Below, in pieces: positions 1-64,000 of a DNA stretch of 64,000 bases. Origin of the DNA: Exiguobacterium alkaliphilum 12/1. GTDB lineage: Bacteria; Bacillota; Bacilli; Exiguobacteriales; Exiguobacteriaceae. The notes under the pieces are model-generated. The model was given only the letters and a program-made list of their open reading frames with translations, was not told where the DNA came from and searched no databases. The DNA is taken from assembly GCF_000714435.1 (NCBI RefSeq), contig NZ_JJMW01000015.1:1-64000 (forward strand), given 5' to 3'. A program made the position numbers and the translations under genes. Positions within the stretch are counted from its first letter, which is position 1, and each line of letters begins with the position of its first letter.

Positions 1-28
1 TAGAACTGGCTAGTTATGTCCCAGCCTC
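1..28. repeat. End copy of the GAGGCTGGGACA intergenic repeat
   Basis: These first 28 bases are the exact reverse complement of 13704-13731. The copy is cut by the window edge, so only one arm is visible. It ends in a T-rich run and precedes the yuiB-like gene promoter. The second, complete copy at 13702-13830 shows that this arm belongs to a larger palindromic element. Confidence 0.85.
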
Positions 29-57
29 TTTTTTATTCACTGTTACGTCAATCTTTT

Positions 58-87
58 TTGACCTGTTTGAGCGGTTTTCGGTATAAT
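58..87 (+). promoter_or_regulatory. Promoter of the yuiB-like gene
   Basis: A -35 box TTGACC (58-63) and a perfect -10 box TATAAT (82-87) are separated by 18 bp and lie 26 bp upstream of the start codon. This looks like a housekeeping sigma-A promoter. Confidence 0.75.
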
Positions 88-113
88 AGACGATGGGAAA
101 AGGGGGCAATCAT

Positions 114-431
114 ATGCATATCATCCAGGCTGTTATCGGTGCCATTTTATATTTGGTCATCTTCTTCAGCATCGGCTTCATTTTGAATATGTTACTGAAA
201 AAGACGTGGACGCTCGTCTTCATCTATCCGATTTTCGTCATCTTGATGATTGATAACGTCAAGCTCTCTAGCTATGTCACGGAAACGTCGACCGCGCTCG
301 CAAGCGTCTATGAACGATTGCTCGGGCTGCAGTTTCTTGACATCTTTATGCTCGGTTTCGGGTTGCTCGGTGCGATTTTAGCCGGGGTGACGATTCGATT
401 CTTGCGCAAGAGCGGTTACTCGATGTTTTAA
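114..431 (+). CDS. yuiB: YuiB-like small integral membrane protein
   Basis: The gene encodes 105 residues with three hydrophobic segments: about residues 5-28, 34-50 and 75-95. The length and the pattern of an N-terminal helix followed by a short loop and a second helix resemble the uncharacterised B. subtilis YuiB family. The ATG at 114 is chosen because AGGGGG lies 8 bases upstream; an upstream in-frame start at 93 lacks a good ribosome site. It stands alone behind its own promoter and is closed by a terminator. No function is known. Confidence 0.7.
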   Translation: MHIIQAVIGAILYLVIFFSIGFILNMLLKKTWTLVFIYPIFVILMIDNVKLSSYVTETSTALASVYERLLGLQFLDIFMLGFGLLGAILAGVTIRFLRKSGYSMF

Positions 432-457
432 AGACGACAGAAATGTTCGTCTTTTTT
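430..457 (+). terminator. Terminator after the yuiB-like gene
   Basis: AAGACGA (431-437) pairs with TCGTCTT (447-453) and is followed by a run of T. Confidence 0.75.
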
Positions 458-536
458 GTTTTCCGCCTACTTTTTTAGGGGATGAACCGATATACTAAGT
501 ACGAAACGATTTTAGTGAGTAAGGGATGCGATACGA

Positions 537-1382
537 ATGACATTACCGATGTATACGATCAAAAAAGTGTTGAATAATAGCGTTGTCATTTGTCAACATG
601 ATACGGATCCGGAAGTCATTCTACTCGGGAAGGGGATTGGCTTTGGCAAGAAGGCGGGCGATCTCGTCGACCCGGCCAGTGTCCCGGAGAAAGTGTATCA
701 ATTGACCGATAAAGAGGAACAATCGCAATATCGTGAGCTCGTCAAGCATGTCGATGAAGACTTTATCGCCTTCATGCAAGAGATCGTCGGCTTCATCGAG
801 ACGAGTACGGGCAAAAAAGTCGATCAACATATCCATATCGGTTTGACCGACCATTTGTTCTTCACAATGAAACGAATCGAGCAAGGGATGGAAGTGACGA
901 ACCCGTTCCTCCTCGAGACCGAATCGCTCTATCCGAACGAGTATTCACTCGCCGAACGCATCGTCGACATGATTCATGAGCGGCTCGATGTGTTGTTGCC
1001 CAATGCTGAGATTGGCTTTATTGCGCTCCATATCCACTCGGCGACGACATTCAAAAACGTCTTGGAAGTGAACCGGCACAACCAAGTCATCGGCCAAATC
1101 GTCCAGACGATTGAGAGTCGGTTGAACGTCAAAATGGACCGGACTTCACTCGATTATAAGCGCTTACTTCGGCACTTACGGTACGCCGTTGAGCGGGTTG
1201 CGACGGGTGAGCTCGTCGAGGCCCCACAAAAAATAGAAAAGGTGTTGCGTGAAGAATATCCGCTATGCTATAGTACTGCTTGGGAGCTGATGGGCATCAT
1301 GGAACGCGAGTTAAAGCGTCCTGTCCCGCGAGGTGAAGCGACATATTTGACGATGCATCTCCAGCGACTTACAAGTAGATAA
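537..1382 (+). CDS. glcT: GlcT, PTS-controlled transcription antiterminator for glucose
   Basis: A 281-residue protein of the BglG/LicT family. An RNA-binding CAT domain (about 1-60, with the typical KKVLNNSVV and GKGIGFGKK segments) precedes two PTS regulation domains (about 70-170 and 180-280). The PRD histidines are visible in HIHIGLTDH (about 98-106), ALHIH (about 163) and TMHLQR near the C terminus. In B. subtilis GlcT binds the RAT hairpin upstream of ptsG when glucose is present and is inactivated by EII-mediated phosphorylation. The RAT at 1391-1430, directly downstream, supports this job. The ribosome site AAGGGATG is only moderate. Confidence 0.95.
   Translation: MTLPMYTIKKVLNNSVVICQHDTDPEVILLGKGIGFGKKAGDLVDPASVPEKVYQLTDKEEQSQYRELVKHVDEDFIAFMQEIVGFIETSTGKKVDQHIHIGLTDHLFFTMKRIEQGMEVTNPFLLETESLYPNEYSLAERIVDMIHERLDVLLPNAEIGFIALHIHSATTFKNVLEVNRHNQVIGQIVQTIESRLNVKMDRTSLDYKRLLRHLRYAVERVATGELVEAPQKIEKVLREEYPLCYSTAWELMGIMERELKRPVPRGEATYLTMHLQRLTSR
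1347..1375 (+). promoter_or_regulatory. Possible ptsG promoter inside the glcT 3' end
   Basis: TTGACG (1347-1352) is followed after 17 bp by TACAAG (1370-1375), a weak -10 match. Transcription would begin near 1382, just ahead of the RAT hairpin, as expected for a separately transcribed ptsG leader. Confidence 0.4.
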
Positions 1383-1390
1383 CTGATACC

Positions 1391-1506
1391 ACGTATCTTA
1401 CGTGTTACTGATTCGATCAGGCATGAGTAAGGAGTGGAACGGCTTACGATTTCTCCAATGGGAGAGGTCTACGTTCTGTCCCTTATTCATGCCTGTTTCT
1501 GTTTTT
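1391..1506 (+). promoter_or_regulatory. RAT antiterminator and overlapping terminator of ptsG
   Basis: The RAT core carries CTGAT/ATCAG around a TCG loop (1408-1420), within a CGTGTTACTGATTCG context like the B. subtilis ptsG RAT. It overlaps the left arm of a strong terminator: GGCATGAGTAAGG (1420-1432) pairs with CCTTATTCATGCC (1481-1493), followed by a T-rich tail. Binding of GlcT to the RAT would prevent the terminator from forming, so ptsG is read only when glucose is available. Confidence 0.9.
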
Positions 1507-1520
1507 ATAAACGTTTATTA

Positions 1521-1534
1521 TGAAAACGTTTAGA
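1521..1534 (+). promoter_or_regulatory. Candidate cre site upstream of ptsG
   Basis: TGAAAACGTTTAGA matches the catabolite-responsive element consensus TGWAANCGNTNWCA with one mismatch. It lies between the leader terminator and the ptsG ribosome site, where bound CcpA could act as a roadblock. Confidence 0.4.
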
Positions 1535-1597
1535 TACGTCGGTTGTCTGACATCTACGTCGTCCATTCGTATGACAAAACAAGAAGGAGGATTTATC

Positions 1598-3124
1598 ATG
1601 TTTAAGCAGATTTTTGGTGTTCTTCAAAAAGTCGGTAAAGCACTTATGCTTCCTGTTGCAATCTTACCGGCAGCCGGTCTTCTCCTTGCGTTCGGTACAG
1701 CAATGCAGAATCCGGCCCTCACATCACGTGCAGGTTGGTTAACGAACGCAAGCATTGTGAAATTCGCTCAGCTCATGGAGCAAGCGGGTGGCATCATCTT
1801 CGCGAACTTGGCACTCTTGTTCGCTGTCGGTGTCGCCATCGGGTTAGCAGGGGACGGCGTTGCCGGACTCGCAGCCATCGTCGGATTCCTCATCATGAAC
1901 AGAGTTATGGGTGTATGGCTTGAGCTCACGCCTGAAATCATCGCACAAGGTGATCCGGCATACGCGACCGTACTCGGGATTCCGACACTCCAAACGGGGG
2001 TATTCGGTGGGATTATTATGGGTCTAATCGCCGCATGGGCATACAATAAGTACTTCAATATCCAACTTCCTCAATTCCTTGGTTTCTTTGCTGGTAAGCG
2101 TTTCGTCCCAATCGTCACGGCTGTTTTGGCTGTCGTCGCTGGTTTCGCGATGCTTATCGTCTGGCCACCAATCCAAGGCGGATTGAATGTTTTCTCTAAC
2201 TTCATGTTAGGGGAAAACCTTACGTTCGCGGCGTTCGTCTTTGGTTTAATTGAGCGTTCATTGATTCCGTTCGGTCTTCACCACATCTTCTACTCACCGT
2301 TCTGGTTCGAGTTCGGTCAATATACAGATGCGGCAGGTAACATTGTCCGTGGTGACCAAGCAATCTTCTTCGCACAAATCCGTGATGGCGCTGAGTTGAC
2401 AGCTGGTACGTTCATGACTGGTAAATACCCGTTCATGATGTTCGGTCTTCCGGCTGCAGCACTCGCGATGTACCATGAAGCACGTCCAGAACGTAAAGCA
2501 GTCGTCGGTGGTCTCTTGGCTTCGGCAGCACTCACATCGTTCTTGACTGGTATCACAGAGCCGATCGAGTTCTCATTCTTGTTCGTTGCTCCACTTTTGT
2601 TCGCTGTACACGCCGTCTTCGCTGGCCTTTCATTCATGGTCATGCACATCTTAGACGTCAAAATCGGGATGACGTTCTCGGGCGGTTTGATTGACTACCT
2701 TCTCTTCGGTGTACTTCCTAACCGTACAGACTGGTGGCTCGTCATTCCAGTCGGTCTCGTATTTGCCGTCATTTACTACTTCGGATTCCGTTTCGTCATC
2801 CGTAAGTTCAACCTTAAAACACCGGGCCGTGAAGATGAAGTCGTTGAGCAATCAACTGCTACAGGTTCGGAACTTGCACAAGATATCCTCGTTGGGTTCG
2901 GTGGTTCACAAAACATTAAACACTTAGACGCTTGTATCACACGTCTTCGCGTCGAAGTGAAAGATAAGAACCAAGTGAACAAAGAAGAGTTGAAACGTCT
3001 TGGGGCAGCTGGTGTCCTTGAAGTCGGAAACAACATTCAAGCCATCTTCGGACCACGCTCGGATGCATTGAAATCAGAAATGCAAGCCGTTATCGCGTCA
3101 GGTAACGAAAAGAAAGCCAACTAA
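1598..3124 (+). CDS. ptsG: PTS glucose permease, EIICB (no IIA domain)
   Basis: A 508-residue permease. The IIC membrane domain spans about 1-405 and the cytoplasmic IIB domain about 425-505, with its phosphorylated cysteine in [11 protein letters not shown]. It imports and phosphorylates glucose or a close analogue at the membrane. ATG 1598 follows AGAAGGAGG; upstream in-frame starts lie in the leader. It is controlled by the RAT/terminator ahead of it and closed by a terminator. It lacks the IIA domain that B. subtilis PtsG carries at its C terminus, so it must receive phosphate from another IIA, possibly that of the next gene. Confidence 0.93.
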
Positions 3125-3133
3125 TTCTAGTGG

Positions 3134-3165
3134 AAAGCCAATCCTTCAGGGGTTGGCTTTTTTTG
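3134..3165 (+). terminator. Terminator between the two glucose permeases
   Basis: AAAGCCAA pairs with TTGGCTTT, followed by a T run. It separates ptsG from the second permease transcriptionally. Confidence 0.85.
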
Positions 3166-3169
3166 TGTC

Positions 3170-3183
3170 CGGAAACGGTTTCA
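3170..3183 (+). promoter_or_regulatory. Candidate cre-like site before the second permease
   Basis: CGGAAACGGTTTCA is a near palindrome resembling the cre consensus with two mismatches. It lies 53 bp upstream of the second permease start. Confidence 0.3.
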
Positions 3184-3236
3184 GGCATATGTCAGATGGG
3201 GAAAAGTAAGTATTCTGACAAAAGGAGGGAACCAAG

Positions 3237-5267
3237 ATGTGGAAGAAAGTGTTTGGTGTCTTGCAACGGATCGGGAAGGCACTCATGCTTCCGGTTGCGA
3301 TCTTACCAGCAGCCGGTCTTTTACTCGCGTTCGGTACCGCATTCCAAAACCCTGATCTTGTCGCGCTCTTACCTTTCTTGGCAAACGATTCACTCGTCCT
3401 CGTCTGGCAGGTCATGACCGATGCCGGGGATATCGTGTTTGCCAATCTCGGCTTGCTATTCGCCGTCGGTGTCGCCATCGGGCTAGCCAACGGGGACGGG
3501 GTTGCCGGGTTAGCAGCTATCGTCGGGTATTTGATTATGAACAAAGTTATTAGCACGTGGAACGGGATCACTGCAGAAATCGTCCAAGGGGACCCACAGT
3601 ATGCGACCGTGCTCGGGATTCCGACGCTCCAGATGGGGGTGTTCGGGGGGATTATCGCCGGTCTCGTCGCCGCATTTGCCTACAACAAATACTTTAACAT
3701 CAAGTTGCCAGAGTTCTTAGGGTTCTTTGCCGGGAAACGTTTCGTTCCGATTGCGACAGCCGCATTCAGTTTAATTATCGGGATTGCGCTCGCCTACATC
3801 TGGCCGCCAATCGGGGTCGCAATCAATACGTTCTCACGTACGATCATCGAAGCGAACGTGGCCGTCTCGGCCTTTGTTTTCGGATTGGTCGAACGGTCCT
3901 TGATTCCGTTTGGGCTTCACCACATCTGGTACTCTCCGTTTTGGTTCCAGTTCGGTGAATACACGAACCAAGCCGGGGACCTCGTCCAAGGGGACCAGCG
4001 GATCTTCTTCGCACAGCTTCGTGATGGCGTTGAATTTACGGCCGGGACGTATATGACTGGGAAATTCCCGTTCATGATGTTCGGGTTGCCGGCTGCTTGT
4101 CTTGCGATGTATCACACCGTGCCAAAAGAACGCCGTAAGAACGTCGAAGGGCTCTACTTCTCGGCAGCGCTCACGTCGTTCCTTACAGGGATCACTGAGC
4201 CGGTCGAGTTCTCGTTCGTCTTCGTCGCACCGCTCTTGTTTGCGATTCACGCCGTCTTCGCCGGTCTCTCCTTCATGACGATGCACTTACTGAACGTCAA
4301 AATCGGGATGACCTTCTCGGGCGGATTGATTGACTATCTATTGTTCGGGGTGTTGCCGAACCGGACCGCATGGTGGCTCGTCATCCCAATCGGTCTCGTA
4401 TTCGCCGTCATTTATTACTTCGGATTCCGTTTCGCGATTCAAAAATTCGACTTGAAGATTCCGGGTCGTGAAGCCGCGGTCGAAGGGAAAGAAGGACGTG
4501 CCGTCGTCGGGGACGACTTGCCGTACGAAGTGCTCGTCGGACTAGGTGGGCCAGAGAACATCAAGCACCTTGACGCTTGTATCACGCGCCTACGTGTCAC
4601 GGTCAACGACGTCAAGCAAGTCGATAAAGATTTGCTGAAAGACCTCGGCGCAGCGGGCGTGCTCGAAGTCGGGGATAATATCCAAGCGATCTTCGGACCG
4701 AAGTCGGACACGCTCAAGTCACAGATTGCTGCCATCATTGAAGGTGGGGAATATCGCGGGAAAGAAAAACCGGTCGTCACGTCAGGCACATCGAACCCAA
4801 AAGAAGAAGGATTCTTAGCGCCGATGTCGGGAACGATTTTGTCGCTTGATGATGTCCCGGATCAAGTCTTCTCTGGGCGGATGATGGGCGATGGATTTGC
4901 GATTGAACCGAGTGATGGAAAAGTCGTTGCACCATTCACCGGCACCATCACTACCTTCTTCCCGACGAAACATGCCATCGGACTACTTTCAGACGATGGA
5001 CGCGAGATTTTGATTCACGTCGGTCTCGATACGGTCAATTTGAAAGGGGAAGGTTTCACCTCGAAAGTGAAAGAAGGCGACCGGGTCGAGGCGGGAGACG
5101 TGTTGCTTGACGTCGACCTCAACCTCATTCGCGACCGGGTGCCATCGCTCATCACGCCGATTATTTGGACGAACGGGGATGGCAAACGCGTCATCGTACC
5201 GTTCGGGGAAACCGTCGTCGCCGGTGAGGCGCTCGATTTCAGAACGGATGACAAAGGAGCAGAATAA
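3237..5267 (+). CDS. PTS glucose-type permease, EIICBA
   Basis: A 676-residue three-domain permease closely related to the preceding ptsG product. Order: IIC (about 1-405), IIB (about 425-500, cysteine in [11 protein letters not shown]) and a C-terminal IIA of the EIIA-Glc type (about 525-670). The IIA phosphorylation histidines are seen in KHAIGLL and [10 protein letters not shown]. The start follows AAAGGAGGG. Full IICBA architecture is what B. subtilis PtsG has, so which of the two tandem copies is the true functional ptsG is unclear. No RAT-like hairpin is visible here, so regulation appears to differ from the first copy. Substrate is inferred as glucose or N-acetylglucosamine-like sugars. 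Confidence 0.93.
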
Positions 5268-5275
5268 ATAACAAA

Positions 5276-5307
5276 AGATGGCTCTCGCACACTCGCGAGA
5301 GCCATCT
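5276..5307. terminator. Bidirectional terminator between IICBA and ptsI
   Basis: AGATGGCTCTCGC pairs perfectly with GCGAGAGCCATCT across a short loop between two convergent genes. Confidence 0.85.
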
Positions 5308-5313
5308 GTTTGA

Positions 5314-7032
5314 TTACGCTTTAATGTCGAACTTTTCGCTTAAGAAGTTCACGACTTCTTCTGCTGTGTCCATGTTGAGTACTTCGTTGACGATCGCTTC
5401 TGTTTCTGACTTCGTCAAACGCTTCACGAGGCTACGTGCACGCAAGACGCTCGAAGCCGACATCGAGAACTCGTCAAGTCCAAGTCCGAGAAGGATTGGA
5501 ATCGCGAGCTCTTCCCCTGCCATCTCGCCACACATGCCGACCCATTTGCCTGCTTTGTGTGCTTCTGTGATGACGTTGTGGAGAAGGTTCAAGATGGCCG
5601 GGTTGAACGGCTGATACAAGTACGAGACCTTCTCGTTCATGCGGTCCGCTGCCATCGTGTATTGAATCAAGTCGTTCGTACCGACCGAGAAGAAGTCGAC
5701 TTCTTTCGCGAACTGCTTCGCCATGACGGCAGTTGACGGAATCTCGACCATCATCCCTGTCTCATAGTTACCGACAGCGATGCCTTCTGCTTTCAATTTC
5801 GCTTCTTCTTCGAGAAGGAGGGCTTTCGCCGCACGGAACTCTTCGAGTGTCGCGATCATCGGGAACATGATGGCGAGGTCGCCGTGAGCCGACGCCCGGA
5901 GAAGGGCGCGGAGCTGAGTGCGGAACAAGTCCGTCTCTTCGAGGCAAAGGCGAATCGCGCGATAGCCGAGGAACGGGTTCATTTCTTTCGGCAAGTCGAG
6001 GTAAGACAATTCTTTGTCGCCGCCGATATCGAGTGTACGGATGACAACTTGTTTGCCTTCCATACCTTCGAGCACTGATTTGTAGGCGTTGTACTGTTCT
6101 TCTTCTGTCGGGAACGTCTCAGAGTCCATATAAAGGAACTCGGTACGGTAGAGGCCGATTGCGTCTGCTCCGTTTTTGAGTACGCCTTCAAGGTCGTTCG
6201 GTGTCCCAATGTTGGCCGCAAGTTTCACTTTATGACCGTCCGCCGTGACCGACTCTTCGTTGACGAGTTGCTTCAATTCTTCTTTGTATGCTTCGAACGA
6301 CTCACGTTTTGCAACGTATTCGTTGAGGAGCTCTTCTGAAGGATTGACGAACACGTCGCCTTCTGTTCCATCGATGACGACGACATCGCCATTTTTGATT
6401 TCTTCAAGTGCCACTTTCGTTCCGACGACAGCCGGGATTTCGAGTGAGCGTGACATGATTGCCGAGTGAGATGTACGTCCGCCAATGTTCGTTGCGAACC
6501 CTTTGACGTACTTACGGTTAAGTTGTGCTGTGTCAGATGGCGTCAAGTCTTCTGCGATGATGATGACTTCTTCAGAGATTGAAGCCGGTGTCATGAATGT
6601 CACGCCGAGGATGTGGGCCATGACGCGTTTTGTGACGTCACGTACGTCTGCTGCCCGCTCACGCATGTACTCGTTGTCCATTGATTCAAAGATCATGATC
6701 ATCGTCTGCGCGACTTCGTCGAGCGCTTTCGCAGCGTTCATGTGTTCGCTTTCAATTTTCTCGTTCACTTGGGAAACGATTTCCGGATCTTCCACGATGA
6801 GCAAGTGTGCCGAGAAAATCTCTGCCTTGTCTTCGCCGAGCTCACGGAGTGTGATTTCGCGAATTTCTTCAAGTTCGACTTTCGATTGCGCGATTGCCGC
6901 ATCGAAGCGAGCCTTTTCAGCTGCTACATCCTCGATTTTGTTCGTTGGGATGTCGAATGAAGGTGTTTCCATGACGAATGCTTTTGCGACTGCGATTCCT
7001 GCAGATGCGCCAATACCTTTAATGTGTGACAT
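5314..7032 (-). CDS. ptsI: PTS enzyme I (phosphoenolpyruvate-protein phosphotransferase)
   Basis: A 572-residue enzyme that takes phosphate from PEP and passes it to HPr, feeding all PTS permeases. The phospho-histidine lies in [10 protein letters not shown] (about residue 188). The PEP-binding C-terminal domain has the FRTEFL-type YRTEFLYMD segment and the catalytic cysteine in GMCGEMAGE (about 500). ATG 7032 is preferred with AGAGAGGG upstream; a TTG at 7053 is possible. Bacillota usually have ptsH directly upstream; here no ptsH is visible and the gene sits behind a roughly 300-bp non-coding region. Confidence 0.97.
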
Positions 7033-7362
7033 AAGCGTAGTCCCTCTCTTCAAAGAAATAGTGTGCTTCCGACGTTACCTCGTTAGTTCTTACCCGAAAT
7101 GAAAAAGGAATTAACGAAAATGCGGAAGATTAGAGTAGCAACGGTCTGCGACTAGGGGAAGCCTCGACCGAACAAAATGGCCTCACCTCGACTGTGAGGG
7201 ATGCCGGATTGCGTACTTACCTATCCTATCATAAAATAAATCGTCGTCACAACGAGGAGATAGCGCTTGAATTCGAAGATTTCTTGACTCTTGCGCATAC
7301 CGTTTCATTATTTCAGAGAAGTTCGTTATGCTAACTATATATAAAGAAGGGAAGTGGCACAT
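7033..7362. promoter_or_regulatory. Divergent ptsI/pepA intergenic region with structured ptsI leader
   Basis: This 330-bp gap holds no gene. On the minus strand TTGTGA (7252-7247) and TAGGAT (7228-7223) at 18-bp spacing could be the ptsI promoter. The transcript leader of roughly 180 bases contains stem candidates: CCTCAC/GTGAGG around 7180-7200, and CGGTC/GACCG around 7142-7170. None matches a riboswitch class I recognise. On the plus strand TTGACT (7284-7289) is a possible -35 for pepA, with a weak -10. Confidence 0.4.
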
Positions 7363-8802
7363 ATGTATCAAGTGAAAGAGCTAGATTGGAACGGGTCGTA
7401 CGAGACGATCGTGGTCGGAATCGGGGCGGCCGATACGATTGAGGAAGGACTCGACACGCTTTATAACGGGCGCGTCAAGTCGCTCATCCAAACCGCTGAC
7501 ATCTCGACGAAGACAGGGGAAGTCTCAATCGTCCCGACGTTCGAAGGTTCAGTGAAGCGCGTCGTCTTCGTCGGCCTCGGACAACGAAACGACATCACGA
7601 CGGAACAGATGCGCAAATGGTTCGGCAAAGTCGCCAAGGAAGTCAAGACACGAGGATTCGCGGACGTCGCCATCGCCCTCGAGACGTTCGGTGCTTCCGG
7701 TGAGCTTTTCGCTGAGGCGTATGAGTTGGCCACGTATGAGCATCCTACATACAAATCGGACCCGAAATCGGCCGTGGCTGACGTGACGATCACCCTTTGT
7801 GGTGACGTCGACGAGGCCGCGGTCCAAAGAGGCGCGGCAAGAGGCCGTGGTGTGAACATCGCCCGTTCGTTGACGATGATGCCGGCGAACATTTTGACGG
7901 CCGAAGCACTCGCTGACTATGCGGTCGAATTGGCGGAGCGGAACGGATTCAAGCATCGTATCCTCGACAAGGAAGAGATGGAGGGGCTCGGGATGGGGGC
8001 GCTCCTCGCCGTCAACCAAGGGTCGACGTTGCCGCCGAAGCTGATCGTTCTCGAATATAACGGCGCAGGGGAAGACGCGCCGATTGCGATCGTCGGGAAA
8101 GGCGTCACGTTTGATACGGGCGGTTACTCGATTAAACCAAAAGACGGAATCGTCGGCATGAAAGGCGACATGGGCGGTGCGGCGACGGTGCTCGGCTTGT
8201 TCGAGACGCTTGCGACGACGAAACCTGCCGTCAACGTGCTCGGTGTCATCCCGGCGACAGACAACATGATTTCAGGTGATGCGTTCAAGCCGGATGATGT
8301 CATCACGGCGATGAACGGGAAGACGATTGAAGTGTTGAACACGGACGCGGAAGGACGCCTCGTCCTCGCGGATGCGGTGACGTTCGCGAAGACGTATGAG
8401 CCACAAGCAATCATTGACGTGGCGACGCTCACGGGCGGTGTCCTCGTCGCACTTGGTACGGAAGTGACGGGCTGTTTGACGAATGATGATTCGCTCTATG
8501 GTGCGCTCGAGACGGCGAGCCGGGAAACGAACGAGCTCGTCTGGCAGATGCCGTACTTTGACGTGTTCATCAACCAAGTGCGGAAGTCGGAAGTGGCCGA
8601 CTTGAACAACTCGCCAGGCCGTTACGGGCATATGATTTTCGGTGGCGCGTTCGTTGGTGAGTTCGTCGGCGACACGCCGTGGCTTCACCTCGATATCGCC
8701 GGCACGAGCGATCGTGCTACGGCGAACGAACTCGGTCCAAAAGGACCGACGGGCGTCATGGTCCGCACACTTTCTACTTTACTCGACGGGTGGAATCGGT
8801 GA
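7363..8802 (+). CDS. pepA: Leucyl aminopeptidase (cytosol aminopeptidase, M17)
   Basis: A 479-residue cytoplasmic metallopeptidase that removes N-terminal residues from peptides. The M17 signature NTDAEGRLVLAD is present near residue 325. Metal-binding and catalytic residues are visible in GKGVTFDTGGYSIK and MKGDMGGA. The start is ambiguous: ATG 7363, or GTG 7354 which has GAAGGGAA just upstream. Its stop codon overlaps the GTG of the next small gene, suggesting co-transcription with the two following genes. Confidence 0.95.
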   Translation: MYQVKELDWNGSYETIVVGIGAADTIEEGLDTLYNGRVKSLIQTADISTKTGEVSIVPTFEGSVKRVVFVGLGQRNDITTEQMRKWFGKVAKEVKTRGFADVAIALETFGASGELFAEAYELATYEHPTYKSDPKSAVADVTITLCGDVDEAAVQRGAARGRGVNIARSLTMMPANILTAEALADYAVELAERNGFKHRILDKEEMEGLGMGALLAVNQGSTLPPKLIVLEYNGAGEDAPIAIVGKGVTFDTGGYSIKPKDGIVGMKGDMGGAATVLGLFETLATTKPAVNVLGVIPATDNMISGDAFKPDDVITAMNGKTIEVLNTDAEGRLVLADAVTFAKTYEPQAIIDVATLTGGVLVALGTEVTGCLTNDDSLYGALETASRETNELVWQMPYFDVFINQVRKSEVADLNNSPGRYGHMIFGGAFVGEFVGDTPWLHLDIAGTSDRATANELGPKGPTGVMVRTLSTLLDGWNR

Positions 8803-8957
8803 AACTAGGATTGGGATTGGTTGGCCTTGCCGCTCTGACCGGATTCGGTTACACGGCTTGGCCATCCCAATGGTTGTTAGGGATCACCGTGTTTTGTGCG
8901 GTGTTCGGGATATTGGTTTTCATGCAGGAGGTACGCCGTGGTAGGAGTAGGAATTGA
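8799..8957 (+). CDS. Small two-helix membrane protein
   Basis: A 52-residue frame starting at GTG 8799, overlapping the pepA stop by four bases and ending inside the next gene. Two hydrophobic stretches (about 2-17 and 23-42) are followed by a basic tail rich in arginine. GGGTGGAA upstream could act as ribosome site. Translational coupling to pepA and the next gene supports it being real. No family is recognised. Confidence 0.55.
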   Translation: MKLGLGLVGLAALTGFGYTAWPSQWLLGITVFCAVFGILVFMQEVRRGRSRN

Positions 8958-9597
8958 TGGGGCACGCGGGAGCTGGGTACGTATCACGTACGATAGCATC
9001 TCGCTTTGTCTGACCATCTCAGAGCAGTTAGAAGATTTGTTGATCGATGGGGCCGTCCATTTCGTCGACATGCCGAAAACGTTAGGTACGGTCGCACAAC
9101 CGGATCGAGCGTGCGATGCGTATATGCGATCAGAGTTGACGAAGCGGAAGTCGTCCATCTTCACCCCGCCGATTCAAGAGGTGTTAGGAGAAGCGACGTA
9201 CGACGCGGCGAACACGATGAGCCGCGAGCTCGTCGGAAAAGGAATCAGCAAGCAGGCGTGGAACCTCACGCCGCGCATCCGTGAGTTCCAAAAGCTCGAC
9301 CGTGACGACGTGTACGAGTCGCATCCGGAAGTATGCTTTGCCGTGATGACCGGGCAAGAGGCGCAGTTTAGTAAGAAGACGGCGGAAGGCGAAGCGGAGC
9401 GGATTGAAATGCTTCGCCGTTACTCGAACAGTTCCCCGTGGAAGTGGAAGATGTCGAACGTGCAGGTCGACGACATTATCGACGCCTGTATCCTCGCCGT
9501 CGCTGCTTACGAGGCCGGTACGACAGGTATTACGACGGTGCCAGACCAAACTGAAGGCGCGCCTTACGTGGCGGTCCCGACAAAGAAAGAGCGATGA
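8938..9597 (+). CDS. DUF429 family protein
   Basis: A 219-residue protein starting at GTG 8938 after GCAGGAGG. It has the VGVGIDGARGSW start and the FTPPIQEVL and ESHPEVCFAVM segments typical of DUF429, a family with an RNase-H-like fold and no established reaction. The conserved acidic residues (D near position 7, E in ESHPE, and DDIIDA near the C terminus) are consistent with a metal-dependent enzyme, which is an inference from fold similarity. It overlaps the preceding small gene by 20 bases and ends at a bidirectional terminator. Confidence 0.8.
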   Translation: MVGVGIDGARGSWVRITYDSISLCLTISEQLEDLLIDGAVHFVDMPKTLGTVAQPDRACDAYMRSELTKRKSSIFTPPIQEVLGEATYDAANTMSRELVGKGISKQAWNLTPRIREFQKLDRDDVYESHPEVCFAVMTGQEAQFSKKTAEGEAERIEMLRRYSNSSPWKWKMSNVQVDDIIDACILAVAAYEAGTTGITTVPDQTEGAPYVAVPTKKER

Positions 9598-9613
9598 TGC
9601 GTCATCGCTCTTT
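9586..9613. terminator. Bidirectional terminator overlapping two gene ends
   Basis: AAAGAGCGATGA pairs with TCATCGCTCTTT around a TGCG loop. The hairpin includes the last codons of both convergent genes. Confidence 0.8.
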
Positions 9614-10732
9614 TGGTATGGGCGCGGGGCCGATGATGAAGCGCCAAATGTAGTGAAACACTTGGGCGTTGTACAACGCCTTGAGCAAGACGGCGAACAC
9701 GGGTCCCAAGATGAAGCCGAGGACGCCGAACAGTTTCAACCCGACGAAAATCGAGACGAGCGCCGCGAGCGGATTCAATCCGATATGCGAACCGACGATT
9801 TTCGGTTCGGCCAAGTTGCGCTGCACGATGACGATCAAATAGAGAACGAGCACGCCGATGGCGACGAACCAGTCACCCGTGATGGCGGCATAGGCCGCCC
9901 ACGGAATCAAGAGCGTGCCGACCCCGAGATACGGCAACAGGTCGAAGAAGGCGGCGAGGAGCGCGAACGAGAGTGGGTTGTCGACACGAAGGATGAACAT
10001 GCCGATGAGGACGATGACGAACGTGATGGAAATGAGCGTCACTTGGGCCCGGGCGTAGCCGAACAAGGCGGAGCGCAAGTTGAACATGACGGCCTCGAAC
10101 TCTTTGAACCCTTTGCGTTCATTCAACCGTTCGATTTGGCGCATGTAAGACGGCCAATCTTTCGTGATGAAAAACCAGGCGAGCACGATGACGATGAAAA
10201 GCAACAAGACGAGCGGTAAAGCGCTCAGTAATCCTTGGAGCATACTTGCGATACCGCGAGACAAGACCCCGATTGCCGCACCGAGCTGGACGCCGAGTTC
10301 CGTGATTCCACCTTCGATTGAAGTCGTCTGGCTCGGGTTGAGCTGTTCGAGGCTGTCGTATGCGTCATTGACGAGCGGGGCGATGCGTTCGTTGAACACA
10401 CGCTGAGCAAAGGTCGTGAACGTCTCGATTTGACCAGGAAGTTTTTCCGCAGCGATCGTGGCGTAGCGAATCAATTGCGAAATGACGATCATGATCATCC
10501 CGGTCACAATTCCGATGACGATGAATAGCGAAGCGAGTGTCCCGAGGGCGCGCGGTAGATTCACCTTTCGTTCGAACCAATTGACGAGCGGCACGGTCAA
10601 CAAGGACAACAAGAAGGCAAGAACGAAAGGATAGGTGTACTGAAATAGGATGCCGAGTACCCAAATGACGGCGAAGGTACCAAGTATGACGAGAATAAGC
10701 CGAACAAGTTGCCAAAGTTTTGCGGATGACAT
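9602..10732 (-). CDS. AI-2E (PerM) family membrane transporter
   Basis: A 376-residue protein with about eight transmembrane helices and the family features: an N-terminal pair of helices, a soluble amphipathic region (about 90-160) and the C-terminal DLLPYLGVGTLLIPW segment. Family members export small molecules or act as sodium/proton antiporters; the substrate here cannot be told. The ATG follows AAAGGGG. It is a single-gene unit divergent from the MazG-like gene. Confidence 0.85.
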   Translation of the reverse strand: MSSAKLWQLVRLILVILGTFAVIWVLGILFQYTYPFVLAFLLSLLTVPLVNWFERKVNLPRALGTLASLFIVIGIVTGMIMIVISQLIRYATIAAEKLPGQIETFTTFAQRVFNERIAPLVNDAYDSLEQLNPSQTTSIEGGITELGVQLGAAIGVLSRGIASMLQGLLSALPLVLLLFIVIVLAWFFITKDWPSYMRQIERLNERKGFKEFEAVMFNLRSALFGYARAQVTLISITFVIVLIGMFILRVDNPLSFALLAAFFDLLPYLGVGTLLIPWAAYAAITGDWFVAIGVLVLYLIVIVQRNLAEPKIVGSHIGLNPLAALVSIFVGLKLFGVLGFILGPVFAVLLKALYNAQVFHYIWRFIIGPAPIPKER

Positions 10733-10816
10733 GAGGCGTTACCCCTTTCCGTACAATTCGATTGAGCATAGTATACCATGGGGCCGGTTAATAGAGCAGA
10801 AGGATAGGTGAAGGAA

Positions 10817-11593
10817 ATGAGAGAAATTCAACAACAAGTCGATCAGATGATCATTCATTTAGGTGGCTATTGGCGACCGCTGTCGGGCCTGGCTCGATTA
10901 TTAGAAGAGGTGGGGGAAGTCGGTGCGGCTCTTTATGAAGACGATCGTACGGCGCTCGTCGAAGAGCTTTTAGACGTATTCGTCATCTCGACGTGTTTGG
11001 CCAACCAGTATGCGATCGCACTCGAGGCGCCAACGAGTCACGATTGTGACGTTCCGGTCCATGTGACGTATTACGCACTCGTTCGCGAATCTGGGGAAGT
11101 CGCCCGCATCTTAAACGCCTACGAGGGCGACAAGAAGTTGAAAGCGACGGCGACACCGGGGGCGCTCCAAATGCATCTTCAAGGCGTACAACAGGCGGTC
11201 TTCTCGATTGCGGGAACAATCGGACTCGACGTAAATGCTTCCATCGGGGCGCTCGTCGAAGCAAAATCGTCCCGGGACTTTGGTCGATTCGATCACACCC
11301 CGGATCCGATTACGGAAAATTCTGTCCGTACGTACCCGCGACGAGTCGAAGGGCGATATTGGGGTGGAATTGAGGCTAAAGAAAACGAAACGTTCGACCG
11401 ATATATTGAACGAGAATATAATTTACGTCGCTTTTTAAAGATTGCTTCTGTCGAGGGACTCGACGGGTTCGTCCTTTGTCCGCCAATATCAGGGTGGAAC
11501 TTGTCGACGATTAAACAGGAGCTTTCGAATGTAAAGGTGACGGAAGAAAAATATGGAAATGGGAATTACATCATCATTCGACAAAGTAACTAA
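10817..11593 (+). CDS. MazG-like NTP pyrophosphohydrolase-fold protein
   Basis: About 258 residues. The first 70 or so form a MazG-type helical domain: LARLLEEVGEVGAAL followed by EELLDVFV gives the EExxE...ExxD metal-binding pattern. A second, weaker repeat (about 85-160: LVRESGEVARILNAYEGDK) lacks a full metal motif. The C-terminal 90 residues are unassigned. Such enzymes hydrolyse NTPs or dNTPs as house-cleaning. The start is ambiguous between ATG 10817 and GTG 10808. Confidence 0.7.
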   Translation: MREIQQQVDQMIIHLGGYWRPLSGLARLLEEVGEVGAALYEDDRTALVEELLDVFVISTCLANQYAIALEAPTSHDCDVPVHVTYYALVRESGEVARILNAYEGDKKLKATATPGALQMHLQGVQQAVFSIAGTIGLDVNASIGALVEAKSSRDFGRFDHTPDPITENSVRTYPRRVEGRYWGGIEAKENETFDRYIEREYNLRRFLKIASVEGLDGFVLCPPISGWNLSTIKQELSNVKVTEEKYGNGNYIIIRQSN

Positions 11594-11720
11594 AAACTAT
11601 TCCCCTTTTTATCAAAAATATTCATCTTTTTTTCAAATACTTACTTTTTTTTTAAAAGCATTATGCTAATATGAACTTGTTGTTAGTAGTAAGTAGCGCG
11701 AGAGGAAAGGAATATTTTGA

Positions 11721-13634
11721 ATGAAAATGAAGCTATTAAAGGTTGCCCTCATTCTTTCGCTTCTCTTGTTCGGCGCCCAACTGCCAACGGTTGAGGCCTC
11801 GACTTTAGATGGCGAGACGACTGTCAACTTGAACGTCCGCTCGACAGCGAGCACAACGGGAACGCTCATTACGACGTTGCCGAAAGGTACGAAAGTGAAA
11901 TATGGTACTCATAACCAATCATGGCATAAAGTGTATCTAAACAATCGTACATACTATGCCTCGGCGCAGTACATCAAACCGTTAGCGCCGGCTCCAATCA
12001 CGACACAAGCGGCATCATCGACAGGTGTGACGACGGAGAACTTGAACATCCGTGTCACGTCCCACCGCGATGCGCAAATCGTGACGACGCTCAGAAAAGG
12101 GACGGAAGTCCAGTATGCCGCCCATAACACGTCTTGGGTGAAGGTCTTCTTAAATGGCAAGACGTATTACGCGGCGAAAGCGTATATCGCCCCGAAAGTC
12201 GTCACCGCGACGCCACAAAAACAGACGGGCTACACGAACCGGACGATCGAGTTGTTCAACCGAACGTTGCAGACGTCTCCGGTCGTCAAAACGATTCCGG
12301 CTAACCGTACCGTCACGTTCAGCATCCACAACTCGAGCTGGTCGGTCATCTACGAAGGGACGAGCACGTTCTATACACCGACCCGCGGCATCACGGCCGG
12401 AACACTTCAACCTTCGGTGACGAAAGAGAACGGGTATGCGAACCGTGAGATGAAGTTGTTCGAGACGCGCAATCAAGCTTCAAAAGTCATGAAGGTGCTT
12501 CCAATCAACTCACCGGTCGTATCGAGTAAATACAACTCGAGCTGGTCGGTCGTCTATGACGGGAACGCCACGTACTACACACCGACGGCATGGATCACAC
12601 CTGGTCCGGCACCGGTTCAACCACCGACGACGACGACGCCTGAACCGGCAAAAGTGCAAGGTTATGCAAACCGCAATGCCAACTTGTTCGGTCAGACGCA
12701 TCAGAGCTCACCGGTACAACTCGTCTTGCCGCACTATACGGCTGTGACGTATAGTGCCCACAACTCGAGCTGGTCGGTCGTCTATATCGGGACGAAGACA
12801 TACTTCACGCCGACGTCTTGGTTGACTGCCGGTAAAGCCCCGGCCGCACCAGCTCCGGCACCGCAAGGAAAAGTGTATACGAACACGCCAGGTGACGCGT
12901 TGAACGTACGTTCAGCTGCCACAGTAAACTCGACGGTTCTCGGGAAGTTAGCACATGGAACAGAAGTTGAACATTACGGTTTGACGAGCGGATTCTATAA
13001 GATTAAATACAACGGCCGTGACGGGTTCATCTCGGCAGGATTCACGATGGCGACGAAGCCATCTGTCTCAAAAGGACCAGTTATCGTGATTGATCCGGGG
13101 CACGGTGGGAAAGACTCAGGTGCGTTGAACGGATCGCTTTACGAAAAGACAGTCGTTCTCGATGTGTCAAAACGTATCGAATCGTACCTCAGTTCAAAAT
13201 ATAACTACCAAGTACGTTTAACCCGTTCGACTGATATTTATTACACGCCACAACAACGTCCGACAATCGCACGAGATCTTCGCGGTGAATTATTCGTTAG
13301 CATTCATGCGAATGCATCAACAGATAAGACAGCGAATGGAATTGAAACGTTTTACTCAGGTTCGACATCTCAAAGTGCTCGTAGCCGTGTATTGGCAACG
13401 AACATTCAAAACAATCTTGTTTCGAGTATGTCAGGAACCGGCATGCGGAACCGTGGTGTGAAGACGGCTAACTTTGCTGTTATTAACCATAGCTTGATGC
13501 CATCAGCACTCGTTGAGCTCGGATTCATCACGTCACCGACGGATGTCGTCCACCTTCGCAGTGAAGCGTCACGCCAACGGATGGCGCAAGGGATTGCGGA
13601 AGGCATTGCCCAATACGTAAGAACTTATTATTGA
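11721..13634 (+). CDS. N-acetylmuramoyl-L-alanine amidase with six SH3 repeats
   Basis: A 637-residue secreted wall hydrolase. A signal peptide (1-26, ending near VEA) is followed by six bacterial SH3-like repeats (about 27-450), several sharing NSSWSVVY, with proline/threonine linkers. The C-terminal Amidase_3 domain (about 455-637) has zinc ligands in DPGHGGKDSG, the glutamate of LYEK and the histidine of SIHANA, plus a C-terminal VELGFITS motif. It cleaves the amide bond between MurNAc and L-alanine in peptidoglycan; the repeats likely bind the wall. It is a lone gene with its own terminator. Confidence 0.95.
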   Translation: MKMKLLKVALILSLLLFGAQLPTVEASTLDGETTVNLNVRSTASTTGTLITTLPKGTKVKYGTHNQSWHKVYLNNRTYYASAQYIKPLAPAPITTQAASSTGVTTENLNIRVTSHRDAQIVTTLRKGTEVQYAAHNTSWVKVFLNGKTYYAAKAYIAPKVVTATPQKQTGYTNRTIELFNRTLQTSPVVKTIPANRTVTFSIHNSSWSVIYEGTSTFYTPTRGITAGTLQPSVTKENGYANREMKLFETRNQASKVMKVLPINSPVVSSKYNSSWSVVYDGNATYYTPTAWITPGPAPVQPPTTTTPEPAKVQGYANRNANLFGQTHQSSPVQLVLPHYTAVTYSAHNSSWSVVYIGTKTYFTPTSWLTAGKAPAAPAPAPQGKVYTNTPGDALNVRSAATVNSTVLGKLAHGTEVEHYGLTSGFYKIKYNGRDGFISAGFTMATKPSVSKGPVIVIDPGHGGKDSGALNGSLYEKTVVLDVSKRIESYLSSKYNYQVRLTRSTDIYYTPQQRPTIARDLRGELFVSIHANASTDKTANGIETFYSGSTSQSARSRVLATNIQNNLVSSMSGTGMRNRGVKTANFAVINHSLMPSALVELGFITSPTDVVHLRSEASRQRMAQGIAEGIAQYVRTYY

Positions 13635-13662
13635 TCCGTTTCTGCTCGCGCAGGACAGCGAA

Positions 13663-13689
13663 CCCTCGACGAATCAGTCGAGGGTTTTT
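13663..13689 (+). terminator. Terminator of the amidase gene
   Basis: CCCTCGAC pairs with GTCGAGGG, followed by TTTTT. Confidence 0.85.
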
Positions 13690-13701
13690 CGGTACACCAA
13701 A

Positions 13702-13830
13702 ACGAGGCTGGGACATAACTAGCCAGTTCTAAAGTATTTCAATCAAAAGGAGAAGAGGCCACCTGGCGCGAACGAGTCGCGCCAGGTGGCCTCTTTCTTA
13801 TAAATCTACTGAGTTATGTCCCAGCCTCGT
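13702..13830. repeat. Palindromic GAGGCTGGGACATAACT intergenic element
   Basis: A 129-bp element between two convergent genes. Perfect 19-bp outer inverted repeats (13702-13720 and 13812-13830) enclose a perfect 18-bp inner hairpin (13753-13770 / 13778-13795). The first 28 bases of the window are an exact inverted copy of 13704-13731, so the element is repeated in this genome. Similar GAGGCTGGGACA sequences are, as I recall, common between genes of other Bacillota. Function is unknown; the inner hairpin could terminate transcripts from both sides. Confidence 0.85.
13753..13800. terminator. Inner hairpin of the repeat, likely bidirectional terminator
   Basis: An 18-bp perfect stem with a 7-base loop, GC-rich near the loop, with an A-rich left flank and T-rich right flank. 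It sits between amidase and nrdF ends. Confidence 0.6.
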
Positions 13831-13833
13831 TTG

Positions 13834-14880
13834 TTAGAGGTCGTCGAAGCCGTTGGCGTCGGTGACTTTCGCGTAAGAGCGTGATTTTTGCTCGAAGAAA
13901 TCGGATTTTGTCGCGTTGAGCGAGTCGTCCGAATAGGCGCGAATCCAAGGCATGACGTCTTCGTTGAACCCTTCATACAAGTCGTTCAATCCGATTACCC
14001 GGAGTCGCTTGTTGGCGAGGTACTTCACGTAGTCGCGCATCTCGCTCACGTCGAGTCCGTCGAGGTCGCGGAGCACGTACTCACACCATTCGATCTCTAA
14101 GTCGACGGCTTGCTTCATCGTGTCGTAGACGAATTCGCTGAAGCCACCGTCCGCGTCAATCTGTGGATTTTCTGTCAACACGGCACGGAGCAACTGGCTG
14201 ACGAAGTAAGAATGTTGCATCTCGTCACGCTGGATGTAGCTGATCATCGTCGACGTGCCGACCATCTTCTGATGGCGGGCCAAATTGTAGAAATAGGCGA
14301 AGCCTGAGTAGAAGTTGATTCCTTCGAGAATGATTGAAGCGACGAGCGATTTTGCGAACGTCTCGGCCGTCTGTTCTTCCCGGAAGTCTTCGTATAAGTC
14401 CAAGATGAATTGATTACGTTTCATGACCATCTCGTCGTCTTTGGCGATATCGAAGATTCGATTTTGTTCGCTGAGCGGAACGAGGCTTGAGAGGACGTAG
14501 CTGTACGATTGGTTGTGGACGACTTCTTGTTGCGCGATGACGGCGAGCACGGCGTGCACCGACGAGTCTGACGAGAACATCGAAGACTCAAGGATGTAGC
14601 GCGTCTGCACCGAATCGAGAATCGATAGCAAGCCGATGATGCGTTTGAATGCATCCTGCTCGCGTTCGCTCAACTGCGGCCATTGTTGCATGTCTTTTGA
14701 CATCGAAATCTCATCTGGAATCCAGAAGTTTGAGAGCAGTTGCTTATAAATTGTATAAAATTGCGGATAGGCGATGTCATTCCAGTTGACGATAGAACTT
14801 GTCTCGCCCCCGATAATCGCTGTCGCCCGGTTAGGATGTTTGGGCGACAGTAGTTTGATCTTTTGAATGGTCATTGGCAT
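13834..14880 (-). CDS. nrdF: Ribonucleotide reductase beta (radical) subunit, class Ib type
   Basis: A 348-residue R2 subunit that houses the di-metal centre and tyrosyl radical needed to reduce ribonucleotides. Metal-binding helices are visible: QTRYILESSMF, IAQQEVVHNQSY and QRDEMQHSYF. ATG 14880 follows AAGAAGGAG at good spacing; the open frame extends upstream but without signals. It overlaps the end of the flavodoxin gene by 50 bases. With NrdE and a flavodoxin of NrdI kind it forms a complete class Ib system. Confidence 0.94.
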   Translation of the reverse strand: MPMTIQKIKLLSPKHPNRATAIIGGETSSIVNWNDIAYPQFYTIYKQLLSNFWIPDEISMSKDMQQWPQLSEREQDAFKRIIGLLSILDSVQTRYILESSMFSSDSSVHAVLAVIAQQEVVHNQSYSYVLSSLVPLSEQNRIFDIAKDDEMVMKRNQFILDLYEDFREEQTAETFAKSLVASIILEGINFYSGFAYFYNLARHQKMVGTSTMISYIQRDEMQHSYFVSQLLRAVLTENPQIDADGGFSEFVYDTMKQAVDLEIEWCEYVLRDLDGLDVSEMRDYVKYLANKRLRVIGLNDLYEGFNEDVMPWIRAYSDDSLNATKSDFFEQKSRSYAKVTDANGFDDL

Positions 14881-15337
14881 ATACTCCTTCTTCGGCGTTT
14901 CGTGCCAACCGTTCGGCCCAGTGTCGGACGTTGTACGGTTGGTTGCGCGGTGATTGTTCAATTTTAAGCAGTTCACCGGCGAGGGGAATCCCGTATTTAG
15001 ACAGGTGGTACGCCATCTCGTCGACGGCCCGGCAGAAGTGGACGAACATTTTGTCCCCGGTACCGAAGACGGCCGCTTGGCGAATCGGCACGTTAAGTTC
15101 TTTTAAGATGAGACGGAACGTGTCTTTCATCTCATCTGGCAACACGCCGTCGGCCCACGTGTACGAACCGAAATAGACGAGGTCGTACGATGCGAGGGCA
15201 GCCGCCTCGCGATGCCCGATTCGGTCCGACTCGAACAGGGCGACATGGTCGCCTCGTTCGATGTGGGCCGTCTCAACGAGTGACGCGACTTCTTCCGTAT
15301 TTCCGCTCATTGAACTGTAGACGATTGCGATGTTCAT
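14831..15337 (-). CDS. Flavodoxin of the ribonucleotide reductase operon (NrdI role)
   Basis: A 168-residue flavodoxin with the FMN phosphate loop SSMSGNTE near the N terminus and the YFGSYTWADG and GTGDKMF loops. It sits between nrdE and nrdF, the place of nrdI, so the likely role is supplying oxidant or electrons to assemble the NrdF cofactor. It is longer than typical NrdI (about 130-150) and more like a conventional flavodoxin, hence no firm gene name. ATG 15337 follows AAGGTGGG. Confidence 0.85.
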   Translation of the reverse strand: MNIAIVYSSMSGNTEEVASLVETAHIERGDHVALFESDRIGHREAAALASYDLVYFGSYTWADGVLPDEMKDTFRLILKELNVPIRQAAVFGTGDKMFVHFCRAVDEMAYHLSKYGIPLAGELLKIEQSPRNQPYNVRHWAERLARNAEEGVYANDHSKDQTTVAQTS

Positions 15338-15360
15338 GGTCGGTCCCACCTTTCTTTATA

Positions 15361-17628
15361 TTACGAAGCGCATGATTCGCACTCATCGACTTCGACGGTC
15401 GTTGAGCGTGTGTAGTAAATCGACTTCATGCCGAGCGACCACGCCTCAAGGTGCATCGTGAGGAGTTCCGTCGCTTTGACATCGTTCTTGACGTACAAGT
15501 TGAAGCTGATCGCTTGGTCGATATGACGTTGACGCGCCGCGTTTTGGCGGATGCTCCATAACTGGTCGACTTCGAACGCTGATTTATAGAACCAGTTCGT
15601 CTCAGGATTGAGATCGGGTACAGTGACCGGAATCTTGTAGTTTTTCTTCTCTTCTGAATACACTTTTTTATAGACCGGATCGATCGATGCCGTACTTCCT
15701 GCGATGATGGCAGTCGACGAGTTCGGCGCGACGGCCATCATGTAGGCGTTCCGGACACCGTTTTGATGGACTTCTGCGGCGAGTCCGTCCCAGTCGAGGT
15801 CGTCGTGTGAACGATAGTTACGGCGTTTGAAGTACTCACCGGTATGCCATTCCGAACCTTCAAACACACCGAACGCACCTTTCTCTTTCGCAAGTTCCAT
15901 CGAAGCTTGAATCGTGAGGTAAGCGATTTTCTCATACAGTTTTTCTGCGTATTGCACTGCATCGACCGACTCCCAACGAATTCCTTCAAGGGCGAGCAAG
16001 TGGTGCCAGCCGAACGTTCCGAGACCGACGGCACGATATTTTTGGTTCGTGATCATCGCTTGCGGCACTTCGATCGTGTTCAAGTCGATGACGTTGTCGA
16101 GCATACGCATTTGAATCGGGATGAGTCGCTCGAGCACGTCCGACTTGACGGCACGGGCGAGCGCGATTGAGCTCAAGTTACAGACGACGAAATCGCCTGG
16201 CGTCTTCGTGATGACGATTTTCCCGTCTTCCGTATACTCCTCGTCGATGACGGTCGGTGACATGTTTTGCGCGATCTCTGAACAGAGGTTCGAACTGTAA
16301 ATCATGCCGGCATGTTTGTTCGGGTTGGCACGGTTCACCGCGTCCCGGAAGAACATGTACGGCGTCCCCGTTTCGAGTTGCGAGCGCATGTAACGTTTGA
16401 CGAGATCGATTGCCGGTACGGTCACGCGGGTGAGTTCTGGCGTGTTGACACATGCCATATATTTCTCCGTGAACGAACCGCCGTTCTCTGTCTCGTCATA
16501 GAAGTCTTCGAGACTGAAGCCCATGACCGTACGAATCTCGTGCGGGTCGAACAAATGCCAGTCACCTCGGGCTTCGACCGTGCGCATGAACAAGTCTGGC
16601 AGACAGACCCCTGTGAACAAGTCGTGCGTCCGGAGGCGCTCATCGCCGTTATTCAATTTCGCATCGAGGAACTCGAAGATATCTTTGTGCCAAATGTCTA
16701 AATAGACCGCAATCGAACCTTGGCGCATGCCGAGTTGGTCGACCGAGACGGCCGTGTTGTTCAATTGTTTCATCCAAGGGAGTGCCCCGCTTGAGACGCC
16801 TTTGAACCCTTTAATGTCGCTGCCGCGTGAGCGAATCTTGCCGAGATAGACACCGATTCCACCGCCGCCTTTCGAAAGGGTGGCCACGTCTGTGTTCGAG
16901 TCATAAATGCCACGAAGTGAGTCGTCGACCGTGTCGATGAAGCATGAGCTGAGCTGACCATATGATTTCCCGGCATTCGAGAGCGTCGGTGTGGCCACGG
17001 TCATATATAAGTTCGAAAGGGCCCAATATGCTTCTTCGACGAGTTTCACGCGCTGTGCCGGCGCTTCTTTTTGCATGAGCGTCATCGCGATGACCATGAA
17101 CCGTTCTTGTGGAAGCTCGAACAAGTTTTTGACGTGATCGCGTCCGAGGTAACGGTCAGACAATGTGCGTAAGCCGATATACGTGAACAGGCGGTCGCGC
17201 GACGGGTCGATTAACGTCTCCAAATAGTCGATATCTTCTTTTGAGTACGTGTCGATGAGGGCGGATGTGAAGATGCCCTTGTTCGTCAGCGTCTCAATCA
17301 TCGGATAGAGCGCACCGTAACGCATCGAGGCATCGTAGCCACGATTCCGTGCAGCTTCTAAGTAGAGGCGGTTCAAGTACATCTCTGTCGCGACGAACGT
17401 CCAATCCGGTTCTTCGGCCTGCAACATATCAAGGGCGTGCATCGTCAAGAGTTCATATACTATATCTTGTGTCAGCGTTTTAGACTCGAGCGCCCGAATC
17501 GCTCGTTCTTCATATCGTTCCACACTCAGTTGTGGGTAGCGTTGTTTGATGGATTGAATCAGTTTCGAGACGTCTTCAAGCGTTGGCGCGTGGGCCAACA
17601 TCGTCTCGTGTTGGATAGGGGATGTCAA
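15361..17628 (-). CDS. nrdE: Ribonucleotide reductase alpha (catalytic) subunit
   Basis: A 755-residue catalytic subunit that converts ribonucleotides to deoxyribonucleotides. Active-site residues are in the NLCSEI motif (Asn, Cys, Glu) and SCFIDTVDD; the C-terminal redox pair is in CESCAS. The start is TTG 17628, eight bases after AAGGAG; an open frame continues upstream through the NrdR boxes and promoter and is not coding. It is first gene of the nrdE-flavodoxin-nrdF operon. Confidence 0.95.
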   Translation of the reverse strand: MTSPIQHETMLAHAPTLEDVSKLIQSIKQRYPQLSVERYEERAIRALESKTLTQDIVYELLTMHALDMLQAEEPDWTFVATEMYLNRLYLEAARNRGYDASMRYGALYPMIETLTNKGIFTSALIDTYSKEDIDYLETLIDPSRDRLFTYIGLRTLSDRYLGRDHVKNLFELPQERFMVIAMTLMQKEAPAQRVKLVEEAYWALSNLYMTVATPTLSNAGKSYGQLSSCFIDTVDDSLRGIYDSNTDVATLSKGGGGIGVYLGKIRSRGSDIKGFKGVSSGALPWMKQLNNTAVSVDQLGMRQGSIAVYLDIWHKDIFEFLDAKLNNGDERLRTHDLFTGVCLPDLFMRTVEARGDWHLFDPHEIRTVMGFSLEDFYDETENGGSFTEKYMACVNTPELTRVTVPAIDLVKRYMRSQLETGTPYMFFRDAVNRANPNKHAGMIYSSNLCSEIAQNMSPTVIDEEYTEDGKIVITKTPGDFVVCNLSSIALARAVKSDVLERLIPIQMRMLDNVIDLNTIEVPQAMITNQKYRAVGLGTFGWHHLLALEGIRWESVDAVQYAEKLYEKIAYLTIQASMELAKEKGAFGVFEGSEWHTGEYFKRRNYRSHDDLDWDGLAAEVHQNGVRNAYMMAVAPNSSTAIIAGSTASIDPVYKKVYSEEKKNYKIPVTVPDLNPETNWFYKSAFEVDQLWSIRQNAARQRHIDQAISFNLYVKNDVKATELLTMHLEAWSLGMKSIYYTRSTTVEVDECESCAS

Positions 17629-17658
17629 AACGATCACTCCTTCGTCAGATGTAGATGT

Positions 17659-17674
17659 TATCAAGATATAGTGG
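17659..17674 (-). promoter_or_regulatory. NrdR box proximal to nrdE
   Basis: The core CTATATCTTG (minus strand, 17671-17662) matches the NrdR consensus CWATATNTWG perfectly. NrdR represses ribonucleotide reductase genes when dATP is high. Confidence 0.75.
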
Positions 17675-17723
17675 AACGTGTCCGATTTAACGTCAATAGC
17701 CATTACGCGTAGTAAAGTACCGT

Positions 17724-17739
17724 TAACTATATATTGACG
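17724..17739 (-). promoter_or_regulatory. NrdR box distal to nrdE
   Basis: The core CAATATATAG (minus strand, 17736-17727) also matches CWATATNTWG perfectly. The centre is 65 bp from the proximal box, about six helical turns, roughly twice the usual spacing. Confidence 0.75.
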
Positions 17740-17760
17740 TTTTTTTGTCTTTTTAATCAT

Positions 17761-18137
17761 AAATCACCTATATTTAGTTTTGCAATCCTTGACATTCGAT
17801 GAACTGCAGTGTGATGGATTACTTTCACCCGAAAACGGCGCTGTCATCCGATTTGAGATGAGATTTGAGATAGAAAAAAGTTTGGTATCGAAGCGAGGTC
17901 GTATAGCTTGTGTTTTATGTAAGCGGTCAATTCCAAAAAAACGTCGACATCATCCGGTCCAAAGTGACAATTTTCACACGATATCTTAAGTGGCGAGTTA
18001 TGTGAGTCACCACTATATATGGTAGTGCTCGTTTTTGAAAAACAGGGGAATCCGGGGCCGAGGTAGCGTCGAGGACGAAAGTGCGGTAGATTGAGGAGGT
18101 AAGGTTTGAAAAACGTATCAAAAGAAGGGTTTAACAA
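17761..18137. other. Non-coding region between nrdE and the yugE-like gene
   Basis: No gene is supported here. TTGACA occurs at about 17790 on the plus strand without a convincing -10. A small palindrome CACTA...TAGTG surrounds TATATGG near 18010-18027. The last 20 bases contain AGAAGGG, the ribosome site of the next gene. Confidence 0.4.
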
Positions 18138-18371
18138 ATGAGAGCAGAAGACTTATTATTAGCATGGGACCCACTCGGTTACGGAGTCGGGTCGTATGGA
18201 CCTGAGTTCGATGATATCGCCGTGGCGCTGACCGAAGTCGGGACAGAGGAAGAACTGTCTACGCGGATCCGTCATATTTTGACGGATGCGTTCGATGAAT
18301 GTCCGACCGAGTCCGACACGCGGGCCATGGCGAGACGACTACTCGCGTCTTCACAATCTTGTCAACTATAA
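18138..18371 (+). CDS. yugE: DUF1871 (YugE-like) small protein
   Basis: A 77-residue acidic protein resembling B. subtilis YugE of the DUF1871 family: it has the WDPLGYG start, an EELSTRIRHIL helix and a C-terminal ARRLLA helix. Its role is unknown. It opens a group (Nfu-N, glycosyltransferase, alaR, alaT) that partly mirrors the B. subtilis yug region, supporting the assignment. Confidence 0.7.
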   Translation: MRAEDLLLAWDPLGYGVGSYGPEFDDIAVALTEVGTEEELSTRIRHILTDAFDECPTESDTRAMARRLLASSQSCQL

Positions 18372-18383
18372 GGGGGAACTTAC

Positions 18384-18632
18384 ATGTTACGCATCGATCC
18401 AACACCGAATCCAAACGCAATGAAAATCACACTTCCGGAAAACGTCTTCGGGGCGAAAAGCCAGAGCGTGAAAGCTGGAGAAGCGACGGACCAGCCGCTC
18501 CTCGCGAAACTCGTTCAAATCGAAGGTGTCGAGAGCGTCTTCGCTTACGGCGACTTCGTCACCGTGTCAAAAGAGAACGGCGTCAGCTGGGAAACGATTT
18601 TGCCGCACGTCGAGACAGCTTACCGCGGATGA
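18384..18632 (+). CDS. Nfu N-terminal domain protein
   Basis: An 82-residue stand-alone Nfu-N domain: it starts with DPTPNPNAMKI, the family hallmark, and ends with the FVTVSKE strand-turn and a final helix. The C-terminal CxxC iron-sulfur scaffold domain of full Nfu proteins is absent. Nfu-N domains are associated with iron-sulfur cluster delivery; the role of stand-alone versions is uncertain. GGGGGAA precedes the start. Its stop overlaps the glycosyltransferase start (ATGA). Confidence 0.85.
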   Translation: MLRIDPTPNPNAMKITLPENVFGAKSQSVKAGEATDQPLLAKLVQIEGVESVFAYGDFVTVSKENGVSWETILPHVETAYRG

Positions 18633-19429
18633 GTCCGCTCGTCACGATCGTCATTCCGGTCCATTCGCGTGAAGCGGAATTGACGGAACTGTTAGACAGC
18701 CTCGTTGTCCAGACGTATCAGCAGTTTGAAGTCGTTGTGATCAATAATGACGGGCCGCCAAAACAACATCTTTTGGCGCCTTTTTTGAACCGATTGACGA
18801 TTCGCTACATTGAGCTCGGTGAGAACCATCACGTCAAGGCACGCAATCGCGGCGTGCGTGAGGCGGCCGGGGAGTATATCTTGCTGCTCGACGATGATGA
18901 TTTGCTGATGCCGACCCATATCGAGCAAGCGCTCGAGGACATTCGTTCGTCCGACCTCGTCTTCACGGACGCCGAACTGTTTCGCTTCGAGTGGCAAGAC
19001 GGTCATCGTGTCGTCACGGACTGGGAAGCGTTCGCTTACGACCTCGACTTGGTCCGGTTGCGGCAAGATTCGACGTATATTCCGTCGGGCACGCTCTACC
19101 GGAAACGGCTGCACGATGCGATTGGACCGTTTGACGAGGATGTCTATAATTATTGGGACTGGGATTTCATATTACGCGTCAGCGAACAGGGGACGATCAC
19201 GCATCCGGCACGGGCGACCGTGCTCTATGCCTTCAACGGTACCGACAACTTATCGGCGAAACAAGACGAGACGCGGCGGCGATATTTTGACCGTTTTTGC
19301 GAGAAGCACGGTCTCGTCAACATGGAGATGAAAAACTTTCATATCGTCCAAGCCGAACGGCGTGATTATGTGAGACAGACAGAGAGAACGTTCACGGGAG
19401 CGTTCCCCGGTAGAACGGAAGGAGAATGA
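18629..19429 (+). CDS. Family 2 glycosyltransferase
   Basis: A 266-residue GT-A fold glycosyltransferase beginning MSPLVTIVIPVHSREAEL. The nucleotide-sugar binding region and metal-binding acidic motif LLDDDDLLMPTHIE lie near residues 85-100, and a WDWDF segment near 175. There are no transmembrane segments. It would transfer a sugar to an envelope or protein acceptor that cannot be identified. The start is the ATG overlapping the previous stop; an earlier in-frame start lies within the preceding gene. Confidence 0.85.
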   Translation: MSPLVTIVIPVHSREAELTELLDSLVVQTYQQFEVVVINNDGPPKQHLLAPFLNRLTIRYIELGENHHVKARNRGVREAAGEYILLLDDDDLLMPTHIEQALEDIRSSDLVFTDAELFRFEWQDGHRVVTDWEAFAYDLDLVRLRQDSTYIPSGTLYRKRLHDAIGPFDEDVYNYWDWDFILRVSEQGTITHPARATVLYAFNGTDNLSAKQDETRRRYFDRFCEKHGLVNMEMKNFHIVQAERRDYVRQTERTFTGAFPGRTEGE

Positions 19430-19433
19430 CAGA

Positions 19434-19928
19434 ATGTATACAACAAAAGAGTTAGAACTGCTCGAGCTACTCGAGGAAAAAGGATACATGGAAACGAAAG
19501 TCCTCGCGGATATGCTTTCGACCGACGAAGCGACTGTCGACGCGATGCTTGAGAAGTTCAAGCAAGACGGGATTTTGCTCGGCTTTCGCGCGATGGTCAA
19601 CTGGCAAAAAATCAATCGGCATGACGTGACGGCGTTCATCGACGTCAAAGTGACGCCGAAACGCGGTCGTGGGTTCGATGAAGTCGCCGAACGGATTTAC
19701 CGCTTCCCTGAAGTGACGGCGCTCTACTTGATGTCAGGGGCGTACGACCTTCAAGTCGTCATCCGGGCTAATTCGCTCCAAGACGTGGCGTCGTTCGTAT
19801 CGGATAAACTGTCGCCGCTCGATTCGGTCGTTTCGACGACGACTCACTTCAAACTGAAGACGTATAAACATGATGGCATCTTGTTCACCCCACAAGTCGA
19901 AGACAAGCGGTTGAACATCACGCCATGA
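19434..19928 (+). CDS. alaR: Lrp/AsnC family regulator (AlaR-like)
   Basis: A 164-residue Lrp-type regulator: an N-terminal winged helix-turn-helix (about 5-55) and a C-terminal RAM ligand-binding domain (about 65-140, with GAYDLQVVI). It overlaps the aminotransferase by four bases. The same pair is yugG/alaR-alaT in B. subtilis, where the regulator activates the alanine transaminase gene; this role is inferred from context. Confidence 0.85.
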   Translation: MYTTKELELLELLEEKGYMETKVLADMLSTDEATVDAMLEKFKQDGILLGFRAMVNWQKINRHDVTAFIDVKVTPKRGRGFDEVAERIYRFPEVTALYLMSGAYDLQVVIRANSLQDVASFVSDKLSPLDSVVSTTTHFKLKTYKHDGILFTPQVEDKRLNITP

Positions 19929-21109
19929 AGTCACTCTCGAATCAAGTCGTCTCGATGAAGCCGTCGGGCATCCGCCGTTTCTTTGACTTGGCACAGACGA
20001 TGGAGAACGTCGTCTCTCTCGGGGTGGGAGAGCCGGACTTCATCACGCCGTGGAACGTGCGCGAAGCGAGCTATGCGGCGCTTGAACAAGGTTATACGGC
20101 GTATAGTGCCAATGCCGGACTTCTCGAGTTGCGGCAAGAGATCTCGCATTATATGAAGCAACGGTTCGACGTCGCGTACGACCCGGCGACCGAGCTCATC
20201 GTCACGACAGGCGCCTCACAAGCGCTCGATATCGCATTTCGGGCCCTCTTAAACCCGGGCGACGAAGTCATCGTTGTCGAGCCGGCGTTCGTCTCCTACG
20301 GACCGCTCATCGAGATGGCGGGAGGGACGGTCGTGCCGGTGGCGTGTCGTCCTGAATCCGGGTTCCGCTTGAGCCGGGAAGACGTCGAGGCCGCCATCAC
20401 CGAGCGGACGAAAGCGATGCTCCTCTGTTTCCCATCGAATCCGACAGGGGCGACGATGACAGGGGAAGAGCTCGCGGACATCGCCGAACTCGCGACGAAG
20501 CACGACCTCTGGGTCGTCAGTGACGAGATTTATGCCGAGCTGTCGTATGATGAACCGTTCACGAGCTTTGCGACGTTACATGATATGCGTGAGCGCACGA
20601 TCGTCGTCAACGGGTTCTCGAAAGCGTTCGCGATGACCGGTTGGCGCCTCGGTTTCACGTGTGCCCCGGAGGTCGTGACGCGCGAGATGCTCAAAGTCCA
20701 TCAGTACGGCATGATGTGTGCACCGACGCTCGTTCAGTTCGGCGGTCTTGAAGCGCTCCGGAGCCGAGAACAACACGTGCCGAAGATGGTGAAGAGCTAT
20801 CGCCAACGCCGCAACTATTTCATCCAAGCGCTGAACGACGCCGGCCTGCCGACACATATGCCGGGAGGCGCGTTCTATGCGTTCCCGTCGATTCGCCATA
20901 CCGGTCTATCGAGCGAGGAGTTCGCCGAGCGGCTCTTGCTCGAAGAGCGTGTTGCGGTCGTCCCAGGCAACGCCTTCGGTGCGAGCGGAGAAGGGTTCGT
21001 CCGCGCGAGTTACGCGACATCGATTGAACAACTGCAAGAAGCGATTCGTCGCATCGATCGGTTCATGAGCCAGTTCGAAGTGACGGTGACGACAGACTCT
21101 CAGCAATGA
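19925..21109 (+). CDS. alaT: Pyridoxal-phosphate aminotransferase (AlaT-like)
   Basis: A 394-residue fold-type I aminotransferase. The PLP lysine is in SKAFAMTGWRLGF (about residue 233), and FPSNPTGAT and YAELSYD are visible. The adjacent alaR supports a role as alanine transaminase making alanine from pyruvate and glutamate. It also resembles PatA-type aromatic aminotransferases. Confidence 0.88.
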   Translation: MKSLSNQVVSMKPSGIRRFFDLAQTMENVVSLGVGEPDFITPWNVREASYAALEQGYTAYSANAGLLELRQEISHYMKQRFDVAYDPATELIVTTGASQALDIAFRALLNPGDEVIVVEPAFVSYGPLIEMAGGTVVPVACRPESGFRLSREDVEAAITERTKAMLLCFPSNPTGATMTGEELADIAELATKHDLWVVSDEIYAELSYDEPFTSFATLHDMRERTIVVNGFSKAFAMTGWRLGFTCAPEVVTREMLKVHQYGMMCAPTLVQFGGLEALRSREQHVPKMVKSYRQRRNYFIQALNDAGLPTHMPGGAFYAFPSIRHTGLSSEEFAERLLLEERVAVVPGNAFGASGEGFVRASYATSIEQLQEAIRRIDRFMSQFEVTVTTDSQQ

Positions 21110-21167
21110 GGGTCTGTTGACGTTTTAGCGGTATAGTGAGCGGGAAAGAATAGGCGAGGTGAAACAT

Positions 21168-22418
21168 ATGGAACAAGTAGATTTTGTCGCCATCGGTTGT
21201 GGACCGTACAATTTAGGGTTGATGGCGTTAGCGGAGAAGACGACGTTACGAGGCGTTTGTTATGAACAACGACCTGAGATGATGTGGCATGAAGGGATGC
21301 TCATCGACGGAATGACGATGCAAACGCATTATTTGCAAGACCTCGTCACGGTCGCCGACCCGACGAACGAAGCAAGCTTTTTAAATTATTTGAGTGAGGC
21401 AGGACGACTTCAAACGTTCATCACGCAAGAGCGGAATACGATTCCCCGGACGGAATATAATCGTTACCTCAGGTGGGTGGCCGAAAGCTTGTCGACCGTC
21501 AAGTTCGGGCACCGGGTGTCGGATGTGACGGCCGACGGGGAAGGGTATGTCGTGACCGTGGAGTCAGCCGGAGAGACGATTCAGCTTCGCGCTACACACG
21601 TCGTGCTCGGTACGGGCATGACGCCGCTCGTTCCAGACGGATTCGAACAAGTCATCCATACGAGCGAATATATGACATATCGAGATGTGTTAAAGGACAA
21701 GTATCGTGTCGCCGTCGTCGGTAGCGGACAAAGTGCGGCGGAAGTGTTCCTCGACTTGCTCGGCGACGCGACAAATGAGCAACGGGTCGACTGGATTACA
21801 CGGTCGGACCATTTCGAGTCGCTCGAGGCGGGGAAGTTAGGTGATGAGATTTTTAGTGTGGACTACGTTCGGTACTTCCACGCTCTATCGTACACGTCAC
21901 GTCAAGCGTTGCTCAAGTCGTTCGAACGTTTCCGTCACGGGGTGAACCCAGAGACGATGACAGCAATTTATGAGACGTTGTATCATCGGACGGCAGAAGG
22001 AGAGTCGACCGAGCAACAGGCGGCGTTACTCACGCAAGTTGAAGTCGAAACGATCACGTACGACTGGCTGACGCATCGGTTGACGGGTAAACACGTGTAT
22101 ACTGGGGAAGCGATTGAACGGACGTACGACCTCGTCGTCGTCGCGACAGGATACCGACCGTTGCTTCCGTCTTGGATTGACCGATTGCCGATCGTCTGGG
22201 AAGCCGAGAAGGAATGGCGAGTCAATGAGACGTATGAGATTCAGATGGAAGGTCGATTCGGTGGGAAGTTGTTCACGCACACGAACATCGAACACTCACA
22301 CGGTCCTGCGGCGACCAACCTCGGCATGGCCGTGTATCGAAACGCGATCATCTTGAATGAGATGGCGGGAGAAACCCTGTATGAAGTGAGTGTCCAGAAG
22401 CCGTTTACAACGTTTTGA
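21168..22418 (+). CDS. Flavin-dependent lysine/ornithine N-hydroxylase family protein
   Basis: A 416-residue member of the IucD/SidA/PvdA monooxygenases. The FAD motif GCGPYNLGL is at the N terminus, the NADPH motif VVGSGQSAAEVF near 185, an ATGYRP motif near 325 and TNIEHSHGPA near 365. The family N-hydroxylates the side-chain amine of lysine or ornithine as the first step in hydroxamate siderophores. No synthetase, transporter or clear Fur box is nearby, so the substrate is unknown. ATG 21168 follows GAGGTGA. Confidence 0.85.
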   Translation: MEQVDFVAIGCGPYNLGLMALAEKTTLRGVCYEQRPEMMWHEGMLIDGMTMQTHYLQDLVTVADPTNEASFLNYLSEAGRLQTFITQERNTIPRTEYNRYLRWVAESLSTVKFGHRVSDVTADGEGYVVTVESAGETIQLRATHVVLGTGMTPLVPDGFEQVIHTSEYMTYRDVLKDKYRVAVVGSGQSAAEVFLDLLGDATNEQRVDWITRSDHFESLEAGKLGDEIFSVDYVRYFHALSYTSRQALLKSFERFRHGVNPETMTAIYETLYHRTAEGESTEQQAALLTQVEVETITYDWLTHRLTGKHVYTGEAIERTYDLVVVATGYRPLLPSWIDRLPIVWEAEKEWRVNETYEIQMEGRFGGKLFTHTNIEHSHGPAATNLGMAVYRNAIILNEMAGETLYEVSVQKPFTTF

Positions 22419-22612
22419 ACAAAAAAAGGGCTAGGCCAAAGCCTAGCGGAATCAGGGGGGAATACTTGAAGTCTTGCTTGATTTGTATTTACCCCGCCTT
22501 TAGACTTTGAAACGTCGAAATCTTTCCGAATAATCTTTTTTACTAATTTCTACACTTTATCGAAAAAAGTATGTTATAGTAAGTTGATGAATTTAGCATA
22601 GGAGTGTTTGTA
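22419..22612 (+). other. Intergenic region upstream of yugI
   Basis: A hairpin GCTAGGC/GCCTAGC (22430-22447) is preceded by an A run and not followed by T, so it would terminate only minus-strand transcripts. Further on, GTTATAGTAAG (around 22574) may carry the yugI -10 box, and AGGAGTG precedes its start. Confidence 0.35.
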
Positions 22613-23005
22613 ATGGCAAAATACGAAAAAGATCAAGTTTTAAAAGGTAAAGTAACAGGAATCCAACCTTTCGGTGCGTTCGTCGCACTCGACGACGAGA
22701 CACAAGGTCTTGTCCACATCTCTGAAATCTCACACGACTACGTGAAAGACGTGAACGAGTACGTTCAAGTCGGTCAAGAAGTTGAAGTGAAAATTCTTGA
22801 AGTTGATGAAGCTTCTAAGAAAATCAAGCTTTCGATGAAAGCGACTCAAGAAGCTCCAAAACGCGAAAAGTCGGCTAAACCGGCTCGTCGTGGTGGCCAA
22901 CGCCGCAACGAAGCTTCTAACTTCAAGCAAGAAGAAGCACCAGGCTTCACAGTCCTCAAGGACAAGCTCGAAGACTGGATCAAAAACACGAACTTCAAGA
23001 AGTAA
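22613..23005 (+). CDS. yugI: S1-domain RNA-binding protein, general stress protein 13
   Basis: A 130-residue protein with one S1 RNA-binding domain (about 5-75, with the GKVTGIQPFGAFV and GLVHISEIS motifs), a basic linker (about 80-105) and an amphipathic C-terminal helix. It matches B. subtilis YugI, a ribosome-associated stress protein. The codon usage is that of a well expressed gene. ATG 22613 follows AGGAGTG. Confidence 0.93.
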   Translation: MAKYEKDQVLKGKVTGIQPFGAFVALDDETQGLVHISEISHDYVKDVNEYVQVGQEVEVKILEVDEASKKIKLSMKATQEAPKREKSAKPARRGGQRRNEASNFKQEEAPGFTVLKDKLEDWIKNTNFKK

Positions 23006-23012
23006 GTGATCG

Positions 23013-23043
23013 AGGCGACCTAGCGATAGGTCGTCTTTTTTTG
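23013..23043 (+). terminator. Terminator of yugI
   Basis: GACCTA pairs with TAGGTC around GCGA, extended by weaker pairs and followed by eight T. Confidence 0.8.
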
Positions 23044-23095
23044 TACAGGAAAACAAGTCGCTTGTCCCGAACAGTACAAAAAAGGAGTGAACGCG

Positions 23096-24094
23096 ATGAA
23101 CATTGGAATAATCGGAACAGGTGGGATTGCCACGACGGCACACATCCCGCAATACATCGCCGCCGGTGCGAACATCGTCGCCGTAATGAACCGCACGCGC
23201 GCGCGAGGAGAGGCGGCGGCACGACAATTCGGAATCGAACGCGTCTATGAGACGGTCGAAGAGATGCTTCAAAATGAATCGCTTGATGCCGTCAGCGTCT
23301 GCACGCCGAATGCGCTTCACAAAGACCAAGTCCTCGCGGCGCTCGCAGCGGGATGCCACGTACTTTGTGAAAAGCCGCCGGGCATTTCAGCTAATGAAGC
23401 GAGCGAGATGCGGGAGGCTGCCGAACGTGCGAAGCGGACGCTACATTATGGCTTCCATTATCGACATCGAGCGGATACGGTACTGTTGAAGCGAATGATT
23501 GAAGCCGGTGAACTCGGTCAGATTTATGCGGCGACCGCCGTCGCCCTTCGGCGTCGCGGCATCCCGGGATGGGGTGTGTTCACGGATAAAGAGCTTCAAG
23601 GCGGTGGGGCGCTCCTCGACCATGGCGTCCACATGCTTGATTTGGCGCTTTATTTGATGGGGTACCCGAAGCCAATCGACGTGATGGGCCACATCGGGCA
23701 ATATCTTGGCACGCGCCCGGGCGTCGGATTGATGGGAACGTGGGACGCCGAAACATTTTCTGTCGAAGACACGGCGCGGGCGATGGTGAAGTTCGAAAAC
23801 GGAGCTTCCCTCATGTTCGACGGCAGCTTCATGGCGAACGTCGGACCGCGTGACACGATGAGTGTCGAATTGCGCGGGACGGAAGGAGGTGCGACACTGT
23901 TTCCGCTCCATCTCCATACGGAGGCGCACGGTGCGTTGTTCGACCAAACCCCGGCGCATTTGGAGCATGTCGACCCGTATGCGGTGCAAATCCAAGCGTT
24001 CCTCGAGGCGTGCCGACACGAGCCGACCTACGAACAGGCCGATCAAGCGGTCATCTTACATTCCATTATCGATCGTATCTACGAACAGGCATGA
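23096..24094 (+). CDS. Gfo/Idh/MocA family oxidoreductase
   Basis: A 332-residue NAD(P)-dependent dehydrogenase. The Rossmann motif IGIIGTGGIA begins the protein, the EKPPG catalytic motif is near residue 98, and DHGVHMLDLALY near 180 supplies the catalytic histidine and aspartate. Substrates in this family are sugars or inositols; nothing nearby identifies it. ATG 23096 follows AAAGGAG. Confidence 0.88.
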   Translation: MNIGIIGTGGIATTAHIPQYIAAGANIVAVMNRTRARGEAAARQFGIERVYETVEEMLQNESLDAVSVCTPNALHKDQVLAALAAGCHVLCEKPPGISANEASEMREAAERAKRTLHYGFHYRHRADTVLLKRMIEAGELGQIYAATAVALRRRGIPGWGVFTDKELQGGGALLDHGVHMLDLALYLMGYPKPIDVMGHIGQYLGTRPGVGLMGTWDAETFSVEDTARAMVKFENGASLMFDGSFMANVGPRDTMSVELRGTEGGATLFPLHLHTEAHGALFDQTPAHLEHVDPYAVQIQAFLEACRHEPTYEQADQAVILHSIIDRIYEQA

Positions 24095-24162
24095 TGCTTT
24101 TCATTCAGGAAAAACAGGGTATATAGTGTAGGTGTTACATATTTTCTTGAGGAGGCTGACTT

Positions 24163-25326
24163 ATGCACAACTTTGAATACAAAAACCCGACGAAACTTAT
24201 CTTCGGGACGCATCAGATTGAAAAACTTGCTGACGAGCTTCGATTGCTCGACGCGAAGAAAGTGATGCTCGTCTATGGAGGCGGGAGCATCAAGAAGAAC
24301 GGGACGTACGAGGAAGTCGTCGCGGAATTGAACAATGCGTCGATCGACTTCGTCGATTTCGCTGGTGTCGAGCCGAACCCGCGCATCGAGACGGTACGCC
24401 GTGCCGTCAAACAGGCGCGTGAAGAAAACATCGACGCGTTGCTCGCCGTCGGTGGCGGGTCGGTCATCGACTGTACGAAACTCATCTCGGCGGCCATCCC
24501 GTACGAAGGCGATGCGTGGGATATCGTCCTTCGCGACCACATCCCGACCGAGGCGGTCCCGTTTGGTACCGTGCTCACGCTCGCTGCGACAGGTTCAGAG
24601 ATGAACTCGGGCTCGGTCATCACGAACTGGGAGACGCAAGAGAAATACGGCTGGGGCCACCCGCTCGTCTATCCGACGTTCTCAATCCTCGACCCGCGCT
24701 ATACAGTGTCGGTCCCGAAAGACCAGACGATTTACGGCATCGTCGACATGATGAGCCACTGCTTCGAGCAATACTTCCATCCGAATCACGCCCCGGTCCA
24801 AGAGCGCATGACGGAAGGCGTATTGAAGGCGGTTGTCGAGTCGGCACCAAAGCTTGTCGACGACTTAGAAAATGTCGAATTACGTGCCATCATCTTGTTC
24901 GCCGGGACGATCGCCTTGAACGGCGTCTTGCAGATGGGCGCATCAGGGGACTGGGCATCACACAATATCGAACACGCGGTGTCGGCCGTCCATGACATCC
25001 CGCACGCAGGCGGACTCGCCATCTTGTTCCCACGTTGGATGGAGCACGTCCTTGACGCGGACAATGCAGCGCGCTTCGCACGACTCGGCACGGAAGTATT
25101 CGACGTCGAACCGGCAGGAGACGACCTCGAGACGGCGAAACAGACGATTGAGGCGATCCGGGCGTTCTTTGACAAGCTCGGTGCTCCGAGCTCGCTTCGC
25201 GATTATGACATCGATGCGTCGTCGTTCGACGCAATCCTTGATTCTGCGATGAAACGTGGGGCGTTCGGTAATTTCCGTACACTAGAACGGGAAGATGTGG
25301 CACACATTCTTGAGTTGAGCAAATGA
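24163..25326 (+). CDS. yugJ: Iron-containing alcohol dehydrogenase (YugJ-like)
   Basis: A 387-residue group III alcohol dehydrogenase. The NAD-binding GGGSVIDC (about 97-104) and metal-binding residues in [25 protein letters not shown] are visible. It matches the NADH-dependent butanol dehydrogenase type proteins YugJ/YugK of B. subtilis. The substrate is probably a short-chain alcohol or aldehyde. GAGGAGGC precedes the start. Confidence 0.9.
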
Positions 25327-25432
25327 GGCGATTTGATGCCTATTTCGCAATAATGATTGAACGAATCCAACGTTTCCGTTTATGATGGGTCATGTATGGC
25401 TCTTAAATGAGCGATTTAAAGGAGGAAATGAC

Positions 25433-26785
25433 ATGTCAACTGTACGTTTCGATTATTCAAACGCCCTATCTTTCGTCGGGGAACACGAAATCGATCAAAT
25501 GCAAGAAACGGTGAAAGCACTCCACTCGGTCATCCACGACCGGAGCGGGGCAGGCAGTGATTTTCTAGGATGGGTCGACCTTCCGACGAACTTCGATACC
25601 GATGAGTTCGCCCGCATCAAAGCGGCAGCGGAGCGTATCCGTGACAACTCGGACGTCCTCGTCGTCGTCGGGATCGGCGGTTCGTATCTCGGTGCGCGTG
25701 CGGCCATCGAGATGCTCCAGCACTCATTCTTCAACGTCTTGTCGAAGGAAGAGCGTCAAGCGCCACAAGTGTTCTTCGCCGGACATAACATCTCGTCAAC
25801 TTACATGACAGAATTGCTTCACGTCTTAAAAGACAAAGAAGTGTCGGTCAACGTCATCTCGAAATCGGGGACGACGACAGAACCGGCCATCGCGTTCCGT
25901 GTCCTTAAACAGTTCATGGAAGACAAGTATGGACAAGACGGTGCCCGTGAGCGCATTTACGCGACGACGGACCGTGCCCGCGGTGCTTTGAAGACGCTCG
26001 CGGATGCGGAAGGGTATGAGACGTTCGTCATCCCGGATGACGTCGGCGGACGTTTCTCGGTCCTCACACCGGTCGGCCTCTTGCCGATCGCTGCGGCCGG
26101 CATCGACATCGACGCGTTGATGGAAGGTGCACGTGACGCGCAAGAAGCGTATAGCTCACCTGAACTTTCAGAGAACGAGGCGTACCAATACGCGGTCGTC
26201 CGTAACGCCATGTACGCGAAAGGGAAATCGATTGAGCTTCTCGTCAACTACGAGCCGGCACTCCATTACGTCTCGGAATGGTGGAAGCAGCTTTACGGCG
26301 AGTCGGAAGGAAAAGACAACAAAGGGATTTTCCCGGCGGCGGTCGACTTCTCGACAGACCTTCACTCGATGGGACAATACATCCAGGAAGGGCGTCGTGA
26401 TTTGTTCGAGACGGTCATCCGTGTCACAAACGTGCGCCATGCGATGAACGTGCCAGAGGATGCACAAGACCTTGACGGCTTGAACTTCCTCGCCGGTGAG
26501 ACGATTCAATTCGTCAACGACAAAGCGGCAGAAGGAACGCTTCTCGCCCACACGGACGGCAACGTGCCGAACCTCGTCGTCGAATTGCCGGAGATGACGC
26601 CATACCACCTCGGCTTCTTGTTCTACTTCTTCGAGAAGGCGTGCGCGATGAGCGGCTACATCCTCGGGGTGAACCCGTTCAACCAGCCGGGCGTCGAAGC
26701 ATACAAAGCGAACATGTTCGCGCTTCTCGGAAAACCTGGCTACGAGGAACAAAAGGCAGAGCTCGAAAAGCGTTTGAACCAATGA
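25433..26785 (+). CDS. pgi: Glucose-6-phosphate isomerase
   Basis: A 450-residue glycolytic enzyme that interconverts glucose 6-phosphate and fructose 6-phosphate. The phosphate-binding [14 protein letters not shown] (about 80-93) and [10 protein letters not shown] (about 143) segments and the C-terminal signature with [12 protein letters not shown] are present. ATG 25433 follows AAAGGAGG; the open frame extends upstream without signal. It is a single-gene unit with a terminator. Confidence 0.98.
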
Positions 26786-26788
26786 TTT

Positions 26789-26821
26789 TACGTCGGTCCA
26801 CTTCGGTGGGCCGATTTTTTT
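26789..26821 (+). terminator. Terminator of pgi
   Basis: CGGTCCAC pairs with GTGGGCCG across TTCG, followed by seven T. Confidence 0.9.
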
Positions 26822-26883
26822 GTTTGAAACTAGGGTGAGACAAGGTAAAGTGAGAGTAGACACGGGAAAGAAAGGGATGGACT

Positions 26884-27357
26884 ATGTTGACATTCACGGA
26901 CTACTATCATAATCAAGTCGAGTTGAGCTTCACCCATTATCCGTTCTCAGATACACCGCTCCACGTCTGGGTCGTCGCCCGTTACGGGGACAAATGGGTG
27001 TTGACGAAACATAAGCAGCGCGGTCTCGAGTTCCCCGGGGGCAAAGTCGAACCGGGCGAACACGAGGATGATGCGGCGATACGCGAAGTATTCGAAGAGA
27101 CGGGGGGCATCGTCAAATCGCTCCATTACCTCGGCCAATATCGGGTGCTCGGACGAGGTGACACGGTCATAAAGAACATATACTTTGCCGTCATCGACCG
27201 TTTCGAGGACCATCCGGCCGTGGAGGAGACAGACGGTGCCGTACTCCTTGACGAACTGCCGAAAAACCTGCTCCGCAACAATCAATACAGTTTCATGATG
27301 AAAGATCGCGTCTTGCCTGAGACGATGAAGGTGCTGCATGCAAAAAACATGGTTTGA
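26884..27357 (+). CDS. ytkD: Nudix hydrolase (YtkD-like)
   Basis: A 157-residue Nudix enzyme with the Nudix box starting at GGKVEPGE and continuing through REVFEETGG (about 57-80). B. subtilis YtkD, of the same length, hydrolyses (oxidised) nucleoside triphosphates. The assignment rests on length and the ytk-ytm gene order. It overlaps the next gene by 20 bases. Confidence 0.88.
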   Translation: MLTFTDYYHNQVELSFTHYPFSDTPLHVWVVARYGDKWVLTKHKQRGLEFPGGKVEPGEHEDDAAIREVFEETGGIVKSLHYLGQYRVLGRGDTVIKNIYFAVIDRFEDHPAVEETDGAVLLDELPKNLLRNNQYSFMMKDRVLPETMKVLHAKNMV

Positions 27358-28096
27358 CCGGATTGAGCCCCTCGCTCCCTACGCGGGCTATCGCATTCAT
27401 CGAGGGTGGTACGAGACGCGTGACGGGGAAGACGTCGTCGCGTATACGATCACGCCGAAACGCCCGAACGGCCATGTTCTGTTTTACTTGAGAGGCGGGA
27501 CGGGCCGCATCGGGGACGTCCGCTTGCCACGCTTGATGCAATTCGCGGCGCGTGGCTTTCACGTCGTTGCCCCGGTGTATCGGGGCAATCACGGCGGGAC
27601 CGGCAAAGAAGATTTCGGGGGCGACGATTTAGAGGACGTCTTGTCGCTCTATGACCGGGTGCAGCAGACGAATCCACGGATTCATGCACTCGGCTTCTCA
27701 CGGGGCGGGATGATGGCGCTATCGCTCGCTTCCGTCCGTCCGCTCGTCTCCGTCACATCATGGGCCGGTGTGACGAATTTGAAATGGACGTATGAGGAGC
27801 AACAGACGATGCGCAAAATGCTTCGACGGATGACGGGCGGGGACCCGGAGACGGCGAGTGCGGCGTATATTGAGCGGTCGCCGCTCTATAAAGACTGGGA
27901 CGCGCCGACGCTGTTGATTCATGGGACGGACGATGAGCAAGTCCGGCTCCGCCATGCGACGGCTGTCGCCGAAAAGCTCGGCGCACAGGCCGAGCTTTGG
28001 GTCGTCCCGTTCGCGCACCAATTGCCGTTTTGGGACAAGTGGGAGACGACGGAGCGGGCGATGGATTGGATGCTGAAGCAAACGAAACAGGGCTAG
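27338..28096 (+). CDS. ytmA: Alpha/beta hydrolase (YtmA-like)
   Basis: A 252-residue hydrolase of the prolyl oligopeptidase-like alpha/beta class. The nucleophile elbow GFSRGG is near residue 120, the acid lies in IHGTDDEQV near 195, and the histidine in FAHQLPFW near 225. B. subtilis has ytmA beside pckA and metK, as here. The substrate is unknown. Confidence 0.85.
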   Translation: MQKTWFDRIEPLAPYAGYRIHRGWYETRDGEDVVAYTITPKRPNGHVLFYLRGGTGRIGDVRLPRLMQFAARGFHVVAPVYRGNHGGTGKEDFGGDDLEDVLSLYDRVQQTNPRIHALGFSRGGMMALSLASVRPLVSVTSWAGVTNLKWTYEEQQTMRKMLRRMTGGDPETASAAYIERSPLYKDWDAPTLLIHGTDDEQVRLRHATAVAEKLGAQAELWVVPFAHQLPFWDKWETTERAMDWMLKQTKQG

Positions 28097-28121
28097 TGCC
28101 ACATGTGCACTAGCCCTTTCT
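28089..28121. terminator. Bidirectional terminator between ytmA and pckA
   Basis: AGGGCTAGTGC pairs perfectly with GCACTAGCCCT, flanked by A-rich and T-rich tracts, between convergent genes. Confidence 0.9.
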
Positions 28122-28126
28122 TTAAT

Positions 28127-29698
28127 TTAGAAGACGATTGGTCCGGCCGCGATGACCGACTCGTTCGCTTTCGTGAACCGTTTGAAGTTATCTTGGAACT
28201 TGATCGCGAGCGCGCGCGCCTCGGCGTCGTACTTCGCTGAATCTTTCCATGTGTCACGCGGGTTGAGGACGTCGCGTGGCACACCTTTGATGTCGACTGG
28301 GATGTCGACATTGAAGATGTCGTGGCGGATCGTCTCGACGTCACGGAGTTCTCCGTTGACGGCCGCGTTCACCATCGCGCGCGTGTAAGCGAGCTTCATC
28401 CGCGACCCTTCGCCGTATACGCCGCCCGTCCAGCCTGTGTTGACGAGATAGACGTCGACGTCGTGCTTCTCGATCAACGTGCCGAGCATATCAGCGTAGC
28501 GTTCTGGTGCGAGTGGCAAGAACGGAGACCCGAAGCAAGTCGAGAACGTCGCTTGCGGCTCGGTCACACCGCGCTCCGTACCAGCCAGTTTCGACGTGTA
28601 ACCAGACAAGAAGTGATACATCGCCTGCTCTTTCGTCAATTTGCTGATTGGCGGTAATACACCGTACGCGTCAGCCGTCAAGAACACGATCGTGTTCGGA
28701 TGTCCGGCGCGTGATGGGAGCATGGCGTTATCAATGAAATCGATCGGATAGGCGGCTCGCGTGTTTTCCGTCAAGGAAATGTTTTTGTAATCAGGTGAAC
28801 GGTCATCATTCAAGACGACGTTCTCGATTAAAGATCCGAAACGGATCGCGTCATAGATTTGCGGCTCGTTCTCACGCGACAAGTTGATCGTCTTCGCATA
28901 GCAGCCACCTTCAATGTTAAACACGCCGTCTGGAGACCAGCCGTGCTCATCATCACCAATCAAGTGACGTTCTGGGTCGGCCGATAACGTCGTCTTCCCG
29001 GTTCCCGATAGCCCGAAGAAGAGTGCGGTCTCGTTGGCGTCGTTGACGTTTGCCGAACAGTGCATCGAGAGGACGTGTTGCTCCGGGAGCAGGAAGTTCA
29101 TGACAGAGAAGATTGATTTCTTGATTTCACCACCGTACTCTGTTCCCCCGATCAGAATCGTACGTTTGGCGAATGAGACGAGAATGAACGTCTCGGAGTT
29201 CGTGCCGTCGACAGCCGGATCTGCCTTATAGCTCGGTGCATAGATGACCGTGAACGGGTCGAACGCACCTTTTGTCGGCCATTCACGAAGGAACAGTTGC
29301 TTCGCGAACAAGCTGTGCCATGCATATTCTGTGATGGCGCGAACCGGAAGCGTGTAATGCTCATCCGCACCTGCTGACGCTTCAAGATAGTAGAGCTTTT
29401 GTTTTTGCTCAAGATGGGTGAGCACCTTATCGAGCAACGCTGTGAACTTCTCTTCGGCGATCGGTTGGTTGACCGGTCCCCAGTCGACTAAGTGATTGCT
29501 GACTTCATCTTGCACGACGAATTTGTCTTTTGGTGACCGGCCTGTGAATTTGCCTGTACTGACAGATAAAGCCCCGTCTTTCGTCAGCACACCTTCCCCG
29601 TTTTGAATGGCTTCTTCCACCAATTCTGGAACCGTCAAGTTCCGTTTCACGTCGGCACCGTTAATTAATTCTTCGATTTTCAGGAGCGTTGTCGCCAT
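28127..29698 (-). CDS. pckA: Phosphoenolpyruvate carboxykinase (ATP)
   Basis: A 523-residue gluconeogenic enzyme that converts oxaloacetate and ATP to PEP. The phosphate loop [11 protein letters not shown] (about 235-245), metal-binding [10 protein letters not shown] and FIL-type strand are present. ATG 29698 follows AAAGGTGGG. A clear promoter, an inverted repeat and a cre-like site upstream suggest repression by sugars, as expected of gluconeogenic genes. Confidence 0.98.
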
Positions 29699-29754
29699 CC
29701 CGAATCCCACCTTTCCCCTAAATAGATGTGGATGAAATCCGCATACTTCCGCAG

Positions 29755-29797
29755 TTAATTAGTATGACGTTTTTATTATATGTGACACACTAATTAA
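29755..29797. promoter_or_regulatory. Inverted repeat spanning the pckA -10 region, possible operator
   Basis: TTAATTAGT (29755-29763) and ACTAATTAA (29789-29797) are perfect 9-bp arms separated by 25 bp. They lie on either side of the pckA -10 box, one in the spacer and one downstream of the start point. B. subtilis pckA is repressed by CcpN; these arms do not match the CcpN box I remember, so the cognate regulator is open. Confidence 0.5.
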
Positions 29798-29803
29798 AAA
29801 CAA
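29775..29803 (-). promoter_or_regulatory. pckA promoter
   Basis: On the minus strand TTGTTT (29803-29798) and a perfect TATAAT (29780-29775) are separated by 17 bp. Confidence 0.8.
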
Positions 29804-29822
29804 GCGTTTCTTCACTTTAACA

Positions 29823-29836
29823 AGTAAGCGCTTTCT
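29823..29836. promoter_or_regulatory. Candidate cre site upstream of pckA
   Basis: AGTAAGCGCTTTCT matches the CcpA consensus except at the two outer positions. It lies about 20 bp upstream of the -35 box. Confidence 0.5.
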
Positions 29837-29968
29837 TACATTGTCATTCTAACATATTCTGTACCAGGTCATAGAACAAAATCGGAAACCGTCATAAAAA
29901 TGTTTGTTATTTCACAAACATAACTATTTGCCCGTTCGTGAAAAGTTTTACGAATTCGGTCGATACGC

Positions 29969-29997
29969 TTGACAGAACGGGACGTCATTTATATGAT
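29969..29997 (+). promoter_or_regulatory. metK promoter
   Basis: A perfect -35 TTGACA (29969-29974), 17-bp spacer and TATGAT (29992-29997) place the start point near 30004, just ahead of the SAM riboswitch. Confidence 0.85.
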
Positions 29998-30014
29998 GGT
30001 CTTCGTAACGGATA

Positions 30015-30186
30015 CTCTTATTCTGAGCGGTGGAGGGAACAAGGCCCTACGAAGCCCAGCAACCGTCCGAATGTAATGTTGTCGGAAAAGGTGCTATCCT
30101 GAAGCGAAGCGTAAGCTTCGAACGATAAGAGGGTAAGGAAGAACGATTCAACCTTTCCCATTTGAACGTGGCGAAAGGTTTTTTTC
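30015..30186 (+). promoter_or_regulatory. SAM-I riboswitch (S-box) with terminator
   Basis: The aptamer is closed by CTCTTAT (30015-30021) and ATAAGAG (30125-30131). The conserved core is visible: GGTGGAGGGA, GGCCC...GAAGCCCAGCAACC and AAGGTGCT. The expression platform is a terminator, AACCTTTC (30150-30157) with GAAAGGTT (30173-30180) and a T run. High S-adenosylmethionine would stabilise the aptamer and stop transcription into metK. Confidence 0.97.
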
Positions 30187-30262
30187 ATTACCGTCCCAAA
30201 GCAACGCGTAAGGGGAACGAGTACCGTCCACACATCACCCTTATTATAGGAGGTTTTTTGAA

Positions 30263-31471
30263 ATGTCAAACTTGAACCGTCGACTTTTCACTTCGGAGTC
30301 CGTCACTGAAGGACATCCGGATAAAATTTGTGACCAAATCTCAGACTCGATTTTGGACGCAATTTTAGCAGAAGATCCAAACGCCCGCGTTGCGGCTGAG
30401 ACGTCTGTCACGACAGGTCTCGTGCTCGTAGCTGGTGAAATCACGACATCGACGTACGTCGATATCCCGAAAGTCGTCCGTGAAACGGTCCGTGAGATCG
30501 GTTATACACGCGCGAAATACGGCTTTGATGCCGAGACGTGTGCTGTCTTGACTTCAATCGACGAGCAGTCAGTCGATATCGCGCAAGGTGTCGACCAAGC
30601 GCTCGAGGCACGTGAAGGTCAAATGACTGAAGAAGAACTCGATGCGATTGGCGCAGGGGACCAAGGTCTCATGTTCGGTTATGCGACGAAGGAAACGCCT
30701 GAACTCATGCCGCTCCCAATCTCGCTCGCACACAAATTGTCACGTCGTTTGGCGGAAGTCCGCAAAAACGGCACGCTTGCTTACCTCCGTCCGGACGGGA
30801 AGACGCAAGTGACGGTCGAGTACGACGAAGCGAACAACCCGGTTCGTATCGACACAATCGTTATCTCGACACAACACGCTGAAGACATCACGCTCGAGCA
30901 AATTCAAGCAGATCTTAAAGCACATGTCATCGACGCGGTCATCCCGACTGAACTTATCGATGCAGAGACAAAATACTTCATCAACCCAACTGGTCGTTTC
31001 GTCATCGGCGGACCACAAGGGGACGCAGGTCTCACAGGACGTAAGATTATCGTCGACACGTACGGTGGATACGCACGTCACGGTGGCGGCGCGTTTTCTG
31101 GTAAAGATCCTACGAAAGTTGACCGTTCTGCAGCATACGCGGCTCGTTACGTGGCGAAGAACATCGTCGCAGCTGGCCTCGCGGACAAAGCAGAAGTTCA
31201 ACTTGCATACGCAATCGGTGTCGCACACCCGGTATCGATCGCGGTCGATACGTTCGGCACTGGTAAATTGAGCGAGACCGAGCTTGTAGAACTCATCCGT
31301 GAGAACTTCGACCTCCGTCCGGCCGGCATCATCAAGATGCTCGACCTTCGCCGCCCGATCTACAAGCAGACAGCAGCATACGGCCACTTCGGTCGCACAG
31401 ACGTGGAACTCCCATGGGAGCAAACGGACAAAGCAGCAGTACTTGAAGAAGGCGCGAAACGCTTCGCGTAA
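30263..31471 (+). CDS. metK: S-adenosylmethionine synthetase
   Basis: A 402-residue enzyme making S-adenosylmethionine from methionine and ATP. Motifs include [25 protein letters not shown] and the phosphate-binding [22 protein letters not shown] precedes the start. It is controlled by the SAM riboswitch in its own leader and followed by a strong bidirectional terminator. Confidence 0.98.
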
Positions 31472-31479
31472 TCAAAGAA

Positions 31480-31511
31480 AAACGACCTTTCACGCGAAAG
31501 GTCGTTTTTGT
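31480..31511. terminator. Bidirectional terminator after metK
   Basis: AACGACCTTTC pairs with GAAAGGTCGTT around ACGC, with A and T flanks serving both convergent genes. Confidence 0.9.
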
Positions 31512-32008
31512 TATGCCTGTGGCTTATGGTCAGTCGACTCGTGTCCTTGTCCTAACGCGGTATCTTTCGCCTCGACGACTTTCTCGCCGATCGATTGTAA
31601 ATCCGATTTCGCCTCTTGGGCCGTCTCGACGACTTTATTGACGTCTTGTTTGACCGTGTCGGCTTCGCCGGCCACTTTTTCATAGACGTTTTGGACGTCT
31701 GTCGCGACTTCTTGGATGATGCCTGAGGCCGCCTTCACTTGATCGATGACTTGTGAGGCCTTACCGGCCGGATCTTCTTTCACCGTCTCGACGAGTCCGC
31801 CGACAGAAGCTTTCGCACTCGAGAATGACTGTTTCGTGTTCTCTCGGTTTGATGAGCTGAGGAGGGCGAGGAGCCCGCCGACGAGGGCACCGAGCAACAT
31901 GCCGGTGACGACGTTGATTTTTGGACCGTTCGACGACTCATGGTCGAATTGACGGTTCGGGTTGTTCGCTTGTGTAGCATGCGGGTCGTGTTGCAATGGT
32001 GGTTGCAT
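31511..32008 (-). CDS. YtxH-like membrane-anchored protein
   Basis: A 165-residue protein. A hydrophilic 30-residue N terminus precedes one glycine-rich membrane segment (about 33-52, GMLLGALVGGLLALL), then about 100 residues of charged, heptad-like helix rich in valine, lysine and glutamate. This is the plan of YtxH/general-stress proteins. The C terminus ends in a histidine-containing tail. The ATG follows AAAGGAGTG. Its molecular role is unknown. Confidence 0.75.
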   Translation of the reverse strand: MQPPLQHDPHATQANNPNRQFDHESSNGPKINVVTGMLLGALVGGLLALLSSSNRENTKQSFSSAKASVGGLVETVKEDPAGKASQVIDQVKAASGIIQEVATDVQNVYEKVAGEADTVKQDVNKVVETAQEAKSDLQSIGEKVVEAKDTALGQGHESTDHKPQA

Positions 32009-32172
32009 AAAAACACTCCTTTTCTGTAAGTTGGCATTGGTACCTTTATACCCGTGTCAAATTGGAACATAACCCGTTCGCTCATTTCGTCATGAAAAAG
32101 TAATGAAGGGGCAGGATATTTTTGGCGGGATGGGGAATGATAGTACTAGATTGGCCAAAAGGGGGAGCTGTC

Positions 32173-32640
32173 ATGAAGATGAGGGAAGCCGTGCCGGAAG
32201 ATGCCGCTCTAATTCGAGAAATCGCGCTCGCGACGACCGACGCGGACAACGCGCGTGCGCGCGTGATGGAACGGGCGTATCAGCTCGAGGAAATCGTGCG
32301 CGCCATCAGTTCGAGTGAAGAAGCGAAAGAACAGTTGTTCATCGTCGGTGAGACGGACGGCGACGTCATCGGGTTTTATCATGCGATTGACCGGGGCGAG
32401 ACGTGGGAAGTGCTTCGTCTTTACCTCCATCCGGCCCATCACCGTCAAGGGTTAGGGGCAGAGCTGTTGACACACCTTGCAGGACGAAAACGCCAACCGG
32501 TCGAACTGTACGTTGAGAGTTCGAACGAGCAGGCGCTCGCCTTCTTGAACCATCAATCGTTCGTCGAATTGAACCGGATTCAAGAAGAAGTGTACGATGA
32601 GCCGATGGAGCTCGTTCACTTGCGATACGACCCACGCTAA
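32173..32640 (+). CDS. GNAT family acetyltransferase
   Basis: A 155-residue protein of the Gcn5-related acetyltransferases, with the acetyl-CoA binding segment LHPAHHRQGLGAELLTHL near residues 83-100 and a C-terminal LNHQSFVELNR strand typical of the fold. The acceptor is unknown. ATG 32173 follows GGGGGAG. Confidence 0.85.
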   Translation: MKMREAVPEDAALIREIALATTDADNARARVMERAYQLEEIVRAISSSEEAKEQLFIVGETDGDVIGFYHAIDRGETWEVLRLYLHPAHHRQGLGAELLTHLAGRKRQPVELYVESSNEQALAFLNHQSFVELNRIQEEVYDEPMELVHLRYDPR

Positions 32641-32667
32641 GACTCCAGACGGATTTTGATTGAAACA

Positions 32668-32691
32668 TCAGTCTCGGCTGATGTTTTTTGT
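32668..32691 (+). terminator. Terminator of the acetyltransferase gene
   Basis: ACATCAG pairs with CTGATGT, followed by a T run. Confidence 0.85.
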
Positions 32692-32728
32692 TAGAATAAA
32701 ACAGACATACTAATAATGAGGTGACAGC

Positions 32729-33445
32729 ATGACATACGAAGAACCATCACGAAAAGGGGTCATCGTGATTGTATACCCGCTCCAGTTCACGTCTCGTGTC
32801 AGCGAGGCGTTCCTCGATCGGTTGCGGACGGACTACGAAGTGCTCGTCGTTGCCGGGCCGACGCTCGGCTTGACGGCTGAGGACCATAAACTGCTCATTA
32901 AGAACACGCTCCGTGAAGCCGGACAGTACAAGTTGCCGATTCACGTCGTCGCCTTCAGCCTTGGTGCGCTGTTGACGAACCGACTGTTACAGGAGTATGA
33001 TGTCCCGCTCGGCAGTTTGACGTACATCTCCCCGCTCTTTGACTGGCATTCGTCCCGTCAAATCGGCGGATTGAAACAAGTCGTCGCTTCCGCCGTCGAT
33101 CGCTTCCGCCCCGATTTGCCGCTCGGTATGATGACGTTCACCGGGGGCGGCGAAGAGTCATCCCGGTTCGGCGAGATCACGTACGCCCAGTACCGGGAGA
33201 TTGAAGAAGAGATCGTCGAGCATCAGGAAGAGAAAAAACATTTGCCGCGTTTACCGCTCGCCTGTTTTTACGCGCCGGACGACCGTTTCGCCGATGTGAA
33301 GCTGACGCTGAACGTCTGCCGAAAAATCGGAGGCGACCAAGTTTACATCCGTCGTCTCGAAGGTTTCCCACACTTCGGCTATGAACGACTGAACACGAAG
33401 TTCGCCGAGACGCTGTTGACGTTTTACGAATTGATTCAAGAATAA
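32729..33445 (+). CDS. Alpha/beta hydrolase-like protein
   Basis: A 238-residue protein with alpha/beta-hydrolase features: an AFSLGALLTNRLL nucleophile elbow (serine near residue 75), an acid candidate in FYAPDDRFADV and a histidine in GFPHFGYE near the C terminus. The family and substrate are not recognised. AATGAGGTGA precedes the start. It stands between terminators as a single gene. Confidence 0.7.
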   Translation: MTYEEPSRKGVIVIVYPLQFTSRVSEAFLDRLRTDYEVLVVAGPTLGLTAEDHKLLIKNTLREAGQYKLPIHVVAFSLGALLTNRLLQEYDVPLGSLTYISPLFDWHSSRQIGGLKQVVASAVDRFRPDLPLGMMTFTGGGEESSRFGEITYAQYREIEEEIVEHQEEKKHLPRLPLACFYAPDDRFADVKLTLNVCRKIGGDQVYIRRLEGFPHFGYERLNTKFAETLLTFYELIQE

Positions 33446-33472
33446 AGGCGACTCGTCCGAGTCGCCTTTATC
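33446..33472. terminator. Bidirectional terminator before ytqB
   Basis: AAAGGCGACTCG pairs with CGAGTCGCCTTT, between convergent genes. Confidence 0.9.
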
Positions 33473-34040
33473 ATGCCCGTTTTTCGATTGCGATGATGAA
33501 CGGGGGATGATTCACTTGATTGATGAAGCCGTATCGCAGGACACCGGCTTGTTTTTGGTCGAGCGACTCGACGTAAGCGAGCACCTCGTCCCGTTCGATT
33601 TTACCGCTGTCGTGCCCATGGTAGATGACGACGACGATGACACCGCCGATCGCCATGACGTCCTGTAACTGGCGCAGCGCGTCAATCGTCGTCTCGCCTG
33701 TCGTCGTGACCGTCTTGTCGCTACCCGGTAAGTATCCGAGGTTGAACACGGCCGCGGTGATCGGACGGGTCTCGTCTGCGACGATGGTTTGGACGGTGTG
33801 GTGGCTGTCGTGGATGACGCTGACCCGTTCGGCCATGCCGGCTTCCTCGAGTCGCTGTCGTGTCGCCACGACCGCTTCTTCTTGGACGTCGAACGCATAG
33901 ACGTGCCCGTCACCGACGAGCTCGGCTAAAAATAATGTATCGTGCCCGTTACCGGCCGTCATATCGATGGCGACCGTGCCGGGGACCACATGTTCACGTA
34001 ACAGATGTTTCGCGAACGGCAACACTCTCATTAATCCCAT
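33471..34040 (-). CDS. ytqB: SAM-dependent methyltransferase (YtqB-like)
   Basis: A 189-residue class I methyltransferase with the SAM-binding motif AIDMTAGNGHDTLFLAEL (about 31-48) and the NLGYLPGSDK motif near 105. It resembles B. subtilis YtqB, whose substrate recent work places on wobble uridine of tRNA (mnmM); I recall this and do not see it in the sequence. ATG 34040 is chosen at good distance from GAAGG. It overlaps the end of ytqA by 47 bases. Confidence 0.85.
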   Translation of the reverse strand: MGLMRVLPFAKHLLREHVVPGTVAIDMTAGNGHDTLFLAELVGDGHVYAFDVQEEAVVATRQRLEEAGMAERVSVIHDSHHTVQTIVADETRPITAAVFNLGYLPGSDKTVTTTGETTIDALRQLQDVMAIGGVIVVVIYHGHDSGKIERDEVLAYVESLDQKQAGVLRYGFINQVNHPPFIIAIEKRA

Positions 34041-34971
34041 ATCTCTCATCCTTCTTTTTTCCTTGGAAGGAATCACGGCGTTCCAATTCGGCATGAATGG
34101 CGTTCAAGACGGCCATCTTCTGCCGGCTCCACATCGGCCCAATCAATAAGTCGGGCGGACCGTCACCCGTCAACCGGTGGACGATCACGTCTTCCGGTAA
34201 CAGTTCGAGCTGGTCGCAGACGAGCGAGACGTACGTCGTCTCATCCATCAAATCGAGGAGCCCTAATTCATATTGCCTTGCGAGCGGCGTCCGTTTCAAG
34301 ACGTGGAGCAAATGGATCTTGATTCCTTGTATATCCATTTTAGCAACTTCTCGCGCCGTGTCGAGCATCATCTGTGGCGTCTCGCCCGGTAGTCCGTTGA
34401 TGATATGGACGCACACCCGGATATTGTGGCGGCGAAGTTTCGCCAGTCCGTCACAGAACGTCGCATAATCGTGGCCGCGGTTGATCTTTTTGCCGGTCTT
34501 GTCATGGATTGTCTGCAGACCGAGTTCGACCCAAAGCGACGTCCGCTCGTTCAGTTCGGCGAGGTAGGCGACGACTTCGTCCGGGAGGCAGTCGGGCCGT
34601 GTCGCAATCGATAGTCCGACGACACCTTCTTCTTCGAGCGCTGACTCGAACAGTTCACGTAGACGTGTGACCGGGGCGTACGTATTACTGAACGCTTGGA
34701 AATAGGCGATATACCGTGCTTCTTTCCATTTACGGTGCAACCGGGCCTTCCCTTCAGCGAACTGGACCGAAATTGGGTCACACGCATTCCCGGCAAAGTC
34801 GCCGCTCCCATCATCGGAACAGAACGTACATCCTCCTTTTGAAACGAGGCCGTCCCGGTTCGGACAAGTGAACCCACCGTCGAGCGGGACTTTGAACACC
34901 TTTCCGCCATACTCCCGGCGATACGCTTCGTTCAACTTATTGTATCTGGCTTCACCAAATGGGTTAATCAT
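33994..34971 (-). CDS. ytqA: Radical SAM protein (YtqA/YhcC family)
   Basis: A 325-residue radical SAM enzyme. The cluster motif has the spaced form GFTCPNRDGLVSKGGCTFC (CxxxxxxxxxCxxC), characteristic of the YhcC/TIGR01212 family. The substrate is unknown. The start may be ATG 34971 or ATG 34977; the first has better spacing from AAGGAG. It forms the same ytqA-ytqB pair as in B. subtilis. Confidence 0.88.
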   Translation of the reverse strand: MINPFGEARYNKLNEAYRREYGGKVFKVPLDGGFTCPNRDGLVSKGGCTFCSDDGSGDFAGNACDPISVQFAEGKARLHRKWKEARYIAYFQAFSNTYAPVTRLRELFESALEEEGVVGLSIATRPDCLPDEVVAYLAELNERTSLWVELGLQTIHDKTGKKINRGHDYATFCDGLAKLRRHNIRVCVHIINGLPGETPQMMLDTAREVAKMDIQGIKIHLLHVLKRTPLARQYELGLLDLMDETTYVSLVCDQLELLPEDVIVHRLTGDGPPDLLIGPMWSRQKMAVLNAIHAELERRDSFQGKKKDERYGINESVAVRETSVT

Positions 34972-35043
34972 CTTCATCCTCTCCTTCTTTGCTCACGTTA
35001 TCACATACTGTTTGGTGCAAAACTTCAGAATGAGTACTTTTTC

Positions 35044-35115
35044 TTGACAGTTATGGACCGTTCCGTTAGCTTGGAGAAGGACTAATTTTGGATTCGGCCG
35101 TCGTGCCGAATTTTT
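35044..35115 (+). promoter_or_regulatory. yttB promoter with a terminator-like hairpin in the leader
   Basis: TTGACA (35044-35049) is followed after 17 bp by TAGCTT. Downstream, ATTCGGC (35092-35098) pairs with GCCGAAT (35105-35111), followed by TTTTT, ahead of the transporter start. GGAGAAGG before TTG 35088 is a second ribosome site in the same reading frame as the transporter, so translation over the hairpin could control read-through. Confidence 0.45.
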
Positions 35116-35147
35116 ATCGTTTAGGCGATGGGAAAGGAGGAGTTGGC

Positions 35148-36338
35148 GTGAACAAGAAAATGCCGATCTCAATATGGATTTTGGTCATCGCGATGGCGCT
35201 CAATACGACGGCGGCGTCTTTTTTATGGCCGTTCAACACGTTATATATTAATGGATATTTAGGAGAATCGATGACGCTCGCCGGTATCGCCCTCCTCGTC
35301 AACTCCGCCCTCGCCATCGTCGGGAACTATATCGGCGGGACGTTGTTCGACCGACTCGGTGGCAAGACGACGCTCGTGATCGCGGTATCACTGCTCCTTG
35401 CCAGCTCACTTGGATTTCTGTTGTTCCATGCGACGTTCTTCGGATACTTGGTCTGGCTCGGGCTCATCGGCTTCTCGGGCGGGCTCGTCTTCCCGACAGT
35501 GTATGCTTTCGCCGGCTTGATTTGGCCGGAAGGGGGGCGCCGTTCGTTCAATGCGATATATGTCGCCCAAAACGTCGGTGTCGCGCTCGGTACGGCGATG
35601 AGCGGACAAGTGGCGCGCATCAACATCGAATGGATCTTTTATGCGAACTTCTTTTTGTCGGTCTTGTTCGTCGTCGTGCTTTTGTTCGGCTTCCGTTACT
35701 TGAAAGAAACGACTCGTCCGGTCATTCAGTCGCAACTTGAGGCGGCCGCGACGACGTTGTCCGGTGCGACGATGAAATCGATGTGGTATGTTGCCATCGG
35801 TTACGCCGCCCTCTGGTTCGTCTACGTCCAGTGGCAAGGGACGATCGCCGTCCACTCGCAAGGGCTTGGCGTGACGATTAGTGAATACTCGCTACTCTGG
35901 ACGGTGAACGGGGCGATGATCGTGTTCGCCCAACCGCTCCTTAACCGGATGTTGCGTCAATTTGAAGACGACTTGAAGCGCCAGCTCATCATTGGTGGCG
36001 TCATCTTCCTTGCGGCCTTCCTCGTTGTGCCGTTCGCCGGAGGTTTTGCGATGTTCATGGTCGCGATGATCGTCATGACGGTTGGCGAGATGTTTATCTG
36101 GCCGGCGGTCCCGACGATTGCCGCCAAACTCGCACCGGCAGGGAAAGCCGGTCAATATCAAGGACTTGTTAATATCGCGGCGTCGGTCGGGCGCATGATT
36201 GGCCCGACGATGTCCGGGATATTATATGACGTGTTCGGTATCAATGCGGTCTTCGGACTCATGATTCTTCTCAGTGCAATCGGTCTCTTCTTCTTCATTA
36301 AAACGGGTTCACTGAATCGACAAACATCGGAAGAATGA
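35148..36338 (+). CDS. yttB: MFS transporter (YttB-like)
   Basis: A 396-residue major facilitator with twelve hydrophobic segments and the loop 2-3 motif GGTLFDRLGGKT (about 63-74). It resembles B. subtilis YttB, a putative multidrug-type exporter; the substrate is unknown. GTG 35148 follows AAAGGAGG. An in-frame TTG at 35088 with its own GGAGAAGG could add 20 residues. It lies just upstream of the rhodopsin gene in the same direction. Confidence 0.85.
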   Translation: MNKKMPISIWILVIAMALNTTAASFLWPFNTLYINGYLGESMTLAGIALLVNSALAIVGNYIGGTLFDRLGGKTTLVIAVSLLLASSLGFLLFHATFFGYLVWLGLIGFSGGLVFPTVYAFAGLIWPEGGRRSFNAIYVAQNVGVALGTAMSGQVARINIEWIFYANFFLSVLFVVVLLFGFRYLKETTRPVIQSQLEAAATTLSGATMKSMWYVAIGYAALWFVYVQWQGTIAVHSQGLGVTISEYSLLWTVNGAMIVFAQPLLNRMLRQFEDDLKRQLIIGGVIFLAAFLVVPFAGGFAMFMVAMIVMTVGEMFIWPAVPTIAAKLAPAGKAGQYQGLVNIAASVGRMIGPTMSGILYDVFGINAVFGLMILLSAIGLFFFIKTGSLNRQTSEE

Positions 36339-36455
36339 GCATATTCGCTGCATCTTCATATACGTTGCACCATTGAGTTGTGCATTAAAAAGAAGTAAAG
36401 GATCCTTTCACATCGTAACGCCGGGTCGTCTTTCGTCTTGTCTCATGTGAAGCAG

Positions 36456-37211
36456 ATGGACAATGTGAGTGAAGAAGTGAACTTACTTGTATTGGCGACA
36501 CAGTATATGTTTTAGGTCGGCTTTGTCGGCATGGCTGCGGCAACGCTATACTTTTTGGTGGAACGAAACAGCTTAGACCCTGAATATCGTTCCGTCGCGA
36601 CGGTTGCAGCGCTCGTCACGTTCGTCGCAGCGATTCATTATTACTTTATGAAAGATGCGGTCGGCGATTCAGGTCTGCTATCGGAAATCACAGGATTCCC
36701 GACGGAGATTCGCTATATCGACTGGCTCGTCACGACGCCGCTCTTGCTTGTGAAGTTCCCGTTGCTGTTGAGTTTGAAAGGGAAGATGAAGACGGGGTTA
36801 CTGACGAAACTGATCGTGGCCGACGTCATCATGATCGTGGCCGGTTATCTCGGGGAATCGTCAATCAACTTGAACGGTGGCTTCACGCAGCTTGGGCTAT
36901 GGGGTTATTTAGTCGGTTGTTTCGCTTGGCTCTATATCATCTATTTGTTATTCACGAACGTCACGAAAGCGGCGGAGTCGTCTCCGGCACCGATTCGGAA
37001 AGCGCTCCTCAACATGCGTCTCTTCATTTTAGTCGGGTGGGCGATATATCCGATCGGCTATGCGGTGACGCTGTTTGCGAGCGGCGTTGAGGTCCAGCTC
37101 GTACGGGAGCTGATTTACAACGTGGCGGATTTAGTGAACAAAGTCGGGTTTGGACTCATCGCGTTCTTTGCGGTCAAAACCATCTCGACGATGAAACAAA
37201 TTAAGACGTAA
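36456..37211 (+). pseudogene. Exiguobacterium-type proton-pumping rhodopsin, in-frame amber codon
   Basis: The frame from ATG 36456 (or GTG 36465) reads a complete seven-helix rhodopsin except for TAG at 36513-36515. From memory this codon is Trp16 (TGG) of E. sibiricum rhodopsin. All key residues are kept, in that protein's numbering: His57 (AAIHYYF), Asp85 counterion (RYIDW), Thr89, Lys96 at the donor site (LLLVKFP) and retinal Lys225 (VNKVGFG). The rest is unbroken to 37211. Restart at ATG 36531 would give 226 residues missing most of helix A, with only a weak ribosome site. One base change or a sequencing error explains the stop. The protein would pump protons outward in light. No retinal synthesis genes are nearby. 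Confidence 0.9.
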
Positions 37212-37224
37212 CGAAAAGTTCACA

Positions 37225-37254
37225 TTGACGCGGTTTTTTATCTTGGGATAGAAT
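37225..37254 (+). promoter_or_regulatory. leuS promoter
   Basis: TTGACG (37225-37230), an 18-bp spacer and TAGAAT (37249-37254) place the start near 37261, ahead of the T-box. Confidence 0.75.
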
Positions 37255-37260
37255 GAAAGG

Positions 37261-37506
37261 GTAGATAAACTATCGCGATGAAAAGGAATAGTATCGTCTT
37301 GTCTGTATCGTAGAGAGCCGGTGGTTGGTGCGAACCGGTATATGGACGTCGAGAACTCGCCTTGGAGCAGTTTGCCTGAACGAGAGTAGGGTAAACCGGA
37401 GTTACGCCACGTTATCGGCGTCTCAAGTGGCAGAAATGCAACATGGGTGGTACCGCGGAGAGCTTTTAAGCCTTTCGTCCCATTACCGGGGCGGAAGGCT
37501 TTTTAT
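37261..37506 (+). promoter_or_regulatory. Leucine T-box leader
   Basis: The conserved T-box sequence TGGGTGGTACCGCG lies at 37444-37457. The specifier codon reads CTC (37356-37358) in GAACTCGCC, fitting leucine tRNA. The terminator AGCCTTTCGTCCC (37469-37481) with GGGGCGGAAGGCT (37488-37500) ends in TTTTT. Uncharged tRNA-Leu would allow read-through into leuS. Confidence 0.96.
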
Positions 37507-37526
37507 TATGCAGAGGAGGATGAATT

Positions 37527-39929
37527 TTGGACTATTTTAAACATCAAGACATCGAGCCGAAATGGCAAAAGCGTTGGGAAGAGAAGGATGCGTTCCGGAC
37601 GACAGAAGATCCGGACAAGGAGTGTTTCTACGTCCTTGACATGTTCCCATATCCGTCAGGAGCCGGACTTCACGTCGGTCACCCGGAAGGTTACACGGCG
37701 ACGGACATCATCGCCCGCATGAAACGGATGCAAGGCTTCAACGTGCTCCATCCGATGGGATGGGACGCGTTCGGTCTTCCGGCCGAGCAGTATGCGTTAG
37801 ACACAGGGAACGACCCGCGCGAGTTCACAGAGCGCAACATCGGCACGTTCCGACGCCAGTTAAAAGAACTCGGTTTCTCATACGATTGGGACCGTGAAAT
37901 CAGCACGACGGACCCGAAATACTATAAATGGACGCAATGGATCTTCACACAGCTCCACGACCGCGGACTCGCCTACGTCGACGAAGTCGCCGTCAACTGG
38001 TGCCCGGCCCTCGGGACTGTGCTTGCCAACGAAGAAGTCATCGACGGGTTATCGGAGCGCGGAAACCATCCGGTCTATCGTGTGCCGATGAAACAGTGGG
38101 TGCTTCGCATCACGGAATACGCCGAGCGCTTGCTCGACGATTTAGAGGGGCTTGACTGGCCAGACAGTGTCAAAGAGATGCAACGCAACTGGATTGGCAA
38201 GTCGGTCGGGGCCGAAGTCGATTTCAAAGTCGACGGTCACGATAAAGTCGTGACGGTGTTCACGACACGTCCGGACACACTTTACGGCGCGACATACGTC
38301 ACGCTCGCACCGGAACACCCATTCGTGAAAGCGATCGCGACACCTGAACAAGTCGTCGCCATCGAAGCGTACGTCGAAGAAGTCTCGAAAAAGACAGACC
38401 TCGAGCGGACCGACCTCGCCAAAGAGAAGACGGGTGTATTCACCGGCGCTTACGCGATCAACCCGGTCAATGGCGAGAAACTTCCGGTTTGGATTGCCGA
38501 CTATGTGTTGTCGACATACGGCACGGGCGCGGTCATGGCCGTACCTGGACATGATGACCGCGACTATGAGTTCGCGAAGACGTTCGACCTCCCAATCCGC
38601 GAAGTCGTCACAGGCGGCAACTTGGAGGAGGCGGCTTACGTCGAAGACGGCGTTCACGTCAACTCAGGCTCGCTTGACGGGCTCAACAAAGCCGATGCGA
38701 TTGCCAAAATCATCGAAGAACTCGAATTCGCCGGCACTGGCCGCGCCAAGACGACGTATCGTCTCCGAGATTGGTTGTTCAGTCGCCAACGCTATTGGGG
38801 CGAGCCGATTCCAATCATTCATATGGAAGATGGCACACTCAAGACGGTAGCGGTCGAAGAGCTTCCGCTCGAACTCCCAATCATCGATGAAATCAAACCG
38901 TCGGGTACGGGCGAATCACCGCTTGCGAACGCGGACGAGTGGTTGACATACACGGACCCGGTGACAGGAGAGAAGGGGCGTCGCGAGACGAACACGATGC
39001 CACAGTGGGCCGGCAGCTGCTGGTACTACATTCGCTTCATCGATCCGCATAACGAGGACATGATCGCCGACCCAGAGAAGTTGAAGCGCTGGCTCCCGGT
39101 CGACTTGTATATCGGTGGTACGGAGCATGCGGTCCTTCACTTGCTCTATGCACGTTTCTGGCATAAAGTGCTCTACGACATCGGCATCGTTCCGACGAAC
39201 GAGCCATTCCAAAAGCTCTATAACCAAGGGATGATCCTCGGTGAGAACAACGAGAAGATGTCGAAGTCAAAAGGCAACGTCGTCAACCCGGACGACATCA
39301 TCAAATCGCACGGTGCCGACACGCTCCGTCTTTATGAGATGTTCATGGGACCGCTCGACGCGGCCATCGCCTGGTCGACGAACGGACTTGACGGCGCTCG
39401 TCGCTTCCTCGACCGCGTCTGGCGTTTGTTCGACCAAACGGAGCTCACAGACGGCGCGCCGACGGCCGACTTCGAGCGGACATACCATCAGACGGTGAAA
39501 AAAGTGACCGAAGACTACGAGGCGCTCCGTTTTAACACGGCCATCTCGCAACTCATGGTCTTCATCAACGAGGCGTACAAACAAGACACGCTTCCAAAAC
39601 AAGAGATGGTCAACTTCATCAAGATGCTCGCCCCGGTCGCGCCACACTTGGCCGAAGAATTGTGGGAGCGTCTCGGCATGACGGAAGACTTGACGTACGC
39701 GGCCTGGCCGACGTTCGATGAGTCGAAACTCGTCAGCGACACGATTGAAGTCGTCATCCAAGTGAACGGGAAGCTTCGTGCGAAGATGCACGTGGCCCGT
39801 GACGCTTCGAAAGAAGTACTCGAGGCTGATGCGCTCGCGAACGAACGCGTTCAAGAGTTCACGGAAGGAAAGACGGTCCGCAAAGTGATTGTCGTACCTG
39901 GTAAACTCGTCAATATCGTCGTAGGATGA
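37527..39929 (+). CDS. leuS: Leucyl-tRNA synthetase
   Basis: An 800-residue class I synthetase. The HIGH-type motif is HVGHPEG in [13 protein letters not shown] (about 45), and KMSKS is in [11 protein letters not shown] (about 575). The CP1 editing domain with TTRPDT sits between them. It starts at TTG 37527 after AGAGGAGG. Expression is controlled by the T-box leader. Confidence 0.98.
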
Positions 39930-39934
39930 CCGAA

Positions 39935-39966
39935 GAGAACGTGTGACATTGTCACATGTTCTTTTC
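39935..39966 (+). terminator. Terminator of leuS
   Basis: GAACGTGTGAC pairs with GTCACATGTTC, followed by TTTTC and further T. Confidence 0.85.
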
Positions 39967-40047
39967 TTTTTCCTGACGCCGTTTTCTTTTTCGAGAGGGT
40001 TTGTTACACTAAAGGGCGATACTGCAGAAAAAGGGGACAAACCGTCC

Positions 40048-41115
40048 ATGAAACGTTCTTACGTACTATTTACGACCTCGTTCGCCGTGTTGGTCGGGAT
40101 GATTCTCTGTTACGTGCTCGTCTTTTCCGACGAGGAGATTCAACGACAAATCGGCGCGACGTTTGATAAAATCGAGATTCAGACGAGCCATCAAGCGACA
40201 CCGCTCCCGCCGGTCGAGGCCTCGCCCGACGATGAGGACATCGATACGACCGATGCGCTCGAACAGATTCAACAGATTGACGAAGTGTACTACAGCGACA
40301 CGATTGGTGCCTACCTCGTCTTGACGGACAATCGTGAGTTCTTCGAAGTGAGCGGAAACGCCAACCGTGTCATCGCTTCGCTCCAACTCGAAAACGAAGG
40401 ACAAACGTTGAAGCTGAGCGAGTTCATCGGCATGCGGATGATCACCGAGACGAAAATCTTTGCGGTCACGGACAAGGGCGTCCTCGTGACGATTGAACGG
40501 GAAGGCGGTCGCTGGGTCGAGCAAGAACGAAAAGCGATTGCCGGCATCCGACCGAACGACCGCTTGTTCGGTCTCGGCTTTGACCAGACGACCGAACGCT
40601 TAATCATTATGAACCGTGAATCGGGAACGACCGACGTCGAGCTCCTCTACATCGAAGAGCGCATCACGGAAGTCGAGACGGAGGAGCGGAATGAGCCCGA
40701 GGGTGAGTCGAGCGGTAGCGACGAAGCGACGGGAGAAGAGACAATCGATGTCGATGCGGTCTCACCAGAAGACGAAGCGTTACAGACTGAGGCCGAACCT
40801 GATCCGGAACCGCTCAGCGAGTGGGCGATTGAATCGCGCAAAGCGCTCACGACGACCGGTATGAGCGCCTCGATTCAACAAAAATTCGAGAAGTTCCGCG
40901 GCGTCGGGCTCGTCGAACGACAAGGCCGGATTTACGTCCTTGACTCCGAAGAGCTCGTCTTATACACCATCAACCCGAATGAAGGAACGATGAACGGCCA
41001 GATGGTGACACCGCGCGTGTACGGATCGACCGGGATGTTCCTGCAAGACAACGAGATTTTTGCAATCGTACGACCAGACGTGTTCGACCTGGACGCTTTC
41101 GTCTCGGTCGACTGA
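40048..41115 (+). CDS. Membrane-anchored extracytoplasmic protein of unknown function
   Basis: A 355-residue protein. One N-terminal membrane segment (about 5-26) is followed by an outside region. An acidic stretch rich in Glu, Asp, Ser and Thr (about 205-265) interrupts beta-rich sequence. Repeated short beta segments (VYYSDTIGAYLVLTD, RLIIMNRESG, GRIYVLDSEELVLYTI) suggest a propeller-like fold, an inference only. No family is recognised. ATG 40048 has AAGGGG some way upstream; the open frame begins earlier without a ribosome site. Confidence 0.6.
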   Translation: MKRSYVLFTTSFAVLVGMILCYVLVFSDEEIQRQIGATFDKIEIQTSHQATPLPPVEASPDDEDIDTTDALEQIQQIDEVYYSDTIGAYLVLTDNREFFEVSGNANRVIASLQLENEGQTLKLSEFIGMRMITETKIFAVTDKGVLVTIEREGGRWVEQERKAIAGIRPNDRLFGLGFDQTTERLIIMNRESGTTDVELLYIEERITEVETEERNEPEGESSGSDEATGEETIDVDAVSPEDEALQTEAEPDPEPLSEWAIESRKALTTTGMSASIQQKFEKFRGVGLVERQGRIYVLDSEELVLYTINPNEGTMNGQMVTPRVYGSTGMFLQDNEIFAIVRPDVFDLDAFVSVD

Positions 41116-41129
41116 TAGGAGAGGGTACT

Positions 41130-41639
41130 ATGAGTAAACGCTATTTTTTTGAAGAGGTCCGCCAGTTCCATGAGACGTTCGGACACCCGGAAGCGAAGAC
41201 ACCGGAACCACTCGTCCTTGACCGTGCCGTCAAACGCTCGGTCTGGACGGCCGAAGAAGCGGTCGTCGAGTTTTTACACCAATCGTCTCGTAACGAAGCG
41301 GAATTTTTAGAGGCCGTCGCCGCATTCAAGCAAGGTCTAGACCAAGCGGTCGAGAAGTCGTTATCGATGCCGTTGCCCGAATCGGACGTCGAGCGTCTCG
41401 TCGGACAAGGCGATGCGCTTACGGACGCGCTCTACTTCGTCATGGGCAGCTTCGTCGAGCTCGGGCTTGACCCGGTGCCGATGTTTGAAATCGTACAACG
41501 GGCGAATATGGCGAAACTCGGTCCGGACGGCAAACCGATTTTGCGCGAATCGGACAATAAAATCATGAAGCCAGAAGGGTGGATGCCGCCTGAGCCAGAG
41601 CTCGAGGCTGAAGTGCTCCGACAGATGGCAAAAAAATAA
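41130..41639 (+). CDS. MazG/PRA-PH-like NTP pyrophosphohydrolase fold protein
   Basis: A 169-residue helical protein. EEAVVEFLHQSS (about 36), DALTDALYFVMGSFVELGLDP (about 93-113) and FEIVQRANMAKLGPDGKPI (about 116-134) match the phosphoribosyl-ATP pyrophosphohydrolase-like family, which includes proteins annotated as HAD Cof-like. It probably hydrolyses a nucleotide; the substrate is unknown. GGAGAGGG precedes the start. Confidence 0.7.
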   Translation: MSKRYFFEEVRQFHETFGHPEAKTPEPLVLDRAVKRSVWTAEEAVVEFLHQSSRNEAEFLEAVAAFKQGLDQAVEKSLSMPLPESDVERLVGQGDALTDALYFVMGSFVELGLDPVPMFEIVQRANMAKLGPDGKPILRESDNKIMKPEGWMPPEPELEAEVLRQMAKK

Positions 41640-41668
41640 GAGTAGGTGGTCGCGACCACCTACTCTTA
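41638..41668. terminator. Bidirectional terminator
   Basis: AAGAGTAGGTGGTCG pairs with CGACCACCTACTCTT with almost no loop, between convergent genes. Confidence 0.85.
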
Positions 41669-42937
41669 TTTTGCTTCAACAGAAGCGAACTCGGCTGCAT
41701 GCGACCCCGCGCAATGCCCGGTCGTGAATGCCGCCGTGATGTTATAGCCGCCCGTATAACCGTGGATATCGAGCACTTCGCCGGCGAAGAATAGGCCAGG
41801 TGCCTTTTTCGACATCATCGTCTGCGGGGCGATCTCTTTGACGGAGACACCGCCGCCGGTGACGAACGCCTTGTCGAAGTCGAGCGTGCCGATGGCGTGA
41901 AGCTCGAACGCCTTCAGCTGAGTCGCGAAATCGAGGACCGATTGCTTCTTCAACTGACTCGCGTCTTCTTCACCGAACGCGAGTGCCGCGAGCAACAAGT
42001 CGAGCATCCGTTCCGGGATGAAACCTTTCCAGACGTTTTTGACGGCTCGTTTCGGTTGCGACTGAACTTGTTTGAGTAGTTCTTGATACAGTTCGTCGCG
42101 CGCCATGTCCGGGAACAAGTCGAGCGACAACGTCACGACACGTTCTTTACTACGCTTACGCTCTTTAATCGTATACTGGCTGCAACGAAGGGCAATCGGT
42201 CCGGAGATACCGAAGTGCGTGAAAATCATGTCCCCGCGATGCGTCTTGATCGGCTTCCCTTTTTTACCGTGGACGGTGAGGGCGACGTCTCGTAGCGAGA
42301 GGCCTTGCAGTTCCTTCGTCCCGATGAAGGCGTCGTTCAATTTGATGGGCACCTCGGTCGGGAACAGTTCGGTGATCGTGTGACCGGCCTTCTCGGCCCA
42401 AGGGTAGCCGTCGCCAGTCGATCCGGTATGCGGGACCGACTGTCCGCCGACGGCAATCACGCATGCGTTCGCCTCGATACGTTCCCCGTCTTCGAGTTCG
42501 ACGGCTGTGAACTCGTTTTCTTCATTAAAATGGAGCGTCTTTACTTTGGCGTTCTTTCGAATCTCGACGCCGAGGTCGTCGATGGCACGGAGCAACGTAT
42601 TGACGACGTCTTGTGCCTTGTCGGTCACCGGGAACATCCGACCGTTGTCTTCTTCTTTCAACGGGATGCCGAATCCGGTGAACAAATCAATGATGGATTG
42701 ATTGTCGAACTGGGCGAGGGCGCTGTAAAGGAAACGACCGTTCCCGGGGATAAACTGGACAAGTTCGTCGACCGGTTTCCGATTCGTCACGTTACAACGG
42801 CCGCCGCCAGAGATCGCGAGCTTGCGCCCGAGTTTTGAGCCTTTGTCGATGAGGAGCGTGCGCGCGCCGGCTTTCGCCGCGGCATAAGTGGCCATGAGAC
42901 CGCTCGGCCCGCCTCCGATGATGATGACGTCTTTCAT
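41666..42937 (-). CDS. ytfP: FAD-dependent oxidoreductase (YtfP, HI0933/BaiN family)
   Basis: A 423-residue flavoprotein. The dinucleotide fold VIIIGGGPSGLMA begins the protein, SGGGRCNVTN near 50 is a family hallmark, and the C-terminal GLFFAGEVLDIHGYTGGYN binds FAD. The family resembles BaiN and has no settled physiological substrate in Bacillota. ATG 42937 follows ACGAGGT; the longer open frame is ignored. It is divergent from ytgP. Confidence 0.9.
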   Translation of the reverse strand: MKDVIIIGGGPSGLMATYAAAKAGARTLLIDKGSKLGRKLAISGGGRCNVTNRKPVDELVQFIPGNGRFLYSALAQFDNQSIIDLFTGFGIPLKEEDNGRMFPVTDKAQDVVNTLLRAIDDLGVEIRKNAKVKTLHFNEENEFTAVELEDGERIEANACVIAVGGQSVPHTGSTGDGYPWAEKAGHTITELFPTEVPIKLNDAFIGTKELQGLSLRDVALTVHGKKGKPIKTHRGDMIFTHFGISGPIALRCSQYTIKERKRSKERVVTLSLDLFPDMARDELYQELLKQVQSQPKRAVKNVWKGFIPERMLDLLLAALAFGEEDASQLKKQSVLDFATQLKAFELHAIGTLDFDKAFVTGGGVSVKEIAPQTMMSKKAPGLFFAGEVLDIHGYTGGYNITAAFTTGHCAGSHAAEFASVEAK

Positions 42938-43077
42938 GATGGTATACCTCGTTTCTATCAAATCGATCGGTAAAATTATCGTAACTTTATTATCCGCAAC
43001 AGTAAGAGTATAATGAGAAACAGTTGTTTTGTAAAACGAAGTCATTTCATGATGAACCGAATAGATGGAGGTAACGC

Positions 43078-44775
43078 ATGTCATCAAGCGTCAAACAAGA
43101 TTCAGGAAGAGAGTCGTTCGTCAGAGGGACGCTCCTTCTATCCGCCGGGAACTTGATTTCTCGGATGCTCGGGTTGTTATATACGTTCCCGTTCCAAGCG
43201 ATGGTCGGGATTGCCGGTGTCACGCTCTATCAGGCGGCGTATACGTATTACGCACTCATGATCGCCATCTCGACGGCGGGCATTCCGGTCGCCGTCTCGA
43301 AGTTCATCGCCAAGTATAACGCGCTTGGCGAATACGGGACGAGTCAACGCTTGTTCCGACAAGGGATGAAACTTATGCTCGCTACCGGCGTCGTCGCATT
43401 TCTCATCTTATTTTTTGCGGCACCTTGGCTCTCGGAGCTGATGGTCCGTAACTCCGACAACAATCAGCAATATGTCGACTCGCTCACGCTCGTCACGCGC
43501 AGCGTCAGCTTCGCACTCCTCCTCATCCCGGCGATGAGCATGGTCCGCGGTTATTTCCAAGGTCATCAAGACATGGCACCGACGGCAATCTCACAAGTCA
43601 TCGAACAGATCGTCCGCATCTTGTTCCTGCTCAGCGGGACGATGCTCGTCTTGTTCGTCTTAGCGGATTCGGAATTGATTCGACCGCTCGCCGATACGCT
43701 CGGCGGAACCGGTGCGGTCGAGACGACAGAGTTGAACGGATTAAAAGTGCTCGCCGTCACGATCGCGACGTTCAGCGCGTTCATCGGAGCGATCGGTAGT
43801 ATCGTCGTGTTGGCCATTTACTGGCGGAAACGAAAGCTGATCCACACGAATACGGAAAATCCGGAAGAAACGCCGGTCCGGTCGATGAAGTCGCTCTTGC
43901 TCGAGCTACTCAGCTATTCGATTCCAATCGTCATGGTCGGACTGTCGACACCGCTCTATCAGTTCGTCGACCAGTTGACGATGGTGAACACGCTTCTCAA
44001 TTCAGGGAAGACGGTGTCCGAGGCGACGTCGGCGTTCGGATTCTTGACTGGGAACGCCCATAAAATCGTCTTGATTCCCGTGTCGATTGCAGCGAGTGTG
44101 TCGATGGCGACCATCCCGCTCGTCACGCGTTCGTTTACGCACGGAGACATGACGAAAGTGCGCAACCAAGTGAATCACATCTTCCAAGTGTCGTTCTTCG
44201 TGACGATTCCAGCCGTCATCGGTCTCGTCGCATTGGCTGAACCGTTGTTCGGGACGTTGTTCCCGCGTGACCGGGAAGGGTGGGTGTACTTACTTCACTA
44301 CGCGCCGAGTGCGTTCTTCTTGGCGTACTACTCGGTAGCGGCCGCGATTCTACAAGGAATCAATCGGCAATATTTCACCATCTTTGCCACGGCGATGGGA
44401 CTCCTCGCTAAAGTCGTCTTGAACGTCCCGTTCGTCTATTTGCTCGGCGGCATCGGGGCCGGTTATGCGACGATTGCCGGCTATATCGTCGCCATCGTCC
44501 TCATGGTTTGGAAGATTCAACGGGCGCTCCAGTTCCCGTATAAACAGTTGCTCCGCCGAACGATGCTCATGTTCGCGATGGGGGCTGTCATGTTTATCGT
44601 CGTCTATGGGTCGTTGTTCGTTACGTTGAATCAAGAACCGAGCTGGGGGAATGACATTCTCGCGACGTTCGTCGGCTTCGGTCTCGGCCTCATCGTCTAC
44701 GGCTATCTCGGTTGGAGAAGTCATTTGGCCGGTAAGTTGTTAGGGAAACGATTCGAGTATCGGAGGAAAGCATAA
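43078..44775 (+). CDS. ytgP: Polysaccharide/lipid flippase, MurJ-type (YtgP)
   Basis: A 565-residue MATE/MOP superfamily membrane protein with about 14 hydrophobic helices, starting with a SFVRGTLLLSAGNLISRMLG segment typical of this group. B. subtilis YtgP acts as a MurJ-type lipid II flippase. A related group includes SpoVB. The ATG follows TGGAGGT. Its stop overlaps the next start (TAATG). Confidence 0.9.
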   Translation: MSSSVKQDSGRESFVRGTLLLSAGNLISRMLGLLYTFPFQAMVGIAGVTLYQAAYTYYALMIAISTAGIPVAVSKFIAKYNALGEYGTSQRLFRQGMKLMLATGVVAFLILFFAAPWLSELMVRNSDNNQQYVDSLTLVTRSVSFALLLIPAMSMVRGYFQGHQDMAPTAISQVIEQIVRILFLLSGTMLVLFVLADSELIRPLADTLGGTGAVETTELNGLKVLAVTIATFSAFIGAIGSIVVLAIYWRKRKLIHTNTENPEETPVRSMKSLLLELLSYSIPIVMVGLSTPLYQFVDQLTMVNTLLNSGKTVSEATSAFGFLTGNAHKIVLIPVSIAASVSMATIPLVTRSFTHGDMTKVRNQVNHIFQVSFFVTIPAVIGLVALAEPLFGTLFPRDREGWVYLLHYAPSAFFLAYYSVAAAILQGINRQYFTIFATAMGLLAKVVLNVPFVYLLGGIGAGYATIAGYIVAIVLMVWKIQRALQFPYKQLLRRTMLMFAMGAVMFIVVYGSLFVTLNQEPSWGNDILATFVGFGLGLIVYGYLGWRSHLAGKLLGKRFEYRRKA

Positions 44776-45485
44776 TGCGGATTGATAAATTATTGGCCAA
44801 TATGGGGTATGGATCCCGAAAAGACGTCAAGCTGTTATTGAAACAAGGCGCTGTTCAAGTGGATGGTCAACCGGTGAAAGATGCGAAGCGGCATGTGAAA
44901 CCAGAGACAGAGGTTGTGACCGTGTTCGGTGAAGCGGTCGACTATAAACCGTTCGTCTACCTGATGATGAACAAACCGGAGGGCGTCGTCAGCGCGACCG
45001 AGGATCAAGTCGAGACGACGGTTCTCGAATTGATTGATCCGTCCTACGCACATTACGAACTGTTTCCGGTCGGACGGCTCGACAAGGACACGACCGGGCT
45101 ACTGTTGTTGACGAATGACGGGGCGTTCAATCATGCGCTCATGTCCCCGCGAAAGCACGTCGATAAAGTGTATGTCGCTGAAATCGATGGCGAGATGACC
45201 GTCGACGATGTGCGCCGGTTCGCCGAAGGCGTCGAGCTCGAAGACGGATACACGACGAAACCGGCCCGTCTTGAAGTGATTAGCCGGAACGGTCGTCGCT
45301 CGATGATTCGCCTGACGTTGTCTGAAGGCAAGTATCATCAGGTCAAACGGATGGTCGCGGCCGTCGGGAAACACGTCGAACGGCTCGAACGGATTCAAAT
45401 CGGGACGCTCGAACTAGACCCGACGCTCGAGCGGGGTGCTTACCGGGAGTTGACGCAAGAAGAATATGACGCCTTGTTGGCGTGA
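44775..45485 (+). CDS. RsuA/RluB-type pseudouridine synthase
   Basis: A 236-residue enzyme with an N-terminal S4 RNA-binding domain (about 1-60, MRIDKLLANMGYGSRKDVK) and a pseudouridine synthase domain. The catalytic aspartate is in GRLDKDTTGLLLLTND (about 100-115). It isomerises a uridine in ribosomal RNA; small-subunit (RsuA) or large-subunit (RluB) cannot be separated safely. It is probably co-transcribed with ytgP. Confidence 0.92.
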   Translation: MRIDKLLANMGYGSRKDVKLLLKQGAVQVDGQPVKDAKRHVKPETEVVTVFGEAVDYKPFVYLMMNKPEGVVSATEDQVETTVLELIDPSYAHYELFPVGRLDKDTTGLLLLTNDGAFNHALMSPRKHVDKVYVAEIDGEMTVDDVRRFAEGVELEDGYTTKPARLEVISRNGRRSMIRLTLSEGKYHQVKRMVAAVGKHVERLERIQIGTLELDPTLERGAYRELTQEEYDALLA

Positions 45486-45493
45486 TGAAGCGA

Positions 45494-45521
45494 CCGATGG
45501 ACGAGTTGTCCATCGGTTTTC
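45494..45521 (+). terminator. Terminator of the ytgP operon
   Basis: CCGATGGAC pairs with GTCCATCGG around GAGTT, followed by TTTTC. Confidence 0.9.
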
Positions 45522-45569
45522 TTGCGCAAAAAAAGAAGCCTCAACTTGAGACTTCCACGTAATTTTTAT

Positions 45570-45791
45570 TCAGTTTGCCGTCTTCAGCGACCGTTTCGAT
45601 GCGGTCCACGTTCCGCGGCTCGGACTCTCAACAAGATTATTGTACTCAAGCACGTTCAAATCACGCTGGACAGTGCGCGATGTGATTCCGAACTCTTCTA
45701 CTAGTTCTGAAGTGGTGACGCATTCCCTTTCGTTTATGAACAAATAAATGGACTTGATGCGGGTTAGCATACGATCTGTTGAACCTTTCAT
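45570..45791 (-). CDS. ytzE: Small DeoR-type HTH regulator (YtzE-like)
   Basis: A 73-residue protein that is essentially one DeoR-type winged helix-turn-helix (RMLTRIKSIYLFINE, then EFGITSRTVQRDLNVL). It lacks the sugar-binding domain of full DeoR regulators, as B. subtilis YtzE does. The start at 45791 follows GGGAGG. Repeated ACGAACG motifs in its divergent promoter region with pepV could be its binding sites. Confidence 0.8.
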   Translation of the reverse strand: MKGSTDRMLTRIKSIYLFINERECVTTSELVEEFGITSRTVQRDLNVLEYNNLVESPSRGTWTASKRSLKTAN

Positions 45792-45832
45792 TGGATGACC
45801 TCCCAATGCGTAGAATGGTAAAGACATAACCG

Positions 45833-46043
45833 ACGAACGACAAAATGAAATATGAAATTGTTATTTTCTAAAATTACACCTTTAGTATACCGCTCTCGGA
45901 TAGAATTGCAAGTGAAAAGCACGAACGTTTCAAATGTAAAGTTGATGTTACGAACGTAAAAATCGAATGAATAATTTGTAAAACAGGTAAAATCAAGCTA
46001 AAAGACGAACGAAAAAAACTTTTCGAAATGAATGTTCGTCTTT
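45833..46043. promoter_or_regulatory. ytzE/pepV divergent region with repeated ACGAACG motifs
   Basis: ACGAACG occurs four times in direct orientation, starting at 45833, 45921, 45950 and 46005. AAAGACGAAC (46001-46010) also forms a perfect 10-bp inverted repeat with GTTCGTCTTT (46034-46043), just upstream of the likely pepV -10 (TATACT near 46055). This arrangement looks like an operator. Confidence 0.5.
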
Positions 46044-46097
46044 CTAACATTTGGATATACTAATATAGGAGACAACATTCGCAAAGGGGAGATTGAC

Positions 46098-47483
46098 ATG
46101 AACTGGAGACAAGAAGTCGATACACGAAAAGAGGCATTTCTAGACGACTTACACGGATTGCTTCGCATCCCGAGCGTGCTCGACGAATCAAAAGCAGGAC
46201 CGAATGAGCCGTTCGGACCGGACGTGCGCCAGGCCCTCGACTACATGCTCGAGCTCGGTCAGCGGGACGGGTTCACGACAAAAGACGTCGGCGGATACGC
46301 CGGACACCTCGAATACGGGGAAGGGGACGAACTCGTCGGCATTCTTTGCCACTTGGACGTTGTGCCGGCCGGGGAAGGTTGGACGTATGGGGCGTTCAAC
46401 CCGACGGTCGCGGACGGGAAAATTTTCGCGCGCGGCAGCAACGACGATAAAGGGCCGACACTTGCCGCGTATTACGGGTTAAAGATCGTGAAAGAGCTCG
46501 GTCTGCCGCTCTCGAAACGGGTTCGGCTCATCGCCGGGTGTGACGAAGAGAGTGAGTGGCGTTGCGTGCGCGAGTATTTCAAACAAGAAGAGATGCCGAC
46601 GTACGGATTCGCCCCAGACGCGGACTTTCCCATCATCAACGCGGAAAAAGGATTGTATGACGGGGTATTGAAACAAGTCCCAATTCAACGGGTACCGGGA
46701 GTGAAACATCAATTGATCTCGTTCATGAGCGGGGAACGTCCGAACATGGTCCCGGATTACGCGACGGCCGTCTTGAAGACGGACGATGTGCTCGAGGAGA
46801 AGTTTGAAGCTTACCTTGAAAAATATGAGGCGGACGGGACGTGTGTCTACGATAAAGGGGAGTACACGCTCACGATGCGTGGTGTCGCGGCCCATGCGAT
46901 GGAGCCGGATAACGGCGTGAACGCGGCCTACGTCCTCGCTGGATTCTTGTTGCCGCTGCCACTTGATATTCAAGGAGAGCGTTACATCGAATTCATCCGC
47001 CACGTCTTTGCCGATTCGCGGGGCATCTCCCTCGGAATCGAAGCGAGTGACGAGACGGGCGACTTGACCGTCAACGGCGGCGTGTTCCGTTATAACGAGG
47101 ATGAGCGCACAGCGACGCTCAACATCCGTTATCCGTACACGGCGAAATTCACGGAACGGTTGCAAAACTTGAAAGAAATCGCCTTGTCGTTCGGCTTCGA
47201 ACTGTCAACACGTCACCATATGCCACCGCATCACGTCGCGGAGGATCATCCACTCGTCAAGACGCTTCAAGCTGTATATGAACGGCAAACGGGCGAGTCG
47301 GCCAACTTGATGGCGATTGGCGGGGGGACTTACGCCCGTTCGCTCGAGGCCGGTGTCGCGTTCGGCGCGCTGTTCCCTGGTGCAAAAGATGTGGCCCATC
47401 AAGTCGATGAATACATGGAAATTGAAGATTTGTTACGGGCGGCTGCGATTTATGCGGAAGCCATCTATGAGCTCGCTAAATGA
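46098..47483 (+). CDS. pepV: PepV-type dipeptidase (M20 family)
   Basis: A 461-residue zinc dipeptidase. Metal ligands are visible in CHLDVVPAGEGW (about 95), GSNDDKGP (about 117) and the glutamates of AGCDEESEW (about 153), with a late histidine in ARS/ALFPG region. It hydrolyses dipeptides in the cytoplasm. ATG 46098 follows AAGGGGAG. B. subtilis YtjP is the counterpart. Confidence 0.93.
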   Translation: MNWRQEVDTRKEAFLDDLHGLLRIPSVLDESKAGPNEPFGPDVRQALDYMLELGQRDGFTTKDVGGYAGHLEYGEGDELVGILCHLDVVPAGEGWTYGAFNPTVADGKIFARGSNDDKGPTLAAYYGLKIVKELGLPLSKRVRLIAGCDEESEWRCVREYFKQEEMPTYGFAPDADFPIINAEKGLYDGVLKQVPIQRVPGVKHQLISFMSGERPNMVPDYATAVLKTDDVLEEKFEAYLEKYEADGTCVYDKGEYTLTMRGVAAHAMEPDNGVNAAYVLAGFLLPLPLDIQGERYIEFIRHVFADSRGISLGIEASDETGDLTVNGGVFRYNEDERTATLNIRYPYTAKFTERLQNLKEIALSFGFELSTRHHMPPHHVAEDHPLVKTLQAVYERQTGESANLMAIGGGTYARSLEAGVAFGALFPGAKDVAHQVDEYMEIEDLLRAAAIYAEAIYELAK

Positions 47484-47492
47484 AAAACACTC

Positions 47493-47521
47493 GGAGAGCT
47501 GACTGAATCGGTCAGCTCTCT
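47493..47521 (+). terminator. Terminator of pepV
   Basis: GAGAGCTGACTGA pairs with TCGGTCAGCTCTC with a short loop. The T tail is poor. Confidence 0.6.
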
Positions 47522-47544
47522 GCCTATTCGAAAGGAAGTTTATT

Positions 47545-48696
47545 GTGAATCAGCAAAAACGGTTATACCAATTGATTTATGTCGCCATCTTTTTCGCCCA
47601 AGGTGCGTTAATTCCATACATGACGTTATTTTTCTCTCAATCCAGATTTGATTTGTCTCCGAGTGAGGTCGGGACGATCGTCGCGATTCTGCCGATTCTC
47701 TCCATCGGGGTGCAGCCGCTATGGGGAATGCTCGCCGATCGGACCGGTCGCGTCCGAGCTTGGCTCGTCCTCGCGATGATTGGCGCTGCCGCCATCTCGA
47801 TCACGTTTTTGTTCGCGACAGCTTACTTGTGGATCGTTCTGTTGATGGTCGCCTGGTCGATTTTCCAATGTGCCCACATCCCACTCGTTGACATGATGAC
47901 GCTCGACTATACGGCCCGCGCTAAAATCGATTACGGTGCGATTCGACTCTATGGCTCCGCCGGGTTCGCCATCGCTGTGTTCATGATGGGCCGAATCGCC
48001 GACACACCATGGGGGCTTTCGAGCACGTTCCTCCTCAGTGCGATCGTCCTCGTCCTTGGGAGTATCATCTTGCGGCGAATCGACGAACCGGGGTTGGCCC
48101 GGACGACGACCGTCGCGCCATTCGCCTGGTCGGCCGTGTGGAACGTCCCGTTCGTCGCTTTTTTAATCGGAGGGATGCTCGTCTTCGGTCCGATTTATGC
48201 GAACAACTATTACTTCGGCATTTACGTGACGAGTATCGGTGGGTCGACGACGCTCGTCGGGACATTATTTTTAGTCGCCGTGCTCTGTGAGATCCCATTC
48301 ATGAAAGTCGCGTATCAAATCGTCGCAAAACTCGGCACGGTGAACGTGCTCGCGGGCGCCGCCTTCATCTCGGCCATCCGAAACGGCTGGCTCGCCCTCG
48401 AGCCGCCACTTCTCGTCGTCTGGATCTTGGCAATCGTCCAAGGGCTCGTCGTCGGCTTGCTCATCCCGGTAGCGCTTCAGTTCGTAAGGAGCCTCGTCAG
48501 TCTGAACGTGACCTCGACGGCGATTGGCGTCTATATGGCACTCACGTCAGGTTTGGCGACGGCTGCCTTCAACCAATTGAGCGGAATCATCATTGAAGTC
48601 GACAGCATCATTGGTGTATTTTGGATGTACACCGCAGTCAGTCTTCTTGGAGCGGCTTTGTTTTTAGGCATGAGACGGTTCCGTGAGAAAGGATGA
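47545..48696 (+). CDS. MFS transporter, HcaT/LacY-like branch
   Basis: A 383-residue twelve-helix transporter with the WGMLADRTGRVRAWL motif between helices 2 and 3 (about 53-67). It resembles the MFS_1_like group with 3-phenylpropionate-type permeases. The substrate is unknown. It starts at GTG 47545 after AAAGGAAG, and nearly touches thpR, suggesting one operon with thpR and the ytlQ-like gene. Confidence 0.85.
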   Translation: MNQQKRLYQLIYVAIFFAQGALIPYMTLFFSQSRFDLSPSEVGTIVAILPILSIGVQPLWGMLADRTGRVRAWLVLAMIGAAAISITFLFATAYLWIVLLMVAWSIFQCAHIPLVDMMTLDYTARAKIDYGAIRLYGSAGFAIAVFMMGRIADTPWGLSSTFLLSAIVLVLGSIILRRIDEPGLARTTTVAPFAWSAVWNVPFVAFLIGGMLVFGPIYANNYYFGIYVTSIGGSTTLVGTLFLVAVLCEIPFMKVAYQIVAKLGTVNVLAGAAFISAIRNGWLALEPPLLVVWILAIVQGLVVGLLIPVALQFVRSLVSLNVTSTAIGVYMALTSGLATAAFNQLSGIIIEVDSIIGVFWMYTAVSLLGAALFLGMRRFREKG

Positions 48697-48701
48697 TTCC
48701 G

Positions 48702-49277
48702 ATGACGACACATTATTTTATCGCCTTGCCGATAGAAGCAGACGAGTTCGCACGCATTCAACGGGAAGTACTCCCTTATTATTCCTACCGCCGTGTCTAT
48801 CGACCGGACGAGTTCCATTTGACGCTTCAGTTTCTTGGGGCGCTCGATGACGATCAAGTCGAGGCCGTGAGAGAAATCACGAAACAAGTGGCGAATGAGA
48901 CGAGACCGTTCACGTTGACGTTCGAACAGATTGATTTCTTCGGTCGACCGGATCGTCCGCGCGTCTTGACGATCATTCCAGAAGCGTCGCCTGCACTCAC
49001 CGCGTTCGTGAGCACGTTGCGGGGACGATTGCACGATGAAGTACCGGGGCTCGACCGAAAAACGTTCGTCCCGCACGTCACACTCGCAAAAAAATGGGAC
49101 AGTGGCCATGTCGTGCCGCACATGGCACCGACGTTCCATGTTACCGAAACGATTGACGCGGCCGTCTTGTATCGAATCAACCCGAGTCACACCCCTGCTT
49201 ATGAAGCGGTGGACGTATTCCCGTTAACACGCTCAGAGGAGGACACATGGCGATCCCGATTAAAATTTTTGACGTGA
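48702..49277 (+). CDS. thpR: RNA 2',3'-cyclic phosphodiesterase
   Basis: A 191-residue member of the 2H phosphoesterases. The two catalytic HxT motifs are FHLTLQF (about 40) and FVPHVTLAK (about 127). The family opens 2',3'-cyclic phosphates on RNA ends. The counterpart is YtlP in B. subtilis. It overlaps the next gene by 31 bases. Confidence 0.9.
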   Translation: MTTHYFIALPIEADEFARIQREVLPYYSYRRVYRPDEFHLTLQFLGALDDDQVEAVREITKQVANETRPFTLTFEQIDFFGRPDRPRVLTIIPEASPALTAFVSTLRGRLHDEVPGLDRKTFVPHVTLAKKWDSGHVVPHMAPTFHVTETIDAAVLYRINPSHTPAYEAVDVFPLTRSEEDTWRSRLKFLT

Positions 49278-50086
49278 CGTCGAAGTATGAACGAAACGTC
49301 TTGGACCAATATAACCGTTACCAAGAATATGTGGAGTCCGATACGGCCCGCATGCGACGCTTGCACGAGCTCAATCGTTTGAATCCGCCCGAAGTCGTCG
49401 AGTTCGACAACCCGTGGTGGAAATTTTGGCGCAGAACCGAACGCATCGAACTCGAGCCGACCCCGTTGACCGATTCACAGTTTCAGGCGCTGTTGGCGTC
49501 GCGAAAGAAGATGCAAAAGTTGCAGTTCGCGTGCGAGGGTGCGACCGAGGCGGACGCCCCGTTGCTCGCATTTTTACGTGACTTCGGCTACCGGAACATG
49601 TTGACGGAATGGAATGAACACCATTTCTTCATGTTCCGTCCGGTCGTCCGTTGGAACGGGGCGACGGTGGAGTTGAGTCATCTCATCATCGGTCCGTCCC
49701 ATCTCTATATCGTCGAATGGCTCGAAGGGGACCGGAGCATCTATCACATATCAAAAGAGAAGACATGGATTCATCAGCCGCTCAAAGGGGAAAATACCCG
49801 TGTAGTCAATCCGCTCATCGCTTTGACGCGAACTGAGGAGATTGTCCGTCTGTTTCTTCCGTCCTATGACGGGGTCTTACAGAAAGTGACGGTGGCCCCG
49901 AACGGCTATTTCGATCATGTACCTACATCAAGCACGACCCAGTTCATCTCACGGTCGGACTATGACCAGTGGCTCAAACAAGTGAACGGGCGTGCCCCGA
50001 TCGTGAAAGCCCAACAAATTCGAGATGTGGCGACACTTCTAGACCAGACAGCTCAGATGCCGTTTCGACAATTTATAGATCAGTAG
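49247..50086 (+). CDS. YtlQ-like protein, possible nuclease-related fold
   Basis: A 279-residue protein without signal or membrane segments. Its place between thpR (YtlP) and the pullulanase matches YtlQ in B. subtilis. An early WWKFWRRTERIE segment is notable. The central region (NEHHFFMFRPVVRW, IIGPSHLYIVEWLEG) is reminiscent of NERD nuclease-related domains, where a conserved surface aspartate and glutamate would be expected; this is tentative. AGGAGGA precedes the start. Confidence 0.55.
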   Translation: MAIPIKIFDVTSKYERNVLDQYNRYQEYVESDTARMRRLHELNRLNPPEVVEFDNPWWKFWRRTERIELEPTPLTDSQFQALLASRKKMQKLQFACEGATEADAPLLAFLRDFGYRNMLTEWNEHHFFMFRPVVRWNGATVELSHLIIGPSHLYIVEWLEGDRSIYHISKEKTWIHQPLKGENTRVVNPLIALTRTEEIVRLFLPSYDGVLQKVTVAPNGYFDHVPTSSTTQFISRSDYDQWLKQVNGRAPIVKAQQIRDVATLLDQTAQMPFRQFIDQ

Positions 50087-50107
50087 GTAGGAGAGGATGA
50101 AACGCGT

Positions 50108-52273
50108 ATGCATCATACACATGACCAACAGACGACGACACATGCGACAATCGAGCGAGCGTCTTTATTATCGTTCGAATTGATCCGGCTCGAGGTCGTT
50201 CCAGAATATGAAGCCATTCCAGTGCAGATCGAACAAAATGGGCGCCCTGTCGACTATACGATTGTCGACGAACGTTGGACCGAGACGGGGACGATGGAAC
50301 GGGACGTGAGATTGAGCCGGCCCGTCTCGCTCGAGACCGTCTATACCGTCTTCCACCCGGGCCATAAGACGATCGTCGCAGTCCCAAGAGAGATCGTCCA
50401 GACCAAAGAGTTCGAGCGGCGTTATGCGTATGACGGCCCGCTCGGTCTCGTCTTCGGTGCAACTACGATTGAAGCGTTCATTTGGTCACCGGTCGCCTTC
50501 TCGATATGGGTGACGGTGCACGATGAGACGACCTCCCGTGAAATCGAACGGTTTCGGATGACGCGACAAAGTCGCGGCGTCTGGCATGCCGACATTCCGC
50601 GATTATATGAAGGGCTCCTCTATCGGCTGCACGTGAAGACGCCGGTCGAGACGAACGATGTCGTCGACCCTTACGCGAAAGCCGTCAGTCTCAACGGCGA
50701 GTTTGGCGTACTGGTCGATGTCGAGTCCCATCTCGCCTCAAGCGTCGAACGAGTGGAGCGGCCGCCGCTTCGAAAAGCGACAGATGCCGTCATTTACGAG
50801 TTACACATCCGTGATTTCACGAGCCATCCGTCATCGACGAGCCGCATGAAAGGGTTGTACGGAAGCGTGGCAGAGACGGGACTCACGACACAAGCCGGAC
50901 ATAGTGCCGGGCTCGACTATATCAAACAGCTCGGCGTGACCCACGTCCAACTGCTTCCGGTCCATGATTTTGGAAGTGTCGATGAGGCGACCCGCATGCC
51001 GTACAATTGGGGATATGATCCGATTCATTGGTTCGCGATTGAAGGCAGTTACGCGAGCGAACCGAGGGCGCCGTTGTCCCGCGTGACCGAGTACGCCGAG
51101 CTCGTCACCGACTTGCACCGCGCCGGCCTCCGGGTCGTTGTCGACGTCGTCATGAATCACGTTTACGTTCGGGAGCAATCCGCCCTCGAGGCGCTCGTCC
51201 CGTATTATTTCTTCCGCTACGAACATGACGGGACTGTGGCGAACGGCACCGGGGTCGGGAACGATACCGCGTCCGAGCGCTACATGATGCGGCGCATGAT
51301 CGTCGACTGTGTGACCTATTTCGCGTCGGCATATCACGTGGATGGATTCCGGTTCGACTTGATGGGGATCCATGACGTAGAGACGATGAATCAAGTGCGC
51401 ATCGCGCTCGATAAAATCGATCGCTCCATCCTGATTTATGGGGAAGGGTGGGACTTGGCGACACCGCTCAGTCCGTCAGTGAAAGCGACGTCGCATAACG
51501 CTTCCCATATGCCGCGCATCGGTCACTTCAACGACATGATGCGGGATGCGCTCAAAGGCTCGACGTTCAACGACCGCGAGCGTGGGTTCGTCTCCGGTAA
51601 TGAGTGGCGAGAGTGGGAACTGAGAGAATGTTTGACCGGTGCCGTTCAAATTCCGAACGTGACGGTCGGCCGCTTCCCGAGCCCGCAATATACGATCAAT
51701 TATGTCGAGGCGCACGACAACTACACGACGTATGACAAGTTGAAGCTCGCATGCGAGGACATCGACGAGGCGACACGGCTACGGATGCAACGATTTGCCA
51801 CGGCCATCGTCCTCACCTCCCAAGGCGTGCCCTTCTTACACGCAGGACAGGAGTTCGGTCGGACGAAGCATGGGGTCGAGAATAGTTATAACGCACCCGA
51901 CCGAATCAACCATCTCGACTGGGACCTCCGCGACGAGCGTGCTTGCGAAGTCGAATATGTGAAAACGTTGCTCAAGCTGCGGCGTCGCCATACGTGCTTC
52001 CGGTATGACACACGACAAAAAGTCATCGAGCAGTTCAAGTTTTTACCGTCTCCCGCTGGCGTCATCGCCTACGAGGTGACGGCGAGCCATTCGTATGATG
52101 CGTGGCAACGTGTCCGCGTTTATTTGAACGGGACGTTTGAAGACGTGACGTTCCATGCGGAAGGGGATTGGAACGTGTTCGTCCAGGGCGAGACGGCGAG
52201 CTTGACGCCGATTGACCGGAATCCAGCCGAGATTCGAGTCGAGTCGTTGTCAATGACGATTATCGCGTGTTAA
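50108..52273 (+). CDS. amyX: Type I pullulanase
   Basis: A 721-residue debranching enzyme cleaving alpha-1,6 links in pullulan and glycogen-like glucans. An N-terminal region, a CBM48 domain (about 110-200) and a GH13 barrel follow. The pullulanase signature YNWGYDP is near 299. The catalytic residues are Asp417 (GFRFDLMGIHD), Glu446 (YGEGWD) and Asp537 (VEAHDNYTTYD). There is no signal peptide, so it acts inside the cell. Length and context match B. subtilis AmyX. Confidence 0.95.
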   Translation: MHHTHDQQTTTHATIERASLLSFELIRLEVVPEYEAIPVQIEQNGRPVDYTIVDERWTETGTMERDVRLSRPVSLETVYTVFHPGHKTIVAVPREIVQTKEFERRYAYDGPLGLVFGATTIEAFIWSPVAFSIWVTVHDETTSREIERFRMTRQSRGVWHADIPRLYEGLLYRLHVKTPVETNDVVDPYAKAVSLNGEFGVLVDVESHLASSVERVERPPLRKATDAVIYELHIRDFTSHPSSTSRMKGLYGSVAETGLTTQAGHSAGLDYIKQLGVTHVQLLPVHDFGSVDEATRMPYNWGYDPIHWFAIEGSYASEPRAPLSRVTEYAELVTDLHRAGLRVVVDVVMNHVYVREQSALEALVPYYFFRYEHDGTVANGTGVGNDTASERYMMRRMIVDCVTYFASAYHVDGFRFDLMGIHDVETMNQVRIALDKIDRSILIYGEGWDLATPLSPSVKATSHNASHMPRIGHFNDMMRDALKGSTFNDRERGFVSGNEWREWELRECLTGAVQIPNVTVGRFPSPQYTINYVEAHDNYTTYDKLKLACEDIDEATRLRMQRFATAIVLTSQGVPFLHAGQEFGRTKHGVENSYNAPDRINHLDWDLRDERACEVEYVKTLLKLRRRHTCFRYDTRQKVIEQFKFLPSPAGVIAYEVTASHSYDAWQRVRVYLNGTFEDVTFHAEGDWNVFVQGETASLTPIDRNPAEIRVESLSMTIIAC

Positions 52274-52317
52274 TATGGTGATTGTATCTTTTTAACTTCT
52301 TATGAGATTTGAGCGTG

Positions 52318-53109
52318 ATGACTATGTATTCAGATATAATCGGTGCGCTCGGCGAGGAATGGACGGTCGCCTCCGCAGGCGGCATCACTGGCGAGGCATA
52401 CGTGGCGACGACGCGCCAACAAAAAATCTTCGTCAAGCGAAATTCGTCTCCATTCTTGGCGATTTTATCTGCCGAAGGCATCGTTCCAAAATTGTTATGG
52501 ACAAAACGGATGTACAACGGTGACGTCCTCAGTGCCCAACAGTTTATCGAAGGTCGTGAACTGTCGCCAGCCGATATGCAACGTTCGGACGTGGCGGCAC
52601 AACTTGGAAAAATCCATCATTCGAAAGAGCTATTATTCATGTTACAGCAATTAAATCATACACCCGTCACGTCGTCGCTTTTGCTCCGGCAATGTGTCGC
52701 CTACGGCCAAGATGAGTCGAACCGAATAATCGACGAGGCCATACAGTGGCTCACCCGCCATCAGCCGGCCGATGACGACCGAGAGCTCGTCGTCTGTCAT
52801 TCGGACTTGAATCATAACAACTGGCTAGAAGATGAATCCGGCCAACTGTACTTGACCGACTGGGACGATGCGATTATCGCTGATCGTGCCTTCGACTTGG
52901 CGATGGTGCTCTACAGTTACGTCGATGAGGCGGGCTGGGAGGATTGGTTCCGTCAATACGGCGTCGACTTGACGCAGTCGTTGCATGAACGCATGCATTG
53001 GTACGCCGTCGCGCAAACCGTGCTTACGATTTATGGGGAACAAAGTGATCTCGAGCGGCTCGAAGGTCTCACGGTGTTGAAAGAACTTCTCGAGGAAGCC
53101 GATGAATGA
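52318..53109 (+). CDS. ytmP: Phosphotransferase of the APH/choline kinase fold (YtmP-like)
   Basis: About 263 residues with the kinase-like motifs VVCHSDLNHNNWL (catalytic loop, about 160) and LTDWDDA (metal-binding aspartate, about 180). It resembles YtmP of B. subtilis, next to trmB/ytmQ as here. The substrate is unknown. The start is uncertain: ATG 52318, ATG 52324 or TTG 52309, none with a strong ribosome site. Confidence 0.85.
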   Translation: MTMYSDIIGALGEEWTVASAGGITGEAYVATTRQQKIFVKRNSSPFLAILSAEGIVPKLLWTKRMYNGDVLSAQQFIEGRELSPADMQRSDVAAQLGKIHHSKELLFMLQQLNHTPVTSSLLLRQCVAYGQDESNRIIDEAIQWLTRHQPADDDRELVVCHSDLNHNNWLEDESGQLYLTDWDDAIIADRAFDLAMVLYSYVDEAGWEDWFRQYGVDLTQSLHERMHWYAVAQTVLTIYGEQSDLERLEGLTVLKELLEEADE

Positions 53110-53117
53110 ACAAAAAA

Positions 53118-53149
53118 AGGGATGGCCCGGTAATCGGGTCATCCCTTTC
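53118..53149. terminator. Bidirectional terminator after ytmP
   Basis: AAGGGATGGCCCG pairs with CGGGTCATCCCTT. The A run on the left also serves the small minus-strand gene that ends at 53158. Confidence 0.9.
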
Positions 53150-53157
53150 CATATGCA

Positions 53158-53268
53158 TCACACATCATCTGGTTTCATAAAGAACGCCCATACGAACGTC
53201 GCGATGACGGCGCCGAAAAATGTTAACGGGGCCGCATAAAAAATCAAAAATTGGTCCAACGTGCTCAT
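53158..53268 (-). CDS. 36-residue single-pass membrane peptide
   Basis: A short frame, MSTLDQFLIFYAAPLTFF..., of 36 residues with one long hydrophobic segment (about 7-32) and a charged C terminus (KPDDV). ATG 53268 is preceded by GGGAGG at ideal spacing, and a terminator follows its stop. These signals support a real gene although no family is recognised. Confidence 0.65.
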   Translation of the reverse strand: MSTLDQFLIFYAAPLTFFGAVIATFVWAFFMKPDDV

Positions 53269-53404
53269 CAATCTAACCTCCCTATGAAGGATGATATACG
53301 TTCATTAAACAATGTTTTCGTGTATAATCGCAAGGGGACTGCTTGCTCGATGGGCCACAGTCGGAATAAACTTGAACATTTCATGAACGAAAGGTAGGAT
53401 TTTC

Positions 53405-54052
53405 ATGCGATTACGCCATAAGCCTTGGGCGAAAGATTATATGCAAGCTCAAGAACACGTTTTTATCTCCGAACCAGAGACGCTGAAAGGGAAGTGGAAC
53501 GAGGAGTTCGGTAACGAAAACCCGCTCTATATCGAGGTCGGGTCCGGGAAAGGTCAATTTATTTTTGGGATGGCCACACAATTCCCAGACGTCAACTTCA
53601 TTGCCATCGAGTTGTTCGAGAGCGTAGCTGTGTCAATCGTTCAAAAGTTGGTCGAGACGCCGATGCCGAACGTGCGCGTCTTGACGGTCGATGCGAAACA
53701 GCTCGTTGACTATTTTGATGCCGGTGAAGTCGATCGCATCTACTTGAACTTCTCGGACCCATGGCCGAAAACACGTCACGCAAAACGTCGTCTGACGTAC
53801 AAGACGTTCCTCGCCACGTACGAGGCCGTATTGCCGCGTGGGGGCGAGATTCACTTCAAGACGGATAACCGCGGTCTATTCGAATACTCACTCGAAAGCA
53901 TGAGCCAGTACGGCATGTACTTCACCGATATTTCACTTGATCTTCACGTAAATGAACCGGCCGATAACGTTAGAACCGAGTATGAAGAGCGGTTTAGCGC
54001 CATGGGGCAACCGATCTATCGTATGGAAGCCGCGTTCCGATCGAAAATTTGA
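53405..54052 (+). CDS. trmB: tRNA (guanine-N7-)-methyltransferase
   Basis: A 215-residue SAM-dependent enzyme that methylates G46 of tRNA. The SAM motif IEVGSGKGQFIF (about 42-53) and the family signature NFSDPWPKTRHAKRRL (about 117-132) are clear. The gene matches YtmQ of B. subtilis in sequence and location. AAAGGTAGG precedes the start. Confidence 0.96.
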   Translation: MRLRHKPWAKDYMQAQEHVFISEPETLKGKWNEEFGNENPLYIEVGSGKGQFIFGMATQFPDVNFIAIELFESVAVSIVQKLVETPMPNVRVLTVDAKQLVDYFDAGEVDRIYLNFSDPWPKTRHAKRRLTYKTFLATYEAVLPRGGEIHFKTDNRGLFEYSLESMSQYGMYFTDISLDLHVNEPADNVRTEYEERFSAMGQPIYRMEAAFRSKI

Positions 54053-54157
54053 CACGCTTTTTTCTTATTTTAATAGCATTTTCTTCACACTTTTTTCTTT
54101 CTTCTTGGTACAATAGGAATGACGCTAAATTGGAATTAAAGAAGGGGGAACATGGGG

Positions 54158-54667
54158 ATGTTGAAAAAAGCATGGGCAAGCCTGCTTGCAGTAATCTTCA
54201 TTCTGACAATCGCACCACTGAATCCGTCGGCGAACGAGGCGTTCTTGGACGCCCTCGAAGAGGATTTAAAAGCCACGCACTATGATTACAAAGAAGGAAC
54301 GGCTGAAATTATCAAGCAAGAGACGCTTACGTCTTCGAACGGTAATGAAATCATTGCGGCGGTCGTCGAACTCGATACGATTCGTGACGGGATCTTCATC
54401 ACACGCAAGACCGAGTTCCATTATTTCGATGCGACAGAAAACAAGATTTTAGAAACGGCGGACCTTGCTGAAGTCGAGGGTGCGACAGAGTTTTCAGATG
54501 CGAACATCGATTTGCTCGGACAAAAAGTCGTTTACTGGTTACCAGTTTTAATCATGTTATTGTTGATTGCGATTCCAGCACTCATCTTGTTCTTCGTCGT
54601 GCCACGTTTCTACTCGACGACTGAATACATGAACCCGATTTACGAGAAAAACGATAATCCACGCTAA
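54158..54667 (+). CDS. Exported protein with a C-terminal membrane anchor, unknown function
   Basis: About 169 residues. An N-terminal hydrophobic stretch (about 4-22) resembles a signal sequence; residues 25-125 are acidic and likely outside; a second membrane segment (about 127-150, VLIMLLLIAIPALILFFVV) is followed by a short tail. ATG 54158 lies ten bases after GAAGGGGG; ATG 54152 is the alternative. No family is recognised. Confidence 0.6.
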   Translation: MLKKAWASLLAVIFILTIAPLNPSANEAFLDALEEDLKATHYDYKEGTAEIIKQETLTSSNGNEIIAAVVELDTIRDGIFITRKTEFHYFDATENKILETADLAEVEGATEFSDANIDLLGQKVVYWLPVLIMLLLIAIPALILFFVVPRFYSTTEYMNPIYEKNDNPR

Positions 54668-54712
54668 AAAAGAGCCAAAAGGCTCAGCTTGTTGACTTAC
54701 ATCAATTGAATC

Positions 54713-54834
54713 GCTCGTCCTTCCGGCGCTTACGTTTTCCGCAGGCAATCCCGGAGCCGCATCGCGACTCGCGTCGCTGCCGGGTCTCCGTCGGATTGCT
54801 TTTCCTGCCGGAGTCGGGGCGCCGTCGGACGAGC
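54713..54834 (+). ncRNA. GC-rich multi-part stem, possible RNA
   Basis: GCTCGTCC (54713-54720) pairs with GGACGAGC (54827-54834); GGCGC (54725-54729) with GCGCC (54819-54823); GCAGG (54741-54745) with CCTGC (54804-54808); CAATCC (54746-54751) with GGATTG (54793-54798); CGGAG (54752-54756) with CTCCG (54786-54790); GCGAC with GTCGC inside. It is directly followed by a terminator. No RNA family is recognised and no clear promoter is seen. Confidence 0.4.
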
Positions 54835-54835
54835 A

Positions 54836-54873
54836 ACACAAACGGTCGCCGTCGGGTGGCCGTTTGTGTTTTT
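54836..54873 (+). terminator. Strong plus-strand terminator
   Basis: ACACAAACGG plus TCGCC pairs with GGTGG plus CCGTTTGTGT around GTCG, followed by TTTTT. It ends the structured segment. Confidence 0.85.
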
Positions 54874-54900
54874 CTAGGGGGGCTCGATCTCTTAGAACAC

Positions 54901-54941
54901 AAAAAAGACGAACCGATCCGCTTTTTGCGAAGGGGTTCGTC
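54901..54941 (-). terminator. Terminator of the dhaKLM operon
   Basis: On the minus strand GACGAACC (54941-54934) pairs with GGTTCGTC (54914-54907), with a GCGxxxxxCGC inner stem, followed by TTTTTT. Confidence 0.8.
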
Positions 54942-54970
54942 AACAGCTTGAGAGCCGAAAGGCTTTTTTT

Positions 54971-55333
54971 TCATGCTTCTTGTTTCAGTTGATCCATGAT
55001 TTGATCGAGCTCCATCCCGTTTCTAGACGAGACGGCTGCGACGAACGCACTCTCGACAATCGGACCGTCATAGAACTGGACGGCTTTATCGCCTTCATAC
55101 ATATCGATTGCCAATTCGGCGTTCATCGTCGCCGAACCGATATCGGATAAGAGGAGCGCCTCTTTGTCGACGGCTTCAATCGCCTCGAGGATTCGAGTCA
55201 CATCGGTCCCGATGCTCCCATCTTCGAGTCCGCCGGCGAGATGGATTGGGACCGTCGGCGCCATTTCTTTCAACAAGTCTTGGATCCCTTCAGCAATTTT
55301 TTTACTGTGGGAGACGATGATAAGTTCGACGAT
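54971..55333 (-). CDS. dhaM: Dihydroxyacetone kinase phosphotransfer subunit, AUC start
   Basis: A 120-residue EIIA-mannose-like protein that passes PTS phosphate to DhaL-bound ADP. The full frame begins (I)VELIIVSHSKKIAEG; the phosphorylated histidine is His9. The only codon at the right place is ATC (55333-55331), eight bases after AAGGAGGT and one base after the dhaL stop. An in-frame TGA lies just upstream, and the next usable start (TTG at residue 20) would remove the active-site histidine. So either AUC initiates here or there is a mutation or sequencing error at the start codon. Confidence 0.85.
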   Translation of the reverse strand: MVELIIVSHSKKIAEGIQDLLKEMAPTVPIHLAGGLEDGSIGTDVTRILEAIEAVDKEALLLSDIGSATMNAELAIDMYEGDKAVQFYDGPIVESAFVAAVSSRNGMELDQIMDQLKQEA

Positions 55334-55334
55334 G

Positions 55335-55925
55335 TTAACCGACCTCCTTCATGATGGCTTTCAAGATGATGGCGCTCGACATTGCACCGGGGTCGACCGT
55401 GCCCCGAGAGTTCTCTCCGAAGTATGAAGCACGGCCTTTCGTCGCTTTCATATCTTCCGTGTCATGGACGAGACGGTCGAGCTTTTCTGCGTAATCGTCC
55501 GAATCGGACAACCCCTTCAAAAACGGTTCCCATACATCGACCATCGTCTTTTGACCGACCTCGGATTTTCCGCGTGCCTTGATGGACGCGGCGCCTTCTT
55601 CTAACGCTTGCTTGACGAGCGGGAAGTCGGCCTCGGTCGCATCGCCGAACGCTGTCGCGGCTTTGACGAAAGCGGACCCGTAAAGCGGACCGGCTGCTCC
55701 GCCGACTTTTGCCATGAGCGTCATGCCGACTTTTTTACTCAGCGCGCCTAACGATTCATAGTCGTCATCAAGAATGGCGGAGACGGCATCGAACCCACGG
55801 GACATGTTGATCCCGTGGTCCCCATCGCCGATAGCGCGATCTAGGTCGGTCAACGTGTCTTTATGTGCTTCGATCTCTGATTGGGCGTTTCGTAGCGCTT
55901 TTTTCAATCCATCAATCGTTAACAT
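55335..55925 (-). CDS. dhaL: Dihydroxyacetone kinase ADP-binding subunit
   Basis: A 196-residue protein that holds ADP as a permanent cofactor and phosphorylates dihydroxyacetone bound to DhaK. Nucleotide/magnesium binding aspartates are in DRAIGDGDHGINM (about 29-41), and the VGGAAGPLYGSAF loop is near 75. It lies between dhaK and dhaM in an operon. Confidence 0.96.
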   Translation of the reverse strand: MLTIDGLKKALRNAQSEIEAHKDTLTDLDRAIGDGDHGINMSRGFDAVSAILDDDYESLGALSKKVGMTLMAKVGGAAGPLYGSAFVKAATAFGDATEADFPLVKQALEEGAASIKARGKSEVGQKTMVDVWEPFLKGLSDSDDYAEKLDRLVHDTEDMKATKGRASYFGENSRGTVDPGAMSSAIILKAIMKEVG

Positions 55926-55944
55926 GCGATCAACACCTCGTTTG

Positions 55945-56922
55945 TTAAATTTTAAATCCGTGTGCGGCCGAAGGCGCGTCTAAATATCTTGTGATTTCAT
56001 CGTCGAGCGGCAAGATCGTGATGGAGAAACCATGCATCTCGAGCGATGTCATATAGTTGCCGACGTATTTCCGTTTGAGCGTATAGCCGGCGGCTTCTAA
56101 TTTTTTGGCGACGAAATGATACGTCACGTATAGTTCGGACAGCGGGGTGCCGCCCATTCCGTTGACCATGACGGCCACTTCGCCGGGTTCGACTTCTTGT
56201 TTCAAGTGATCGAGTAAGTCGTCAACGATTGAATCAACGCTCGTCGTCGGTTTGCGCTCGACGCCGCGCTCCCCGTGAATCCCGATGCCAATCTCCATCT
56301 CTTCCTCGTTCAAATCGAAGCCTGGTTTACCGCTCACCGGCATATAACAAGGCTCGACGGCCATCCCCATTGAGCGGACGTGGCTCGCGACTTTCTCAGC
56401 GACGGCTTTCACTTCTTCGAGCGACTTGCCGCTCGCTGCTGCCGCACCGGCGACTTTATGGACGAATACAGTCCCGGCAACACCACGGCGGTCGTCTTTG
56501 TTTGAGATGGCGACATCGTCGGCGACGACGACGTGGTCGACTTTGATCCCTTCGGCGTCAGCGAGTTCGGCCGCGAGTTCGAAGTTCATGACGTCACCGG
56601 CATAGTTTTTCACGACGAGGAGGACACCGTTTCCGCCGTCCGCTGCCTTGATGCCCTCGAGCACCATATCCGGTGTCGGTGAAGTGAACACTTCTCCACA
56701 CACCGCCGCATCGAGCATCCCATCGCCAACATAACCAGCGTGCGCAGGCTCGTGACCGCTTCCGCCGCCTGAGACGAGACCGACTTTTCCAGACTTCGCA
56801 CCATCGGCCCGACAGATGACGTTTACCCCTTCGACACGACCGTACACGTCGGGATGGGCATGGACCATCCCTTCCACCATTTGCGATACGAGCTCATTTG
56901 CTTCACCGATCAGTTTTTTCAC
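55945..56922 (-). CDS. dhaK: Dihydroxyacetone kinase substrate-binding subunit
   Basis: A 325-residue protein that binds dihydroxyacetone covalently through the histidine of GIGIHGERG (about 215-223). GLVSGGGSGHEPAHAGYVG (about 49-67) forms the substrate pocket. It starts at GTG 56922 after AAAGGAGTG and heads the dhaKLM operon. With the PTS genes it makes dihydroxyacetone phosphate using PEP. Confidence 0.96.
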   Translation of the reverse strand: MKKLIGEANELVSQMVEGMVHAHPDVYGRVEGVNVICRADGAKSGKVGLVSGGGSGHEPAHAGYVGDGMLDAAVCGEVFTSPTPDMVLEGIKAADGGNGVLLVVKNYAGDVMNFELAAELADAEGIKVDHVVVADDVAISNKDDRRGVAGTVFVHKVAGAAAASGKSLEEVKAVAEKVASHVRSMGMAVEPCYMPVSGKPGFDLNEEEMEIGIGIHGERGVERKPTTSVDSIVDDLLDHLKQEVEPGEVAVMVNGMGGTPLSELYVTYHFVAKKLEAAGYTLKRKYVGNYMTSLEMHGFSITILPLDDEITRYLDAPSAAHGFKI

Positions 56923-56991
56923 GTGGGATCACTCCTTTTCGATTTAAAAAAGTACCAATTACATTTTTCCACTCTTTCTAGACGTTTAAAC

Positions 56992-57021
56992 AAAAAAAGC
57001 CGGCGAGTGTTCGCCGACTTG
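56992..57021 (-). terminator. Terminator of the PepSY-type gene
   Basis: On the minus strand AAGTCGGCGA pairs with TCGCCGGCTT across ACAC, followed by a T run. Confidence 0.85.
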
Positions 57022-57022
57022 A

Positions 57023-57325
57023 TTACGCATATTCAAGTAGTGCACCAGTCTCTGAATCGACTGTGAACTGGTACGTTTTTTCTTCGTCATTCTCGAGAAC
57101 CGAGATGCCGCCTTTGAAGACGTCATACTCGCGCCCGTCATACGTGTACACTTCTGGTGATGCCGAGATCCATGCCCCTTGGACATGACCTTTGGCAGAA
57201 AATGCGCGTTTCGTGTATTCGAGTGCGTCCTCGGCCGATAAGCTTCGTTCATCCAAAACTTTCTTCGTCATAAGTGCGGCAACGACAGCGACCCCGATTC
57301 CAACTAACCAATACCTTTTCTTCAT
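57023..57325 (-). CDS. ytzB: PepSY-like domain protein with an N-terminal anchor (YtzB-like)
   Basis: A 100-residue protein with an N-terminal membrane or signal segment (about 4-20) and a small alpha/beta domain typical of PepSY-like proteins (LSAEDALEYTKRAF, then FTVDSETGALLEY at the end). PepSY domains are thought to modulate proteases or bind ligands; the role is open. It is divergent from the M42 peptidase, as YtzB and YtoP are neighbours in B. subtilis. Confidence 0.75.
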   Translation of the reverse strand: MKKRYWLVGIGVAVVAALMTKKVLDERSLSAEDALEYTKRAFSAKGHVQGAWISASPEVYTYDGREYDVFKGGISVLENDEEKTYQFTVDSETGALLEYA

Positions 57326-57459
57326 ATGACTACCTCCCTTGAACTATGGCTATCATGTATATCGTACCAAAACCTGTACCCCATTGGAATGAAAAGCATT
57401 CGCATCTCATGAAAACTTCTGTATATAATGGTGGCACAACGGTTGAAGGGATGAGACAG

Positions 57460-58533
57460 ATGAAACAAAAAACGAGAGACTTATTCAAGACGCTGACCGA
57501 GCTGCCGGGGGCACCGGGGTTTGAGTCTGACGTCCGTCAGTTTGTGCGCGACCGCATCACACCGCATGCGGATGAAATCATGACGGACGGCATCGGCTCG
57601 ATTTTCGGAAAACGGACCGGGGACGAGGCGGGACCACGCATCATGGTCGCAGGCCATTTGGATGAGGTCGCGTTCATGGTGACGCGCATTACGGACAACG
57701 GCATGCTATACATACAACCACTCGGCGGCTGGTGGAGCCAAGTGCTCATGGCGCAACGATTCGACATCGTGACAAACGATGGCAAAATCCCTGGCGTCGT
57801 CGCTTCGACACCGCCGCACTTGCTCGGACCGGATGCGATGAATAAACCGATGGACATGAAACAAATGTTCATCGATATCGGTGCCGACTCGAAAGAGGAA
57901 GCGGAATCGTGGGGCGTCCGACCAGGTCTTCCGGCCGTGCCTACGAGCGACTTCACGCCGCTCAAACATCCGAAAAAAATCATGGCGAAAGCGTGGGATA
58001 ACCGATACGGTGTCGGGCTCGCCATCGAGTTGCTCGAGGAGACGACGAAAGCCGACCACCCGAACATCCTCTTCTCAGGAGCGACCGTTCAAGAAGAAGT
58101 CGGCCTTCGCGGTGCGCAGACGGCTGCCGAAATGATTCAACCGGACGTCGCGCTCGTACTCGATGCGTCACCCGCGAATGACGCGTCAGGCAACAAGACG
58201 GAGTTCGGCCAACTCGGGGAAGGGGCGCTTATCCGAATCCTTGACCGCGTCATGGTCATGTCACCGGAAATGCGCGATTTCTTGCTCGATACGGCGTCGG
58301 ACGAGAACATCAAAACGCAATATTTCGTCTCACCAGGCGGGACGGATGCCGGACGGATTCATTTGAGCGGACAAGGGGTGCCGACGGCGGTCATCGGTGT
58401 CGCGGCGCGATACATCCATACGCATGCCTCGATTTTGCATACGGATGATTACGACGCAGCGAAGGCGCTTCTCAAGGCGCTCGTCAAGCGACTCGATCGT
58501 TCGACGATGGAGACGCTGCGCGGCTCACGTTAA
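57460..58533 (+). CDS. ytoP: M42 family glutamyl aminopeptidase (YtoP)
   Basis: A 357-residue metallo-aminopeptidase. Metal ligands are seen in AGHLDEVAFM (about 64-73), AWDNRYG (Asp, about 180), VQEEVGLRG (Glu pair, about 212) and the histidine of YIHTHASI near 320. It resembles FrvX/YtoP. ATG 57460 lies nine bases from AAGGG; ATG 57451 is an alternative. Confidence 0.92.
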   Translation: MKQKTRDLFKTLTELPGAPGFESDVRQFVRDRITPHADEIMTDGIGSIFGKRTGDEAGPRIMVAGHLDEVAFMVTRITDNGMLYIQPLGGWWSQVLMAQRFDIVTNDGKIPGVVASTPPHLLGPDAMNKPMDMKQMFIDIGADSKEEAESWGVRPGLPAVPTSDFTPLKHPKKIMAKAWDNRYGVGLAIELLEETTKADHPNILFSGATVQEEVGLRGAQTAAEMIQPDVALVLDASPANDASGNKTEFGQLGEGALIRILDRVMVMSPEMRDFLLDTASDENIKTQYFVSPGGTDAGRIHLSGQGVPTAVIGVAARYIHTHASILHTDDYDAAKALLKALVKRLDRSTMETLRGSR

Positions 58534-58539
58534 AAGGGG

Positions 58540-58570
58540 AACGTCACTTCTAAAGTGGCGTTTTTTTTAT
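58540..58570 (+). terminator. Terminator of ytoP
   Basis: AACGTCACTT pairs with AAGTGGCGTT around CTA, followed by many T. Confidence 0.85.
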
Positions 58571-58656
58571 TGCTATTTGCCTAGAAACGCTTATACTAAA
58601 AAACGTGTGAAGACATAAACTTTACGACTGACAAGACAATGAAAAGAGGAAGGTCC

Positions 58657-59673
58657 ATGTTAAAGAAGAAAGGCATTACGTTAAGCCCGTCGCTGTATTT
58701 CGTGACGGCGCTCAGTTATATGGCGCTCGGTCTATTCAGCACGCTCATTATCGGGCTGATCATAAAGACGATTGGGGGACAACTGAGTGAGGCGGGAATC
58801 GGTCCGTTCGGTACGACGCTCATCGCCATCGGAGACGTTGCGATCAGCTTGACCGGGCCGGCCATCGGAATCGCCATCGCCTATGCCTTGCAGGCACCGC
58901 CGCTCATCTTGTTCGCCGCGCTCGTCGTCGGGACGTTCGGCTATGAGTTCGGACCGGCCGGAAGCTACGTGGCGACGCTTCTCGCCGTCGAAGTCGCAAA
59001 ACTCGTCTCGAAATCGACGAAACTCGATATTCTCGTGACCCCGTTCACGACGATCGCTGTCGGCTATATGAGCGCGACGTATATCGGAAAGTATGTCGGT
59101 CTATTCATGACGCAGCTCGGGACGTGGATTGAATGGGGGACGGAACAACAGCCGCTGTTCATGGGGGTCGTCGTTGCCACACTCATGGGACTCGCATTGA
59201 CGGCGCCGATTTCGAGTGCGGCCATCGCCCTCATGCTCGGTTTGAGTGGAATCGCCGCTGGGGCCGCCACCGTCGGATGTGCCGCTCAAATGATCGGCTT
59301 TGCCGTCACTAGTTATCGGGATAACGGTATCGGCGGGGCCGTTGCCCAAGGGATTGGCACGTCGATGCTCCAAGTCGGAAACATTGTCAAAAATCCATGG
59401 ATTCTTTTGCCACCGACGCTCGCTGGAGCCGTGCTCGCACCAATCGCCATCTTATTGTTCGAACTTGAAAGCGTCGCGGCGGGCGCAGGGATGGGGACGA
59501 GTGGCCTTGTCGGACCAATCGTGATGCTCGAGACGATGGGATTCAGTTGGCATACGGTCATCGTCGTCGCAGGCTTCCTGTTCGTCGGACCGGCGCTTCT
59601 CAGCTTTGCGGTTTATCAAGTGCTCACTCGTATGAACCGAATCCGGCCGAACGATATGAAAATCGAATATTGA
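58657..59673 (+). CDS. PTS_EIIC_2 family membrane protein (PfoR-like)
   Basis: A 338-residue protein with about nine to ten hydrophobic helices. The family includes PfoR, a regulator of perfringolysin in Clostridium, and resembles sugar-PTS IIC channels without attached IIA or IIB domains. Glycine-rich segments such as GLSGIAAGAATVG and MGTSGLVGPIVM are typical. Whether it transports or regulates is unknown. ATG 58657 follows AGAGGAAGG. Confidence 0.8.
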   Translation: MLKKKGITLSPSLYFVTALSYMALGLFSTLIIGLIIKTIGGQLSEAGIGPFGTTLIAIGDVAISLTGPAIGIAIAYALQAPPLILFAALVVGTFGYEFGPAGSYVATLLAVEVAKLVSKSTKLDILVTPFTTIAVGYMSATYIGKYVGLFMTQLGTWIEWGTEQQPLFMGVVVATLMGLALTAPISSAAIALMLGLSGIAAGAATVGCAAQMIGFAVTSYRDNGIGGAVAQGIGTSMLQVGNIVKNPWILLPPTLAGAVLAPIAILLFELESVAAGAGMGTSGLVGPIVMLETMGFSWHTVIVVAGFLFVGPALLSFAVYQVLTRMNRIRPNDMKIEY

Positions 59674-59679
59674 GCACAA

Positions 59680-59712
59680 AAAAAGCGTTTCTTGAGCAGA
59701 AACGCTTTTTAG
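59680..59712. terminator. Bidirectional terminator
   Basis: AAAAAGCGTTTC pairs with GAAACGCTTTTT between convergent genes. Confidence 0.9.
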
Positions 59713-60041
59713 ATTCCAAAAAATTGCCGAACCGCCTCGACCGTCTCGCGGGGCACACGAAAGCTCGCTAAGAAGAGGGCGAGGAGCAAAACGTAGACGG
59801 GGATGAGGAACCGTTTCCGAACGATTGGTAAATAACGGGCCGCCTTTTTGAACGCCTTCTCGACAACGTAAATGACCGCGAAGCCGACGACGAGCCATAT
59901 TAAAATCTCGGTCCGACTCTTGTCCGTATCGATGAACAAATAGCCGTAACGGAGTATGGCGAGCATACCGACGACGCCGACGAGTTGCTCGAGCGGATGT
60001 TTCATTTCCGGGTTCAATTGTTCCCGCGTCCATTTAGTCAT
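59709..60041 (-). CDS. Small membrane protein (YtpI-like position)
   Basis: A 110-residue protein with three hydrophobic segments (about 17-36, 45-60 and 80-95) and basic connecting loops. Its place next to ytpP matches YtpI in B. subtilis, but sequence evidence for the name is thin. The ATG follows AAAGGTGA. Confidence 0.6.
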   Translation of the reverse strand: MTKWTREQLNPEMKHPLEQLVGVVGMLAILRYGYLFIDTDKSRTEILIWLVVGFAVIYVVEKAFKKAARYLPIVRKRFLIPVYVLLLALFLASFRVPRETVEAVRQFFGI

Positions 60042-60156
60042 ATCGTCACCTTTTTCTAATAGTCTTCGCCCTCGATTATAGCAAAACGTGAGAGCGGAAT
60101 GTAAGAACGGACATATGCTATCATGAATGAGGAAAAAAGAACAGGAGTGGTGAAAA

Positions 60157-60468
60157 ATGAATCAATTGACATCTTTAGAACAGTATACGAATGCGAAACA
60201 AGAAAAGAGCGTCTTCATGTTCTCGGCGACATGGTGTGGCGATTGTCGTTTCCTCGACCCGTTCATGCCGGAGATTGAAGCAAAATTCTCCGATTGGACG
60301 TTCTATTACGTCGACCGCGACGAATGGATGGAACTCGCACAAGAGCATGACATCTTCGGGATTCCAAGTTTTGTCGCTTTCAACAACGGGCAAGAGGTCG
60401 ATCGTTACGTCGGCCGTGAACGGAAGACACCGGAACAGGTCGAAGCGTTCTTGAACGGATTAGGGTGA
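60157..60468 (+). CDS. ytpP: Thioredoxin-like protein (YtpP)
   Basis: A 103-residue thioredoxin-fold protein with the redox motif WCGDC (about 28-32) in place of the usual WCGPC, and the cis-proline in FGIPSF (about 70). B. subtilis YtpP is a thioredoxin-like bacillithiol-related candidate. It is first gene of the ytpP-ytpQ-ytpR series. Confidence 0.9.
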   Translation: MNQLTSLEQYTNAKQEKSVFMFSATWCGDCRFLDPFMPEIEAKFSDWTFYYVDRDEWMELAQEHDIFGIPSFVAFNNGQEVDRYVGRERKTPEQVEAFLNGLG

Positions 60469-60472
60469 TCCC

Positions 60473-61267
60473 ATGGAACGGAATGAACTGAGACGACACA
60501 TCAAACGTCATTTCGCGGAAGGGTACCGGACGTCTTATGATCGCGAGAACGAAGTGCTCCGCATTGAACGGACGAGCGATCGCGTCGGCGTCAACATCCG
60601 ACTTGCCCCACTCGTCGCGAAAGCAAAAGTGCGTGGCGTCGTCGCCATCGAGGAAGTCGTCGAATACATTCAAACGGCCCTCGCGGCAGATGAGTCGGTC
60701 ACGCTGATTGGTAATGAGAAAAACATCTATCCGGTCATCCGGGCCGCCTCGTTCGCGAAAGAGACGAAACAAGGCGAGGCGCTCGTCACAACACCGCATA
60801 CGGCCGAAACGGCAATCTTTTATGCCCTCGATTTCGGGAACGGATATCGTTTGATTGAAGAGCGCCATTTGACGGAATCGATGACGCGCAAGCGTCTTGA
60901 GGACATCGCGCGTGACAACGTCATGACGTTGCCGACCGAGTTGAAACGAGACGAGGTTGCCGGGAATACGTTTTATTTCTTGGCAGCCCGTGACGGGTAC
61001 GAGGCGTCTCGAATCTTGAACGATGATTTTTTACGGGTCATGGAGCGACGGATGGAGGGGGACATGCTCGTCGGTGTCCCGCACCAAGACGTGTTGATCA
61101 TCGCTGACATTCAAAATGATGCCGGCTACGATGCGATGCAACAGCTCATGTTCGACTTTTTCACGAACGGACGCATCCCCGTCACGGCGCTCGCGTTCCA
61201 TTATGAGGCCGGGACACTCGAACCAATTTTCATTGTTGGAAAAAAGAACCCACCAACCGACGCATAA
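60473..61267 (+). CDS. ytpQ: DUF1444 protein (YtpQ)
   Basis: A 264-residue cytoplasmic protein of the DUF1444 family, four bases after ytpP. It has no membrane segment. Notable stretches are VRGVVAIEEVVEYI (about 58) and LIIADIQND near 205. Its role is not known; the conserved ytpP-ytpQ-ytpR order supports the name. Confidence 0.85.
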   Translation: MERNELRRHIKRHFAEGYRTSYDRENEVLRIERTSDRVGVNIRLAPLVAKAKVRGVVAIEEVVEYIQTALAADESVTLIGNEKNIYPVIRAASFAKETKQGEALVTTPHTAETAIFYALDFGNGYRLIEERHLTESMTRKRLEDIARDNVMTLPTELKRDEVAGNTFYFLAARDGYEASRILNDDFLRVMERRMEGDMLVGVPHQDVLIIADIQNDAGYDAMQQLMFDFFTNGRIPVTALAFHYEAGTLEPIFIVGKKNPPTDA

Positions 61268-61315
61268 TCTGCTAAACTATGTGTGTCTAGTTTGAAAGAA
61301 GGGGCGTATTTACGT

Positions 61316-61936
61316 ATGCAAATCAATGCTTTTTATAACCGTCAAGGAATCGGCGATGTGCTCATGGTGTTATTGAGAGAAGGCGATCGTCATCGCCAAA
61401 TCGTCGAACGGAAAGACGATGTCGCCATCGTCAAGTCGACAAATGGAAAAGTGAACGGATACAACATTTTCAATGCGAGCAATTACTTTAACGTGGCCGA
61501 CTGGCACGGGCCGGTCGAATTGACGGCAGAACTGATTGAAACGCTCGGTGTCATCTTGCGCAAGCAAAACATCGAGGCCGATCTTTCTGGCGTCGATTTC
61601 ACGCCGAAGTTTGTCGTCGGGTACGTCGAATCGGCAGAGAAACACCCGGATGCGGATAAATTGTCGATATGCCAAGTCGAGACCGACCAAGGGACCGTCC
61701 AAATCGTCTGTGGCGCCCCAAACGTCGCGACCGGACAAAAAGTCGTCGTCGCCAAGCCGGGAGCGGTCATGCCGTCAGGGTTGATCATTCGTCCGTCTAA
61801 ACTTCGTGGTGAGTCGTCACAGGGAATGATTTGTTCGGCCCGCGAACTCAATTTGCCTGACGCACCGCAAGAAAAAGGGATTTTAGTATTAGATGACGAA
61901 TATGAAGTAGGGAAAGCATTTGAAATCGGTCGCTAA
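61316..61936 (+). CDS. ytpR: tRNA-binding domain protein (YtpR)
   Basis: A 206-residue protein with an N-terminal DUF4479-like region (about 1-85) and a C-terminal EMAP/tRNA-binding OB domain (about 100-200, VGYVESAEKHPDADKL through RELNLPD). It is homologous to the start of the phenylalanyl-tRNA synthetase beta chain without the catalytic parts. The role is unclear. ATG 61316 is chosen over an earlier in-frame start in the non-coding region. Confidence 0.9.
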   Translation: MQINAFYNRQGIGDVLMVLLREGDRHRQIVERKDDVAIVKSTNGKVNGYNIFNASNYFNVADWHGPVELTAELIETLGVILRKQNIEADLSGVDFTPKFVVGYVESAEKHPDADKLSICQVETDQGTVQIVCGAPNVATGQKVVVAKPGAVMPSGLIIRPSKLRGESSQGMICSARELNLPDAPQEKGILVLDDEYEVGKAFEIGR

Positions 61937-61956
61937 ACTCGACCGATTTTTTGCTA
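61921..61956 (+). terminator. Terminator of ytpR
   Basis: AATCGGTCG pairs with CGACCGATT around TAAACT, followed by TTTTTT. It overlaps the end of the ytpR gene. Confidence 0.85.
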
Positions 61957-61989
61957 AATAGGATTGAGTGAAAAAGCGAGGAATCGAGT

Positions 61990-62883
61990 ATGGATGCATA
62001 TGAACGTTCATTAAAACAACAGGCCGAGCGTATTCGCCGGGAATTGTCCCAAGAAGGAAAAAAGGCGGTGCCGGTCCCGAAAGTCGAGACACCAGAAGAG
62101 TTCATCCCGTCGGACGTCCCGTCACCGATTTACGGCTACGCGCGTCCGAAACCGAAAATCAATTTGCCATCTGAACATTCGCCGGAGACACGCTCCGATT
62201 TGAACGCTGATTCAAAATATGTGGAAGAGGCATCGACAGCAGAACCGTTCGTACCAGAGGCGACCGAGGAAACGGTAAATCGGGCCGAGCTGTTCCACGG
62301 GGCGCAATCGCCCCCAGTCGTCTCGGAGACGGTCGAAGAGGAGACAGAGACGGAAGAGTCGGTCGATGAAACGGTAGACGTCGAACGTGACTTGGCAGTC
62401 GAGCCAGAAGCTGCGCCGGAGACATTGGTTGAAGTGCCGGCGAACGAGGTCACGATTTCCCCGGAAATTGAAGAACCGACCTTCGATGCTACGCAAGGAG
62501 AGCCAGTTGACGAGATTGAGGAGAAGACGGGTCTTGGCGACGTATCCATCCTTGAAGGCGGATTTGCTTCGGTATTTATGGGGTCGACTGAGTTATCACC
62601 TTCAAAAGTCGTCATCCGTGACGAGAAAGAGGCCGCGTCATCCGAACCGATCAACGTCGAGGAAACTTCTGTTGAACAAGTCGCACCGATTGTCGAGGAT
62701 GTTGCAAAGACATTACAGACCGACACCGAGCAGACTGTAGTAGAAGATGGAGCGGAACTGACGCCTGCTGTTAGCGTATCCTACAAAGCAGAAGGCCCGC
62801 CGCTGAACGTCATGATGACACCGCAAGACCGAATGGCGATGTATCGCAAGCGGCGTCTCGATCAAAAAAACAATAATCTGTAA
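61990..62883 (+). CDS. Acidic, low-complexity protein at the sftA locus (no motor domain)
   Basis: A 297-residue protein, dominated by Glu, Thr, Val and Ser from about 80 to 260, with basic short ends. In B. subtilis this position between ytpR and murC is held by sftA (ytpS), a DNA translocase of about 950 residues with an acidic linker before its FtsK-type motor. Here there is no Walker A motif. The conserved-looking C-terminal PPLNVMMTPQDRMAMYRKRR resembles, as I recall, a motif at the linker-motor junction. It may be a reduced SftA or an unrelated replacement. AGCGAGGA precedes the start. Confidence 0.6.
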   Translation: MDAYERSLKQQAERIRRELSQEGKKAVPVPKVETPEEFIPSDVPSPIYGYARPKPKINLPSEHSPETRSDLNADSKYVEEASTAEPFVPEATEETVNRAELFHGAQSPPVVSETVEEETETEESVDETVDVERDLAVEPEAAPETLVEVPANEVTISPEIEEPTFDATQGEPVDEIEEKTGLGDVSILEGGFASVFMGSTELSPSKVVIRDEKEAASSEPINVEETSVEQVAPIVEDVAKTLQTDTEQTVVEDGAELTPAVSVSYKAEGPPLNVMMTPQDRMAMYRKRRLDQKNNNL

Positions 62884-62970
62884 TAGCATGACACCTAGAG
62901 TTTTGCTATAATGACAAAGGTTTGTCGCATTTTTTCGCAAACCGCAATGAATTAGGGGGGCTATTTACAG

Positions 62971-64000
62971 ATGAACCGTTATCACTTCGTCGGAATTAAA
63001 GGAACGGGCATGAGTCCTTTAGCGCAAATTTTAAATGATATGAATAATGAAGTCCGAGGCTCGGACGTTGAAAAAGCATTTTTTACTGAAGAAGCATTGA
63101 ATCGCAAAGGAATCGAGATCCTGCCGTTTGATCCTGAAAATATTACAGAAGGTCAAATCGTCGTGCAAGGGAACGCGTTCACTGACGACCATCCTGAAGT
63201 CGTCCGGGCGCGCGAGCTCGGATTGACGATCTATAAATATTACGAGTTCCTCGGTGAACTCGCGGATCATTACACGAGCGTGGCCATCACCGGCTCACAC
63301 GGGAAGACATCGACGACAGGTCTGTTGGCCCACGTCATGCGCGGCATCGAACCGACGTCGTTCTTGATTGGCGACGGGACGGGCGAAGGGGTCGAAGACT
63401 CTAAAAACTTCGTTTTCGAAGCGTGCGAATACAAGCGCCACTTCCTATATTATCGTCCTGACTATGCCATCATGACGAATATCGACTTTGACCATTCGGA
63501 CTATTTCTCTGGACTCGATGATGTCATTGACGCGTTCCAAGAGATGGCGAAACAAGTCAAAAAAGGAATCATCGCATGTGGAGATGATGAGAATCTCCAA
63601 CACATTCAAGCAAACGTACCAATTGTGTATTACGGATTCGGTGCGCACAACGATTTCCGGGCTGAAAACGTTGAATCGACCGATCGCGGCACGACGTTTG
63701 ACGTGTTCCTACGGGACGACTTCTACGGTACGTTCCGCATCCCGGGTTACGGTAACCATAGCGTCTTGAACGCGCTCGCTGTCATCGCGACGTGCGACTA
63801 CGAGAACTTGCCAAAAGAGCTCGTCAAAGATCGCCTCGAGACGTTCAATGGCGTAAAACGTCGCTTTAGCGAATCGACGCTCGGGAATCAAGTGCTTGTC
63901 GATGACTACGCGCATCACCCGCGGGAGATTAGTGCGACCGTCGAAGCAGCTCGCAAGAAGTACGCGGGCCGTGAGGTCGTGGCTGTATTCCAACCGCACA
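62971..64000 (+). CDS. murC: UDP-N-acetylmuramate-L-alanine ligase, 5' part
   Basis: The first 343 codons of MurC, open through the window end. The N-terminal Rossmann domain ([14 protein letters not shown]) and the ATP loop GSHGKTSTT (about 110) are clear. MurC adds L-alanine to UDP-MurNAc in the cytoplasm, the first peptide step of peptidoglycan. ATG 62971 follows TTAGGGGGG. The 3' end, about 95 residues, lies outside. Confidence 0.96.

Follow-up and report, generated by a model that had tools for sequence, protein, structure and literature searches.

ESR (PDB 4hyj) and E17R of Exiguobacterium sp. S17 (PMC4871484) are rhodopsins of the same family as the gene described here, and they share its key residues. 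ESR is reported to pump protons when expressed, with K96 as its donor residue (PMC8387761), and E17R to bind retinal when expressed (PMC4871484). In contrast, the copy in the window, by which we mean the whole stretch of 64,000 nucleotides of Exiguobacterium alkaliphilum 12/1 DNA that was analysed, is interrupted by a stop codon at Trp16, and its start signals are damaged. We conclude, with a probability of roughly 85%, that it is a very recently silenced pseudogene of an Exiguobacterium sibiricum-type proton-pumping rhodopsin. No paper on a broken Exiguobacterium rhodopsin was found among the matches listed in the literature that we searched. The gene is single-copy in a 3.1-Mb genome of 71 contigs, and the window covers the initial 64 kb of contig C15. 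The contamination rating of this genome (G000) is 7.58%. Two compared 20-kb stretches of its contigs C25 (85,324 bases) and C70 (85,323 bases) were 100% identical with an offset of one base; this pair is a redundant assembly, which perhaps forms part of the contamination figure.

The initial annotation had placed a TAG inside a rhodopsin frame, and the sequence and its translation agreed with it: the codon at 36513-36515 is in frame with the rhodopsin, and the frame is then open to a TAA at 37209-37211. In a profile search, Pfam Bac_rhodopsin (PF01036) matched the protein from Met22 on with an E value of 1.6e-56, and phmmer aligned the same protein with the solved ESR structure, 4hyj, at an E value of 4.9e-123 (query positions 1-223 on residues 22-244). 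The residues at ESR positions D85, T89, K96 and H57 and the Schiff-base lysine are all present in the alignment, as had been stated of K96 and the other key residues. The coding sequence is that of an ESR-type proton-pumping rhodopsin by its Bac_rhodopsin homology, its acceptor Asp, its donor Lys96 and its Schiff-base Lys; T89, H57 and the Schiff-base lysine presumably have their assigned roles at these positions. It does not have the uninterrupted frame and the start signals of a working rhodopsin, given the TAG, the weak SD, the GTG start and a changed upstream box (Table 1). Within the bacterial family, matches came from 22 of 38 genomes, in the form of 20 full-length uninterrupted copies, the window copy with its one TAG, and a relic in two pieces in the sister-genus genome G035. 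Comparison with related rhodopsins, which the initial annotation had proposed as a check, gave TGG at the site of the stop in 20 of the 20 other full-length family copies, and the number Trp16 was found to be correct when counted from the Met start of 12 sister-genus proteins. The 20 uninterrupted copies all begin with ATG as well, and their SD pairing ranges from −8.1 to −9.3 kcal/mol. Thus the gene carries a lesion that blocks the full-length product and that is without a counterpart in the orthologues, the stop being present in 1 of 21 full-length family copies, as in a pseudogene.

Table 1. Features at the rhodopsin locus, in window coordinates.
Feature	Positions	Strand	Remarks
Upstream MFS-type transporter gene	35088..36338	+	Longest frame; GTG 35148 is the SD-picked start; family name assigned by eye
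TAAAAA, counterpart of TAAAAT box	36386..36391	+	TAAAAT invariant in the 8 other rhodopsin-bearing congeners
AAAGGATCCTTT perfect palindrome	36397..36408	+	Intact; all nine congeneric rhodopsin genes have its GGATCCTTTCA part upstream
Degenerate ribosome-binding site AAGCAG	36450..36455	+	Anti-SD pairing −3.0 kcal/mol vs −8.3 to −9.3 in 8 congeners
ATG, start in the initial annotation	36456..36458	+	SD pairing upstream only −1.1 kcal/mol; adjoins the former ribosome-binding site
GTG at the homologous start	36465..36467	+	ATG in 8 congeners
Probable ESR-type rhodopsin pseudogene	36465..37211	+	Body intact; translation stops at the internal TAG
In-frame TAG	36513..36515	+	TGG in 20/20 other full-length family rhodopsins
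Next in-frame ATG (Met22 of ESR)	36531..36533	+	Weak possible reinitiation site
T-box leader upstream of leuS	37269..37485	+
leuS	37527..39929	+	Name by eye from the sequence and its T-box

Two claims made for the 5' end of the gene did not hold. The start had been placed at 36456, but the ATG of the congeners aligns with the GTG at 36465; and the TAG had been called the only lesion, but the SD, the start codon and the upstream box are also changed, in each case at a position that does not vary in the eight congeners. Among the nine gene-bearing congeners, the window genome alone has the stop, the weakened SD, GTG as the start and the changed TAAAAT box. GTG starts are common, and such a start is mild when it occurs alone. 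We infer from the sequence that the TAAAAT box is a promoter −10-like element; a conserved −35 was not seen, and the box was not among the hits of the promoter scan. The palindrome listed in Table 1 is a possible operator, and in the 12 sister-genus rhodopsin copies the ~260 bases that precede the Trp codon contain no GGATCC.

To place these changes against chance, we counted in each of the nine congeners the positions that are changed although they are invariant in the other eight. The window gene had changed four such positions, namely the T of the box, one G of the SD, the start codon and the codon for Trp, all of which are expression-critical; they amount to 2 of 34 upstream columns and 2 of 221 codons, and none is a missense. 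In the other eight genomes together there were 29 changes, 15 in codons and 14 in upstream columns (including two gaps); no change was critical, as the box, the SD core and the start were all spared and no stop had arisen. The difference in critical changes between the window gene and the other eight gave a Fisher probability of 2.4e-5, and under random mutation, with ~7-8% of such changes critical, the probability of four in four is 3-5e-5; both values depend on a class of critical sites that was defined once the data had been seen. The closest relative, G008 (99% protein identity from Met22 and 88.8% identity over a 3.7-kb DNA stretch), served for two further controls. With the G008 starts chosen according to SD and start codon, 59 of its ORFs were compared with their window counterparts, a set that includes at least one non-coding frame. 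The start codon was changed in the rhodopsin only, and SD pairing was reduced by at least 4 kcal/mol in 2 of the 59 pairs, the rhodopsin and one at window 59966 on the minus strand (−6.1 to −1.7). For internal stops, 60 of 72 G008 ORFs were matched in the window, and the 12 unmatched ORFs lie beyond its ends. Stops were detected in three of the 60, which were the rhodopsin, a 5' over-extension, and a frame that is also interrupted in G006 and G012, leaving the rhodopsin as the only genuine interrupted gene. Three more rows had less than 90% coverage without internal stops: one (44%) is a poorly conserved frame with a best match that is partial in the window and G012 and has a stop in G006, one (83%) has an over-extended start and matches fully from a shorter start, and one (79%) runs off the end of the window. 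This control led us to reject an overall surplus of interrupted genes in the window genome's assembly.

The same results bear on the view that the TAG arose in sequencing or assembly, an error being one possibility named in the initial annotation, or that it represents a minority variant, so that the rhodopsin works, perhaps weakly expressed. Such a view would accommodate a stop made by a single substitution in a protein body that is without decay, and the redundant contig pair and the contamination rating speak for it; the TAG, known from one assembly of one strain, might reflect a wrong base call or a polymorphism. However, an error at the stop leaves the changes at three other expression-critical sites of the gene unexplained, and the local error rate looks low because the 60 matched ORFs include no other genuine gene with an internal stop. 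Based on these two observations, an error at the stop is the less likely explanation of the TAG, and we consider a working rhodopsin improbable.

Still less probable is the proposal that reinitiation, or a start, at ATG 36531 yields a 226-residue rhodopsin that is missing about half of helix A and still has a role. This ATG is indeed 15 bases past the stop, as had been noted, and the remaining frame is intact; a promoter-like TTGTCG-18-TATACT inside the gene could also be cited for such a start. The promoter-like sequence occupies window 36523-36552, TATACT is absent from the five relatives compared, and the match is probably due to chance. The SD pairing before ATG 36531 is −4.0 kcal/mol, which is not improved against the −3.1 to −5.2 kcal/mol of the relatives, and a strengthened reinitiation site was rejected for this reason; the upstream lesions would lower any translational coupling too. 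In seven-helix rhodopsins, truncation of the first membrane helix should disturb the topology, and loss of residues 1-21 would cut that helix. The estimate of half of helix A for the product from Met22 relies on bacteriorhodopsin numbering, because a structure prediction with an intact relative as lead sequence, made from five aligned rows, reached a mean pLDDT of 49.6 and was too poor to place helix A.

Read-through of the TAG, whether through a suppressor tRNA or a deviant genetic code, is hardly credible, as the open frame downstream and nothing further favours it, whereas release factor 1 (prfA) is present and open, the sole PylS-family match scored 21.6 bits against a cut-off of 178.15 (1 of 14 genomes was over the cut-off in the PylS control), the CUA anticodon was seen in none of the 47 tRNAs found, an incomplete list that lacks those for Ile and Pro, and internal stops occur in no further genuine gene of the window. 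Recoding, including pyrrolysine, was rejected on this evidence, in which neither a cognate tRNA with its synthetase nor loss of RF1 was found among the genes and the incomplete tRNA list. The initial annotation had likewise seen no pyrrolysine-type machinery, and the suggestion that the stop is tolerated is without support from either the SD of ATG 36531 or the RF1, PylS and tRNA results. Both recoding and functional reinitiation are unlikely.

The case for a silenced gene rests further on the age of the event. The window branch carries 38 polarised synonymous changes and one replacement, besides the changes of start and stop, and seven synonymous differences could not be polarised. The sole replacement is Leu to Phe at codon 153, where ESR has Phe too. 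Branch dS ranges from 0.253, calculated from the 38 changes, to 0.39, which is half the pairwise value. If the branch had been neutral throughout, ~142-219 nonsynonymous changes would be expected, and two (the stop and Phe) were observed; the upper bound for a neutral period is ~3-4% of the branch, arguing that the gene was constrained until very recently. The relaxed selection expected of a pseudogene is not seen in the ratio of one replacement to 38 synonymous changes, which is compatible only with a very recent event, and the silencing is thus very recent, in good agreement with the age first proposed for the change. The intact rhodopsins of the eight congeners have pairwise dN/dS values of ~0.006-0.031 where computable, five pairs with G012 being saturated. 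Conservation of the body equal to that of the intact copies would likewise be shown by an active but weakly expressed gene.

Nine of 19 congeneric genomes, the window genome included, have the rhodopsin, which is flanked by the transporter gene on one side and the T-box leader of leuS on the other. Where the rhodopsin is missing, in 10 congeners, 300-307 bases separate the end of the transporter gene from the leuS match, and no trace of a rhodopsin was detected at these 10 loci by tblastn at E 1e-3. Presence and absence need six Fitch changes on a leuS+crtM tree in which some nodes have 46-66% support; when the labels were shuffled, the mean was 6.6 changes, and 891 of 2000 shuffles needed six or fewer, so that presence of the rhodopsin hardly follows the tree. 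The 3' end of the transporter gene occurs in two forms that track presence or absence of the rhodopsin (window 36200-37268, loci L154-L172), in a comparison from which G006, G012 and G018 were left out because the fragment was too short. Between G010, which has the rhodopsin, and G007, which does not, leuS is 97% alike, the transporter 3' end 76%, and the remaining gene 86-100%. Because the two forms go with presence and absence, these sequences suggest that the transporter tail and the rhodopsin may have been exchanged between species as a block. The G035 relic (L221, G035:C1:856807-857069) consists of residues 50-95 and then 148-189, the second piece with two stops, and no leuS or MFS match was found in its 3.1-kb locus. 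A plasmid origin was also considered and rejected, as the seven plasmid records that match are all below 60% identity.

Genes for retinal formation were searched for in the same 19 genomes. Neither Blh nor an RPE65-type oxygenase was found in any of the 19, and for lycopene cyclase, where the family searched was PF05834, all 19 gave only short matches under the cut-off. The Blh control gave a hit in 4 of 6 genomes and failed to do so in a marine group II record and in Exiguobacterium SL-9 itself. One squalene/phytoene synthase was found, which in the window genome is beside three frames that resemble desaturases by eye; this neighbourhood agrees with PMC6331483, where a C30 pathway is predicted for the genus. 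A second phytoene synthase is reported in E. sibiricum (PMC2615787). Aurantimicrobium minutum is reported to make a functional rhodopsin though it is without known retinal genes (PMC7734400), so missing retinal genes alone do not make a rhodopsin useless. Eight congeners keep intact, strongly conserved rhodopsins though the searched retinal-forming families were not found, which raises the question of the source of their retinal.

In the silenced gene, the altered box, the weak SD and the GTG would be expected to lower the transcript level and cause poor initiation, any translation that is initiated would end after 16 codons at the TAG, and no full-length opsin, hence no pump, would be made. 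Silencing would fit a gene that is dispensable in the clade, because the rhodopsin is absent from 10 of 19 congeners and the searched retinal-forming families were found in none of the 19. The pattern of changes suggests selected silencing, short of proof. One could tentatively envisage, although we regard it as rather doubtful, that selection acted stepwise, weakening the box, the ribosome-binding site and the start while the opsin was constrained, and that the stop closed the process, as an opsin for which the cell makes no retinal of its own may be costly outside particular communities; in that event the locus would record adaptive down-regulation of bacterial phototrophy in progress.

Ordinary bacterial nonsense pseudogenes have a recent stop in a dispensable, patchily present gene, and the window copy is like them in both respects. 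As a fresh pseudogene of a well-known rhodopsin type, it is of an ordinary kind in an unusually clean form. It differs from simple neutral decay in that its four private changes at conserved sites are all expression-critical and none is a missense. The G035 relic represents loss of the rhodopsin in the same family, but at a late stage of decay to two residual pieces, whereas at the window locus the loss of a light-driven pump from a bacterium seems to have only just begun; because the family also holds intact sister copies and a late relic, the order and cause of rhodopsin loss can be tested.
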